Below, piece by piece: positions 1 to 64,000 of a DNA stretch of 64,000 nt. The translations under genes were made by a program, and so were the position numbers. The DNA comes from Gongronella butleri (Eukaryota; Mucoromycota; Mucoromycetes; Mucorales; Cunninghamellaceae): assembly GCA_025201375.1 (NCBI GenBank), contig JAIWZP010000016.1, forward strand, positions 310,001 to 374,000, written 5' to 3'. The notes below the pieces were generated by a model. It made no database searches, had not been told where the DNA came from, and saw only the letters and a list, made by a program, of their open reading frames with translations. Positions within the stretch are counted from its first letter, which is position 1; every line of letters starts with the position of its first letter.

Positions 1-1140
1 TTTCCCAATTATTATAGCGATGTCTTGGTCAAATTCTTTTTTGATCATCACAATGAAATAAGCTCCATGGTTTGCTGTAAATTAGACGGGCTTGGTCGTC
101 TTTCCTAGAATGTTTGTTTGGCCGATGCATGACCTTTGTACGCCTGTGAAAGCCGTTCAAACATTACAAAAATTTTCAATTTCGAATTTCTCGGTAACTG
201 ATTTGACAACACACAACGATTTTAACATTTCGAAAGCATCTTTTGCATCTCTATCGAACGAGACCAGTATCATCGGTGGATGGCTAAAACTCGCAGAGAA
301 AATTCACTTTTTCATCAAAATATTTGATCGTGATTTGCCCGACAACGGTCTAATCGGCCCTCAATTTTTATTGCAGTTTTACTAACAAATAGGGGGACAA
401 ATCACCTAATTAGATGACTTGCGGTGCACTGGCTTGGGATTTAACTTTTTGCATCGGTCATTTTACCGGGCTGCAGCCCACTCAGCGCACAAAAATGTGC
501 AAAATAAAAAATAAAAAAATAAAATAAAATAAAATTTCCATGCAACCCACATAACCTATCATAATTTGGAAGTGTCAAACCTTAAATTTTAGCAAAAAAT
601 CCTGACCAAGGTAGGCAATTTTCTCAGTCGATCGCCGTTCATGCGTCACTCTTTGGGCTTTTTTCAAATGTTGGAGCGACTTGCCATTTTGTCAGCCAAT
701 AAGAAATTGTCGAAGTTACCTGTTTGGGATGCATTGATCACTCGGAGTTCGAAAAATTCAAATTAGGCATTTCTGAGATTGATATCTGTGACCCCTGAGT
801 GACCCCTGAATTTTTCAAAAGTGGTCGTAGCGCTTTGGGGGTTTAAACTTTTTTGTTGCAAATTTTGCGCCGAATTTGATGCAGGCATTTTTGAGCGGGG
901 TCGACCGTGCAGATGGCCAGATGAATGTAAAATATATTACAAATAAGAGTTTTTTGGTACTGTATTAAAGTCCAAAAAATCGAGCCCATGTTCTCGACAC
1001 CACCGGACTACAGTATACGGTAGTTTACGCCGGTATGCAGGTTTCATACTTTCATTGGCGGGAGTGCAGGCCGTAAAAACTTTCTGGAGGCACAGTAGGC
1101 GGGCAAAGTCTGAAAAACACGCATTGTTGTTTTTTAAAGG
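1..1140 (+). repeat. Dispersed repeat family R1, copy A
   Basis: This AT-rich stretch resembles 30,330-31,440 along its length by eye. Shared blocks include the run around 300-360 (TTTTTCATCAAAAT, then CAACGGTCTA), the block at 440-540 with the AAAATAAAATAAAAT run, and the block at 935-1140 with GGAGGCACAG. Part of it also matches 5,935-6,150. No convincing reading frame is seen in it. It is probably an old transposon remnant, but no termini could be defined because the window starts inside it. Confidence 0.6.
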
Positions 1141-2429
1141 CAAATGTGCATCTTTTTATAGTGAGTTTTTGCGCGGCGGTGGGCGGTGCTGCAAGCATTG
1201 AAGTGGCAGCATGCGCCCAATACTGCCCAGTAAGCTTTAAAATAAAATGAACAGATAAAAGAGTTTAATTTCGTGTAAAATACAAAATGGATACTGTACA
1301 GTATCATACGTAGTACTACAGTATTAGGCTGACGCGCCGACGCGAAGGCTGTTGCTTTTGTGCCCATTGAGCTGATTTCCAATGAAATGGACGCGTCGCG
1401 CACGTCGTGAGCGCTGAGCGGGGCCGTGATTATCGCTGCTGGTGCTAATGAGGCCTTAGAGGCAGTCCAGGCATATTTAAAGGGGCAGGTGCGCGAGATT
1501 GGCACGCGCAAAAGCTCAAAGCGCACCACGGCAAGACGGCGAGACGGCGTGCAATTGACGATTCTATACTCCGTGGATGATTGTTTCCACTCGCTTGCGC
1601 ATAATCTGCCAGTGAAGTTCAAGATGCATTTTTTTTTTCGAGCACACTCACACCCACGGACCACCGTGCACCGGTATGCGGCACAAATTATTTTACGCAG
1701 CTGTGCAAGACTTGCCACCGAATAGGCAGGCGTCGGCGGCTGATGCACGGCACCGCCAGCTGGAAACGTATTTGTAGCCGCAGACGTTGCCAATGGGCAT
1801 GACTTTGCTTTTTGCCGCAGCAGCACGAATGGGACGCGTTTTGGCAGCGCGCACAGCAGCTTGTGAGCCAGATGGTGGCGCGGCCTGCCTGTGGCGGCCA
1901 ACGATTTGCATCAAGCGTGGCAAGAGCGCGTGGTCCTGCTCAGGCACCAAATTGGCGCTGGCGTCACAAAAAAAGGGGTACTGTATGTGGCGGTCTTTTA
2001 ATACATAAAACGCGCTCGCCCTCCAATTTTTTTACGTCTCAAAGAAAAAAATGCGTCCAGGCCATTTGGCACTTGTGCGAATTGACGACGACAGCCGCAC
2101 ACCACCACTTCCGTAGTCTGACGCCGTGATCGCCGCACGCCTGGCCATGTTTGAAATGGGTGGCGTACAGTATGCCAGAGACACGCGACGCGCAGCAAAA
2201 AATGAGTCCGAGGGCCAAAGAGAACAAAAAAAAAAAACGCTTTTACTCTCTTTTTTGCCTCAAGGCGAGGGGGATCCTTGGGATGCTCATTTTCCTTGGT
2301 TGTGTTCAGCGCGCTCGGCGATTCAAGGAGGTTGCTTGCATTTGACGCGACTTTTGAAGCAAACACCAAGCATCCTCTTGTCAACAGGATGAGCGTGAAG
2401 AATGTTAGCCACAAGGACCGATACAATCT
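1141..2429. other. Gene-free stretch, nothing recognised
   Basis: Frames are open here by chance on both strands, but none shows a recognisable domain, splice structure or start context. Around 1,290-1,325 there is a small palindromic cluster built on ACTGTACAGT. The stretch may be an extension of the adjoining Mutator-type relic. Confidence 0.4.
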
Positions 2430-2888
2430 TGCACGTTTGGCGTGTCTGGCTACTGGGCGTCGACTGAAGCGACCGAATCGTTCACATGGGTTTTAAAATT
2501 ACTTCAGGAGCTTGTGTATGGACCCGGACGTTGGCTAGGCCATATTTTCATGCACTGTGCCAATGCCACCGACAAAATTCTCGTGCCAATTGGCACTGTG
2601 AGGCACCTGTGTGCCAGATGCACATCCGTCGTGAATTCGTGATCAGTGTGAACATGGAAGGACTTGCACAATGAGTCTTGGGAAAACGTGGAAAATGACC
2701 TCCATGCGATCTGCGAATCTGTCACAAAGGAGCAATTCAACAATGGATTTGCTGATTACACCTACGCAATGTCAGCTTCAAAGAACAAGGACTCTTTTCA
2801 GGCGTGTACGGAAAAGTATGAGCAGTGGATACATCAGCATGTTCACTTTAGCTGCATGAGCAGCAATCGCGTTTCCATAGAAACATAA
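2430..2888 (+). pseudogene. Probable Mutator-like (MULE) transposase relic
   Basis: Two stretches in the same forward frame (about 2,442-2,639 and 2,664-2,885), separated by an in-frame TGA near 2,640, carry residues reminiscent of MULE transposases. These are TEATESFTWVLKLLQEL, then a degraded cysteine/histidine segment, then NESWENVENDLHAI followed by SVTKEQFNNGFADY. In intact MULE proteins these correspond to the region around the catalytic core and the spacer before the SWIM zinc finger. No start, no full core and no terminal inverted repeats were found. The assignment is pattern recognition only and could be wrong. Confidence 0.35.
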
Positions 2889-3549
2889 AGCAATCACTTA
2901 CCAATGCTTTTTTTTTTTTGACTCCTTTGACCATTTTGATCTCTATTTTTTACAACCAGTCGGGGAGAAAAAAAAATGGACACCCTTCTTCGCACCCAAG
3001 CACAAGCGATAATAAGCAATTCTCTCTCTTTTTTTTTTCTTTGTCTTTTGCATGGCATTAAAAACCATCTTCTCGCCATTGTGCGCGTGCTCACCATGAC
3101 ACACCAGTCAAATCATCAAGGAATGGCAGGAAGCGTCCAAGGTGGCGCAGTTGAATAAAATAAAGTTCGCGCGCCAAACAGGGAAAAAATCGGCCAATAT
3201 GCCAATGTTCCGCCTTTTGGACGCCTCATTTTAACATGGGACAGTGCAAGGTTGTTCCATGCACATTTTCTCCCCATGGCACCAGGGTGGCAAATGGTCG
3301 GTTCAATGACGCCTTGGGTTCCCTGGTAGCACGGAAACAAATGTTTTACCAGGGAATTGGCCTCTCGCGGACATGGTGACCGAGCCGATCAACTCAGACA
3401 AGAGCAGATCAGTACAAACGGGGTTTCCAATGGAAGGGGGAGTGGACACAGCACCAGATCCGACTGCGGGCGCATGACGAAAGAGATTTAAAAAAAGGGA
3501 CGCCTCCTCCTTTTCCCACTTTTTTTTCTTTTCTTTCTTTCACACCCAA
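2889..3549. other. Upstream region of the flavin monooxygenase gene
   Basis: No gene is recognised. The last 70 bases before the ATG are strongly pyrimidine-rich (TTTTCCCACTTTTTTTTCTT and similar), a feature shared by several genes in this window. It is probably promoter plus 5' untranslated region. Confidence 0.4.
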
Positions 3550-5583
3550 ATGACCAACAACAACAAAAACGACTCAGCACCTCCTGCGCCTGCTCAGGCA
3601 CCGCAGGCACCTCCCTTTGAAGAAAAATCCGACGAGAGAGTGTTTGATGAGGCGATCGAGGTTGCCGAAGAGGCCCTACGCCATCCGCATCACTTTGACA
3701 GACCCATCCAACGTGTCATCGTTGTAGGTGCGGGCCCTGCTGGTGTAAGTTCAAATAGAGTTGCTTTGGAAACAGGGGCCATTGGTCGTACAAAAAGCCC
3801 AAATATCTCTGTTTTCTATTTTTTTTTTAAAAAAATGTGTGATAGCTACCTGCAGCCAAGGCTTTGCGCGATATGGGGTTGCATGTGACCGTTTACGAGC
3901 GTGCCGACACGGTGGGCGGCAACTGGTAAGAAAAAAAAAGAGGAATCCAGGCATATGGAAACGAAAAAAAGAGAGTTTCACGCGTGATCGATCGACAGGG
4001 CCTTCTCGGAGCACACGCAGGCGTTCCCACGCGTGCCTGAGTCCGAGGCGGACCAGGACGACCTGCGCAGCACCGGTTATCCGCCGGCGTCGCCGCCTGG
4101 GCCATCGCCAGTGCCGCTCTCCGACGACGTGCACGCGTTTCTGGCCAATCACCATCAACCACCGACGGCCTGCTACTTGGATTTGTTCAACAACACGCGC
4201 GTGCCCATGCTCGGGTCGCTGGAAATGGGCTGGCCAGCAGACACGCCCGAATATGTGCCACACACGTGCGTGCACCAGTATTACAAGGATTTCGCCGCCA
4301 AATTTGATTTGCTGCCGCTCATCCACTTCAACACCAGCCTTGACCACGTCAAAAAGGCCGACGATGGCCACTGGCACTTGGCCCTCACTAAGGTAACGCG
4401 CCTCGTAAACAATCAAGTCCAATTTGAAGCTGTAAACGATACCGCGGACGCCGTCGTCATTGCCACCGGCGAATACCACTCGCCCTTTGTCCCGCACGTT
4501 GCCGGCCTGCAGCAATTCCAAGCAGCCTTCCCGGAACGCGTCTTGCACACGAAACAATTCCGCGATCCCCATGATTACACAGGAAAAGTAAGCAAAGATA
4601 CGAAAAAAATATACAAAACATGTCGCTCACCTCCCTTTTTTTTTTTTTTTTTTTTTTAAAAAAAGCGTGTTCTCGTGATCGGCAGCAATGTGTCGGCAAT
4701 GGACGTGTCGCGTCTGGTGGAAAAGACAGCAGCCAAGGTGTATTTGTCGTTCCGTGGCGAATTCGAGTCGCCGGTGCCAATTTTGCGTGTTGTGCGCGGC
4801 ACACTGCCACCCACCGTGGAAAAAAGGGCATTCGTCCAACAATTTGGCACGTTGGACGCCAATGGCAACCTTGTGGACGACACCATCCATCTCGTCGATG
4901 GCACCGCCTTGGAAAACATTGACGTCGTTATTTGGGCCACCGGATATAGGAATAAGCTGCCGTTCCTTGGCGATATGCGTTCCGACGACGTAAAAGAGCT
5001 CACCACGCCCGGCAAGGTCGTCTTTAACACAAAGGGCCATTGGGGAATTGCCAATCTGTTCAAGTAAGACGCACACGCACAAAAAAAAAAAAAGACAGAG
5101 AAAGCGACGCGTCTCTTATCTCTTTTTACGTGATTTTTTTTTTCCAGGGACACGTTTGTAATGTCTGAGCCGTCACTGGCGATTGTGGGCTGCCCGTCGT
5201 TCATTCCGACGACCATGACTTTTGACACGCAGGCACGCGCTTTGGCGCGCGTTTGGTCCGGCAAGGCCACGCTGCCAACGCCTGAAAAGATGCTGGAGTT
5301 GCGCACGCGCCATGGCCCGCCGTGCGCGCCGTTTTTGATCGATGGCCCTGCCGATCGCAAGCGTGCCATGGCGACACTTGCATGGCTCAACCACCATGCT
5401 GAACACGCGCAATTGCACGACGTGCCGACCCTGGTCGGCCCGCCAAAGGAATGGGACCCGCTCTGGGAGCAAAGCTTCGTCACCTGGAACGAACACATCA
5501 AGGACCAGGAGCGCCAGGCAAAGGAACTTAGACAAAAGCGTCTGAACGCGAAAATCAACGCCACCGCGACCGTCCCTGCTTAG
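3550..5583 (+). CDS. Flavin-containing monooxygenase (FMO family)
   Basis: Predicted 565-residue protein from exons 3550-3744, 3846-3925, 3999-4587, 4666-5063 and 5148-5583, all with GT-AG introns. The family uses FAD and NADPH to oxygenate soft nucleophiles such as sulfur or nitrogen in small molecules. Visible: the N-terminal FAD Rossmann motif VIVVGAGPAG (glycines at 60, 62, 65), followed in exon 2 by an ADP-binding strand ending in YERADTVGGNW. An FMO-type stretch LHTKQFRDPHDYTGK follows at the end of exon 3. The second Rossmann segment RVLVIGSNVSAMD is at 289-301, and WATGYRNKLPF lies in the C-terminal half. The first splice join restores the FAD motif continuity (GPAG then LPAAKALRDMG), which supports it. 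An N-terminal extension of about 50 residues precedes the FAD motif. Substrate cannot be told from sequence. Confidence 0.9.
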
Positions 5584-5934
5584 ATCTGTCCCTTTAAAAC
5601 GAAATGGCTCATTAAAGACCGGGAAGGGAACGCCGCGTGCACCTGTTAGAAATCTTTGGGTGGGGGGAACACCACCCTAAAATCTATGATAAACTCATCC
5701 GTGACAAAGATTCAAAAGCAAAAGATGCAAAAAGGGTCTCCAAAAGGCTGCCTTTAATGCCATATATAATTTCCACACCTCTGCCATTATTATAGGCTAT
5801 CTCGGTACCGTCTCGCTCTTTTTAAAAAGCCTTGAAACCTGGAGGTCAATCAGGCGATTGAGATGAAATACAAAAGTGACACTGTAGTTTCTATTAATTA
5901 CACATCCAGCCTTACAGTACAAATATGAGATTTT

Positions 5935-6150
5935 CGGCAATTTCGAGTCCAAAAAAAATCGGGCGGATTCATCTGGAGCGGATTCATCTAGAGTACTGGG
6001 CTATAGTTTAAGCCGTGTCGCATTTTTCTTAGGCGGGCAAGGTGGCTGTAAAAAAATTCTGGAGGCACAGCAGGTCGTCAAAATCCGAAAAACACGCTCT
6101 TTGGTGTTTGAAAGGTAAAAATGTAAGTTTTTATACAGTGTTTCGCTATG
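5935..6150 (+). repeat. Dispersed repeat family R1, copy B (partial)
   Basis: The segment starting TTTCGAGTCCAAAAAAAATC and ending near the GTGTTTGAAAGGTAAA block matches 31,265-31,440 and, more weakly, 945-1,140. It is a fragment of R1 with no surrounding R1 sequence. Confidence 0.6.
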
Positions 6151-7177
6151 TTGCAGATATTGGAGTGACAGCATGCGCTAGACTTTGCCCGCTGAGCTTA
6201 GTAATTGGAGAGATCAACACTTTTTTTGTTTTTAAAATCTTAAATCAAGAATATGGTGTCTTTGTGCATTTTCTCTGGTGCTAATGGTGGATGATTTTTT
6301 TTTATCAAACTATAGTTTGCACAGGACAAAAGACATGTCTTCCATAAATGTTTAATCACCGCCATGTTCCAAACAGGGAGCATAACATGCATGAATCATG
6401 ATTTTTTTGTGGTTGTCGCATGTATCACATCAACAGCCTCATTGAATTGATTCATATACACCACCATCGTGTAACTACAGCTCGTTTCAGGTTAATTTAG
6501 CGATAGCGGTTTGTCTGTCGGGGCCATCCATCAGGTACAGTAATATCATAATTCCATGACGCAACACAAAAAGGAATGCATGTCGTGGGCGTTGACAATT
6601 CAGTGCATGCAGCGCTTGACCAATACGGCAAAGAACAACGTCGGGTCTGGTCCTGCCCCTGCAGAGGCGATTACACACGGAGTCATGTGTGTGTGTGTGG
6701 TCTTGACAAGAAAAATCGCAACCCAAATGGTCTTAAACGAGCAAACGACACGAAAAGTAGGGCGATGCACGACGAGCGCGCGCTCAAGGGCAAATCAGAA
6801 CAGGGAAACAGAGCACCAGAGTAAGGGTATGTCGGAAGAAGCACAGGGGAAAAGCAAGATCAGGGCAGTGTGCGCGTCGGACACAAAAAACGAGAAGCGT
6901 AAAAAAATGCGCGCGCCAGGGCAAGGAGAGACAAAAGGAGAGCCAAGGGATTACAGTATGCTTATCAAAAAAAGGTAGACGTCATTGGGAACGTAAAGAA
7001 AAATGGCGTGATGCGAGCAAAGAGCCAGGAGGTCAACAGGGATAGGTAATCAGAATTGACACGGAAAGAACGCGTAGCAAGGGATACAACCAAGGAAAAA
7101 GCGAGAGAAAGGGCTTTTAAGACTTGTAAAAAGTAGCCAGAGGAACGGTAAACAAGGAGCAACCAAAAAAAAAAAAA

Positions 7178-7560
7178 AGCTGCTTGTGATCGATCGAAAG
7201 GGGCTGGGTTCACCGCCTTTAGCTCCACCCTCCCCACCTCCATTGCCAAATATAATAGAAAACAGGTTTTTAGACAAAAAAGGACACTTCTGGAACAAAT
7301 GCGAATGCCAGGGACAAGTCTAGCCAGCCAAATTAGAAGCTCACACCCATCGTCCTAGCGTTTGATAAAAAAAAATTACTTGCTAATGAGCGATCAAGAT
7401 AGGGGTCTTCGCCGCCTATGGCTCCACCTCCATTGCCAATTATAATAGAAAGCAGGTTTTTTCAAACATGGATTTTCTGGAACTAATGCGAACACCAGGG
7501 ACATGTCAAGCAAACCAATCTAGAAGCGCACAAGCATCACCGTCCGGGCGTATAATAACG
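7178..7560 (+). repeat. Imperfect tandem duplication, two copies of about 185 bp
   Basis: Copy 1 (about 7,178-7,365) and copy 2 (about 7,378-7,560) share in the same order: CCTCCATTGCCAA, TATAATAGAAA, CAGGTTTTT, TCTGGAAC, AATGCGAA, CCAGGGACA and TCTAGAAGC-like blocks. No coding potential is seen. Function unknown. Confidence 0.65.
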
Positions 7561-9645
7561 AAAGAAATGACATCGAGAAATGACAGGAAACAGACAAAAC
7601 AACGCCATCTTTGTTTTCACCCCTAAAAAAAATGAACTCCAAGAAGCATTGGAGACAACAAGATGACAAAGCTGATCCCAAACCCCCAACCATCCATCTA
7701 CAGCAGAACTGAAACCAAAAACGCAAGATTGCAGGATGAACGCGCATGACGTAAACAAAAAAAAAAAAATAGAGCAAACCACGTTCTCTCTCTCCCTTCC
7801 CCACTCTCTCTCTCTCTCTCTCTTGCCCTCCATGGCTCCCACGCACACACACGCACTTGCACGCGGTTCCTCTCTTAGACCATATCATTTTTTTTTAATC
7901 GCACACGCCATATTGGTTAACACAAGAAAAAAAGAAGCGTCCCCCTTTTTTTTCAGGGTCAATCGTCGCCCAATTTGGACCATTTAATCTTGGATGCCTT
8001 TTTTTTTTAATGTCTCTCCCTTTGAGTCCCCCCTTTTTTGTCAACGATGGCACTAGCTGTCGCCAGAGGAGAGGGCGCGCTTCTTTTTTTTCTTGGGGAG
8101 GTGCCGCGCAGCAACATGTCCCCCTTTTTTTTTGTGCCCTCCTTGCCGTCCATCCAGTCCAAGCATCTCGGTTCAGGTTCTCGATATAGCGGCGAAAACT
8201 CAATCGCTTCAAATTTGCCATGTTCATTTTAGATCGCGATTTAGCATATATGTCAATGGATTTTTTTTTTTTTACTTTGTTCCGTCGTTCTACCAAAAGC
8301 TAAACGCACTGGGCTAACATGGTCCAAGCCCACGTCGTCTCCTTTTGCTCCCCCCTCCCCCCAATGGATTGTAATTCGACCCGTCTCGAGCAAAGGATGG
8401 GTCTGATGACCTATGGAGAACAGCAATGCAAGGTGAAAAAAAAGAAATTGAGGGGGATTGCCCCAAGGGATCCTCTGGATTTTTTTTTCATGCTCTTGCA
8501 ACGTCTTGCACAAGGTGAGGGATATGCTCCAGACGATTTTTTTTGCCTCTTTCCTTGCCCTTACGCGGATCCCGCCTCATCGGATAAACCGCGCCAAAGT
8601 GGAATAAAAAAGGGGGGGGCAGCAGGATTACATTAGCAAAGTGGAGTTCCAAGGAGCCCGTTTGTCTGCGGGCAAGGGCAGTGTCAGGGCAAAGCTAGAG
8701 TGGAATCCCCCACACTTTTTTTTTTTTTTTTTTTTTTTACAAATTCAACCACAAATGCACGCGCGCGCGCACCGCGCATCCAATGGGGGGGGGAGACAGA
8801 CTGATACAACGCAGGCCCTGGGGCGCTGTCGATCCTCATGCCACTTTTTTTTTTTTGATTGCATTGAAATGAAAAAAAGCAGCATTTTGCATGAAAATCC
8901 CTTACCGAGACAGTTGTTTTTGTGATTCACGTACATGAAAAAAAAGGGGATTGCTGATGTGGATGTGATAAAAAAGAAGAAAACGAGCGAGAGCGCGCGC
9001 ACATCATGTGAGGTTCTACTTGGAAAATCGTGCCCATTAGAAGAAGCGCGAACCCCCCCTTTTTTCTTTTGCATCCCCCTCCCCCAGCCAAAACACGAGG
9101 CGCCAATTTCCGTCCTCATTCAGCAACGCACGCGCACTCCCTGTCTCGCGCCTTGCCCCTCCCCCTCCCCTCGGTTGCCAAATTAGTCTCCCTCCAAAAC
9201 AAAAAGCAGACGCAGGGTAAGTTGTCATGACAATGGGATCATAGGACTGTGCTTTATTAGAGTTGGGCTGTGTATACACTGCAAAAAAAAGAAAAAAAAA
9301 GCGAGAAAAAAAAGGGGAAACTTGGGATGGGGAGCGCGTGAAAAAAATAGACAAGGAGAAATGCTCGAAAAAAAAAATGAAGATGGTGGTCACTAACATC
9401 CAAACGTTTAGAGTATAAAGAAGTGAGAATAATAAAATCAAGGTAGTATAAAAATAAGAATAGAGATGGGGAGGAGGCGGTATCGTCCTGGGGAAGGGGT
9501 GCGTATAAATAAAGAAAAGAGAAAAAAGAACTGGGCAATAAAAAAAAAGTGGTATAATACACAAACAAAAGATAAAGCGACGGATAAATAAGAATGAAAG
9601 TGGGAGCGCGCAAAAAGATAAAAAAAAAAAAAGGGGATGGGGGGC

Positions 9646-10410
9646 CTAATAGAGCAGTAATGAATGAATGGATGGCAACGTGGGGCGTTCAATGGTGCGA
9701 GAGTGTGGTTTTTCGAGGCATGGCAAGGCAATTGGGGAGTATTCATCCTTTTGCTGATGGCAAGGTGAGTGAGGGAGGTTGCCATTGAGCGACCATCGTC
9801 GGTCGGGGAGCGGCTCGACAAAGAAAGACGAGCGGCGCACGACATCCGAGTGTGACATGCGTGGGATATCTGCGGAATCCGTCGACGTACAAGTAGACAG
9901 TGCTGGCGATGGTGGCAGAGAGATGGCCGCCATGGGAGATGTCTTGGAGGACGCATAATCGGCATGGTGCGGCGGCGATAGCGGCGCAATCGCATGGTGA
10001 GGCACAGGGGCACGCACCACCAACGAGGAAACCGACGATTTACGCAGAGGATGCGTTTCATGATGGTGGTGATGATGATGAGCATGAGGATGGTGCAGAC
10101 CCGCCGCATGATTCAAATGGTGGTGAACAGCATGAGGATGATGATAATGGTGATGGTGGTGCCTGTCAAGTCCGCGCTGATGATGATGATGATGGTGCTG
10201 GCGCGCGGCATTGTGTGTCCTCGAATGCCGCGTGAGCTCATCCGATCGCGAGAATCGCTTGCCACACCCCGGGAACGTGCAAGGATGCGGCTTCTCACCC
10301 GTGTGTGTGCGGATGTGCCGCGTTCGGTGCTCCAAACGGAAAAATGCCTTGGAACACATCGTGCATTTGTAGCGACGCTGCGCAGTGGAGCTAGGTTTCT
10401 TCTGCATCAT
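9646..10410 (-). CDS. C2H2 zinc-finger regulator with CREA/MIG1-type fingers
   Basis: Single-exon, 254 residues, starting at the double Met encoded at 10,410-10,405. Two adjacent fingers lie at the very N-terminus: C16-C19-H32-H36 with helix [10 protein letters not shown], and C44-C49-H62-H66 with helix [10 protein letters not shown], joined by the TGEKP linker. These helices are the ones used by ascomycete carbon-catabolite repressors CreA/Mig1, which bind GC-rich (SYGGRG) promoter sites. After the fingers comes a long His-rich stretch, then Ser/Pro-rich low-complexity sequence. The frame is open 48 codons further upstream, but that extension is phenylalanine/lysine-rich translation of homopolymers, so the later Met was chosen. 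A carbon-repression role is inferred from the fingers only. The protein is shorter than Mig1/CreA and has no recognisable repression domain. Confidence 0.82.
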
Positions 10411-10513
10411 GGGCAATTGGGAGAAAGAGAGAAAGAATGGTGGAAAAACAAGCCAAAAAGAAGTGTTTGATTGAAAGAAAAAGAAAAAAGACATCTTGCC
10501 CTGAATGCATGAT

Positions 10514-10522
10514 CCTTTTATA
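10514..10522 (-). promoter_or_regulatory. TATA box of the zinc-finger gene
   Basis: On the minus strand this reads TATAAAAGG, about 105 bases before the ATG at 10,410. Position and sequence fit a core promoter element. Untested. Confidence 0.5.
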
Positions 10523-12730
10523 CGTTTTTTTTTTTCAAAAAAAAGGAGACACAAGGGGAAGCAAAGGGAGCAAAATGAATAGCCAGGCTAAAGGATGCGC
10601 GTGTGTAGCACTTTTTTTTTTTTCGAGAGGAGCATTTCAAAAAAAATTATCAGAAAGACACCCAATGCCTGTCTTTTGTCATCAAGCATCATCCATCATC
10701 ATCTTATGCTTCATTCGTGCAAACAATGGGCCAAACATAGCAATTGTGATCTCCATTCATGCGTCGTTTTATTCCCAATTTTGTGGAAAATGTATAAAGT
10801 GCTGGCGTGGGGAGGGGGGTCAACCATGAAAAAGACCCAAAAAATAACAGAGCAGCGGCAAAGTCCACGAGTTTGGCATCAAGGCACACGCTCGAGATTT
10901 CAAGACGATCGATCATGGCCATGGCTCATGAGCAACGTTTTCCCTCCCAAAGGTGCCTGTTGCACCCTTGCTTACATGTTGTGCAACACCTTTTTTTTTT
11001 CTTCTTACCCCTTTCTCCTTTTTAAACTTTAATTCGTTCATGCTCCTTATTTTGGAATGCCTCGCTGTATACCGGATTTGGCTTAATGCGATCGGATCAC
11101 TCTTTTTTGCAAAAAAGAAGGACAGAAGTCGAGAATACAGCCATTGAGGCTGACGCGAGTGATGGAGAACGAGAAGGGGGAGGGGGAGGGCATGGACCAA
11201 CTTTGAGAAAGCAAAAAAAAAAAAAAACAGCAGAACGAGCGAGGGCTCCCCCGCTTTTTTTTTTTTATTAATGTCGTTCAAGTGCATGGGCCCTCTTTGC
11301 GCGCTTTCTTCAAGCCTGTTCTCCCTCGTCCTTTTTTTAGGTCCTTCTCCCCCAATTGCCTAAATGACAGGCCATCGCGAAAACAAAAAGGTCAAAAAAG
11401 TCCATTCGTACATGCAGCTCAAATCATGGACCAAAATGGCAAAATCCCCAGTCTCCATTGTTTACTCATCCTCCATGGCAATGCAAAATGTCTCTTTTTT
11501 TTGGGGGGGGGAGGAGGACAACACGAATGTCAGTCAAAAGATCAAGCTCCCCCATCTTGTCGCTCCCCCCAAAAAGCACGACGAAGATACAGGTTAGAAG
11601 TCGGGGATGAGGGGGAACATTGTCAAGTGACGTGTGACGACAAGGACGACAAGGACGACACACGCGCGTTTGTGAGAGGGAGGGGGGTAGAAAAGGGAAA
11701 GAAGGATCCTGGCACTGGATGGAAAACGCAAAGCGGCGTGTCGTTCCTGGTTTTTTTTTTTTTTTTTCGTTTTTTAATACACACATGGCTCTTTTTTTTC
11801 TTTCTTGCGTGGGCAAGAGGGTAAAAGAAGCCCTTGCTTTTTTTTTTTCATTAATCCCGCCTTTTTTAAACTCGTGGGGGTGCTAATAAGCGAAGTAAAA
11901 GGGAACGGGGGTGCAAAAAGGAAAGGAGAAAAGGCAGTATGGCAGCCTTCAGTCTCAATGGATTAATTGAAGCTTCACGGTGGGAAAAAAAAGAGCGAGC
12001 AATTGGTAAGCAGCGTGACGCAAGAGGACCGGGGGGCGTCGCATGGAAAGGTGGAAAAGGGAGGGGGAGAGGGTCATTGCTAACAGGGATGATCCTTTCC
12101 ATCTCATTTTGCAAAAAAAAAAAAAGCCCATCCTGACCGCGTGTTTCTGGGTTGTTGTCTGCAGTCTAAGAAGCGAGGGAAACGGGATGCATTGAGCTCG
12201 TGTGCGTGCGTTTTGCCATGCACACCCAGGGTCTTTTTTTTTTTGTTTTATTTTGCCTCCATGATTTTTTTATTCATTTAGATGAATTAGGAGCTTGTGC
12301 GTTCAAAAGACGCGCGTGTAAATCAAAGCGCGTACGTGGGCAGAGGTACGTGCTGTGTCAGGTGATCAAAAAGACAAGGTAGGCAAACGAAAAAGGCACG
12401 TAAAACAAAGAAAGGGGAGACAACACGAGCATCGATGCGACATGCGAGACATAGAAGGTGCAAATTGAGAGCGAAGGAGCAATGATTAAACATAAAACAA
12501 GATTTAAGGAGACAGAAACAAGGGGACGGGGGGCTCAGGGTCCTCCCAAAAAGGTGCAAAAAAGGGGAGGAGGGGAGGGGAGAGGAAAATCGAGGGGAAA
12601 TAAGAAAGACACTTAGTTGGGCTTGTCCATTGTTCCACGGGGGAGGGGGGGGGACAAGGCCAATTGGGTCATCCAAGAAAGTTTGTGTTTGTTTTATTGT
12701 CAAGTTTGTAAAAAAAAAAATTCAAGAAAT
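10523..12730. other. Gene-free stretch upstream of the zinc-finger gene
   Basis: No gene is recognised. The region is rich in A/T and G/C homopolymers (for example the G/A-rich run near 12,540-12,590). The last few hundred bases (12,320-12,730) are the 3' flank of the minus-strand asparaginyl-tRNA synthetase gene. Confidence 0.4.
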
Positions 12731-15162
12731 CTAGGGCGTGCAGCGGCCAGTGAAGCGAGGATACAGGGTGGTCTCGCGCACAGTGTGTCGGTTGAGGAGC
12801 CACGCAAGGAAGCGCTCGACGCCAAGGCCGTAGCCGCCGTGGGGGCTCGTGCCATACTTGCGTTGATCCGTGTACCAATAATAGGGAGCAGGGTCAATGC
12901 CTTCGCGTTTGTAAGCTTCCAAGAGCTCGTCCTATTGCGATTTTTTTTTAAAAAAAGAAACAAAAAATGGGGGGGGGGAATTAGGTATCCATTGACCATC
13001 AATGCAGCAAACCCAATTGGCGGCAATTGGGCGTTAAATGTGGTGCTTTCTCAACTCTGTCTCTGACTCTGTCTCTCGGGTCGGCGCGTCAAAAGAAAAA
13101 CGCCAAGGGATGATCGATCGTAAATCGCCCGCTCAACAGTGAGAGAGCATGTCAATGATCGAAAAAAAACAGATAGCCACGGGGGGCACAGGGGAGTGCG
13201 AGGGGAGATGAATTGGGAGAGGAGGGAGACGGGCCACACACACAGGCCAAAAAGGGGGAGGGGGGCATGGACCATCAAAAAGTAAAAAAGAAAAAGAAAA
13301 AGAGAAAAAAAAACCACCCAAAATCGCACACACGCACGCACACGCCCAAAAAAAAAGGGGGGGGGGAAGTTTGCTTACGAGATCAGTCATTCTCATGGAG
13401 CCACCGACGATTTCGCCCACGTTGGGCATGAGGACGTCGACAGATTCTGTTTCTTCGGGGTTTTCCTTGCAGCGCTGCATGTAAAAGGCCTTGATGTGGG
13501 CGGGGAAGTGGGTGAGCAAGATGGGGCGGTTGATCTTGTCGGTCATGGCACGCTCGGGGGCCTCGGGGATATCTTCACCGTATTGGTAATACGAGCCGTC
13601 CTCCTTTTTGATGTCGTTTTCCTTGAGGTAGACAATGGCATCGGCATACTTCATGCGCAAAAAGGGACGAGCGGGCGGTTGGAACGTGGGGTTGAGCTGC
13701 TGGATCAGCTGGCGCGTCTCGTCGTCGTTCCAAACGCGGTCAATCACGTCGCAAATCAAATCCTCAAGGCTGTCGAGGAATTGGTCAAAGTCCAAAAACG
13801 CCATCTCGGCTTCCAAATGCGAATACTCGGACAAATGGCGGCGCGTGTGCGACTTTTCCGCGCGGTACGACTCGGCCAAGCAAAACACATCGCCAAGCGA
13901 AGGCAAACACGTTTCCAGGTACAATTGCGACGATTGCGTCAAATACGCCTTTTGGCCATAGTAGTTGAACTCGAAAAGCGTCGAACCACCCTCCACCTGG
14001 GTTTGCACCATGCAAGGGGGCGTGACCTCGGTGTAGCCACGGTCGTCATAATGAGCGCGGAACGCCTTGATCACCTGCGCACGTGCACGCAAGATGGCCG
14101 CATACGTCTCGGTGCGAAGCACAAGGTGGCGGTTGTCAAGCATATAAGACGGGTCCGCATCGTTGCTGACCTTGCTGTTGAACGCCTCATCGCCCTCGGG
14201 TGCCTTGCCCACCAATTCCCAGTAATCCGCCGTCAATTCGTGGCCATCCGGTGCAGACTTGCCCTCGGGCAGCGCATTGATCACACCATACACCGTCACC
14301 GTCGATTCGACCGTCAAGCTAATTGCATCAAGCGAGTGGCACTACAACACAAAGCACAAAATGAAAAAAAAAAACGAAAAAAACAAAAATAACCGAAAAC
14401 AATGAGATGTTGCCCCACTTTTGACGCCAATTCCCGCTTCTCCCCACAAATCCCCGCTGCTGCTTGCCCGTGGCTTACCAATTGGCCAGTCAGAACACAC
14501 TGCAAAAAGCCAGAGCCATCGCGAAGAACAAGGAACATCATGTCCTTGCCTTGAACACGCAGACGATGCACCCAGCCAGACACCTTGACGCGCTGACCGC
14601 GCGACGCCACGCTCTGACGGATCTTGATCTGAATATAACAAAAAAAAAACAAATCATTAGTCGCCCATTTCTATGGAAAAAAAGTCATTTTTGTCATTTT
14701 TTTTTGTACCTGCTTGGCCTTGGGGAGCGCGGGATCCTCCTTGAGAACCACAGCGCGAGCGCGCTCAATCATCTCGGCGTGCTCTTGAGCCTTCTTTTGG
14801 TCCTCAGCAGCCGACTTTTCTTGCTGCTCTTGCAGCTTTTTGGCCTTTTTCGCAGCAACTTCCAGCGCCTTTTTGGCCTTTTTGAGCGCAGCGCCCGAGA
14901 TATCCTTGTAACCCTCCTCATCCTTTTTCACAAGGAGCTTGGCGTCCAAGCCAAACTTCTCAAGCGCCTTGAGCGCCGTCTTCAAGGGAGACGCCTCCGT
15001 GCCGGCCTGGTCGTCGGATCCAGCCACTTCGTCAATATAAACAGCTAGAAAAAAAAACAAGAAATAAAAATTCGTCAGCGACGCTCTTCCTCCTCGATTT
15101 AAAAGCTAGTCCCTACTTTGCGCAAGAGAAAGCTTGCTCGTTTGTTCGGCAACGTCCGCCAT
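12731..15162 (-). CDS. Asparagine--tRNA ligase, cytoplasmic
   Basis: Predicted 564 residues from minus-strand exons 15162-15117, 15044-14710, 14628-14479, 14341-13379 and 12931-12731. The enzyme charges tRNA-Asn with asparagine in the cytosol (class IIb synthetase; human NARS1, yeast DED81). Residues 1-127 form the eukaryote-specific N-terminal domain with a Lys/Ala/Glu-rich helix. Then comes the OB-fold anticodon-binding domain ([19 protein letters not shown]), then the catalytic core. The core shows [21 protein letters not shown], the class II motif 2 region [21 protein letters not shown] split around [20 protein letters not shown] and motif 3 GYGLGVERF near 532-540. It ends RFTGRCTP like other members of the family. 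All introns are short and GT-AG. It is divergent from the molybdopterin synthase gene, with 217 bp between start codons. Confidence 0.95.
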
Positions 15163-15379
15163 GGTAAAAATGTAAAAAAAAAAGATAAATCTAGGAGAAA
15201 GAAGAAAAAAATCAATAAGAAAAACAAGCAATTGGGCTGTCATTTTTTTCCAAAAGGCAAGCGGAGTTCCCAAATGGTTAATTTCTAAAAAGGCAACTTT
15301 GACTCATCCAGCAAAAAGCAGATGATGTTGCCCCTTTCAGACCATTTCTTCTTGCTTCTTGGCAAACGAGTGACTGACC

Positions 15380-15888
15380 ATGAGCAAGACCATCGTGGAA
15401 TTAACTGCGGCAGACATTCCTTCCTTAGATGAAATTTCAAAACAGGTCCAGGACGATGCAGCAGGCGCCATTTCCACCTTTTCCGGTACCACACGCAATT
15501 CTTTTCAAGGTAAATGCCGCATTTTCTCGCTCTTTTCGACGCAATTGATCGCTCACTGGTTTTTGTTTTTATCTCAGGCAAGACCGTTGTGCAGCTTGAC
15601 TACCAGGCGTACGAGCCAATGGCGCGCAAGGTCCTGGGCGAATTGGTCGCGGAAGCGCGTGCAAAATGGGCATTGATGCACGTTGCCATCTACCACCGCA
15701 CGGGGACAGTGCCTGTGGGCGAAACGAGCGTCGTCATCGCATGCTCGTCAGCACACCGCGACGCGAGCATGCATGCAACCGAGTATCTGATTGACGAGCT
15801 AAAGGCGCGCTGCCCCATTTGGAAAAAAGAAGTGTACGAAGATGGCAGTGTGTGGAAAGGTGCTTGCAATACCTGTAATAAATCGTGA
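15380..15888 (+). CDS. Molybdopterin synthase catalytic (large) subunit, MoaE/MOCS2B type
   Basis: 146 residues from exons 15380-15509 and 15578-15888. The subunit pairs with a small MoaD-type sulfur carrier and inserts two sulfurs into precursor Z (cyclic pyranopterin monophosphate) to give molybdopterin, in the cytosol. Visible family features: GAISTFSGTTR near the N-terminus, LDYQAYEPMA (50-59), IYHRTGTVPVGE (81-92), the SSAHRDA stretch (100-106) and PIWKKEVYEDGS (123-134), which holds the conserved catalytic lysines. Length is typical of the family. The divergent neighbour is asparaginyl-tRNA synthetase, with no functional link apparent. Presence implies the fungus makes molybdenum cofactor. 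Confidence 0.93.
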
Positions 15889-17639
15889 CCGTGATACCCC
15901 CCTTCTTGTCTTTTTTTTTTTTTTTGACGACTTGCACAATGTGATTTATTGAGCGGGACGAGGAAACAACTGAAAATAGGACGGAAATAGCCTTTTTATT
16001 TTTAAAACTTGTCTGACGACATCCAGCACACAACGTAAATGTGTTTTTTTAAGGATGCCAGGAATCGAACAGGCGCAGGCAAGTCAATGGAACCTTTGCT
16101 TTCCTCTTTGGGGATCGCAAACATGATGGGATGCGCGCATTGTGGCTGGATGTCGGGCATTCAAATCATCTTTTTTTCGGATGACCCAAACTCAGGGGCA
16201 AAAGATCGACGGCCAACGGGGGCTATACAAATTAAGCAAAAATATCAACAATTTCTTTTGGATTTTGAGAATCGGCCGTTTTTGTTGCGCCAGATCATAA
16301 AAACCAATGTTTGCGCACCAATGTTGCACGGATAGACGTTGCTGAATCACGCTGCGCTAAAGGTGCCTGAATGGCGCGTCGCCGTGAATTTTGTTTGACG
16401 GGCGCGTGGCGACGCGTTTGAAATTACCCAAAAATGGAATGACCATTGTTGCGTGATGATTCGTGCCCAACACGCGTTTTCTTAGTGATCATCGGTGTCC
16501 ACATGTGCGCAAAATCGATATGCGCGAGATGCTCGAATTTCAGGACGCAACGACGCGTCGTTGTTGAACGGCACCAAATTTAAAATGAGGATGCTGACGC
16601 GTAATCTCTCCATAAACAAGACGACACTTGCCGATCACGCCATAATAAGTATGAAAGAGGTCGCCGTGTTCTTTAGATCTACCAAACTTGTGGCAATGTT
16701 GAAAGTGACTTAAAGACCAGTATATCGATATGGAGTAAAAACAGCTTAATTGGTGACTTTCTCATCAAACAGGTAAGCGATTTCCATTTTTTTTAATTCT
16801 TGCGTGCGACTAGCAGAAGCTCCGCAACATCAACGGGAGCCGGTCAATGCGCGTAAGCTTCAAACAAAATGTTAGCAATGCATCAGAATGCCAAATGCAT
16901 CCATTCGGTATATGGCTGATATGTAATGAATCTAATCTCTGTCAAATCTGGACAAACGACGGTTCCTCATAGTCATTGAAAGCATCTGGCCTAGTTTTGG
17001 ACAGGTTTTCTAGAAGAGCTTTATCCAAAGGGAGGATGAAATGGGAAAATATCGCACATTTTGGCCATTTATTTGGCGAGAACACAACCAATAGAATCAA
17101 GGATCATATCAAAGAAACGAACGACCTAAAAAGATATAAAAATAATAAATTGCCGGTTTGAGGCTATTATATGGCGATTTCGGTGATCAATGGCAAAATG
17201 GATTTTCTGGCTGTCATAACTGCCTGGGCAAATTTCGTAGGACTTTATTAATTCAATTGCCGAGAAAATTTGCCATCGTTGGATATATGCCCTTCTTCTC
17301 GTTCAGTTCAATTTTGGGGACATTTTAAACTTATTTGCCCAGAGATCTTTAAGTTGCTCGTTTTAATGGAAATTTAGCAACGGCAGACCTAACCAAGCAC
17401 TGGTAGCGCCGTGGAACACACCGCAATGTGAAAGACAGAGCTAGGAACCCCGAGTAGAGCGCCTGGGGCAGCTTGTAAAAGGTCATTTGGCAGCAATACA
17501 ACCAAATAAAAAACAATCTGTTTTGAGCACCCGAGAAGAATTCAAAAATTTGGGTAAGCAGATAGACAACAAGCTCACACAGGAGACACATTACATCGAG
17601 AAAACGACGGAAAATGCCAAAACGAGTGCGCTCGAGCTG
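15889..17639. other. Gene-free stretch, repeat-rich
   Basis: No gene is recognised. Several GACGCGTC-like palindromic words occur (around 16,420 and 16,550), which also mark repeat family R2 further on. A tRNA-like T-loop near 16,058 fails on stem pairing. Confidence 0.4.
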
Positions 17640-18250
17640 CCCGGTGACAAGCAATGAGCCATTTTGGATTAAATTCAAATGCGATTTTCACTTCAAAAAC
17701 GCGTCCACAGAGCCCTGTCGACGCGTCCACTGGTAATATCCACGCCAGGTGCTTGGATTAGATCGGTAACAGGCGCGTGTAACTTGATGTTTGACGCGGT
17801 CTTTCACGCGTCAAAGTTTATTATTGGTTTTAGACCGCGTCAAAAATGCCAATAAAACCGCTTTTTTCATTGATCACTCATGTCCACGTACGCAGCGAGC
17901 CATATTCTTTCTGTTGGTGCATATTTCTCGGCGATGCATGCATTTTTCATCGAGTTGGCCTTGAGTTGAAAAATAATCTAAAACGCAATTTACGCGGCAA
18001 CCAGCCAATGGACCCCTGGTTTTTATTTGATTTCCGTTGATGAAAGAGAACCCTCCACCATGTTCATTGGATGGCGCTGCTATCCAAGGACCTAATTTTT
18101 GCTTTTTCCAACTGGTCAAGTGCACCCCTTCAAAAATCCTTGGTTTTGAAAATGGGTTATTGCGCAGCATCCAGGGGCCGCACAGGCCCAAGAATGGGCT
18201 CATATGAAAGAGCACCCTTAAAATTCGTGGTGCAAAGCATTTAGCAAACT
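17640..18250 (-). repeat. Dispersed repeat family R2, copy 1 (reverse orientation)
   Basis: Read on the minus strand this matches 43,690-44,270 on the plus strand. Shared blocks in order are AAAACCAAGGATTTT, ATGGCTCGMTGCGTACGTGG, GGCATTTTTGACGCGGTYT and AGTGGACGCGTCG. It contains the hairpin 17,796-17,841, whose arms are GACGCGGTCT and AGACCGCGTC. No intact reading frame is seen. Probably a decayed mobile element of unknown type. Confidence 0.6.
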
Positions 18251-18868
18251 TTTTAGGTCGTTGATTCAATGACCTATGATAAAAAAAACCACCCCAAAAG
18301 TAATCATCGTGTGCTCTTCGACCCCATGACACTATTTTTTCGATCCCAATTTGTTCTCCAACGCGCGACGACGACGAGTCGTCTTGCACTTATGCTGCAC
18401 TATTTGATGCACATAGACATGCAAAAAGTATAACGAAAAGCGCTCTAACATGGCAAAAAAAGCAAAAAATCTGATTTGTCCAGGCGCCACCGTGGGTCTG
18501 ATCTCTGTCGAATTTGGATCACTTTGTGCGCTTTTCGTGAACAAAAAGACATTTTACACCAAGCTTGAAAGACTTGAATATGTTCTTGAAGAAATGGCAT
18601 CGACAAAAAAAAATATCAACATTCAAAGATTTTCCAAGCAGATTGCCGGAAAAGGATACCTTGATGTGCCATTCTGTTTTCTGCAGCACGATTCGTGTCA
18701 AACTGTCTTGTTGCAACACCGACCCCGCGCCCAGGTACAGCAAAAAGGAACTCAGAGCGCGCGCGCTCCCCCCATTTTTTCTTTGTGTGAGGATGTGTTT
18801 CTCTTCTTGAGGCTCCGCCCTGAATGCGTGTGATGCGGACACAACATGATTATAATTTGATTTGAACC

Positions 18869-18870
<2 letters not shown>

Positions 18871-18906
<36 letters not shown>

Positions 18907-19330
18907 CTCTTTTCTTCCTCTTCCTTTTTCTTTTTCTTTTTTTTGCCTGGTTGCCCTCGTTCCTTGTTCTTTTGCTCTTTTTTCTTTTTCGCTTTCGTGT
19001 GTATCCTTTTCCCTCCTTTGCTCTTCTTCTTCTCCTTCTTCTTTCTTTTCTTTTTGCGTGTGTCGTGACTTTTGGCCGCTTCCCCCCTTTTTTTTTCTTT
19101 CTTGTAGGTCATCTTGCCCCGTTTTCTCCTTTCTTGCCCCACACTTTCCCCATCCTCTCGCCCTTTTTCTGTGTTGCCACTAACGCCTTGCAGCTTCATT
19201 TCTTCTTGCTTTTTTTCGTTTCTTTCTAGTTTGCCCTCGCGCTTTCCCCCCCTTTTTTCTTTCTTCTTCGTTTCCCCTCTTGTGTTTGGTGCTTTTTTTT
19301 TTTTTTTTTGCCTGGTAAACGGGCGGGTCT
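18871..19330 (+). promoter_or_regulatory. Long polypyrimidine tract upstream of the four-RRM gene
   Basis: About 450 bases that are almost purely C and T on the plus strand, beginning with a run of more than 30 T. They end about 100 bases before the ATG at 19,432. Pyrimidine-rich leaders are common before the genes here, but this one is by far the longest. It may be promoter or 5' untranslated region; no splice or TATA signal was assigned. Confidence 0.4.
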
Positions 19331-19431
19331 TCCGGCGGCACCTCAATAGGCAATATTAATGTGGTTCCTTTTTGATTATAGGCACGTGAATCTGGTCGCT
19401 TTTTGTTTCTTTTTTGTTTCATTCTATCGTT

Positions 19432-22360
19432 ATGCAAGCCGACCAAGTCCATCCATCCCCTATGGTGCATCCCATTGACAATTTGGCATCTACGACGCCA
19501 TCGAGTCCTATCACAGCTTACAGGTAAGAAGGGGGAGGGACGTGACAAAAAGGGGGAATTAATAAGACAAAAATGCCTCAATTGACGCGCTTTTTTATTT
19601 TTATTTTTGAACAGCAATGAGCAGCTGTATGCTGGGTATGGCGGCACCGAGGAAGGCATGATGATCAGCAACACGTATTCGCCTGCAGCACCGAGTGGCG
19701 CATCGTCGACGCCAATGTTGCCGTCGCCGCCATTTATGCATAGCACGCTTGCCTCACCTTCGCCATCGGTGGCGTCTGCCTATTCGCATCATCACCACGC
19801 CGCGCATGTGCCGCATCATCATGCTCCTTCTCCACATCATCATCATCATCCGCAGCAACAACATCAACAGCAACAGCAACAACAGCAACAACAACAACAA
19901 CAGGCGTATTATGGGCAATACGCGGGCCATTTGCCAACAATGCGTACGGTTTACCTTGGCAATCTTGCGCCTGAAACGCAATTGGTCGATATTCTGGACA
20001 AGGTGAAGAGTGGCATGCTAGAAATGGTGCGCCCGCTGCCCGAGAAGAATTGTGTCTTTTTGACCTTTATGGATCCTGCGGCTGCCACGCTCTTTTATCA
20101 TGATGCGACGGCGCGGCCATTTATGGTCCACGGTGTGGAATTGAAGGTCGGATGGGGCAAAGCCAGTGCCATTCCGAGCAACATCCGCGTGGCAACGCAA
20201 GCAGGTGCTACTCGCACCGTGTTCTTGGGCGCACTCGATGAAAGTGTCAACGAGGACGTCATTCAAGAAGATTTGCAGCGATTCGGCGACATTGAGCATG
20301 TCAAGCTCATCAGGGACAAAAACATCGCCTTTGTCCACTTTCTCGCTATTCAAAACGCGATCAAGTGTGTCACGGGCCTTCCTTTACTTGGCGATTGGCA
20401 GCATAGGCGCATCGCGTATGGTCGCGATCGATGCACACCGTCTCCAACCAATTTGGCCAATCCCAACCAGCAACCCACCACTATTCTGTCGCCTCCGCTC
20501 ATGCAGCCGTCCTCGTCCGCGTCCACCTACCACCTCATCCCGCCAATCGCCATCTCGGCTCAACAAAATCAGCAAAACCAACCGTCCGTGCCCCAATTGC
20601 ACCACCACGGCAGCAACAGCTCGCTCGCCAGCGGCGCAACAGCCACCACCACCACCACACTCATCCATCTGCCTCCCGGACAGCAGCATCCTCAGCAGCA
20701 GGGCCCCGCCTATCATCCTGTAAGTCTGTCTCTCTTTTTTTTTGTGATTTTTTGTGATTTTTTCTTTTTTTCTCGTGTTTTGCACTTTTTTTTTTATATT
20801 TTTTCTCTTTTGTCCCGTTTTGTGATTTTTCTCATGCCCCCCCTTTTTTTTTGGTTTTTTCTCATTTTGCTCATTTTCTCCATTTATTTACAGTATGTCT
20901 ATCCTGCGATGGATGGCAGTACGGGTGCGTCGGGAAGTGCGGCGCTCAATGGTCTGTACAGCGCGTACGCGCATCATCCGCACGCGCACCATCATCAATT
21001 GCATGCGCCTCACCACCAGTGGCCGCCTGGCTCGGGCGCACACGCGCATCCGACGTACCAGGTGAGGTACGACCCGTACACGGGAGCGACCATTGAGACG
21101 TATTCGACACCTGTGCATCATCACCACCACCACCACGCGTCGCAGCCGCCAAGCAGCTTGATTTCGTACACGAGCGACATGTCTGGGTCGCCGGCCAGTC
21201 CGTATGCGTATCCTGTGATCCATTCGCCTCCTCCACCTCCTCCTCCACCACCAGCCGCGGCCGCGAGCGTGAATTCAAGCAGCAACAACATGCCAATGGC
21301 GTCATCGTCGGCATCCACGTCGTCGTCCATGCTTCCACCAGCCGTGGTAGCTTCGGCGACACCGCCCGTGGCTGCAGGGCCGCCCGGCGCGGGTCTTCAC
21401 CACCTGATGGGCATGGCCAAGCGTACCATCTATCTGGGCAACATCCATCCGGACACCACATGCGAGGATATCTGTAATGTCGTGCGTGGCGGCATCTTGA
21501 GCCATATCCGGTACTTGAGCGACAAGCACATTGCGTTCATCGCCTTTGTCGACCCGGTCCTCGCACTGCAATTCTTCACACACACATCGTACCACGGCCT
21601 TGTCATCAAAAACCGCCGTTTAAAGGTCGGGTGGGGCAAATCCTCCAGCTTGCCGCTCAATGTCGTGCAGGCCGTACTCAATGGTGGCTCGCGAAACGTG
21701 TACGTGGGCAACATGGACGATTCCGTCACCGAGGACAAGTTGCGCATCGATTTCGGCGAATACGGCGACATTGAGCTCATCAACACACTAAAAGAAAAGA
21801 ATTGCGCCTTTGTCAACTTTACAAGCATTGCTGCCGCCATCCGCGCCATCGACGGCATCCGTTCAAAGGAGGAATACAAGCGATTCCGCATCAATTATGG
21901 AAAAGACCGCTGCGGAAACCCCCCGCGCCTCCCGGGCCATCTCGCCTCGTCGTCCTCCACCACGTCGCCACAAACACACCAACAAGACCAATTCGACAAA
22001 ATCGATCAAGACGATCAAGACGATCAAGCCGATCAAGAAATCGACACCGAATTGGCCACGGCACTCGCGTCCACAACCATCGACAATGACGACAATGCCT
22101 CGTCGGCCACGTCCACACACCAAAAACCGGCATTGCCCCTCAAGGTCAATCATCCGTCGTCTTCGTCGCTTTCCACCCCAACCTCCACGCCCTCGCCTTG
22201 CTCCCCAGCACTGTCCACCAGCTCCACATTGTCTCACCCACATGAATTGGCAGCATCGGCGCCCGCACTCCACCAAAAGACAACGACATCCTCCTCCATC
22301 CCCTCACAACCACAACAAAATGCCCCTGCCACAACCAATGGCGCTGATTTCCAATGGTAA
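19432..22360 (+). CDS. Four-RRM RNA-binding protein, Nrd1/Mrn1 type
   Basis: Predicted 887 residues from exons 19432-19523, 19615-20719 and 20894-22360. Four RNA recognition motifs sit in two pairs: RRM1 about 141-217 (RNP2 VYLGNL), RRM2 about 231-303 (VFLGAL), RRM3 about 576-650 (IYLGNI) and RRM4 about 666-740 (VYVGNM). Each pair ends in a GWGK or YG(R/K)DRC signature. This architecture is that of fission-yeast Nrd1 (negative regulator of sexual differentiation) and budding-yeast Mrn1, which bind mRNAs in the cytoplasm. The N-terminus has a His-rich segment and a polyglutamine run (about 105-130). The linker between pairs is Ser/Pro/His/Gln-rich and the C-terminus is Ser/Thr-rich. Although the second intron is readable in frame, it is pyrimidine-rich with GTAAGT and CAG ends, so it was treated as an intron. 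Confidence 0.9.
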
Positions 22361-23300
22361 AAAAAACAGATTGTCACTCGCTGGGTGCTTTTGCGACGTT
22401 GCACGACCGAAAAAAAAACCATCTGATCCGCTTTTTTTTTTTGTGCAGAGAACCTCGCTGCCCTCGCTCCCACCCCCCTCGCCTCGTCTCACCTTTAGGG
22501 TTGGGCCGCAAAAGAAAAAAAAAGATGAAGAGTGCGAGCTCGCTTCTTCATCTTACACAATTCCCCCAATGATTAATTTATTTTTGCAGTTGGCCCCTGG
22601 ATTTGACCCTTTCGCCTCCCCTCCTCCCTCGTTTTCTCGCCTCACTTGTTTCACCCCTCTTTTCTCTCAATTGCATATTTCCCACTCTTACAGACCTACC
22701 CTAATAAAATCAAGGAAGAAAAAAAAAATATAGCCAGAACGCGACGCGTCTAGATCCCAAAGGACCTCCCTTCTGTCGTTTCCACGGGCAAATGTCACAC
22801 GGGGGGAACTGCTTTTGGGGGAGCAGCGGGTGCACGGTGGTGCACAATGGGCAAAATTTAAGGTTGCGGTGTCTGGGCGCGCTTGCATGTGACAATTTCA
22901 CGGGCAACAAGTGAAAGGTGGCCTGATTTGGCGTGAATGGGCTGACCCCGCCCTGAATTTGCCACGCTACTTGTTGGCCACGCGCGCAAAAAAAAGACAA
23001 GAAGCATCACAAATCGCGCATTTTTGTGCATGTCAATCTCCAATTTTTCCCATTCCCTGTCCATTGACGGTCAAGATCAGACGCATCGGAGCAAAAAATA
23101 CTTGACGTTCCACGCGACACGCTCTTTTCACAACCGTCGCTTCGTAAGAATAAAAACAAAAATAGTAAACAGGTATGCAAACGGGAAAAAAAGTGGTCTT
23201 GGACGCGCTATTTTTTTTTAGAGGGGGTTAGAGTGTGAAATTAAGCTATTAAAAGGGATAAGGGACTAAAATGAAATAGAATGAAAATGAGGAGACGGCT
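22361..23300. other. Convergent intergenic region, nothing recognised
   Basis: This lies between the 3' ends of the plus-strand RRM gene and the minus-strand lipid kinase. It holds homopolymer runs and a CCTAATAAAATCAAGG stretch near 22,692 that could be a polyadenylation signal. No gene seen. Confidence 0.4.
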
Positions 23301-26300
23301 TCATTTCAGCCATCGGCTGGTTTGTGTGTGCTCCATGGGAATCTTGTCGAATTTGCCTGACAAAAAAAGAATGCATTGAGAAATCAAAAGAGCTGGACCC
23401 GCTTGCTTTTTTCTTCTTTATACCTGGGATGGGGATGAAATAATTGAGGATTTGTTTGCAGAATCTCGCGCGGTATTGATCAGGCGGCAGCACCGTGACT
23501 TCACGATGTCGCTGTATTGTCGACTTGCTCTTTGACTCGATTTTCTTGTACCAAGTGTATGCACCAATGAAATCTAGCGCATCAAAGGAAAGTAAAAAAA
23601 AAAACGTCATGAGGATGGGAAAATGAACAGGGGGAGTGGTACAATGGCTTTTTTTTTTCCTCTTTACCGACGATGCCAATGACCAATTCATTGGTAGATG
23701 CGTCCACACCGACGAGCAGCGAGTAATCCATGATGTTGCCGTGCGCCAGGAACTCGGTGTCGCGCGTAATGGCCGATGCCATCCATGCTTTGGACTGCCC
23801 ATTGACTGCGTAGCTGATTCGGTATCCCTGACGCCAATCGCCGTCCCACAGTGTCACATCTGCACGTTGCCGCTTCTCCTCGTCCAGCTGGCGGTCGGGG
23901 ATGCCCTTGAAATCAAACGTCTGGGCAAGACAAGGTTTGAAAAAAAAAGGGGAGAGAGGCATGAGCACTTTCCAAAAGCAATCAAAATCGAATTAATTTT
24001 TCTTTTTACCCGCGTGATCTTGTGGCCATAAAACAGCTGCTCCATCACTAGCAAGTCCATATCCAACAGCACGCGCTTGTCATCGACCGTGCGCATCTGC
24101 AAGCTGTAAAAGCCAAAGATCTTGGCAAGGATGCTTGGCGACTGCGCCGTCTCCTTGATGTACTGGAAATACTTAGGCGCAAACCGTAGGAATGCGTCCT
24201 TTTCCGCAATGTTCCATGCATTGACCATCTCCTTGACAACCATGCGATCATCTTGAAAATGAAAGAAAGATGAAAAAAAAATTGAAATAATTGATGAGCT
24301 TTTTGCTCTTTTTTTTTCATTTTTTCTTCTTTTTCAATTCTCTCCCTTTCTTACCCTGCGTCTTGTAGAATTGACTCTTGCTCTTGCCGCCAGTGGCTGT
24401 CCAGGATTGGCAGCGTGCGAGGGACTCGATCATGAGCTGCTGGACGCCACATAGACGACGCACGTGTTCGAATTCATGCGCATAGTACACGGTGCAAGTG
24501 AATTCGACATTGCCATGCGCAAAGCGGTGCAAGATGTGCGGGCTGACGGGCTGTGTGACGTCTGCGGCCATTGGCTGCACAAATGTGCCCTGGAACTCGC
24601 TCGTGGTGTCAGACAGCACGTATTGCTGCGGTGCCGCGGGCACGGCCAATGACGCGGCCGACGCAGGTTGTGAAAAAGACGTCGATGCCATCGATTCATG
24701 GCCATTTTGAGGCTCATCCTCCGCGAGTCGTGCCATGCGATGCCATTTGCGCTTCATGCGTGTCAGCCGGCGCGACTGCTGGACATCCGACACATTATTG
24801 CGCACGGTCTCCATGACCATCGTGCGGAACGATGCCGTCTCCGTCGCAGATCCAAGCGACGGCGCAATGAATTTGCGCTCAATCGTCGAAAAATACTCGT
24901 CTAGCACCTGAGGTTGCTCATCTGTTGCTTGTCCGCTACTGCTACGCGTCGTCGTCGACGACGTACCATAGCTCTTGGCAGGCGGCCGTGGAGGTACATC
25001 CTTGTCGCGATGAATGGCACTGATCCTCTCGTCCTGTGAATCTTTCAAAGGAGGCAAAGGAGGCGTCGCAGGCACAGACGTCGAAACATCACTTCGCGTA
25101 GACTCGGACACCAATTCCGCAACATAATCCATGCAACTGCGTGTAGAAAAAAAAAAAGAATTTTTTTTTGGCATTAGTACATTTTCTTTTATTTTTTTCC
25201 AATTTTTTTTTTTCATTTTTAGCATTGTTTTCTCTGCCTAACTCCCACTTTTTCTCTTTGTTCTCGTTGCTCGTTTCTCAATTTCGCTCTCATTTTTTTT
25301 TTTTTTTCGCTTTGCTTCTTTCGCTCATTTCTCATCACGTCGTCGGCTCATTTTCTCTCTCGTTTCCCCCAATTACCTCAGCGTATACGCAATGATGGAG
25401 GTGGGCTCTGCCTCGCGCACAACGATGGACGAATTGGGGAAGCAATGAATGCCCTTGGTGTTCGCATCAGCCAGCGGAGTCGCGTAATCGGGCGCATCAC
25501 GCCATTGGAACGTGTCTGTGTCCGACTCGGTCTTTTCATTGTTGTCATTTGCCGCATCCTTGACTTTTTGACGCGTCTGGGCAGCCCAGGGCTGGGCATG
25601 GTGCCACTGGCGGTAGTCTTGCACAAGTTCCGTGGCAACCGTGGTGAAAAGGCGTCTAAATTCGTTGAGCGCCGTGTGCTGCTGCTGGTGCTGCGTGAGC
25701 GTGCGCGTCAGGTGGGTGTGCTGCTGGTCAAACGTCGCGAGCCATCGCGTCGTGTCGTGCCGCGCCACATGGTACTGTTCTTGCAATTTGAGCACATGAT
25801 CGCGCAATTGGCGGAAAAAGCCGTCCAATGCATGTTCCTCGGCACGATACCATCGCTGCAGCACCGACTCGTGTACACGCAAAGACAGCGATGCTGAGTA
25901 AAAAAAAAAAAAAAAAAGAGAAGGTCAACAAACATTGATTTTAGTTTCTTTTTTTCGTTTTTTTTTTCTCTCTCTTTTTCTTTTTGTTTAAAGAGAATTT
26001 CCCTCATTTCTCTTTTTTTTTTTTTTTTTTACCATGATTGAACGACGCGTCGCTATGAGATGAATTGGAGGCACCCGATGCAGCGGAGGGCAGGACGGCT
26101 TGCAGAGGCGGGCCCTTGAGCGCATACACGTTGATGGCCTCCGAGACAAAGCGGATTTCAAGGGCATCGGTGGAGCCGGGCGCATCGTCGTCGGGCAGGA
26201 CGCCAAAGCAGCATGCAATGTGGTGCCGCGCATTGTCTGGTGTGCGTGTATGCGGGCAAAAGGCCGGGACGGACGTGAATCGCTGGCTATACAAAAACAA

Positions 26301-28139
26301 TTCAATGTACTTGCCAAACGAGAAGCGGCGCGTGGCCGATGACACCCAGGTCGGTGGCGTGCGCGCGTCGCAGCTCGTACATGCCATCCAAAAGCACAGA
26401 CGCGTCTGTTTTGCTTGTTTTTCTTGTTTTGCCTGTTTTCCGCCTGCTGCCGCCTTTGGTGTGGCGGGCGGCGTGGTCAGGGGCGTCAATGTGGGCATTT
26501 CAGGGCGAACCATGGCCGAGGCGGGCATTGTGACAAAGTAAACTTGGATGCGACGCGCACCGTGACTAAAGCAGAGCACATGGTCGGCTAATGGCTGGCG
26601 ACAGCCGTCCTGGACGACGGACGGGTGTGTTGACGCTGGCGACAGCGATGGCGGCGATGGCATGAGGATCGTGGCCGCCGGTGACGATGACGCCGACGCA
26701 GTAGATGTGGCGGGTTGCTTTCCATTGCCTATGTTGGCATTTTGGTTGACATTGGTGTTGCCATTGGTGCTGTGCTGACTGCTGGCATCACTCGCATTAC
26801 TACTGCTGCTGCTACTGCCGCTGCTATTGTTACTGCTATGGCTGCTAGCGTGGCGTATTTGCTGTTGCTGTTTTTGCTGTTGTTGTTGTTGTTGTTGTGG
26901 AGAGGATGGTAGGAATGGTTGGGAGGGTGTTGGTGCTGGTGGCGCAACCATCATCAAGCAGGCGGCGCCCACTTGATCCATATGAACTTTGCATGGTTGG
27001 TTACGCAAATGGTACCAACGCAAGAGGATGGTGCCAAGCGGAAGGTCGGCATACACTTGATCTTGGTCAAAATTAAAGTATTGCAATGTGCACAAAAAGG
27101 GGCCGAGGCATGGCTTCTCGGCGCAGCCAATCAGGTGCGTCGCCACGTGGATCGTGATGTGCTGATGGTGCCTGAACGCGTCCGTTGTAAAAGTGTCCAA
27201 ATACAGATGATCCAGTCCGAATTTGCTACTGCTGCTCTCCAGAATCGATTGATTCGGTCCACGCAGCAGGTCGTACGCCGACGGACGCCGCACAGACGCA
27301 AAAGATCGGTTTGCACCGTCCACAGAGAACAAAAGCGTCGACGACCGACGCGCCAAATGCGTCAATTTGTCCTTGAGCGTCGTGCCAGGGCTTTGGCTGC
27401 TGTGTTGCTGCTCCCGCCGGCTTTCTTCTTGCTTTTCAAGCAACGCAATAATGGGCGGCGCAACAAACACGCAATGCGGCGACGTGGAAATGCACGCCTG
27501 TTCCAATCGAACGCGCAATTGGTGGAAACGTGTTGATTGGACCGGCGGCAATGGCCGTGATGCAGCAGCAACGGCGGCAGATGTGGCTTTGTTGGACGGT
27601 GACGACGACTGGAACAACGCAGGCGATTTAAACGGCTTTTTCAGGTGTTTCAACAACACGGGCGTATTGGCAGCAGCGCCCGCTGTTGTTATTGTCGTTG
27701 TAGATGTTGCGGTGGTGGGCGATGTGGGCGGCGATGGGAGTAACGATGCTTGCCTTGGATCGTCATTGCCAGCCACACCCGTGTCGCGCTTGCCCGTGAA
27801 CCAGCCCATGACCTGGTGCCGCCAAGGAAGAGGCGCCAATGGTTTCCAAGCATTTGGATGCCGGTGGTACGAAGCAAGATGCGTGCCAAGCGTATGGTGG
27901 TGGTCTTGGAATAGCTGTGTCTCCATGGTCAGTGCGTACAATGTGTACACCGCGTGCGCCATGATATCCACCATCTTTTGATGTAGCGACGAATGCACAC
28001 CATATAGCCGCACCGTCCCGCCCAGCAAATTCTCAATCGGCAAATCTAAAACGAAAGAAATGTGAGACACCGAAAAGAAAAAAAAAGGGGGAAAAATGAG
28101 ACGCCGAGAAAAAAAAAAAAAAAAAAGGGGGGGTCGGTC

Positions 28140-28173
<34 letters not shown>

Positions 28174-28647
28174 AGACAAGGTGTGTAATTTATCGCCGTG
28201 GTTGAGCGTGGACAGGTATTTGGACGAGGCGGCGCTGCCGGTCTCAAATAACTGGATCGATAATGGCTCAAGATTACCGACGAGGCCATCGTTACTCGAG
28301 TTTTCGTCTTGTTGCTGCTGCTGTTTGCGCAAGCGCGTCTTGGCGAGACACGCCGGGTTGTCGTGCCAGTGCGAATAAATGCGCATAAGGATGCCATTCA
28401 GCACGCTTGCCCATTTGGATTGCACCTGGTCGTGCTGCAACCACGTGTGCAAAAGCTTCCACAGATGCACCTTGCCATCGTCATCCAACGGCAACCCTTC
28501 AGCAGCAGCGGCCTCATCGTCATGGTCGTCGTCGCACGCGCCATCGTCGCCCTTTTCTTGGCGCCCATGCAGCGCCAGCGCCTGGGACTTCTCTACTGCG
28601 CGCTCGCGCCGCTCCGCAGGCTTCACAAGCGTCAGCGTCGTCACCAT
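23301..28647 (-). CDS. Fab1/PIKfyve-like phosphatidylinositol-3-phosphate 5-kinase
   Basis: Predicted 1,495 residues from minus-strand exons 28647-28173, 28045-26033, 25893-25377, 25136-24355, 24251-24010, 23920-23668, 23573-23424 and 23356-23301. The family makes PI(3,5)P2 on endosome and vacuole membranes. The C-terminal kinase is clear: FEHVRRLCG, then the ATP-site DDRMVVKEM (K1269), LAKIFGFY, LLVMEQLFYG, FDFKGIPDR, the catalytic IMDYSLLVG (D1408) and the activation-loop DFIGAYTWYKKIES. The middle carries the Fab1 Cys-rich region (for example DHVLCFSHGARRI, FSFGKYIELFLYS). The N-terminal part has no FYVE finger. Only the tail of the TCP-1/CCT-like domain is visible (LLGGTVRLYG to LETQ-like TMETQLF at the start of exon 2). 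Poly-Gln and Ser runs interrupt exon 2. Introns carry A runs right after the donor. Confidence 0.9.
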
Positions 28648-30329
28648 GGTGCAAAAAAAAAGTCAAGCGAATGAATAAAAAAAAATCAAGAAATCGAAAT
28701 GAAAAAGAGGGAAAAAATGCAAAAAAAAAAAAAAAAAGGCACGTTCCCTTTTTCAGCGCTTGGCCCTTGCTTACCCCTTTCGCTCGTTGGTTGCATCCGG
28801 TGACACGGTCACTCAAGTAGCTGATCATCATTTCACCCTAATGCCGACCCAATCCCCCAATTTGCGCGCCACTTTTGGCCCCTGCGCGCACCCACTTGCC
28901 TGCCACCACTAGTGCCAATTGCCGGGACCCCAAATAATAAAAAAACGACTCACTTTTCCCCACCAGGCAAACCATGTGGCTGCCCACCCCCTTTTCTTTG
29001 CCATCGCCCCACAAAAAATCCCTGCGACAGCGTCGTAGAACGGAATGGCTCCGCAATCCCCTATTTTTTACGGGTCACGCAACTTTACATCATGGCGTGG
29101 CGTGATTTTTTTTTTTTTTTTTTTACCGCGCGTCATGCTCTGCATAAAATACGCACGACTGCGGTCCAGTCCGCACTCCGCGTGAGCATTAGCTCCGCTC
29201 TTTTTCTTTTTTAGCGTGTTGATCCGTCATCGGCTAGTCCTTGTTCGGTTAAAATGGCATCATCTAGTTACAATGGAATAGAAGGGGGAAGCACGTTTAA
29301 TGCATAACCAATATGAATAAAAAAGCGCGTGTTTTTCTCGAGTAATGGTCTTCAAGGACGATGGAGCTGACGTATAGACCATCTAGTTCGATGGCCCTTT
29401 CTTTATCGAAAAAAATGAGGATACGTAAATCTTACCGCTGTCGAGAAAAATGATCAATTCACGTGTTTTACCTTCGTTTATACCGGTATGATGACTCACG
29501 AAAAAGCGTAATTAATTAACAGGCATGGCATGGCCAACGCTTAAAAGCGTCGCACAGTCCTTTATATCATCATTGATACCCGGAGGTCAATTCACACGGT
29601 GGTCCAGAAAATTTGGCATTACACAATATTTAGTCAAATTTCGAAGCGTGCAAAAAAATCATTGCTGGGTGGCCAGAAAATCTTTGACATTTGGTTCTTT
29701 CGGCGCGTCTTGTCTCGGGATACCCAATAGAAAACCAAAGGTCAACAAGATACTGTACATTGTCGAGACAAACACCGTTTGCACGGAACTTCACAAATGC
29801 AACGCTGGCTACCAAAAATTCTCCATGGATGATGGCCTCTAAACTTTGTCACTTTTTGTTGTTTCGGTGTGCTACTTTCTAATGAATAATTAAAATCCAT
29901 ACGATAGATTTACAGTACTGTACAACAGTACTGTATTAGACGGTTACAGTACCATGATTAGGGTTTTTAATTCGAGCGAGCGAGACGAGATTCACCTTGT
30001 CTTGTCTCGTCTCAACAAAATTTTGGGTCATCTCGATCTCGAGCGAGATTCGAGCGAGATTCGAGAAGGTCAAATGACAAAACTCGAGCATTTTTCTTCA
30101 AAACTTTGCCTGATGGAGTGAAAAAAATCCACCAAAAACGTCGACCCAAAGACAACAAGGGTTGAACGTTTCACATCCAGATTTTCACAAATACAGTATG
30201 GCCTTAAAGGCCACAAAACTTGTTTGCGTCGCCTCTCCAAATCCGTACATTAGGTCATTTTTGGGCGTCTATTTTCTACAAACTACAGAGTATTAAAAAC
30301 CAGAAGTCAGCTTGGTTCACGTGCACATG
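28648..30329. other. Gene-free stretch upstream of the lipid kinase
   Basis: The first 300 bases are presumably promoter and leader of the minus-strand kinase. Further on there is a short cluster of GAGCGAGATTC-type repeats (about 29,972-30,068) and a palindromic TACAGTACTGTA group (29,911-29,935). No gene recognised. Confidence 0.4.
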
Positions 30330-31440
30330 AATTCAAACCGCCGTTGTTTTCACAAATTTGGCACGGAGTCTCGAAACATCTTGTGGGACGCTGTGAAATT
30401 GGCACCGATCGAAAGAGACACATTTGGGTGTCCTTTTTAGATTGTTTGCTCGCCCCATGGACGAACTTTGCCCGCTTGAAAAAGTCGGTCAAACTTTGGA
30501 TTAATTTTCAAGCGCATTTTTCTCGACAACTGGAACAACAACCTACGGTGCTTTTAACGTGTCGAAAGCACCTGTTGAATCTCTAATTAATGAGACCAGT
30601 TTCACAGATGGATGGACATAACTCGCAGAGAAATTTCGCTTTTTCATCAAAATCTTTGATCACGATTTTTTCTCGGCAACGGTCTAGTTGACCCCCGATT
30701 TTTATTGCAGTTTTTATAACAAACAGGGGAGCAAAGCATCTAATGGGATAACTCGCAGTGCGCTAGCTTGGATTTTAACTTTTTGCATCGGCCATTTTAC
30801 CAGCCTGCAGCCCATTCAGCGCATAGAAATGTGCAAAATAAAAAAATAAAAAAATAAAATAAAATAAAAATTCCATGCAATCCGCGCAACTTAATTTGGA
30901 AGTCTCAACCCTTAAATTTTTGAAAAAAAATTGCACCAAAGTAGGCACTTTTCTCAGTCGATCGCCGTTCATGCGGCACTCTTTGGGCATTTTTCTTAAG
31001 TCGGGGCGACCTGTCATTTTGTGTGCCAATCGCGAATCGTCGGACTTATCTGTTTGGGATGCATTGATCACTCGGAGTTCGAAATTGACTGTTTTTGGGA
31101 TTTAAATGTGTGACCCCTGAATTTTTCAAAAGTGGTCGGAGGGCTTTGGGGGTTTAAGCTTTTTTGTTGCAATTTTTTCGCTGAATGTGATGCTGCTATT
31201 TTTGAGCGGGGTCAACCATGCAAAAGGACGGATGAATGAAAAATAGTACCAAAATGAAGGTTTTTGCATTTTCGAGTCCAAAAAAAATCGGGCGGATCTG
31301 TTTTGAGTACTGAGCTGTAGTTTAAGCCGTGGCGCATTTTTCATTGGCGGGCAAGTAGGCTGTAAAAATTTTTCTTGAGGCACAACAGGCCGCCAAAGTC
31401 CGAAACAATGGCTCTTGGTGTTTAAAAGGTAAATTCGACG
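30330..31440 (+). repeat. Dispersed repeat family R1, copy C
   Basis: Co-linear with 1-1,140: the GAGACCAGT and ACTCGCAGAGAAA blocks near 30,590-30,640, the AAAATAAAATAAAA run near 30,850, TTTTCTCAGTCGATCGCCGT near 30,950, GATCACTCGGAGTTCGAAA near 31,065 and the GAGTCCAAAAAAAATC block near 31,270. Divergence is moderate. No gene seen. Confidence 0.65.
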
Positions 31441-33886
31441 GTTTTGTGCAATACGTATAGCGTGATGATTTAGGCATACCCGAGTGTGCCTCTTTCGATT
31501 GCTGTTATTTTCAGCGCAATTTAAAAAAAGTATTTTGAGTCCCTGTGCCAAATTTGTGAATATCATGCAAAAATTGCCAATTTTTTAAAATTGTTGACAC
31601 AGCCTAATCATCCACTGGTTTTTAACGTTTCCTTATGAATTGACGTGCCAAAATTACCTAATGGCTAATTTTGGCAACGATCCACTTCTGTTTGCTGCGG
31701 TCAGCATTTGCATTTGTGCAAATTCGTGAAATCAGTGCATATGTCGACAACGGCCAGAGCGACTTCCGGTTTTTACTATTTTCTGAAAAGAGAGGTATTA
31801 AAAAACGCAAGATGCCAAATTTGTCGGTGATTGAAGCATGATTTTACCGCGAAATGATTTTTTGAAAAAGCGTTGTTACAGCCAAAATTTCAGCAATGTC
31901 AAGTCGCTCGCGGAACCAGCTGTTTGACATCCGAGTTTTAATTATTTTCTGAGAAGAGAGAAGCGAAAAACTATAGTCGAGAAAGTTTCGTGGCGCTGGG
32001 AAGAGTCTTTGGTGGTGAAATAATTTTTTAGATTTTTGGAAAAAAAAAGTTGGTCAGGTCGAAATGCACCTGGAGGGTCCCTTGATTTGGTTGGCTGACG
32101 TCCCGAGAGAATTCAAATCCGTTTGGCAACCTACACATTGGATATCTGAGAGTCATCTCATTAGGCGCATTCACCCCGTCTTTCTAATCAAATCTGCAAT
32201 AAAAATCGGGGGTTGACTTGACGGATCGCGAGGAAATGGCGATTAAAGCCAAATATTAGAAACTGGAAACTGGAATTTCTCGACCAGTTTTGGCCACATA
32301 AAAGTGAAAATGACCTCATTTGACAGAGAATCAAATTCTGCATTTTTTATCACTGCATGTGTGCATGATTGCCGTGGGTAGCCTTGTTCGTTGGCGAGAA
32401 ATTGGAGTTGAAATTTTAAATCTGGCATCGCCGATGTACAAAAGTTACGCATCGGCTTTGCCAGGCTGAGATAAAATGACCTCGGCGCGCGTCTCTTTCC
32501 ACTTGTAAGTTTTCAGCAGCATGATCGAAAAACAATTTAGTGCTCCAGGGCCGAAATTGCGAATTTCCGGAAAAAATTGATTTTCTCGTCAACAACCTGA
32601 TCAAACCACGGTTTTTATTTTGTTTTCGAGAAGCAAGTATTCAAAATGCACAAGTGACATTACGATTCATGGAGTGGCGCTGTGGCGGGCACTTGGTAGC
32701 GAGGAGCAGTGTTGCACTGTTGATTTTCTGGCGATTTTGTATGATAAAGGGCGGGGTCGGTCAGCATTTTATTGTGTGATACTGTATGATAGGGCAGTAA
32801 AACTTACTGTAGGTACTCGGATCGCTGTGCCACTCAAGATACACTAGGTAAACCTGCCTTATTTGTCTGCGAAAATGATATACTGTACCTACTGTAAAAA
32901 TCAAGGGCTATGATAATCATCTGAAGATCTGATTTTTTTGGCATACATACAGTACGTAAAATGTGATTCTCTCCATTTTTGTTTGCTGTTTCGACAATAC
33001 TACTGGAGGTGATCCAAGGCGAGCCAACCAAGCGAGCCTTGGATCGCCTCCACTGCATGTAAAAGTAGGGCTTTAAATGCTGTTTGAGGATGTTCGCTGA
33101 AAGAATATTTTTGAGCGTCGAGTTTAGGCTGAAACGCTTAGTGATCGATTGTGGTTATACATGCTGTAGTGTGTCGTCTTTTTCATTCCTGAAGTCCGAC
33201 CATTTTTCTTTGAAAATGCTTGTTATCACTTTGGATGGACAATGGAGCATCCCATGGCCATGCTAGCTGCTTTTTTTCTTGCTGTAGATTCATACTCCTG
33301 GTGCATGTGTCGTTCTTAGCTGCGTTGGCGTGGCGCTGTAGCGCGTATTCCCCGTGGAATTCGTCCGGAAAACGAAAACATCAATTGCTAGTCAACCAGC
33401 AGATGGACCGCGCATTGCTTTAGACATTTTTCTTGTCTTCTTCGTGCTAATTGTATTTCGTGTGCAAGTTTCGCATATCATAAGTTTGGGGACCTATTTT
33501 TCGATTTTTTTTTTTTTTTTTGTGAGGGTGTAGCATGGCCAAAGCGTCGCCCCAGTGCCTCATCCTGACACACGTGTCCATATGCAAATGATCTCAATGT
33601 CGCAATAAGCAATGTTGAGGCCAGCACTCGAGGATTTCTAGTTCATTTTTAGGCAATCAGCTAGAGCACTCCTGTAAAAAAAAAAAAAAATAGCGCATTG
33701 TCTGTAAAAACGCGACGTCAGGCTTTTCCGCACCTGGTGTTTTTTAAGCGGCCGCAGCAGGCAAGCATAAATTCGGAAGCGCGCCGCGCCCCCTCTTTAT
33801 TTCAACGTCTCCACTTTTCTTCCCTTTTTTTTTCTTTTTCTTTTCTTTCTGATTGTTACTTTTCTTCGCAATTTTGGGCAAAAGTC
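31441..33886. repeat. Nest of decayed repeat sequence
   Basis: No gene is recognised. The block 32,200-32,340 (AAAATCGGGGGTTGACTTGA onwards) resembles the reverse complement of part of R1 and also 63,106-63,250. The motif GATACTGTATGATA occurs near 32,781. The last 150 bases before 33,887 are pyrimidine-rich and belong to the MLH1 promoter/leader. Confidence 0.4.
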
Positions 33887-35052
33887 ATGTCTGTGCCCCG
33901 TATCAAACGCCTTGATCCCAATGTGGCCAACAAGATTGCCGCCCAAGAGGTAAGTTTTGGTTCTAGGGACACTGCATTAGTGGGCCTTTTGACGTATTTA
34001 CCGTTCTTTTTCCTTTTGCCTCCCGTAAAAGATTATCCAACGCCCGTCGAATGCGCTCAAGGAGCTCATGGAGAACTGTTTAGACGCTGGCGCAACGCAG
34101 ATCCAGGTGACAGTCAAGGAGGGAGGGCTGAAACTGCTGCAGATCCAGGACAATGGCCATGGCATTCGCGTAAAAACTCGCAAGGGGCTCAATTGGAAGG
34201 TGCGGGGAATCGAGCAGTGCGTCCGTCTTACAAAATGCTCTTTCCCTATTGTGTAGAAAGAAGACTTGGATATTGTGTGCGAGCGACACACGACGAGCAA
34301 GCTGGAAAAGTACGACGATTTGTACCGGATTGCGACGTACGGTTTCCGCGGCGAGGCACTGGCGAGCATTTCTCTCATTGCGCACCTGACTATCACCACC
34401 AAGACCGCCGAATCGCCGTGCGCTTACCGCGCGACGTACGTGGATGGCAAATTGTCGGCTGCTCCAGGACAAAAAGCAGAGCCAAAGCCGTGCGCAGGCA
34501 ACAATGGCACGTTGATCACTGTACGAAAGAAAAAAAAAAGACACTCTTGGCGCGTATGTTAAATTGACGCGACGCGACGCTTGTCTTGTTTTTTTTTTTC
34601 TAGGTGGAAGATCTCTTTTACAATTCGACAGCTCGCAGAAAGGCATTCCGCTCGCCATCTGACGAGTACAACCGTGTTCTCGATGTTATCAGCCGCTACG
34701 CGATCCACAATGCCGGCGTCAGCTTTTCTTGCAAAAAGGTCAGCTCGGGTCGCGATGGAAAACACGCTGGATGAATCGTCGCTGACTGTTTTTTTTTTAT
34801 CTAGTCTGGCGCCATGACTTGCGACGTGCAGACGCCAACTGGTAGCTCAACAATTGACGTGATCCGGCTGATCTACGGCCCCTCTGTAGCGACAGAGCTC
34901 TTGCTGTGCGAAGCATCCGTCGACAATCTGGACTTTTCCTTCACAGCACACATCTCTAACGCCAATTACAGCATGAAAAAGACGACTTTGCTGCTCTTTA
35001 TCAACAGTGAGTCGTCAATTGCTTGCCAGGGGACCTAGTATTGACTTTTTCC

Positions 35053-35087
<35 letters not shown>

Positions 35088-36700
35088 CGACAGATCGTGC
35101 GGTTGACAGCAACAACATCAAGCGGATGATTGAGAGTGTGTACTCGCCATTGTTGCCCAAAGGCGGCCATCCCTTTGTCTACCTGAGCCTAAACATCAAT
35201 CCAAAGAACATTGACGTCAATGTGCACCCGACCAAGCAAGAAGTCCGCTTTCTAAACGAGGATCGCCTCATCGACGCCATTCAAGAACAATTGCAGCTCA
35301 AACTTGAAAATGCCAATGAGTCGCGCACTTTTTATACCCAGACGCTGCTCCCTGGCGCCGCGCCCATCGATTCAGACGAGAGCAGTGAGTATTTTTTGCA
35401 TGCCATGATTCTCGAAATTCACCATTTTTATTCATTTTTATTTATTCAGTGTTCCAGCAAAAGGTGCTCAAGGGCACAGTGTACAACCAGGTGCGCACAG
35501 ACAGCAAGATGACGACGCTGCACACGTACATGGGTCCGACGCAGGACATGGAGGACACTCTACGTCAAGCAGCTCTGGAAGATGAGGCTGACGACGCGCG
35601 CAGGGGCTCGGAGCAAATGGACGTGGATGACAATGGCGACGACGACGCGATTGTCGCCCAATCTCGCACGCACCGCAATGAAAACAGAAAGGAGCGCGTC
35701 CAAGTCACGCTGACCAGCATCCTCGATCTGCGAAAAAAGATCAAGAAATCAACGCATGCTGGTAAATTAGATGGATCAATCTGACAAAGACGCGCTCGTT
35801 CTCAATTTTATTTTGAATGTAGCCATGACATCCTTGTTGGCGAATCACACTTTTGTTGGCTGCGTCGACGACACGATGGCGCTTATTCAGCACGACACGT
35901 CACTTTATCTTGTGAATTTTGCGGCCATCAGGTAAATGATGACGCGTGACAACCCTTTTTGGCATTGAGCCCAATTGCTCACCAATTTTTTTTATAAATG
36001 CAGTGAGGAGTTGTTTTACCAGATCATCTTGTCCGAATTCAACAATTTTGGCACAATTCAGCTGTCGACGCCATTGCCGATCCGCTCGTGCATTCGTTTG
36101 GCCTTGGATGCGGAGGCGGCACAAGGCCCGTTGCCACCGGCCATGCAGGACACAGACCGCGTGATTGACAAGATTGTGGAAAAGCTGGCCGACTTTTCTG
36201 AAATGCTCTTTGACTATTTTTCCATCAGCATGACCGCCGACAATCACCTGACAACGCTTCCCATGCTCATCCGAGGCTACATGCCAACATTGGACAAGCT
36301 GCCGTTGTTCTTTCTGCGTCTCGGCACCGAGGTACATTGAAATTGGGAGGGATGAAGCATCCGGCTTAACATTTTGACGTTTTAGGTGGATTGGGAAGAC
36401 GAGCAGCAGTGTCTGGATGGCATTGCGCGCGAACTTGCCATCCTCTATTGTGCTGAGCCGCCATTGCCGCCTCCGACATCCGATCAAGGCGCGGACGACC
36501 GCCAAGACGGGCCAAGCGACGCGGAAAACGACGCGTACAAGCAACAGCACGCGCAGTATTTGCACCAGGTCCAACATCTCGTGTTCCCCGCGCTCAAGAC
36601 CGGCTTTGTCGCGCCAAAGTCTATTGTCCAGGACGGATCGTCGCTTATAACAAAGCTGGCCAGCACCGCCGATCTTTACAAGATTTTTGAACGCTGCTGA
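33887..36700 (+). CDS. MLH1: DNA mismatch repair protein MLH1
   Basis: Predicted 718 residues from exons 33887-33949, 34032-34169, 34257-34520, 34604-34738, 34805-35006, 35094-35384, 35450-35761, 35823-35931, 36004-36331 and 36386-36700. It is the MutL-alpha subunit that couples mismatch recognition to excision in the nucleus. The N-terminal GHKL ATPase shows motif [12 protein letters not shown] (E32, N36), motif II DNGHGI and motif [14 protein letters not shown] (96-102). The transducer domain has [13 protein letters not shown]. The middle linker is acidic. The C-terminal dimerisation domain ends in the characteristic FERC. Length and all motifs are intact, so a functional enzyme is expected. 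The stop codon overlaps AATAAA (TGAATAAAATAAAA), a likely polyadenylation signal. The frame extends upstream of the chosen Met, but that translation is homopolymer-like. Confidence 0.95.
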
Positions 36701-37096
36701 ATAAAATAAAAGTTGTCATTTTGATCCAAAGTCTTTCTTGCCAAGGTGATTTCGCAAAAAGAAAAAAAATGCTGCGCATGCGCTGGCCTTGGCTTTGCTG
36801 AGGCCGATGGTGGGGGCCCTGCCAAGCGTGTCTTGGTCCCCTCGGGAAGACCATGCAATGCATACGCAACAATGGCAGATCTAAAATTGGACGTGCATCT
36901 GTGTTGATGGGCTCGATAGTGAGATGCTGTTGCGTGTGCACCACAAAGACACTCAGGTGTGCAATCAACTGACGGAATTAAAAAAAGGCCGCGAGACCCC
37001 TCTCATCCGCCTATTTAAGCTCAGGGTCTGATTTTTTATACGCTCTTTTTTTTTTTCTTCCAATTCCCTCCAATCTAACACATATAATCATCCACT
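36701..37096. other. Intergenic region between MLH1 and Tvp18 genes
   Basis: Contains the MLH1 polyadenylation signal at its start and, at its end, a TATTTAAG word near 37,011 and a T/C-rich run before the Tvp18 start. Nothing else recognised. Confidence 0.4.
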
Positions 37097-38050
37097 ATGA
37101 GCTTTATAGCAGAGCTGCAATCCAAGAATTTTGCGCTGTATGGGCAGCTGTAAGTCATTGTGTAGAATAAAAATACAAGAAAAGAAAAAGACAAGAAGCG
37201 AGCTAATAGTGACGCGTTTTCTACCCAACCAATGGCGTTTTTCCAGGACTGGCGTCCTCAGTATCATTTGTATGATCCCAAAACAAGGTCATGATCATCT
37301 TGATCTCATGCTCAAACTCTTTTTTTAATGTAGTGTTGATCATCCTTGGTATTTTGGGCTTCATCTGGCACATTGTCTTTAGTGTCATTGGGTTGTAAGT
37401 GATGCGCATGATGTCATTGGCCGTTTGCAATGATTGACAGTTTCTTTTTACCAGCATCTTTGCGGCGATTCTCATCTTTGTCGAGGTGCCATTGTGTCTA
37501 AGGGTAAAATTTATAGACAAAATGACGCACTTGATGCTTTATTCATCGCCCATCCGAATTGCAGGTGTGTCCCACAAGTCCCAAATTGTAAGTCTGACGA
37601 AACCAGAAGTCAAGTCTACTTTGATGCGAAGCAATTGCTGCAGTGCGTTGACTTGTATGTTGCTTTAAATCCTCTTTTTAGTGGCCATTTCATCGACTAC
37701 TTTGAGAATTGCTATTTCCGCACGATTCTGTACTTTGTGTAGGTGGCTCGATCGGATGCTGCAAGCTTAGTAAAAGGAATTGACGCAATTTTTCGCTGGT
37801 TAGGATGGCCGTTGTTATGTTTTTGTCGAATCTAATCAATGTGGGTCCATTGATTGCTGCGGCGGTCTCTCTGCTCTTTGCATCCATCTTTTATGGCATT
37901 GCTGCGGTGCGTGGACAGCCCTATGTGGCCACAAAGTAAGCCAATTGCCTCGCACAAGCGACTTTTTCAGCATCTAATGCCATTTTTCTTAGGTATTTAG
38001 GAGGCCGTGGCGTGTCAAACGAGCCTGCACAGCAGGAAACGACCGTATAA
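37097..38050 (+). CDS. TVP18: Golgi membrane protein Tvp18
   Basis: Predicted 151 residues from eight exons: 37097-37149, 37247-37269, 37334-37394, 37455-37503, 37565-37587, 37682-37738, 37804-37935 and 37993-38050. Tvp18 is a small four-helix membrane protein found on late-Golgi vesicles in yeast; its exact role is unclear. The joined sequence has an N-terminal FALYGQL, hydrophobic segments with LLIILGILGF and IFAAILIFVEVP, the conserved LCLRVCPTSPKF, an amphipathic ENCYFRTILYF, then MAVVMFLSNLINVGPLIAAA and a further hydrophobic stretch before a polar tail. Two exons are only 23 bases long, so this gene is easily missed without splicing evidence. The frame closes perfectly over all seven GT-AG introns, which supports the model. 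Confidence 0.88.
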
Positions 38051-38316
38051 ATAATTTGTCTATGATAAATCCGTCTTTTTCTTTTCTTTCTCGCCATCAT
38101 TGGGCGCAGCAGCCCTGATTTTTGCCATTTTTGCATGGCCAAGACAACAAGTCATGCGGCGTTTGCGGACATCATGTCTGGCTCGGCTTTTGGAAGCAAT
38201 TGAGCAAGTGAGGAGCGGGGATTGAATCTTGGTGTGCCTTGATTTATTTGGCCTTGTCCGCGAGGGGCCTCCGACCTTTTTCTTTTCTGTTTTCATCTCA
38301 ACTCAAATCTCACACT

Positions 38317-39074
38317 ATGGAAAAGTTCAAGGAAGTAAGTATTTGAGAAATGAAAACAAAGCGAAAAGAAGAGCAATGGACGGGAAAAGGAGCGCGAGGA
38401 AGAGTAAAAAAAGGAAAAAATAGAAAAATAGGGCAAAATTGCTGTTTCACACTTTGCAAGACGAGTCTTTGAGAAACACGACGACTGACTATGATGTTTT
38501 TTTTTTCGCCCTGGTTTTGCAACCTAGAAACTCGCCTCTCTTCGCAAGGAAGTGGATGAAGCCAAGGCACGCGCTGCCACGCTCGAGGAGGAAGCCGACA
38601 AGCTCGAGAGCCAGCACGCGAGCAAGGACGAAGAGCTCACGTCGCTCCAGGAGCGTGCCAAGAACTTGGAGGAGCTTTTGGAGCAAGCCGAGGTCGACTT
38701 GAAGGAAGCCACCACCAAGTAAGCATGAGAAAATGATGAAACAAGGGCACAACAGATAGGAGAAGGAGTGAAAAAAGAATAATTGCTGCGCGACAAGCCC
38801 CCTCTTTTTGTCCTGTCTCCCTGTTGTCCATTGTTCTGTTGGTCCTCCACCTCCCTTGGATTGCCCCACTCACTCGATTGCTTTTTTTTCTTTTCTTTTT
38901 GCTAATTTTAGCTTCCGTGAGGCTGATTTGCGTGCCGAGCAATTGGGCAAGAAGAGCATCACCTTGGAGCGTGAGGTCAAGGCCATGGAGAAGAAGATCA
39001 CCGAGCTTGACGACAACTACACCAAGGCGCAAGCCGAGCTCAAGGAGTTTGAGGAGCAACTCGAAGGCGTCTAA
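38317..39074 (+). CDS. Tropomyosin, short fungal form
   Basis: Predicted 123 residues from exons 38317-38334 (six codons), 38528-38718 and 38912-39074. Tropomyosin is a coiled-coil dimer polymerising end to end along actin cables and rings. The N-terminal MEKFKEKLASLRKEVDEA and the C-terminal LDDNYTKAQAELKEFEEQL match fungal tropomyosins, and a heptad pattern runs through the whole chain with no proline. Yeast Tpm1 has 199 residues and Tpm2/Cdc8 161. This one is 38 shorter again, i.e. one actin period less. I looked in both introns (193 bases each) for a missing exon of about 114 bases and saw none. The gene converges with the glutathione transferase gene. Confidence 0.85.
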
Positions 39075-39241
39075 TCCTTTTCAGCATTTGCCGTGCCGTG
39101 TTGCGTGTGTATCGTTTTCCCCCCTCTTTTTGGATATCCCCCCTCTCTTATTTTATGATCACATCTCGCGTCCTCTTTCCTCCAAAATAAAAAAATCAAG
39201 CAAGGGCGTTGTTGTCCCTTCTTTTTTTTATTTTTCCCAGT

Positions 39242-40596
39242 TTATGGGTCGACTTTGACACTAAGGTCTGGGCCATTGCCAGCGGGGACGATGCCCGTGG
39301 GGTTGATTTGACGATGCGACATATAATAGTGCTTCTTGATGTGGTCCAAGTGCACCGTGGACGCAACACCGGGCATTTGATAAATGCGGCGCGCCCATTT
39401 GAGCGTGTTTGGATAATCCTTTTCGATCGACTTGATGTTGCACTTGAAATGGCCGTGGTACACGGGATCAAATCTGCGTTGCAGAGGAAAAAAGACGCGG
39501 TTAGACGCGCATTGGAGGGGGGGGGGACGCTGGGCACGTCTGTTTTTTTTTTACCGGATGGTCGTAGTCCACAAACGGATGTCCGCCTCGGTCAATTGGT
39601 CGGCGACAAGGTACTTGTGCTTGGCCAGATGCGCCTCGATTTTGTCGTACCACGAAAAGATGTTGTAGACGTGGTTCTCGTCTAAAAAAAATAAAAATAA
39701 AAAAAATAAAAAAAAAAGCGCGTCAGCAGCGAAAAAAAAAGGGGGGAAAAAGGCAATTGGGCCAACTCTTACAGGCTTCTTGCGTGGTGGCGAACCCGGA
39801 TTTGTACACGCCATTGTTGATGTTGTCATAAATGGGCGTGTTCCAGTCATCAATTTCCTTTTGCAGCGCCTCCGGGTACAGATTGAGCGCCTTTTTGTCG
39901 TCGGGAACCAGGGCATTAAAGGCCGTATTGAACATGCGAATGATTTCGGACGATTCATTGTTCACTAGAGAGGGAGGAATGGATGAGCCTCCAATGCCTT
40001 TTTTGTCATTTTATGTATACCGATGGTGTTATGCTTCTTGTCCCAGAGGACGGGGACGGTGAAACGGCCTTCATAGTCCGGGTTTGCCTTGAAATAGAGC
40101 TCGCGGATGAATTTGGCATTGTTGACAGTGTCAGGGATGGCGCCGGGGCACTCTTCATCGGTTGAGAATTTCCTGAGAAAAAGACAAAACAAGGAGAATC
40201 GCATCAATTGCATTTTTCCCAGGCGTCTTTTTCGTTGCTATTTACCAGCCATTTTCGCCGAGAATAAAGTCGACGACCGAAAGGCCAATAATGGGTTCCA
40301 AACCTTTCAAAACGCGAACAGTCGCGGCGCGATGCGCCCAAGGACAAGCATGGCTAATATACAAGTGATAGCGGCCACTGATGAAAGAAGAAAAAAAATA
40401 GCAAATGTCATAAGCTCGACGCTCCCAAAAAAAAAAAAAGATATGGCGTGATTAAAAGCACACAAACTTACGCCTCGGCAGCAAACTTGGCATTGGGATC
40501 GGCGGACACCTCGTCGCGGAAGGTCGAAACTTGTCTGCGGAACTCGCCGTCCTTTGCAGAGGCCCATTTGAGGATTTTTGGTTGTTCAGTGGTCAT
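39242..40596 (-). CDS. Ecm4-type glutathione S-transferase (glutathionyl-hydroquinone reductase, Xi class)
   Basis: Predicted 319 residues from minus-strand exons 40596-40472, 40377-40246, 40172-40021, 39964-39773, 39681-39555 and 39473-39242. Xi-class enzymes reduce glutathionyl-quinone conjugates using a catalytic cysteine and also act on dehydroascorbate. Visible: the active-site motif SHACPWAHR with C53, the thioredoxin-fold FTVPVLWDK, NNESSEIIRMFN, and the helical C-terminal domain with HKYLVADQLTEADIRLW. The characteristic tail HYYMSHRQINPTGIVPAG is also present. Length fits the family. Six short introns, all GT-AG, keep the frame. Cytosolic; no targeting signal seen. Confidence 0.93.
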
Positions 40597-41278
40597 TGTG
40601 CGCTTGAAAATAAGAGTAGGTGCTCGGCTATTCTTCAGGGGGGAAAAGCGAAGCAGGCAAAAGTTCATAAAAGAAGTAAAAAATAAAAAAGAGAAAGAGG
40701 GAAATGGCTAAGGTGTTGGACCGCGCTACATATACATGAAAGGCCGCAGCGGCACGCCGTCAGCATTGTGTCAGCTTCCGTAATCTACACGGCGCTTAAA
40801 ATTTCGCCAATCATGGTGATGCTTTGCTCTTCACCTCTTTTGGGCATATTTGTGCACTCTTTGTACGCTCTACAATTGCCCTCGTCCACTCACACATCAT
40901 ACACATTCACACGCTCCCAGCAGAACACACAAAACAAAAGAGAAAAAAGAGAGCGAGGCAGAGGGAAATCACAAATAAAAAAAAACGCGTTTTGCTTGGA
41001 ACGGTGCGATTTTTTTTGGGGCATGGGGGTTGCAGAAAATTTGGCACATGACCGATGAGCCCAAGTGCGATTGCATTTGTCCCCGCCCCGCCCCCATGCC
41101 GGTGGATCGACCATTGGCTCAGTCAAAGGGCCCACGTTCCCCCAGATGAATAATTTTTTCCCTCGGGGGGATCTACGACAATGGGGGAAAGCACACTTTT
41201 TTTTTTCTCTCTCTCCTTTTTTTTTATTTTCTCCTTTTGATTCATTACCATATTGCATGAATTTTGATGTTTTCCAAG
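40597..41278. other. Intergenic region upstream of the glutathione transferase gene
   Basis: Divergent spacer between the minus-strand transferase and the small plus-strand frame at 41,279. It contains a TATATG word on the minus strand about 130 bases from the transferase ATG and pyrimidine-rich DNA just before 41,264. Nothing else recognised. Confidence 0.4.
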
Positions 41279-41506
41279 ATGGACCGGATGCAACAAGACA
41301 AGCCTATGGCGCCAATGGACGGCAAGGCAATCAACCCGATGCCCACGGGGCAACAGCGACTGGACGCATTGCGCCACCTCGGCGTCACATTTCGCGAGGG
41401 CGACCATGACGTCGTCAAGATCGCAACACCCTCCATCCAGCAGCAAAACGATGACCCAATCATACCCACTTTTGTAGAGCAACCAAAAATGTGCTCGCAC
41501 AAATAA
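41279..41506 (+). CDS. Small hypothetical protein
   Basis: Single-exon frame of 75 residues starting MDRMQQDKPMAP; an in-frame Met 5 codons upstream (41,264) is an alternative start. No domain is recognised. The product is polar, with a basic and acidic segment QRLDALRHLGVTFREGDHD that could form a helix, and Gln/Pro-rich flanks. Support for a real gene is a pyrimidine-rich leader of the kind seen before other genes here, a normal amino-acid mix unlike homopolymer translations, and an A-rich end with AATAATAAAA right at the stop. It converges with the RPC6 gene. It could be a chance frame. Confidence 0.45.
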   Translation: MDRMQQDKPMAPMDGKAINPMPTGQQRLDALRHLGVTFREGDHDVVKIATPSIQQQNDDPIIPTFVEQPKMCSHK

Positions 41507-41619
41507 TAAAAAAAAAGAAAGACCTTGAATTGACTCTTTTTCATCTATTTTGCGTCGAAAAAAAAGGAATTGGATGCAATTTATTTGAGGAAAAAAACAT
41601 GAGATGACGGGAGATTTGA

Positions 41620-42996
41620 CTACCAGTTTAGCCAAGTTTTGAAATATTCGCAATTGACGGGCGAGACGGGGCCATTTTCTGTGCAAAATGTGAACATGGG
41701 ACAACGGCCGCAGGGGGTCTCTGTCATGGCCTCGACGGGGAGGCGCGCCTTGGCTTTGTTTCGCGTCGCCTTGTATGTCCATTGCACCCCGCCCGTGGCC
41801 TCCTCAAGCGCCGCCTCGTCATCCTCGCCCTCCGAGAGCTCGTCCATCCCATCCAAGTACGGCAGCCGCTTCTCCACGTCGCCGTCGTACACAAGCACGT
41901 CCAACAGGCTGCTGATGTCCTTGACAGACAAATCAATCGACGAAATGCGCGATTCAGTGATAAAACGACGCACCTCCGTCGCCGTAGGATAATGCTCGTA
42001 CTCGGGCCCGTACAGCGCGTCGCGCGCATTGTCTATCCGAGGGAAACTCTAAAAAAAAAAAAAGAGGTGAAAGATGAGCAAATTGTTCAATTTGTACATC
42101 CTTACGGCTAAATTTCATCCCATTTCCCATTCTCAGTCGCTATACTTACGCGCGCAATGATGTACTTCAAGCAGGCAGCCTTGAGACTATCGATGAAATC
42201 AATGTCGAGCTCCTGGTCCGTGTACCAGGCGCCACCAGTGACCTCGCTCGACGGCGTTGTATTGAAAAGCATGTAAATCTTGCGCGTCGGGAACTAGATG
42301 ATACAATTTAAAAAAAAAAAAAAAGAAATTGAGCTCTTTGCACGCGATTTAGCGGCGCGTCCACCTACCTTGACGTGCTTGACAGACTTGATTTCTTGCT
42401 TGTTTTCGAGAGCCTTGAGAGTGCGATTCAAGACGATGGTATGCAGATTGGTTTTCTTCTTGAGATCTCTCGTCCAGAGGCCGTTGTTGCCCGCCGCACG
42501 GATCGCATTGTACACAATGCGCTGCTCGTCATTCAATCGGCTCGCCCTGAAAAAAAGTCAATTGAGCTCCATTTCTCTTTTTTTTACCCTTTTCTTCCTT
42601 TTTTTCTGCGCTTACTTTTCGGCGTCCTGCAGATCAATGGCCTTGACCATGTTTTCATTATTGACCTGGATGACTTCGAGGGCGTTCTAAGGGTTAAAAC
42701 ACAAGAATAAGGGGGTGAGATCTAGCCACACTTTGTAAAAAGGCATATTACCTTCTTGAGCAGCGAGTTCATGGCATGGAATGCCTCGGGCACCTCCATG
42801 TCTGCCGGTTTGTCGCTAAACTTGGCGCCCTATTCACGAGATCAACAACAGTTAGAAAAAAAAACACGCTTTTGCCATTTGTTAAAGGCCTTACGGCTGG
42901 CTTTGATCGAACAAACTTGTAGAATTTCCACTCGTCTGGAGAGAGACCAAGGGGGGCCTCACCTTGGGACGTGGATGCAGTCTTGGTGTCCTCCAT
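41620..42996 (-). CDS. RPC34: DNA-directed RNA polymerase III subunit RPC6 (RPC34)
   Basis: Predicted 333 residues from minus-strand exons 42996-42895, 42829-42752, 42686-42616, 42546-42369, 42293-42150 and 42048-41620. RPC6 is part of the Pol III-specific heterotrimer that contacts TFIIIB and opens promoters at tRNA and 5S genes. Tandem winged helices are visible: LNDEQRIVYNAIRAAGNNGLW then TIVLNRTLKALENKQEIKSV, and ELDIDFIDSLKAACLKYI. The C-terminal iron-sulfur cysteines are all present: C304, C307, C313 and C324 in the PCGRCPMFTFC...NC pattern. The central acidic loop EGEDDEAALEE follows the third winged-helix region. Length matches yeast and human proteins. Confidence 0.94.
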
Positions 42997-43689
42997 GGTG
43001 TGTATGTTGGTATAAAAGAGGGGAGAGGCAAGAATGCAAAGCAAAGAAAAGAGGTGCTTGGAACCGCGGACGGTGCTTTTTTTTTTTTTTTTTGCGTGCG
43101 CCACACGGCCAAATTCAATCCCCGCTCTTGACGCACACATGGTCATCGCCGCCCCTTTTTGCATGAATTGGCCTTGTTTGCATGAATGGATCTTGCAAAT
43201 GCTTGATTTCCCGGCCTTGCTCGATGATGCTCAAGCAATTCTAGCCAGGAATTTCTAATCCCACTTGACTTTTAGTTACATGCGGTGTTCTTTTCTCGGT
43301 AATAGTCCTTTATGCTCTTGATAATGGGGGTTTCCGATTTCTCTCCCTCCAAGATAGACTTGGAGATTTCATTCTTTGTGCAAGACTTTCACTGTCTATG
43401 GCGGGCAACTGGTATAAATTTGTAAGAGATTGGATCAAAGGTGACGCCAAAATTCTTGAATTAACACAATTTGCCGTTGAAGCATATTGGTCAACGAACA
43501 CCACACGAGCCGACGCGCTGTGGACTTACAACAAGTGTTTGCGCCTCCCGTTAGTCGCATGTTGTGGCCAAAAAACTTGGTGTTCAAATTGAAGGATGTC
43601 ATCAAATCGCAATTAGCACCTTTTTATCATTTTTCCTTTATATTTGCAGGCGAATTCTCGACTTGCAAGAAAACTCTCTCGCTGACCGA
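42997..43689. other. Upstream region of RPC6, nothing else recognised
   Basis: The first 150-200 bases are presumably promoter and leader of the minus-strand RPC6 gene. The rest is AT-rich with no gene or clear repeat match. Confidence 0.35.
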
Positions 43690-44270
43690 CGAATCAAACG
43701 TTGTTCAGCCAAATGAGCCCACCCTTGGGCCACGGCGATTGTTGGATGGCGCGCAACGTCGATATTCAAAACCAAGGATTTTCCAAGGGGTACAGTCGTG
43801 GATTTGAAAACGGTCAAATTTTGGTTCCCATATCGCCGCGCCATTGGCACATATGGTAAACACGTCCCATTGACCGGCAGAAATGCCATAAAAATCTATA
43901 TTCCACAGACTCGTTTTCACGTAAAACGCGAAAATCTGCGATTTTTCGGCCCAAATCAAATTCAACGAAAATTGTCTGTAGCCCATTAAAACTTGTGTTA
44001 TCAAAAAGGCCATGGCTCGATGCGTACGTGGACATCAATCGACGACAAAAGTGATTTTTTTTGGCATTTTTGACGCGGTTTAAAAACAATAGAGATTTAC
44101 GACGCGTCGTAAACCGCGTCCAACGTTGAGTGACACTCGCCTGGTTCTAATCGTCTATTTGCACCTGATGCCACTCTTGCTAGTGGACGCGTCGGCGAAG
44201 CTCTATGGACACGTTCTTCCCGTGAAATTCACTGTTGAAATTCTGTCTAAGATCTGGAATTGCTCGTCTA
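43690..44270 (+). repeat. Dispersed repeat family R2, copy 2
   Basis: Matches the reverse complement of 17,640-18,250. It includes AAACCAAGGATTTTCC near 43,770, ATGGCTCGATGCGTACGTGG near 44,013 and the hairpin GACGCGGTTT (44,071-44,080) to AAACCGCGTC (44,111-44,120), followed by AGTGGACGCGTCGG near 44,180. No intact gene. Sequence to about 44,560 may also belong to it. Confidence 0.6.
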
Positions 44271-45070
44271 CCATCAGGCTGATGCCGCTCTTTTTTGCCA
44301 TTTTTCGTGGTTTCTCCATGCATCTCACAATGTGTGCAAGTTTGGTGTAATTCTGGGAACCCATTTTTTCAATTTTTGTTTGGAGCCACACCACGTCAAA
44401 ATTTTGATTTGTGCATGGTGCGCTCCAATGATAGGCGGGAGCTTTCAAGTCGCATCCCAGTTGATTTTCTGGGCTTGTTCGTTCAAGTTCAGACGCGTTT
44501 CTGATCTTTAAATTGTCTGATTGGCGGGTTTGCGAGAGTTTACCTCCTAAAAGCAATCGCCCCTTCTGTTCTCTTGATTACATCAACCAATTGATCTCAA
44601 ATATGAAATAGATGAGGGAAGGCACGAAAAAACAGCGCTTTCCCCTTTTTCTCGGCAATCGGCTAATGCACTCGCGAGATATTGTATAATATAAAAAATT
44701 TTTTTTGATTTTCTTGTCATTATCATATTTTTCTTGGAAAATCCTAGTGTCTCAAATCTCGTCATGATTTTGACATTGTTAAATGATAGCTGATCCAACA
44801 TTGACGGCAGTCGAGCCGCGGTAATGCATGTAACTTTACGTTTTGGCGCATGTTTTAGCAATAATTGTCATGCCTATCGCAGAATTACTTGAGCTGACGA
44901 GCTTCAAGCGAGCTGACAATGCTCTTTATCTTCTCTTAATCACATTCCCTGCAATATGCCATCGCTATATAGGCATTTTTTTCGTGGACGCATTATATTT
45001 TACGCAATTTGGCATTAAAACGCGCGTGTGGTTAGCTGTTTTGTGGGTAAAAGCACGAATTGATCCCTTT
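44271..45070. other. Gene-free stretch downstream of the permease
   Basis: AT-rich DNA with no recognised gene. The end at 44,900-45,070 is the 3' flank of the minus-strand permease gene. Confidence 0.35.
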
Positions 45071-47150
45071 TTATTCGTGAACGTTGCCTCCAGGGCCCTT
45101 GTAGATGTGTCTGCCGGTGGTGAACCACAGTGCGATTGACAAAAGCACGCAGAAGCCAATCATCAAGCTTGTGTAGTTCATGGACGCCGAGTCCACGGGA
45201 TGCACAGTTGGGAAACACAGAATCACAGACAAAAACACGCACCACACAATCGAAATGACATTCAGCGGCAAAGAAAATCGGCCAAGATTAAAGGGTCCCT
45301 ACGAAATAAATGTCAATTTATGGCGTAATGATCTTTGATTTCTTACATCAAATTTGACGTGCCGGCTCCAGATCAAGCGACAAACAAAGGGAATGCATCC
45401 TGTGAGCGTGACACAGATAATTGTGGTCGACAAAAACGCGTACCAGTACTAATGAAAGCGCTTCGTGAGAGATCTTTTACGCGTTTTCATGACGTCAAGT
45501 TTACCACGTCAGAACCAAAAGCCTTTAGGGGCAAGAAAATAAATAAATAGTCAGATGGCGTGTATTTTGTGCGGGTAGAAAGGCTTACAGGAAGAATGAG
45601 GATAATGGTGATGATGCATTGCAAAAGGACGGCGTTGACGGGCACTTTTTGCGGCCAATGGAGGCGGTAGTACCAGCGGGACATGGGGAACATGCCGTCG
45701 CGGGCCATGGCCCAGATCAATTGCGCGCAGCCGACAGTGCAATTGCACATGCAGCCAAATTGCAGCACAGCCGCAATGATCAGCAAAAATACCGACACGC
45801 CAACATTGCCATGCGTCACCTGCATCAAAAACTCGGCCACGGGGAACGGCGCGGCCGTCAGCGCGTCAAAATCTTGGATGGTAAACAACACAGGCAAAAT
45901 GAGCATCGAGCCCTGGACAAACAGGCCAATGATGCAGTACACAATGCCGCGCGGCACAGTCACTGAGCTGTTCTTGGTGCCCTCGACAATGTTGGTGCTT
46001 GAAAAGAAGCCATCTGCCATTGAAAAAAGAGAAGAAGGGGGTTGAGATCGCATCAAAATGCGTGAAAAAGCAAAAAAAAAAAAAAAAAAAGGGCCTTACT
46101 AAAACTCCAGACAGCCTGCAGCAGACCAAGCAAAAAGACAAGACCGTTGTTATCGTATCCCGTCTGGTTGATGAACTCGGTGAATACGAATTCAGGCGAT
46201 TGCAATTTATCGCGGCACATGACTTTTTACGGCAAAAAAAAAAAAAGAATATGGTCAGTTTTGCATTAATAAAAAAACATTGAGTCTCTTACCAAGGGGT
46301 ATAATCATGAAAAGCAGGGTGCCGACCAAGCCAAGGTATGCTACCCAGAATGAAGAAAGATTGAGATCATTGCAGCGACGCTAAAAAAAAAATCAAAGGA
46401 AAACACCACTTACCAAGAAAAGTGGTGAAACGATCCGTGAATTTAAGGCCAAGGAATGCGACTAGCGACGACACAATGCAGATCACGACGTAAATGCCAA
46501 CGTGGACACCCATTGAGTCAATGATTTGGCCCTGGCACCCCTGGACGAGGCTCAAAATGAAATTGCTCAGGCTGTATGCGATTGCGCCTTCGGCCGTGAT
46601 GCTGCCAATGAGCGTCAGATAGCTGACCACCCACGACACGAATGGCGCGCACTTTTTCGACGTCAAAATATAGCACCCTGGCAAAAAAATATTAATTATT
46701 AAAAATAGATCCATTGGGCGTCGAAAAATAAAAAGCAATCAGGCACTCACAGCTGTAAATGGCGCCATTGACCGGGTAAGCGCTACAGGCTTCAGCAATA
46801 CAAAGGCCAAGAATAAGAATAAAGGGCGGGGCGACAATCCAGCCCCAAAACATGGTCATAGCGCCGCCTTCGAGGAGAGCTGTATTAAATGAGGCCAGCC
46901 TGGGATCAAAAAAAAAAAAAATTGAGACAAAACTCCTTTCCCGTGCTCCTTTCTCCCGCATGAAAAATTGTACCTACCAGTTTGGCAAAAGGCTGACACA
47001 TGAGAAGGAAAATGCGAAAATGGCAAATTGGCCCATTTCTCGGTTCAATTCCTCTTTGTAGCCGAATTCTGCTAAGCGATCACCATCGTTCGACGTGCGC
47101 GCCTCCGCGCCCTTTTCTGCCGCCTTGATAGAGATCGTGTCAAAAGCCAT
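45071..47150 (-). CDS. APC-superfamily amino acid/amine permease
   Basis: Predicted 503 residues from minus-strand exons 47150-46978, 46899-46751, 46677-46414, 46340-46293, 46222-46100, 46013-45589, 45448-45347 and 45298-45071. It resembles fungal GABA/choline/amino-acid permeases of the AAT family at the plasma or vacuolar membrane. Features: the cytosolic N-terminal LAEFGYKEELNREMGQFAIFAFSFS, the TM1 break SFNTALLEGGAMTMFWGW, AEACSAYPVNGAIY, GYDNNGLVFLLGLLQAVWSF, then FFSSTNIVEGTKNSSVTVPRG (the loop before TM7 typical of this family). Later come FGCMCNCTVGCAQLIWAMARDGMFP and further hydrophobic segments to about 10-12 in total. The C-terminus ends soon after the last helix. It is divergent from a carbon-nitrogen hydrolase with 368 bp between starts, so co-regulation in nitrogen use is possible. 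Substrate unknown. Confidence 0.88.
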
Positions 47151-47518
47151 CACAATGCAGCAGTGGAAAAAAATAAAAAAAAGAAAATCGGCAGATCAGA
47201 CTCATTTTCGATTAAATAGTATTTTCCCCAGTCGACCGTCAAACTTTAATCACGGTAGGGAGGGAACATTTGCTGGCGGCCACCTTATCACGTCCCCGCC
47301 CCTTTTTTTTGTGGACTCGATAATGCAAAACGCGCACATGCTGTGAGATTTCCTTTTCCATTCTGGGTTGCTCGTCCTCCATTCATTACTCACAAAGTTT
47401 CGGCTTGGGTTCCGTGCAAGTTACAAGTGTGTGGGGATAAATACAATGGGTTTTCCAAGCGTAGCGACCTTCTTTTCCTATTGTTCCCACACACAAGCCC
47501 AAAAAAATAAAATTTGCC

Positions 47519-48679
47519 ATGGTCAAGATTGCCGCTGTCCAGCTCAACATCATCCGCCGCAAGGACCAAGACGAGGCCAATTGCGCCGCCAACATGGCCG
47601 CCATGGAGACCTACATCAAGCAATGTGCAGCAGACAAGGTTGACATTGTTGTCTTCCCAGAGTAAAAAAAAAAGCAATTCCTATTTGGCCTCCACGCATT
47701 GTATCGCAGATCGGCTTATCTTTTTTTTTTTTTGCGCACAGGTACGCCGCGCAGGGCCCCATTGTCCCGGAATCACAGCTGTGGGATCGCGAAAAGAAGC
47801 ATTTGAACCATTTTGTCGCGCTGGCTAAGCAATATCAGATTGATATCGTGCCAGGCTCCTTTGGTGAGATTGATCCTGCCGATGGCAAGTTGTACAATGT
47901 GACCTACTACATCGACAAGGATGGAAAAGTCCTCATTGAATACCGAAAAGTGCATCTTTGGTAATTTTACGCTGCCCATGTCCTTCTTTTTTTTTACATG
48001 CTCCTAATTTGTTTTCTTCTCCAGGCACCCTGAGCGACCCTATACGTCCACTGTAAGCGAGATGCAAGATGAATTGACACGACGGCCTTGCTTAATCCTT
48101 TATTTTTTTCTTTCTTTCGGCAGGGCAACGCGTTTCCGACGGCCATGACGCGCTTTGGAATCCAAGTTGGCCTACTTATCTGCTGGGACACGGGTTTCAA
48201 TGATGGGTTTTCAAGCATGGCACTTGATCAGGGTGCTCAATTGATCATTGCTCCATGTAAGCGACCCGCAAAAATAAGATTTAACGTTCACCAATGGTTT
48301 TATTTTCTTTCCGTTCTTTTTTTATCTTTTTTTCTTTTTTTTTTTAGCGTACTGGGGCTATGCTGACGGTGGCGCTGAGGGCATGAAACGAAACAAGATG
48401 TGCGAGGTGAATTTCATCAACAATGTGACGGCGGCGCGCGCGTTCGAGTATGAAATTTGCTTTGTTTACGTCAATGGCGCGAATGATGTGGCCGAGCCAC
48501 TAGAAACGCGCCTCATTGGACGCTCACAAATGAGTGTGCCGTTCCACGGCACCGTTGCTCGATGCGAACACGACGTCGAGGACATGATTGTCGCTGAAAT
48601 TGACATCAAAGACCTGATTGACACGGCAGAGCAATGTTATCTTATCCGCAAGGATCACAAGGAGGCACACGAAGCATAA
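47519..48679 (+). CDS. Carbon-nitrogen hydrolase (nitrilase superfamily)
   Basis: Predicted 284 residues from exons 47519-47661, 47742-47960, 48025-48052, 48124-48256 and 48348-48679. Members hydrolyse amides, carbamoyl amides or nitriles. The Glu-Lys-Cys triad is present: E48 in IVVFPEYAAQG, K117 in EYRKVHLWHPERP and C150 in VGLLICWDTGF. The later motif QGAQLIIAPSYWGY follows, which marks the amidase-like branches. The third exon is only 28 bases. It starts MVKIAAVQLN, a typical N-terminus for the fold, so no signal peptide is likely and the enzyme is probably cytosolic. The divergent neighbour is an amino-acid-type permease. Which substrate it uses cannot be told; omega-amidase, N-carbamoylputrescine amidase and others are alternatives. 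Confidence 0.9.
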
Positions 48680-49230
48680 AACTTGATCTGGATTTGCGGA
48701 TTTAGAATTAAAGTTCTGTCAAAATTGCCCAAAACAATAAATTCGGTACTTGCGCCGTCGCCCAAGTTTACGTTTCCCCACCCCCTTCCTCCATTTCTCA
48801 AAACTTTACCCGGTGCACATTCCTGACACGGCGCTATTTCCCACCACTCGACGCGATCAAAAAAAAAAAAAAAAACAAAAAGAGAGAGATATAGAAAGAG
48901 TCATGTTTTTCCCTGGACCATCTCGGAACGGGCTGTGTGTGCTCCAATATGCCATTTTCGTGTCATTGTCCTTCAAAAATAATTGACATTCCCTTCCCCA
49001 CGCTGACATTCACTCCCACGACGCGCGCTCATTCTCATGGGCACGCGTATCCGTGCCATGGACCCAAAAAAAAACACGCAAATTTCTAAATTAAAAAGTA
49101 ATCACATTTACAAAATAGAATAAGAACACGTAAGCAAACAAGGGATATAGGGTGGAAGAGATGGTGCAAGGGGCCATGCGAAAAATGCGCGCAAAAAGGA
49201 AAAAAAAAAAAAAAAGGTGCGACGAATCAT
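48680..49230. other. Convergent intergenic region, nothing recognised
   Basis: Between the 3' ends of the CN-hydrolase (+) and the DYRK kinase (-). AACAATAAATTCGG near 48,734 may be the hydrolase polyadenylation signal. No gene seen. Confidence 0.4.
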
Positions 49231-52200
49231 TTATAGCTGTCTTGAGATCCAGCCGTGTTTGAAGGCCTCATCGGGCTTGAGTCTTGCGTCTGGATCCCAC
49301 TGGAGGCACGCATCGATGAATTCGATGAATTTGGCGTCGGCGCCGCTAAGGATGTGTGCGAGTGAGCGAGTGCCAGGCTTGCGTTTCTTTCCTTTGCTAT
49401 TGGGCATCAGGCGCGGATTGCCGTAAATGTCGAAGAACGCCTTGCGCCGCGGACTCTTCTCGACAAAGGAGCGGCTGGGCAAGCCCTGCACCTCCATGAT
49501 GCACGCCAGCTGATCTTGCTCGTTCTCGCCCGCAAACAGAGGATGCCCCGTGTACAATTCGGCCAAAATGCACCCCATGCTCCAAATGTCGATCGCCATG
49601 GTGTAATTGTACCCTAGAATCACCTCGGGAGCACGATAAAATCTGCTCTGGATGTACGTGTACACTAAGAAAATAAAAGAGAGAACGCGAAAAGAAATCA
49701 AATCAGCATGGTTTTTCTCTTTTTTTTTTTTTTCCTTTTTTTTTCCTTTTTTTCTCACCTCGTTCGTTCTCCAGACACGAACTGCCAAAGTCAATGACCT
49801 TGATTGTGCTTTTTTTGGGATGTTTCAGCAGAATGTTCTCTGGCTTGAGGTCACAATGGATAAGATGATGCTTGTACAGGATAACGAGCGCGTTCAAGAG
49901 CTGAATGGTGAATCTAATTGGCAGAACAATACGAATTGTGTCAGGCCGGCATTGCGCGTGTCCGCTGCGGGTCATGCTTGGTGTCTTACCTTCGTATCAA
50001 GCCCATGCTGAAGCCTTGGAATTGATTGGATTTGAGAAAGTCGTACAAATTAACGCTGAGGCATTCAAATGCGATGCAAAGATGATTGCGAAAGTAAAAA
50101 TGGTCGGTCATGCGCACAATGTTGTGCTTGTTGTCAGGGTCCTAAAAAAAGGAAGAATTGAAGAGCGTGAGTTGACCTGCTCCTTTTTTTTTTTTGCCCC
50201 CTTTTTTTTGCCGCTCTCTCTCTCTCTCTCTCTCTTTTTTTTTTTTTTTTTACCCATTTTCCGAGGTTTTCAAGTGTTTTGACCTCGACAAGGGCTTGGG
50301 CATGGAAGCGCTTTTTGTTGCGGATGAGTTTCACAGCGACATGGACGCCATTGCGATGATCATAGGCCTTGACGACCTGGCCAAACGAGCCATTGCCGAG
50401 TGTTTCAAGGACTTCATAGCGGTAGGCGAGGTGGTCTCGGTTGACGATATGGTAGTCTCCTCGGTCATCGTCGTAGCCGTGATTATTTTCGGCATTTTCC
50501 ATGGTAGCGCGGTGTTTGCGGCGCGTGTGGTTGCCGACAAAATAGATTTGCTTGTACGCCATGATCTCCTCTTGCTCAAATGGGGTCAATTCCTGGTGGT
50601 ATAGCTTGAAAGCCGTGGATGGGCTCATGGCTGGGCGCCTTGTCGATTCGACAGAGGGTGGCTGCACGGACCGGCGGCGTGAAGATGGTGCCGATGAGTG
50701 GCGGCGCCGACGCGACCCAAACGCGATGCGCGATTCGTGTGTCGGTGGCGCAGTCGGCATGGCACGACGCGTACTGAGCTCCTCCACGTCCAATTCGTCG
50801 TCGTTGGCATCGTCATCGTCATCGTCGTTGTTGTCATTTTCGTCCTGATCCCCATGATTTGACCACGAAGAAAAATCGTCCACGAGCTTGTGTAGCCGCT
50901 CATGCAAGGAAACACGACGCGCGAGTGATTTTGGGGGCGAAAGGGACTTGCTTCCGTTGCCATTGGCGTCGGTGTGGCTGCTGTTGAATGCGCCAGCGAC
51001 GGAAACGTAGTCTGACGTCGCCATGGCCGCCAAATTTTCGTCTGCCTCGAGGCCAACCGGCACGAGCAGTTCGCCTTGTGCAGAAATGAGGTTGGCGCTC
51101 AATTTGCGCGACTGCCGCTGCTCCTTGTCGCGCTGTTCGCGCAGCAAATCCATGGACAGCAGCGATGGCCGCCTGTGTAGCGCGTCCGTTGCCGTTGTTG
51201 CCGTGGTCGCCGTGGTCGCCGTGGTCGCCGTGGTCGGTGCCGCGCCCAAGGGCAATGTGGACGTTGTCGATGGCACCGTCGCGCGTGGCCGCCTGACGGG
51301 CGCCAATGGCATCATGATTTCGCCTTTTTCGATTTTTTCGATTTTTTCGCCTCGTTCGCGGCTTTCGTCCATTTCATCGCCCTCATCGTGACGCATACCG
51401 TTCTTGGAAGCGGACGGGCTGATTTTTTTCAAGACGGGCAGTGGAATCCGCGATTTGCTGTTCTTCGCCGGATCCTGGATGAAAAAAAAAAAATGAAAAG
51501 AAAAGAAAGAAAAGAGTTGAGATCCAATCCAATTGAGCACGTGTGGGCCGAGAAAGCGAATACTTAAGACGTACAGGCGATGGGTCTGTGGTTGTATCAC
51601 GCGCGAGACAAGGATCGAAATCGGCCAGTTGCTTGTTTGCCTTGCCAGTTAAAAGTGGCTGCGACTGCGGCTGGTGTGGAGGCAATTGGGAGCGTGTGGA
51701 TGGCGAAACGGGCAATACGATGGGCGAGGCGTCGTCCATGAACCACGGAGGAGGTTGTGTGGGCGGTGGTGGGGTCAATTGGGCCTGGTGATAGCTGCTG
51801 CTCCGACTGCTGACATTGCTGCTTGCGGTGCTGCTGTTTGTGGGCACTGTCTGGCGCAACCAAGTGGAATTGGTCGATGTAGGCAGTCTGCTGGCCGGAG
51901 GTGACTTTGTACCAGCAAGAAGTGCAGGCAAAGAGGCATTCGAAGTATTAGAAGCCGCTGCGGCCCGGTTGACTGGGGTATCGTGCATCAATGGATCGAA
52001 AGCCTCGAGGTGCGGATGCAGTGGCAGGTTTTTGGGTATCATTGCGTCGTCCTTTATGCTCATGTCCGTTTTCTCGTGCTTTTTGCGTGCTTCGCGCTGC
52101 TGCCGCTTTTGCGAAGCTGTCAGGATCCACCGCGTGTACTCATCCGGCTGCTCGCTCCCCGATCTAGGCGTCGCCGTGCCGCTCGAGTCATTGCTGCCCT

Positions 52201-52264
52201 CCTGGTCACCAGGAAGTTCGTCCACGTCCACCAGAGCAGCCTTGTCGAGTGACAACTCTTCCAT
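49231..52264 (-). CDS. DYRK-family protein kinase (Pom1/DYRK2-like)
   Basis: Predicted 883 residues from minus-strand exons 52264-51575, 51474-50254, 50141-49990, 49913-49759 and 49664-49231. Class II DYRKs autophosphorylate a tyrosine while being made, then act as Ser/Thr kinases in polarity and growth control. Residues 1-500 are low complexity: Ser/Thr/Pro/Asn, a ninefold TAT-type minisatellite run and an acidic Asp run. The DYRK homology region follows ([19 protein letters not shown], then [18 protein letters not shown]). The kinase has [14 protein letters not shown] near 588, [20 protein letters not shown] (catalytic D709), DFGSSC (D729), and the YTY activation loop (Y741, Y743) before [14 protein letters not shown]. 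All essential residues are intact. The frame is open a little upstream of the chosen Met (TTG-CTC-ATG), so a further 5' exon is possible. Confidence 0.92.
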
Positions 52265-53554
52265 GAGCAAACTCGTGTATGAACAAAAAGGAGGACTGTA
52301 AAGAAAAAGAGTGAGTGGGAGAAAGCGAGAGAAAAGAGAGTAGAAATAAGCATTTTTCTTGTTGCAATATCGACTATAGCACCTCCTTTCTCGTCACACT
52401 CACAATATAAAACAACAAAAACAAGGGGCAAAGCGCCAAGGTCAATAAAAAAAAAACAACAGTAGGCAAAGGGCAAAACGCGTAAAAGTTAAAAAGAAAA
52501 AGAGACATAAAATGAATTTCAGCGCGCCGAGTCAAAATTAAAAAAAAGAAGACAGCGCCGCCCTTCCTTTTTCTGGCCTCCACATTACACACACTCTATT
52601 TTTTTTTTTTCTTGCGCACCATGTGACTTGGTTTGTTTTGTGCATCAATCGTGTCACGACCTCACCCATTACCCTGGACAACAAAGATGCATTCGCGCCG
52701 TTTGGCGTGCACAAAGACCCAATGCATCTTCGGTCACTCCACTATGATAGGCAGGCGTGATCCGCGCGCATGAAGATCACAGGGGACACGCATCGGGCGA
52801 GAGACGACAATGGGCAACGTCGCGCGGCTTTTGCTCACTTTTTCATGCAATTCTTGTTGTGTGTGTGTGAGAGAGAGAGAGAGATGAACATCAGACAAGC
52901 CCTCGTCTCCCCCCCCCCTTTTTTTTTCTCTAGCAGGCATGACAGCGATGAGATCATTCGCTGGGCCTTGTCAAAGATCACTGGTGTCCGCCAAACCAAG
53001 GTGATCATCATGCTCCATGTCACGGGAGATGGACAAATCACGCTACGCGCGTGCACGTCGTGCCGCATCATCACCGGAGATTGGACCGGTGCGCCTTCGG
53101 CAAGGGCCATGCTGTCGCTGTTCAATGGAAAAAAAAAATATACAAAAAACGCGCTCGTAGATCCCGATTCGCGCATCAATTGCCCTTTTGAATCCTTTTT
53201 TTGGACGGAGCCAAGCATCCGTGTCATGGAGATCATGAGAGATCTGAAACTCAGCGGACTTTTTCCTTCATTTTTGCACAGTGTGAAATGATAAAGAGAG
53301 TGTTGGAAGGCATCCATGGTTGGATTGCGAGGCATTTGTCACACAAAGAAGTGAAGGCAGGGAACGCGGGTCTGCCAGTGGCCAGAGCGATTGCTTTGGG
53401 AAAAAAAAAAAAAAAACCTGGTGCTCGGTCGGCAAAAAATTGCCTCGGAGTCAACCGCGTTTGGTTTCATAACCCTTGAAAGCTAATAAAAAACGCCATT
53501 TTTCTTTTCTTTTTTTTTTTTTTGTTCTTCTTTTCTTGTTTCAAACACACAAAA
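52265..53554. other. Gene-free stretch between the DYRK and WrbA-type genes
   Basis: Divergent spacer. It contains a (GT)n(GA)n microsatellite at about 52,858-52,883 and several homopolymers. A forward frame across 52,770-53,291 has no domain and reads through the microsatellite and T runs, so it was not called. Confidence 0.45.
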
Positions 53555-54833
53555 ATGGTTGCCACCGTCTACATTGTTATCTACAGTTTGTATCATCACG
53601 TCTACAAGCTTGCTGTCGAGGTGCAAAAGGGCCTCGAGGAGTCCGGCGTCAACGTCAAACTCTTTCAAGGCAAGTGGGAAAAAAATCCGCCTTCATGCAC
53701 ACTTTTTTTTTGACCTTTTATTCTTACTTTTTAATAGTTCAAGAAACCTTGTCGGATGAAATCCTCACCAAGATGCACGCGCCGGCCAAGCCTGACATTC
53801 CCGTGAGTTGCCATGAAGCGTTGTGTGTGTTTTAGAGGATTACGAGCGATCCTCATCAAATATTTGCGTAGATCATCACAGCTGAACAACTGGCGGAGCC
53901 CGATGGCATCATTTTCGGCATTCCTACGCGGTAAAAACAAAAGCAAACGCTACCCCCAATGGATCTGGCCATGAATGGCTTAATCTCATTTTTTTTCTCA
54001 GCTTTGGCACTGCTCCCGCGCAAATCAAGGCGCTCCTGGATGCCACTGGCAGTAAGTAGACGACGATCAAAATTCACACGCACGGAACGAGGACCCGCGC
54101 AGGGGTTACGCGCCTTGTGGCACCGCCTGCAGCCTTCTGATTGTTTCAACTTCCCTTTTATAGAACTCTGGGCCGAGGGCACCTTGTCTGGCAAGTTTGC
54201 CGGTACTTTCTTCAGCACCGCCAGCCAACGTAAGTGAGGACACAAGCATTGGTCCACTTGCTTTGCTCTAACACATCATGCTGACTTTTTTTTTTTGATA
54301 CACCAGATGGTGGCCAAGAGACCACGGCCTTGACGACCGTGACCTACTTTGCGCATCATGGCATGATTTATGTTCCATTTGGCTTTGCCAACTCGGTAAG
54401 CACCTTATTGTCGTGCGAGCCACACTTGCTGCCTGCTTGGGGCCAAACTCGGAATTTGTTGCTGTCTATGCGAAGGCTAACCCGTATTCTTTCCTGCCGT
54501 AGCACCTGTTTGACATCGACGAGGTTGTCGGTGGCAGTGCCTATGGTGCTGGTAAGCGCGTATTAAAAAAAAAACGTGAGCGTGGGACAAAACCTGACGC
54601 GACATCTCTGCGGCGATTCTAGGTACGATTGCCAACGGTGATGGCTCGCGTGACGTCTCTGACAGGGAAAAGGAGATTGCCAAGCAACAAGGCAAGACCT
54701 TTGGCCAAATCGTCAAAACTGTAAGTTTCACGCCGTTTTACCTAAATGTATGCCTGGATTCCCCGGACGACATGCTAACCCGCGCTTCCCCGCGTCCGCG
54801 TAGTACGTCGCTGGCAAGTCAGCCTCTGCCTAA
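53555..54833 (+). CDS. WrbA-type NAD(P)H:quinone oxidoreductase (flavodoxin-like)
   Basis: Predicted 206 residues from nine exons: 53555-53669, 53738-53802, 53872-53930, 54002-54051, 54164-54229, 54307-54395, 54503-54551, 54623-54720 and 54804-54833. FMN-bound WrbA proteins (yeast Pst2, Rfs1, Ycp4) do two-electron reduction of quinones, protecting against oxidative stress at membranes. Visible: the N-terminal strand TVYIVIYSLYHHVYKLA with the phosphate loop region, VKLFQVQETLSDEIL, the GIIFGIPTRFGTAPAQIKALLDATG motif split around GIPTRFGTAPAQ, SGKFAGTFFSTASQHGGQET, and ASGI-type HHGMIYVPFGFA. The GS-AYGAGTIANGDGSR segment precedes the last helix. The first intron begins GCAAGT (a GC-AG intron); the other seven are GT-AG. 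All joins keep frame. Confidence 0.92.
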
Positions 54834-55508
54834 ATACTCTGATGGCGAAATTTGGACGAAAATAAAAAAAATGCGCGAGCTGTCACTCGTGCTTCCGATT
54901 AATCCTTTGCTTTGCAGCATTCATATTGCAATAAAAATCATGTTGTTGAGACTACAACCTCATTGATACATGTATCATGTGGCAATGCACCACCACGACG
55001 CCCGCAATATGATATGTAATAATTTAAGAGAAACTCCGGTTCATCGACGTTTTTTTTTTTTTTTTTACTATTCTTTCTAGACAATCTGCTTGCCCATGTC
55101 TTTGATCGGATGCATGCCCGATGATCAAAAATGCACCAATTGACAAACTGTGTCCAGTGCAAGTTGTAGTACTGTATGATAAGTCGATAATGACCTGGTC
55201 ATGCCGATAAAATTCGAAAAAGGGTGCATTTGGTGTTTTTTTGCATTTTCTCGTCGTCCACCCTGCCTATCTGCTCCAATTTCTCTTGAATAATAACTTA
55301 CCCACAAGCCAGAGCTTTACAGTATCAATTTTAAGTTTTCTCAGCAATATTCATTTGGATAGCAAAACGCGCTCGTTAGCGGCAATCCAGAGCCAAATCG
55401 ATTCCCAGGATGGACCAGGGATGCAAGCATGCTCTGTAAAGTTCATCTTCTCTACTCTCCCCGTCGCTCCTTTACTGTACCTACAGTACAGTACAGTACA
55501 GTACAGTA
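54834..55508. other. Intergenic region left of the large TIR element
   Basis: The first part is the 3' flank of the WrbA-type gene. At 55,479-55,508 there is a (TACAG)n microsatellite that ends exactly at the element boundary; its last TA (55,507-55,508) is the left target-site copy. A GTACTGTATGATAAG word lies near 55,170. No gene seen. Confidence 0.5.
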
Positions 55509-55688
55509 CAGAGTTTCCACTGTTCATATGCGCGTCGTTGAAAAGTTTTTGCACGCAAAGGTGGTTTGTTCACCCGCGAATAAAAAATAAAATGCACGCA
55601 AACACCTTTCATTGGCGCGCACCGCATCATCAGTCCACGCAAACTTTACTCTCGATGGGCGCCAATTGAATTTTTAGGGCACGCGAAT
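55509..55688 (+). repeat. Left terminal inverted repeat of the large element
   Basis: 180 bp, paired with 62,890-63,069 reversed. By direct comparison only two positions differ: the base after CTGTTCAT and one in AAGGTG(G/A)TTT. The innermost part (AGGGCACGCGAAT) reappears inside the element at about 56,900, next to transposase copy 2. Confidence 0.93.
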
Positions 55689-55758
55689 ATTTATTTCGTA
55701 CAAAAAAAAAAAAAAAGAAACTAGAGTATGGCTTCACTCATTGGCGAGGCAGCGGCGG

Positions 55759-56637
55759 TCAAAGAAGGTGAGACTGTCGGATCCACCCCTCACAGTCCTG
55801 GCGCGTCACCGTCTTGGCAACCTCTCGCATCCGCGGTATTATCACGTAATCCAGATCATCGGGACGCGATAGACGATGCATATTAGCCTCTAATTTCGCC
55901 CACAACCCTTCAATCGGATTGCGGAATGGGCTGTTCGGAGGCAGGTACAAAGGCTTGAAGCCGCGCTTGGTGATGATCGCGCTCACGCTCTTACTCTTTT
56001 GGATGGGCGTGTTGTTCATCACGACGTAGCGGTTCTTGATGCCTGCTTCCTCTAGATTGCTGAGGACGTCGTCGATGAAGGTCAAAAAAAGCTCCTTTCT
56101 GGAATCAGTAGCTTTGATCTTGCGTTTCACCGGGAGCGTCACCGTGCTCACATTGCGAGTGACTTCTCTCACCTTGAGGATGCCAATTTCACAAATGGCT
56201 CCTAGAATCACGACATTCTGGGCCATGGGTGTCGCCTCCCGTTTCATCCATCCAAATCTATCCAAATTGAAGCCCGCGATGTCCAGGAACACGCAGGTGC
56301 GCAGAATATCCAAGTCTTGCAAAGCACGCCAAGTATCAATAACATCTGTCGAGATTTGCACTTCCTTGTAAGTCAACCCGCAAGTTTCTCGCAGAACTGT
56401 CTGCAGCGCAGGCAGAGAGATCGTCACTGGCGGGAATCCCGCTTCCAAAGCAACCTTGGCTTCCTCCAAAGTACGCGTAGGATCATCTTTAAAAAAGGCC
56501 AGCAAAAACTCCACCAATTCTTCAACAACCTCACAGGTGTTCACGAGAGATTCGACTTCAGCGTCTACGGCCGCCGCCGCAAATGAGACATTAGAAACAA
56601 AAGCTGCTCCACAATTAGAGACAGGAGGTGATGTCAT
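55759..56637 (-). pseudogene. Tc1/mariner/IS630-type transposase, copy 1 (degenerate)
   Basis: An open frame of about 292 residues from the Met at 56,637. The DDE core is recognisable: CVFLDIAGFN (first Asp kept, next residue Ile instead of Glu), VVMNNTPIQKS (the second catalytic Asp replaced by Asn) and NPIEGLWAKLEA (third acidic residue). Compared with copy 2 it lacks about 150 residues near the N-terminus, including the DNA-binding helix-turn-helix. It also has a 2-base loss near 55,780 that shifts the frame so the protein stops early (WIRQSHLL). Loss of the Asp and of the DNA-binding domain argue against activity. TATA-like sequence lies 64 bases upstream. Confidence 0.8.
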
Positions 56638-56941
56638 AGTGAATAATGCAAAAAATAAATAAAATGCAATGAAAACGATCAAAATGCAAAAAAAAAGTCG
56701 TTTTATAAAGCTTGGCCAAGCGCGGTAGAAATCCGCGCTCACAATCTCGGCATTCCGCCTTTTTTTTTTTTTTTTGTATTCCGCCTTTTGTCCACGACGT
56801 TCAACCTTGTGTTCACCTCGTTCGACCCACTTGATCTCCCGCGTTTGACCCATTTGATCCCCGCGTTCGATCTGTGTAACAAAAGCCAATTTAATTCCCA
56901 GGGCACGCGAATGTTTATTGCGCACAAAAAAAAAAAAAAAA
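56638..56941. other. Spacer upstream of transposase copy 1 with degenerate GTTCGAC repeats
   Basis: Contains the TATA box at 56,701-56,707 and, at about 56,790-56,880, three or four loose repeats of the type CGTTCGACCCACTTGATC / CGTTTGACCCATTTGATC / CGTTCGATCTGTG. These resemble the start of the large array upstream of copy 2. At 56,890-56,920 it has a copy of the inner TIR end (AGGGCACGCGAAT), pointing to an internal duplication of a transposase module. Confidence 0.6.
56701..56707 (-). promoter_or_regulatory. TATA box of transposase copy 1
   Basis: TATAAAA on the minus strand, 64 bases before the Met at 56,637. The same arrangement is found before copy 2. Confidence 0.5.
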
Positions 56942-58366
56942 CTACAGCATGGTTTCCTTGGCGATGCAGCGGTCAAAGAAGGTGAGACTGTGGCGGATCC
57001 ACCCCTCACAATCCTGGGGTGTCACCTTCATTGCAGCCTCCTTGATCCGTGGCACCAGGGAATCTTGGTCGTCCAGAGGTGATCTGCGAACGCCAGCCTT
57101 CACCTTCGCCCAGAATTCCTCAATCGGATTGAGGAATGGGCTGTAGGGGGGAGGTACAAAGGCTTGAAGCCGCGCTCGGTGATGACCGCACTCACGCTCT
57201 CACTCTTGTGGATGGGCGCATTGTCCATGACGATGTAGCGGCCCTTGATGCCAGCCTCCTCCAGGTTGCTGAGGACGTTGTCAATAAAGGTCAAAAAGTC
57301 CTCCGTTCTCGTGCCTGCCTTAACTTTGCCTTTTTTGCCATTTGCGAGAGTCACCGTGGTCGTCTTTGGAGTGCGCATTGTCAAGCTGACAATCCCAAGT
57401 TCGCAAATTGCCCCAAGGATAGTGATGTTTGGGCCCTTGGAGGCCTGTACCAGAACCTTGGGAGTTGTGCCGCGCTTTGACCACCCAAATCCACGTCGCA
57501 GGTGAAGATTGAAGCCGGCTTCGTCCAGAAATACGCACGTACGCAAGAAATCCAAGTCTTGCAAGCCACGCCAAGTAATGATTGCAGTGTACCGAAGCTC
57601 GATTGTCCTCTCTGAGTTTCTGGCCTCAGAAATTGGCTGGACCTTCTTGAGCGACATCATACAGTGTTGCTTCAGATGCTTCTGTAGCCCAGACAGAGAG
57701 ATCGTCAATGGCAAGAATTCCGTCTCCAGAACAGCCTTCGCCTCCGCCAAAGTGCGCGTAGAATCTTCGTCAAAAAAAGCCACCAAGAAGTTCGTATGTT
57801 CTTCGAACAGCTTTCTTCTACCGCCGTTGTTATGCACGCGACCGGGAATTGGAACACATTGTTGCTCGTCAAGGTAATATTGTCGGACATATCCTTGAGC
57901 AGTACGTTCCTTGATGCCGACTTTCCTCCCGGCCGCAGCAGCTGCATACCCTACATAAAACATGCAATTCCAAAATGAGTGTTGCTATTTTTTTTTTATT
58001 TTACTGTATTTTACCTTTAGTTGTGACCAAATCAATAAGGTCCACGACTTGGGCTGCAGTGTAAACGCGGTATTGGCCACGTTTAGACGTCAGCACGAGA
58101 TTTTCGTCATTAGAACGTTTGTCCTTGACGACGCCTTGCATAAATTCATTTCGAGGAATAAAATTGTCGCGATATATCTTGAGTGTCACCAATTCACCTC
58201 GTGTGGAATCCTTCTTGGAAGGGACTTCTTCAGCAGCCTCAAAAGTGCTCATAAGTGATTCTACTTCATCGTCCATGGATGCGAGCGAGACAACAGATTC
58301 CACTTCAGAATCATAGATTATTTCATTTGTTGGCGGGCGTAATCCCCAAACGGAACGTGATGTCAT
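56942..58366 (-). pseudogene. Tc1/mariner/IS630-type DD34E transposase, copy 2 (frameshifted)
   Basis: Two exons, 58366-58015 and 57950 downward, with a GT-AG intron whose join restores the HTH (DLVTTKG then YAAAAAGRKVGIKERTAQGY). The N-terminal third precedes the HTH; the core has CVFLDEAGFNLH, IVMDNAPIHKS and, 34 residues after that Asp, the Glu of NPIEEFWAKVKAG, i.e. a DD34E triad. The frame breaks at a run of six C near 57,150: the upstream frame ends early at about 57,100, while the proper continuation (YSPFLNPIEEF to the TAG at 56,942) lies in another frame. This is a one-base loss in a homopolymer, either a real disabling change or a sequencing error. If the latter, this would be the active transposase of the element. 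Confidence 0.82.
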
Positions 58367-58421
58367 GATGAAAAAAAAAAGCAAAGTAATCGATCAAAAT
58401 GCAAGTGAAAAAGGAAGTCCG

Positions 58422-58428
58422 TTTTATA
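58422..58428 (-). promoter_or_regulatory. TATA box of transposase copy 2
   Basis: TATAAAA on the minus strand, 56 bases before the Met at 58,366. The tandem array begins about 170 bases further upstream of the gene. Confidence 0.5.
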
Positions 58429-58599
58429 TTGGAATACCAAACGCTGTGGAAATCTGAGCTCAATAAGCACCATCGCGTCGTTTGACCTAAATGCCCACCG
58501 CGCTCTACCCCTTTGACCTTGCGGTTGACAAAATGAGCGGCATTTGATCTGCCTGCCCAACACGTCCGACATGTGTGTCCCAGCGTTTGATTTGTGTGA

Positions 58600-60095
58600 C
58601 CCGACATTCGACTTGTGTGACCATCGCGGTCAAGTCAATTGTCGGCGTTCGACTCAATTGCCCGGCGTTCGACTTACATTGTCGGCGTTCGACTCAATTG
58701 CCCGTCGTTCGACTTACATTGTCGGCGTTCGACTCAATTGCCCGGCGTTCGACTCAATTATCGGCGTTCGACTCAATTGCCCCGCGTTCGACTCAATTGC
58801 CCCGCCCGGCGTTCGACTCAATTGCCCCGGCGTTCGACTCAATTATCGGCGTTCGACTCAATTGCCTGGCGTTCGACTCAATTGCCCGCGTTCGACTCAA
58901 TTGCCTGGCGTTCGACTCAATTGCCCCGCGTTCGACTCAATTATCGGCGTTCGACTCAATTGCCCGGCGTTCGACTCACTTTGTACCGCGTTCGATTCAA
59001 TTGCCCGGCGTTCGACTCAGTTGTCGGCGTTCGACTCAATTGCCTGGCGTTCGACTCAGTTGTCGGCGTTCGACTCAATTGCCTGGCGTTCGACTCAATT
59101 GACCGGCCTGGCGTTCGACTCACTTGTACCGCGTTCGACTCACTTTGTACCGCGTTCGACTCAATTGCCCGGCGTTCGACTCAATTGCCTGGCGTTCGAC
59201 TCAATTGCCCGGCGTTCGACTCAATTATCGGCGTTCGACTCAATTGCCCCGCGTTCGACTCACTTTGTACCGCGTTCGATTCAATTGCCCGGCGTTCGAC
59301 TCAGTTGTCGGCGTTCGACTCAATTGCCTGGCGTTCGACTCAATTGCCTGGCGTTCGACTCAGTTGTCGGCGTTCGACTCAATTGCCTGGCGTTCGACTC
59401 ACTTTGTACCGCGTTCGACTCAATTGCCCGGCGTTCGACTCAGTTGTCGGCGTTCGACTCAGTTGTCGGCGTTCGACTCAATTGCCTGGCGTTCGACTCA
59501 ATTGTCGGCGTTCGACTCAATTGCCTGGCGTTCGACTCACTTTGTACCGCGTTCGACTCACTTTGTACCGCGTTCGACTCAATTGCCCGGCGTTCGACTC
59601 AGTTGTCGGCGTTCGACTCAATTGCCTGGCGTTCGACTCAATTGCCTGGCGTTCGACTCACTTTGTACCGCGTTCGACTCAATTGCCCGGCGTTCGACTC
59701 AGTTGTCGGCGTTCGACTCAATTGCCTGGCGTTCGACTCAATTGTCGGCGTTCGACTCAATTGTCTGCGTTCGACTCAATTGCCTGGCGTTCGACTCAAT
59801 TGCCCGGCGTTCGACTCACTTTGTACCGCGTTCGACTCAATTGCCCGGCGTTCGACTCAGTTGTCGGCGTTCGACTCGATTGCCCCACGTTCGACTCAAT
59901 TGCCCGGCGTTCGACTCAATTGCCCCGCGTTCGACTCAGTTGTCGGCGTTCGACTCAATTGCCTTGCGTTCGACTCGATTGCCCCACGTTCGACTCAATT
60001 GCCCCGCGTTCGACTCAATTGTCGGCGTTCGACTCACTTGTCTGGCGTTCGACTCACTTGTCTGGCGTTCGACTTGTGCGACCACCGCGTTTGAG
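58600..60095 (+). repeat. Tandem array of 72 GTTCGACTC units (19-21 bp), pol III B-box-like
   Basis: By hand count, 72 copies of GTTCGACT or GTTCGATT between 58,647 and 60,074, spaced 19, 20 or 21 bases depending on the spacer. Common spacers are AATTGCCCGGC, AATTGCCTGGC, AGTTGTCGGC, AATTATCGGC and ACTTTGTACCGC. The invariant core fits the B-box consensus GWTCRANNC in about 69 units; the others have GTTCGACTT. Spacer types recur in the same order, forming higher-order blocks of 4-7 units. The edges (58,476-58,640 and 60,060-60,095) are diverged units such as GCGTTTGATTTGTGTGACC. It lies in the divergent promoter region between transposase copy 2 and the HTH gene. All three forward frames are open across it. 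Confidence 0.95.
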
Positions 60096-60139
60096 CTGTT
60101 TGCTTGCTTACATTTAGCCAACTGGGTTTATCGCTAATG

Positions 60140-60148
60140 TATAAAAAA
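60140..60148 (+). promoter_or_regulatory. TATA box of the HTH gene
   Basis: TATAAAAAA 52 bases before the ATG at 60,192, the mirror image of the transposase promoters on the other side of the array. Confidence 0.45.
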
Positions 60149-60165
60149 ATGGGACTCATTCATCT

Positions 60166-61010
60166 CTCTTTTTCATCTTTGGTAGAACATCATGGTGAAA
60201 TATTCACAACAATATCGGCAAGCATTGTATGATAACAAAGTTGCTAATGGGAAATCGATCACGACGGTTGCCGCTGAGCTTGGGATTTCGAAATCTACAG
60301 CAACGCGCCTATTTCATCAAGCTGCTCGAGAAAACACAGGAAATGGCGGTGGCACCAACTCTGCTGCTGGGGAACGCAACACACCCAAAGAAAGCTCAAA
60401 CGCCAACGGTCAATTGGTACACTACACCAGGCGGGTTAACCGCAATTGTAAAAAAAAAAAAAAAGGGGCTCATTCCTCGCTCTTTTTCATCTTTGGTAGA
60501 AATATTCACAAGAGTATCGACAAGCATTATATGATAGTGTAATTGCTGCTGGGAAATCGATTACGACGGTTGCCGCTGACCTTCGGATTCCAAAATCTAC
60601 AGCCACGCGCCTATTTCATCAAGCTGCTCGAGAAAACACAGGAAATGGCGGTGGCACCAACTCTGCTGCTGGGGGACGCAACGCACACAAAGAAAGCTCA
60701 AATGCTAACGATCAATTGGTACACTACACCAGCCGGGTTAACCGCCATGACAGAAAAAAAAAAGTTGCGCTCAGTACCTCCCTCTTTCTCATCTTTGGTA
60801 GAACTCCAAGATAAAATATTCACAAGAATTTCGACAAGCACTGTATGGTGATGTAATTGCTACTGGGAAATCAATTGCGACGGTTGCCGCTAAGCTTCGG
60901 ATTCCAAAATCTACAGCAACGCGCCTATTTTATCAAGCTGCTCGAGAAAAAGCTGGACATGACGGTGGCGCCAGCCCTGATATTAGGGGAGGCAACACGT
61001 GCAGAAAAAA
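60166..61010 (+). repeat. Three tandem copies of a 303-313-bp HTH-encoding module
   Basis: Each copy begins with a CTCTTTTTCATCTTTGGTAG leader (ending at 60,185, 60,498 and 60,801) and continues with an HTH-coding segment (GGGAAATC, ACGGTTGCCGCT, AAATCTACAGC, CTATTTCATCAAGCTGCTCG blocks). Copies 1 and 2 are the most alike to their ends. Copy 3 diverges after the HTH. The start codon is present only in copy 1. Confidence 0.85.
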
Positions 61011-61389
61011 AACGAACAACCAGCACAGCAGAATCCAAGCCTCTCTTGCAGATTGCGCAGAAGTTGATCATGTATCTAAAATCTTTTCATCACTCCAAAT
61101 TTCGCGCCACTATTACGGCACAACGACCGACGACCATTCGACGAACGAAAATCGAAAGTTGATATCGGCGGGCACCCCGCCAAGGCAGGTCCGTGTTGAT
61201 TATCTTGTACGTTACCTCAATTCGCTCGAACGACAAGTGATCAACATTGATGATTTTGTCGAACACCTCAAACAGTTGAACCCACAACCCATTGCCACAT
61301 GCCATCATTTAGCGATCCGAGTAGTAAAATTACGAGCAGAAAGACGAATGTTCTTCACACCTTATTTTTTCGCCTACTTGCAGAAATAA
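60192..61389 (+). CDS. HTH-domain protein of the element (splicing uncertain)
   Basis: The start at 60,192 opens with MVKYSQQYRQALYDN and a homeodomain-like HTH (SITTVAAELGISKSTATRLFHQAA) of the kind found in transposases and resolvases. Read without splicing, this frame ends at 60,542 after 116 residues. A GT donor at 60,448 and an AG acceptor at 61,050-61,051 would join it in frame to the long frame ending at 61,389 (LVRYLNSLERQVINIDDFVEHL, then HHLAIRVVKLRAERRMFF), giving about 197 residues. That 3' frame is also continuous with HTH copy 3, which has no ATG. Function unknown; a transposition accessory or regulator is a guess. Exon structure is inferred, not shown. Confidence 0.45.
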
Positions 61390-61442
61390 GATGTAAAAGT
61401 TTTAGAATAAAACGCATTTGAAACGTAGTGGTTATGCTGGAT

Positions 61443-61505
61443 GGTCAGAGCGATGTTTGTCAACATGGCAGAGCATCATATCAGGAATTGAAGCAATTGA
61501 GCCCG

Positions 61506-61542
<37 letters not shown>

Positions 61543-62131
61543 GTTTTACTATGGGCCCGGCATGCGAGCCCGGCAGGTTTTTTTTTCTTCCAAATTTGGT
61601 TTGTGTTCAAGCGCCAACAAACTCCTATGCCCAAGGCCGGCGTGGGTCTTGTGTGATTTTACGACGTTTGGCGTGGTCCGAGACGTATTTTTGACATTGG
61701 CGACACTGAACATGTCACAAACAATCATATTAATGAGCATTTTTGTGTGGCGCTGGCGGGTGGTGCTCTCAGTGGTGTGTTTTTGATTTTTGGCTTCGTT
61801 CACGACACATTTTTGTTTGCGACGCTGCTGAAGTCGAACCAATGGCGCTACAATCGAGCGCGCACGCGTATGACTGGCCACTGGATCACCACGTACAACG
61901 CGCGCATCGTCAGATCCATCCACCGAGGCGCGCGGCCATTTTAAGGGCCAAAGGACGTCAAAGACGCGTCGCATCAGCGAGTGCTGACAAATCGGCGCTT
62001 GAACACAGGTCCAATATGGAAGAAAAAAACCTGCCGGGCCCATAGCAAAGCCCCAAAGTAAGGCCCTTTTTTTCCGTTTGCTTCAATTCCCGAAGTAATG
62101 CTCCGTCATGTTGTCAAGCATCGCTCTGACC
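61443..62131. mobile_element. Nested inverted-repeat structure, possible non-autonomous element
   Basis: The left arm 61,443-61,616 and the right arm (about 61,985-62,131) are imperfect inverted copies. They share the terminal GGTCAGAGCGATG, TTGTCAACATG/TTGACAACATG, GGAATTGAAGCAA, CTATGGGCCCGGCA, GCAGGTTTTTTT and TGTGTTCAAGCGCC. The left arm carries a T run of over 30 and a small GAGCCCGG duplication. No flanking target duplication is evident. The central 370 bases have no recognised gene. It may be a MITE-like insertion inside the larger element, or a regulatory hairpin. Confidence 0.6.
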
Positions 62132-62299
62132 CTTTAGCAGATCACCGCGTCACGATTGAATGCAGTGTCCGTACCTTATTCGCACACCAACGTTACGGAT
62201 ACACTGTGTAACAACGAATTATGGTATGACAGTGGGCTATATGAAGACACAGCTGTCGTGGGATGTCATTTTTACTATCTTTTCTTTATTTTGTTTCCA

Positions 62300-62872
62300 A
62301 TGATGATGAATCCTAGAAAATATTATCCATTTGGTTACGGAACCCAGGAGACCAACTCTCTCCTGGACTTAATGCACATGGAGAGAGACTTGGAGCTCCA
62401 GCAACACGAGGATAGGGCGGCTGAGTTGCAGTGGGCTCAAGCACACCCGATGATGATGTTGGATGAGTTGAACATCGAGGCGTCGTCAACAGATACCGAC
62501 GCGATGCAAGACACGATGCAGCAGGAGGCAACCATCGCGCCGCCCACAGAAGAGCCGAATGCGCCGCTTCGCCCAACGGCACCGCCAACTATTGACTTGG
62601 CATACAGACCAAGCCGAAGGCAGCCGAAGCAGCCGGTATGCCCGCGGCCACTCGTGTCGCGGGCAATTTCCCCAAAGCAAAAGTACACTATCTGGGAAAC
62701 CGTCTACCTGAAGAAGCGTACGAGCGTAGTCGCTTCTCGTGTAGCTAAGGTCTCGCGCTCAACTGCCCACAAGTACACGTGGATGTTCGATGGTAATCCC
62801 CCCATGGCGGAAATTGCATTGTACAATCCCCAAGTGCATGCCCAGCTCTTGCAACAGATTCAAAAAAAATAG
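62300..62872 (+). CDS. Small HTH-like protein next to the right TIR
   Basis: 190 residues from the first of three consecutive Met codons (62,300). The N-terminal two thirds are acidic, Gln/Met/Pro-rich and probably disordered. The C-terminal region ISPKQKYTIWETVYLKKR followed by SVVASRVAKVSRSTAHKYTW looks like a helix-turn-helix of the transposase type. It ends 18 bases before the right TIR. No catalytic core is present. The frame continues upstream without an ATG, so an earlier exon is possible. It may bind the terminal repeat or be a detached DNA-binding half of a transposase; both are guesses. Confidence 0.55.
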   Translation: MMMNPRKYYPFGYGTQETNSLLDLMHMERDLELQQHEDRAAELQWAQAHPMMMLDELNIEASSTDTDAMQDTMQQEATIAPPTEEPNAPLRPTAPPTIDLAYRPSRRQPKQPVCPRPLVSRAISPKQKYTIWETVYLKKRTSVVASRVAKVSRSTAHKYTWMFDGNPPMAEIALYNPQVHAQLLQQIQKK

Positions 62873-62889
62873 TTGAATAAAAAAATAGA

Positions 62890-63069
62890 ATTCGCGTGCC
62901 CTAAAAATTCAATTGGCGCCCATCGAGAGTAAAGTTTGCGTGGACTGATGATGCGGTGCGCGCCAATGAAAGGTGTTTGCGTGCATTTTATTTTTTATTC
63001 GCGGGTGAACAAATCACCTTTGCGTGCAAAAACTTTTCAACGACGCGCAAATGAACAGTGGAAACTCTG
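62890..63069 (-). repeat. Right terminal inverted repeat of the large element
   Basis: Inverted partner of 55,509-55,688, with two differences over 180 bp. It ends AACAGTGGAAACTCTG followed by TA. Confidence 0.93.
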
Positions 63070-63866
63070 TATCTGTTTGTTAGTAAATTTGAATTACTGT
63101 AAAAATCACGGGTTGACTAGACCACCGGTGTCGAGCAATGGAGCAAATCGCCATTAAATACAGTAATATGATACTGTATTTTGTTGAAAAAGTGGATCTT
63201 CTCTGTCAATTTTGGCCATCCATCGGTGAATCTGGTCTCATTTTTTGATACTGTACATATTCAGCAGCTGCTTGTACAGTAATACTTTACAGTATCATAA
63301 AAGCGCCTTGGGTCTTTCTGTCCGTTGTACTGTATCATAGAAAGATTGAGCCCGAAAGCTGATCCAATGTTTGATTGACTTGTTGTAAAGTGTATGATAA
63401 ACGCTCAAATTTCGTCCATCTGGCAAACAACCCAGCCATTGGAAATGGACGCTCGATCGTGTCTCTTTTGACCGTTGGAAGTTACATCGCGATCTCCTCA
63501 ATTTTTCAACAGCCTGTGCAGAATTTGTGAAAATGACGAAAATCCGCACCACCTGCAAATACTACTGTAAACGGTACCGAGAAACCGGACTGGAAGGAGC
63601 ACAGGCGTGTGATTTCCATGCCTCTGAACAATGATGAATCCCATTTTTAAGTGCATAAGGCTTTTGGTGATGAGTTGTCATTTTACAGTATGTGTGTGCT
63701 GCGGCAAGCGCGCTGGTTGTCATTGTTGTCTAGAGATCAAATTGGGGCAAATTGTAAATGGAGATAAAAGGGCTGCCCTTCAATTCCAATTTTTGGTCTT
63801 TTTTTTTCGTCACTCTTGCTTATTTTTTTCGACAGCCCTTCCTTCCCTTCTCGTGCGCCGTGGACC
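63070..63866 (-). repeat. Dispersed repeat family R1, copy D (reverse) and upstream region of the last gene
   Basis: About 63,100-63,560 resembles the reverse complement of 30,350-30,720. Shared blocks include GGGTTGACTAGACC, CTCTGTCAATTTTGGCCATC-like, GAATCTGGTCTCAT, GTGTCTCTTTTGACCG and CAGAATTTGTGAAAATGA. Several TACTGTATCATA-type words are inserted in it. The last 100 bases are pyrimidine-rich and are probably the promoter of the gene starting at 63,867. Confidence 0.5.
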
Positions 63867-64000
63867 ATGGACCCTGATCAGGAGCAGCAAGAAGAAGAGC
63901 GTCTGGCGGTGTGTGCGATCTATGGCGATGACGTTTTGCAGCTTGACGAAGCGAACAGCACGGCGGAACAGGCGGTATACACGCTTTTGCTGAATATTGA
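63867..64000 (+). CDS. RWD-domain protein, 5' end only
   Basis: The first 44 codons of a gene that runs off the window: MDPDQEQQEEERLAVCAIYG followed by DDVLQLDE and TLLLNI. The acidic helix followed by (A/S)IYGDD is the usual start of an RWD domain, found in GCN2 kinase, Gir2/RWDD1 and some RING ligases. Which of these it is cannot be told. A TTTTTTTTCG-rich leader precedes the ATG. Confidence 0.6.
   Translation, partial: MDPDQEQQEEERLAVCAIYGDDVLQLDEANSTAEQAVYTLLLNI

Follow-up and report, generated by a model that had tools for sequence, protein, structure and literature searches.

Large multi-gene Tc1/mariner-like elements with HTH genes and an oriented tandem array in Gongronella butleri

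Tc1/mariner elements are the textbook minimal transposons, with one gene and short ends; a single gene and a length of 1–2.5 kb are usual for them, not obligatory, and to our knowledge the superfamily has been thought to need one protein only. A unit of several genes in a 64-kb window (the whole stretch of DNA of the soil fungus Gongronella butleri that was analysed) raises the question of whether such a unit is one large element or an accident of shorter ones, and of what its additional genes might do. A sequence-only reading had described it as ~7.56 kb long, with 180-bp TIRs flanked by TA. The unit, hereafter C19, measures 7,565 bp (positions 55507–63071) and has TA at each outer end as described, while its TIRs are now delimited at 182 bp.

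The inverted-repeat search places the left TIR at 55507–55688 on the plus strand, with the outer TA counted in, and the right TIR at 62890–63071 on the minus strand, 99% complementary to the left one and separated from it by 7,201 nt. Direct repeats of CACGC[AG]AA occur four times in the left TIR (TIR positions 46, 89, 130, and 174) and likewise four times in the right. None of 1000 shuffled TIRs contained any 8-mer three times, a word length of eight letters having been picked after the repeat was seen. In the 19 elements that we could delimit, all four repeats are exact in only 17 of the 38 ends, and the remaining ends keep one to three. Rfam gave no match in the window at gathering thresholds. 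A palindromic segment at 61435–62139 (no strand assigned) was considered as part of the conserved core and rejected: its interior is a dispersed repeat present elsewhere in the genome, and C18, a second gene-bearing copy, has related arms and a different interior at the equivalent place.

The 33.0-Mb G. butleri genome contains at least 43 TIR places. Nineteen elements could be delimited at two ends, four of them gene-bearing (C19, C18, C69, and C78) and 15 shortened and gene-less. Both ends of all 19 begin TACAGAGTTTCCA[CT]TG, and all 19 have TA at both outer ends. The gene-bearing copies (7,565, 6,591, 5,207, and 7,502 bp) hold three to four genes each, well above the usual Tc1/mariner size, and each occupies a separate locus with both of its TIRs. 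All four share one order, namely a DD34E transposase gene on the minus strand (Tnp2), an array, and two HTH genes on the plus strand (HTH1 and HTH2). The same gene order recurs at C33, where a TIR is not recognizable, and at C67:622–625 kb divergent fragments of Tnp2 and HTH1 lie 3 kb apart. C69 and C78 form one lineage, with 97.4% identity over 4.7 kb. A search with the C19 unit, from which matches wholly inside the array were left out, also gave fragments of 99.3% and 99.9% identity that extend towards two contig ends. The suggestion of a large new element type is thus supported by four two-ended copies of common layout. The genome-wide TIR search that had been proposed as a check finds that the unit is not unique and that the TIRs do not surround unrelated contents only, yet 15 of the 19 elements are gene-less. 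No empty site for C19 or C69 was found within their own G. butleri genome.

These copies also bear on the possibility that C19 is an accidental composite, in which two short Tc1 elements left their outer TIRs around unrelated DNA. Such an origin would account for the tandem duplication of the transposase and for a 28-bp TIR-like remnant at 56885–56912 (plus strand), resembling the inner TIR edge at 86% and situated at the seam of the two transposase units; together, these features suggest that two transposase units were joined. Of the earlier idea of a recent composite, moving as one piece, the composite features found are the internal duplication and the 28-bp piece. However, four gene-bearing copies at distinct loci largely refute an accidental origin, two of them (C69 and C78) show no second transposase copy, the C19 TIR pair is nearly identical, and a repeat search of the C19 unit detected only short TIR-like pieces inside it. 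We therefore regard an accidental composite as highly improbable.

Two DD34E transposases had been proposed within the unit. Both open reading frames concerned, 57100–57963 and 55759–57009 on the minus strand, match the Pfam domain DDE_3 above its curated cut-off, but only Tnp2 is of the DD34E type. Tnp2 (56942–58366, minus strand) comprises two exons around a putative GT-AG intron at 57951–58014. In C18 it encodes 449 amino acids with a D-D-E triad and 34 residues from the second D to E. The C19 gene is frameshifted ahead of the catalytic E; exon 2 is free of stops in C18, C69, C78, and C33. Because its own Tnp2 is frameshifted, any mobility of C19 probably relies on a transposase supplied in trans. 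Tnp1 (55759–56637, minus strand; 292 amino acids in C19) is a degenerate tandem duplicate that has lost the first HTH, a relationship to Tnp2 read from direct repeats and the tree. Its second catalytic D is replaced by N (D-N-E) in the two Tnp1 rows of the alignment, whereas the other 29 rows have D. Tnp1 was rejected as a working transposase given this substitution in both rows compared and its shortening in C18 and C7; it is best described as a decaying duplicate that may once have acted as an inhibitor. Between C19 and C18, dN/dS is below 1 for both genes but not significantly so (p 0.14–0.24), over exon 1 and exon 2 up to the C19 frameshift for Tnp2 and the first 258–262 codons only for Tnp1.

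Among the best 120 of 534 transposase homologs, those with organism names are from Mucorales fungi. A tree of 25 of the 120 homologs listed and six of our own rows (the C19 Tnp2 cut before the frameshift, the C18 Tnp1 near its end) groups the six apart from the 25 others. The putative N-terminal HTH of the transposase has no Pfam match above cut-off; residues 89–150 of C18 Tnp2 could be aligned across 76 family rows, and they match the profiles of HTH1 and HTH2.

The triplicated HTH module of the sequence-only reading does recur three times in C19, starting at 60143/60197 with spacings of 302 and 314 bp, but we read the modules as exons of one spliced gene with putative introns at 60417–60499 and 60719–60801. 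HTH1 (60192–61389, plus strand) would thus consist of exons at 60192–60416, 60500–60718, and 60802–61389 and encode 343 amino acids with three tandem HTH domains. Removal of the predicted introns restores the frame at both junctions, in C19 and in C18, and the NCBI model P0124 contains the first C19 junction. A metagenomic relative, P0122, is 70% identical to HTH1 at a query coverage of 100%. The further HTH-like gene is present as an open reading frame at 62156–62872 if TTG is allowed as a start; from the ATG used in our comparison, HTH2 spans 62300–62872 on the plus strand and encodes 190 amino acids with a C-terminal HTH.

That both are DNA-binding proteins, as had been suggested, finds support in profile comparison and in the HTH folds predicted for each. 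Against the first HTH of the transposase the comparison gave 96.6% for HTH1 and 94.1% for HTH2, as opposed to 13.7% and 8.3% against the second HTH and 0.1% against the catalytic part; since HTHs are alike their profiles can match one another, and the comparison covered parts of the transposase only. Pfam HTH matches of both proteins lie below curated cut-offs, and the Pfam scan found no catalytic domain in either. The HTH reading frames scanned gave no recombinase or zinc-finger/kinase match apart from a sub-threshold one (E 0.043) between HTH1 and the resolvase HTH. Foldseek matches of HTH2 are generic HTHs (E ≥0.29), and a PDB sequence search returned weak matches only, among them the Sleeping Beauty transposase 2m8e (E 0.31). 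The dN/dS ratios are 0.51 for HTH1 (p 1.3e-4) and 0.45 for HTH2 (p 3.9e-5), where an antisense control was also low in one frame each (0.47, p 2.8e-5, slightly below sense, for HTH1; 0.56, p 2.2e-3, for HTH2); ratios near 0.5 point to purifying selection on both genes, but of no more than moderate strength.

Between the divergent Tnp2 and HTH1 lies the long tandem array that had been noticed earlier, confirmed at 58635–60074 (plus strand) as ~72 copies of the 20-bp unit TCAATTGCCCGGCGTTCGAC. Of the 72 copies of the word CGTTCGAC in the window, 70 fall within the array; 100 shuffles averaged 2.05 copies and never exceeded 6. Open reading frames of up to 516 amino acids across the array were rejected as genes, a tandem repeat of this kind being open in several frames. 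The motif CGTTCGA is found in all 19 elements, 2–74 times each and in nearly uniform orientation, against 0.07/kb in positions 1–55000 of the window; as the gene-less elements share ancestry, its retention in them does not amount to 15 separate events. The central array of C69 and C78 is built from a different unit, and in these two copies CGTTCGA lies closer to the ends. A short, degenerate array is also present upstream of Tnp1.

On balance, we favor the view that C19 belongs to a family of large cut-and-paste Tc1/mariner elements with several genes, whose accessory proteins assist or regulate transposition through the array or the ends. The layout and its repeated occurrence are observed; the function of the accessory proteins is proposed. 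Tnp2 would bind the TIR repeats and cut at TA, and HTH1 and HTH2 would be catalysis-free DNA-binding proteins akin to the first HTH of the transposase. They could bind the CGTTCGA array, the ends, or both, with HTH1, which has up to three HTHs, as the best candidate for the array. Once bound, they may regulate the divergent Tnp2/HTH1 promoter and help to unite the ends.

A different account treats the HTH genes and the array as passengers with no role in transposition, derived from the host or from an older transposon and trapped between Tc1 ends. The genes are absent from 15 of the 19 elements and are therefore dispensable in cis. A sequence search with C18 HTH2 found no homolog outside the G. 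butleri genome, and no HTH gene was detected beside transposase relatives of 54–58% identity, save one stop-containing HTH2 relic at C44:49251, 4–5 kb from one such relative. We nevertheless judge capture of passengers unlikely: the two genes keep their order across gene-bearing lineages that share only 66% transposase identity and have nearly saturated synonymous sites (dS 2.8), both appear to be under purifying selection, and both resemble the transposase's own first HTH.

Alternatively, the HTH proteins could be repressors and not helpers of transposition; with the array as their operator, they would make the element limit itself or keep its copy number in check. The position of the array between divergent Tnp2 and HTH1, the degenerate array upstream of Tnp1, the lack of a detected catalytic domain in HTH1 and HTH2, and the loss of one catalytic D from Tnp1 are all consistent with repression, and self-limitation is known for mariner from the part of PMC3687335 available to us. 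Gene-less derivatives, however, keep the motif with no promoter left to regulate, which a role at the DNA level fits better, though descent alone could explain it. Pure repression is in our estimate somewhat unlikely, and an assisting or regulatory role in transposition remains our preferred reading. Should the accessory proteins act in transposition, a regulated system of several components would have arisen within Tc1/mariner, and segment exchange among copies in one genome would be a natural experiment on the co-evolution of such proteins and their sites.

Among the closest known elements is Tc1-MP1 of Mucor piriformis, 1,688 bp long with a single ORF for a 434-aa DD34E transposase and 141-bp TIRs (PMC9977792, in part). 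The G. butleri elements share with it a Mucorales DD34E Tc1 transposase (449 aa in C18) and long TIRs (182 bp), and the transposase matches listed cover species named in the available part of that paper (Mucor saturninus, Circinella minor, Parasitella parasitica, and Rhizopus). Set against the published description of Tc1-MP1, as far as available, they differ in their 5.2–7.6 kb length and in carrying Tnp2, HTH1, HTH2, and arrays. Tc1-OP1 of Ogataea parapolymorpha (5,659 bp, 169-bp TIRs) was called the largest reported Tc1/mariner element in 2023 (PMC9977792, same part). Three of the four gene-bearing copies (7,565, 7,502, and 6,591 bp) exceed that record; the fourth has 5,207 bp. Tc1-OP1 is likewise an unusually large fungal Tc1 element with long TIRs and extra coding sequence, but has one 1,155-aa ORF of the DD40E type with an extra serine-rich domain, and the available part of its description does not mention an array.

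The ciliate elements Tec and TBE also belong to Tc1/mariner and combine several ORFs with a DD34E transposase (PMC7325037, PMC4724952, both in part). According to these sources, Tec has TIRs of ~700 bp, one ORF on the complementary strand, and a site-specific recombinase as accessory gene, whereas TBE carries one ORF of 22 kD and another of the zinc-finger/kinase type, with gene dN/dS well below 1. In the parts available, these accessories are not described as transposase-like HTH proteins, and Tec/TBE are confined to ciliates. Mariner elements with Fanzor-type cargo similarly combine a mariner transposase and two further proteins with TIRs and TA target sites, but their cargo is an endonuclease plus a methyltransferase or Fanzor, and the description available presents them as single-copy. 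The gene-bearing copies instead carry two apparently non-catalytic proteins resembling the first HTH of the transposase, together with an oriented array. For this combination a functional analogy is offered by En/Spm (CACTA), in which a transposase is accompanied by a separate DNA-binding protein, TnpA, that recognizes motifs repeated within the element (PMC2613891, in part). En/Spm belongs to another superfamily, with a 3-bp target duplication and, in the element of PMC2613891, 13-bp TIRs; the C19 family ends in TACAGAG...CTCTGTA, not CACTA, and we claim no homology. As a tentative and more specific possibility, separate genes may have arisen as copies of the transposase's first HTH, one of them expanding to three HTHs; their proteins would read the oriented array of ~20-bp repeats and control or assemble transposition, in convergence with TnpA and the subterminal repeats of En/Spm.

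The window, bases 310001-374000 of contig C19 (553,463 bp) in the 33.0-Mb genome of Gongronella butleri (order Mucorales), carries an element bounded by 182-nt terminal inverted repeats (TIRs) at 55507-55688 and 62890-63071, which are 99% complementary and separated by 7,201 nt. Each TIR starts TACAGAGTTTCCACTG, placing TA at both outer ends. Between the TIRs lie two minus-strand ORFs, each with a DDE_3 transposase domain, and a tandem array in which a 20-bp unit is repeated over 1.44 kb. The plus strand carries a module present three times, at intervals of 302 and 314 bp, and one more ORF. The near-identical, TA-flanked TIRs of about 180 bp described in the sequence-only reading are real. Within both TIRs, the direct repeat CACGC[AG]AA recurs at positions 46, 89, 130, and 174. 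Among the 19 two-ended elements delimited in this genome, 17 ends out of 38 have all four copies exactly, and the remainder one to three; in a shuffle control using an 8-letter word length picked post hoc, once the repeat was known, an 8-mer reached three copies in 0 of 1,000 shuffles. These repeats are candidate transposase sites, reminiscent of the inverted-repeat/direct-repeat arrangement at the ends of Sleeping Beauty. The right flank (63072-63221) is part of a dispersed repeat, a group of whose genome-wide matches start right at the element edge (query position 151-153), so the element sits next to another repeat or at its terminus.

A whole-genome TIR search, the check named when the unit was first read as one large Tc1/mariner-like element, supports that reading. 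The 182-bp TIR yielded 40 scored places among 53 candidates, and three more came from searching again with a diverged TIR, giving at least 43. Four of the 19 two-ended elements bear genes: the window copy (C19; 7,565 bp) and those at C18:321800 (6,591 bp), C69:115241 (5,207 bp), and C78:657443 (7,502 bp). Gene order is constant in all four, with the DD34E transposase gene Tnp2 (minus strand) followed by the array and two plus-strand accessory genes with helix-turn-helix (HTH) domains, HTH1 and HTH2. The 15 elements without a full gene span 632-2,794 bp, and six of them retain short ends of HTH2 and of Tnp1, a tandem duplicate transposase. Six TIRs are unpaired in the stretches covered (contigs C7, C83, C23, C66, C89, and C32, the last counted without its surrounding sequence). 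The C7 fragment matches the window unit at 99.3% over the unit's first 2,501 bp and then reaches the contig end; the C83 fragment matches at 99.9% over the last 896 bp, followed by 2.0 kb of other sequence to the contig end. These fragments may represent one copy or two. The 2 kb in C83 (L032:3349-5351 in the surrounding stretch) differ from the unit, contain a repeat of ~150 bp, and lie where a palindrome and HTH1 would be expected. Because the C69 and C78 elements, at separate loci, are 97.4% identical over 4.7 kb, and the C7 and C83 fragments are near-identical to the window copy, we regard the unit as a genuine, recurring element and not an accidental one.

Together, these copies form a family whose large members keep one gene order, accompanied by numerous shortened relatives. 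The same genes are also present at a fifth locus, C33:31-34 kb, with nucleotide identities to C69 of 94% (Tnp2) and 90% (HTH1-HTH2); its HTH1 and HTH2 matches are split, and no TIR is recognisable there. Candidate piggyBac-type-like transposase ORFs, assigned by eye, adjoin this copy (L061:4767-5929 in the stretch around it). At C67:622058-625065, four Tnp2 fragments (57-82%) and an HTH1 fragment (51%) on the opposite strand fit a decayed relative with the same divergent layout. Two HTH2 relics, each with one stop, were also observed: C44:49251-49514 (72% to the C69 type), with two transposase matches within 5 kb, and C89:225799-226559 (78-85% to the C18 type), adjoining a TIR unpaired within the stretch covered. 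The C78 element (L051:444-7945 in its own stretch) resembles the C69 type with an extra left-side array block of the kind found in gene-less elements, and may have arisen by recombination of such an element with a gene-bearing copy.

Divergence between the C19 and C18 copies is uneven, with dS of 0.03 in Tnp2 exon 2 (only the part ahead of a frameshift being compared), 0.30 in HTH1, and 0.78 in HTH2, and identity falls sharply near window position 58200. From these sequence comparisons, segments were therefore probably exchanged between copies. TIR types look swapped between the ends of C100:30574, the single copy compared from its group. The interior of a palindrome at 61435-62139 recurs at several other genome places, and C18 has related arms with a different interior at this site.

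Removal of one inferred GT-AG intron yields a 449-aa Tnp2 in C18, and NCBI model P0010 splices C19 at the equivalent position. The catalytic residues are two D and an E, the second D and the E being separated by 34 residues. A dN/dS of 0.10 (p = 5e-42) for exon 2 between C18 and C69 marks Tnp2 as a strongly conserved gene, and the exon is stop-free over the matched part in C18, C69, C78, and C33. The window Tnp2 frame is broken ahead of the catalytic E, and the C7 match splits at the same residues. Tnp1 is a tandem duplicate, marked by direct repeats at a distance of 1.2-1.28 kb; at the seam, 28 bp (56885-56912) resemble the inner edge of the TIR. In the tree it joins the C18 and C19 Tnp2 sequences (99/97) on a long branch (1.88). 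It is without the first HTH, and its second catalytic D is N in both Tnp1 rows and D in the 29 others. The C18 and C7 versions are truncated, so it is doubtful that Tnp1 still functions.

The three HTH1 modules are out of frame if read without splicing; removing two putative introns (82-84 nt) from each copy brings them into frame (343 aa in C19, 351 aa in C18). The NCBI model P0124 agrees with the first C19 junction and diverges thereafter. The C69 version has a single HTH. Between C19 and C18, dN/dS is 0.51 for HTH1 (p = 1.3e-4) and 0.45 for HTH2 (p = 3.9e-5), but antisense controls are also low (0.47 in one HTH1 frame, 0.56 in one HTH2 frame), which counts against this evidence, as does the placement of the Pfam HTH matches of both proteins under curated cut-offs. 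Outside this genome, a profile search with HTH1 recovered a single relative, the metagenomic protein P0122 (70% identity, full query coverage), and a search with the C18 HTH2 recovered none. Profile comparison, confined to parts of the element's own transposase family, assigned both proteins to the first HTH (96.6% for HTH1, 94.1% for HTH2) over the second HTH (13.7% and 8.3%) and the catalytic part (0.1%). An HTH of three helices is predicted at residues 6-49 of P0122 (block pLDDT 80-89), and HTH2 is predicted to have one at its C terminus (block pLDDT 85-92), with low confidence over most remaining residues; Foldseek with HTH2 returned generic HTH proteins (E ≥ 0.29).

The motif CGTTCGA occurs in all 19 elements at 2 to 74 copies each, versus 0.07 per kb in window positions 1-55000. 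It lies on a single strand throughout, apart from a lone exception in C19 and another in C18, when elements are oriented by genes or gene remnants, or else by TIR type. The central array of C69 and C78 is built from a different unit, and CGTTCGA arrays lie closer to the ends. Because gene-less elements share ancestry, retention of the motif supports, but does not prove, that these arrays act in cis.

Tnp2 would mobilise family elements at TA, and HTH1 and HTH2 would bind the array or the ends. The HTH proteins could possibly be purely repressors, or passengers; we favour a combined role as regulator and helper. Such a role would resemble that of En/Spm TnpA, a protein recognising cis-acting subterminal repeats (PMC2613891). 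Among the described elements found, the nearest is the 1,688-bp Tc1-MP1 of Mucor piriformis, which has 141-bp TIRs and a single 434-aa DD34E ORF; the 5,659-bp Tc1-OP1 of yeast was termed the largest Tc1/mariner reported (both PMC9977792). Among the titles and abstract openings listed from open-licence papers, neither a Tc1/mariner with HTH accessory genes nor any Gongronella element appears. The ciliate Tec and TBE elements and algal-virus relatives are multi-ORF, with accessory genes that differ from those here.
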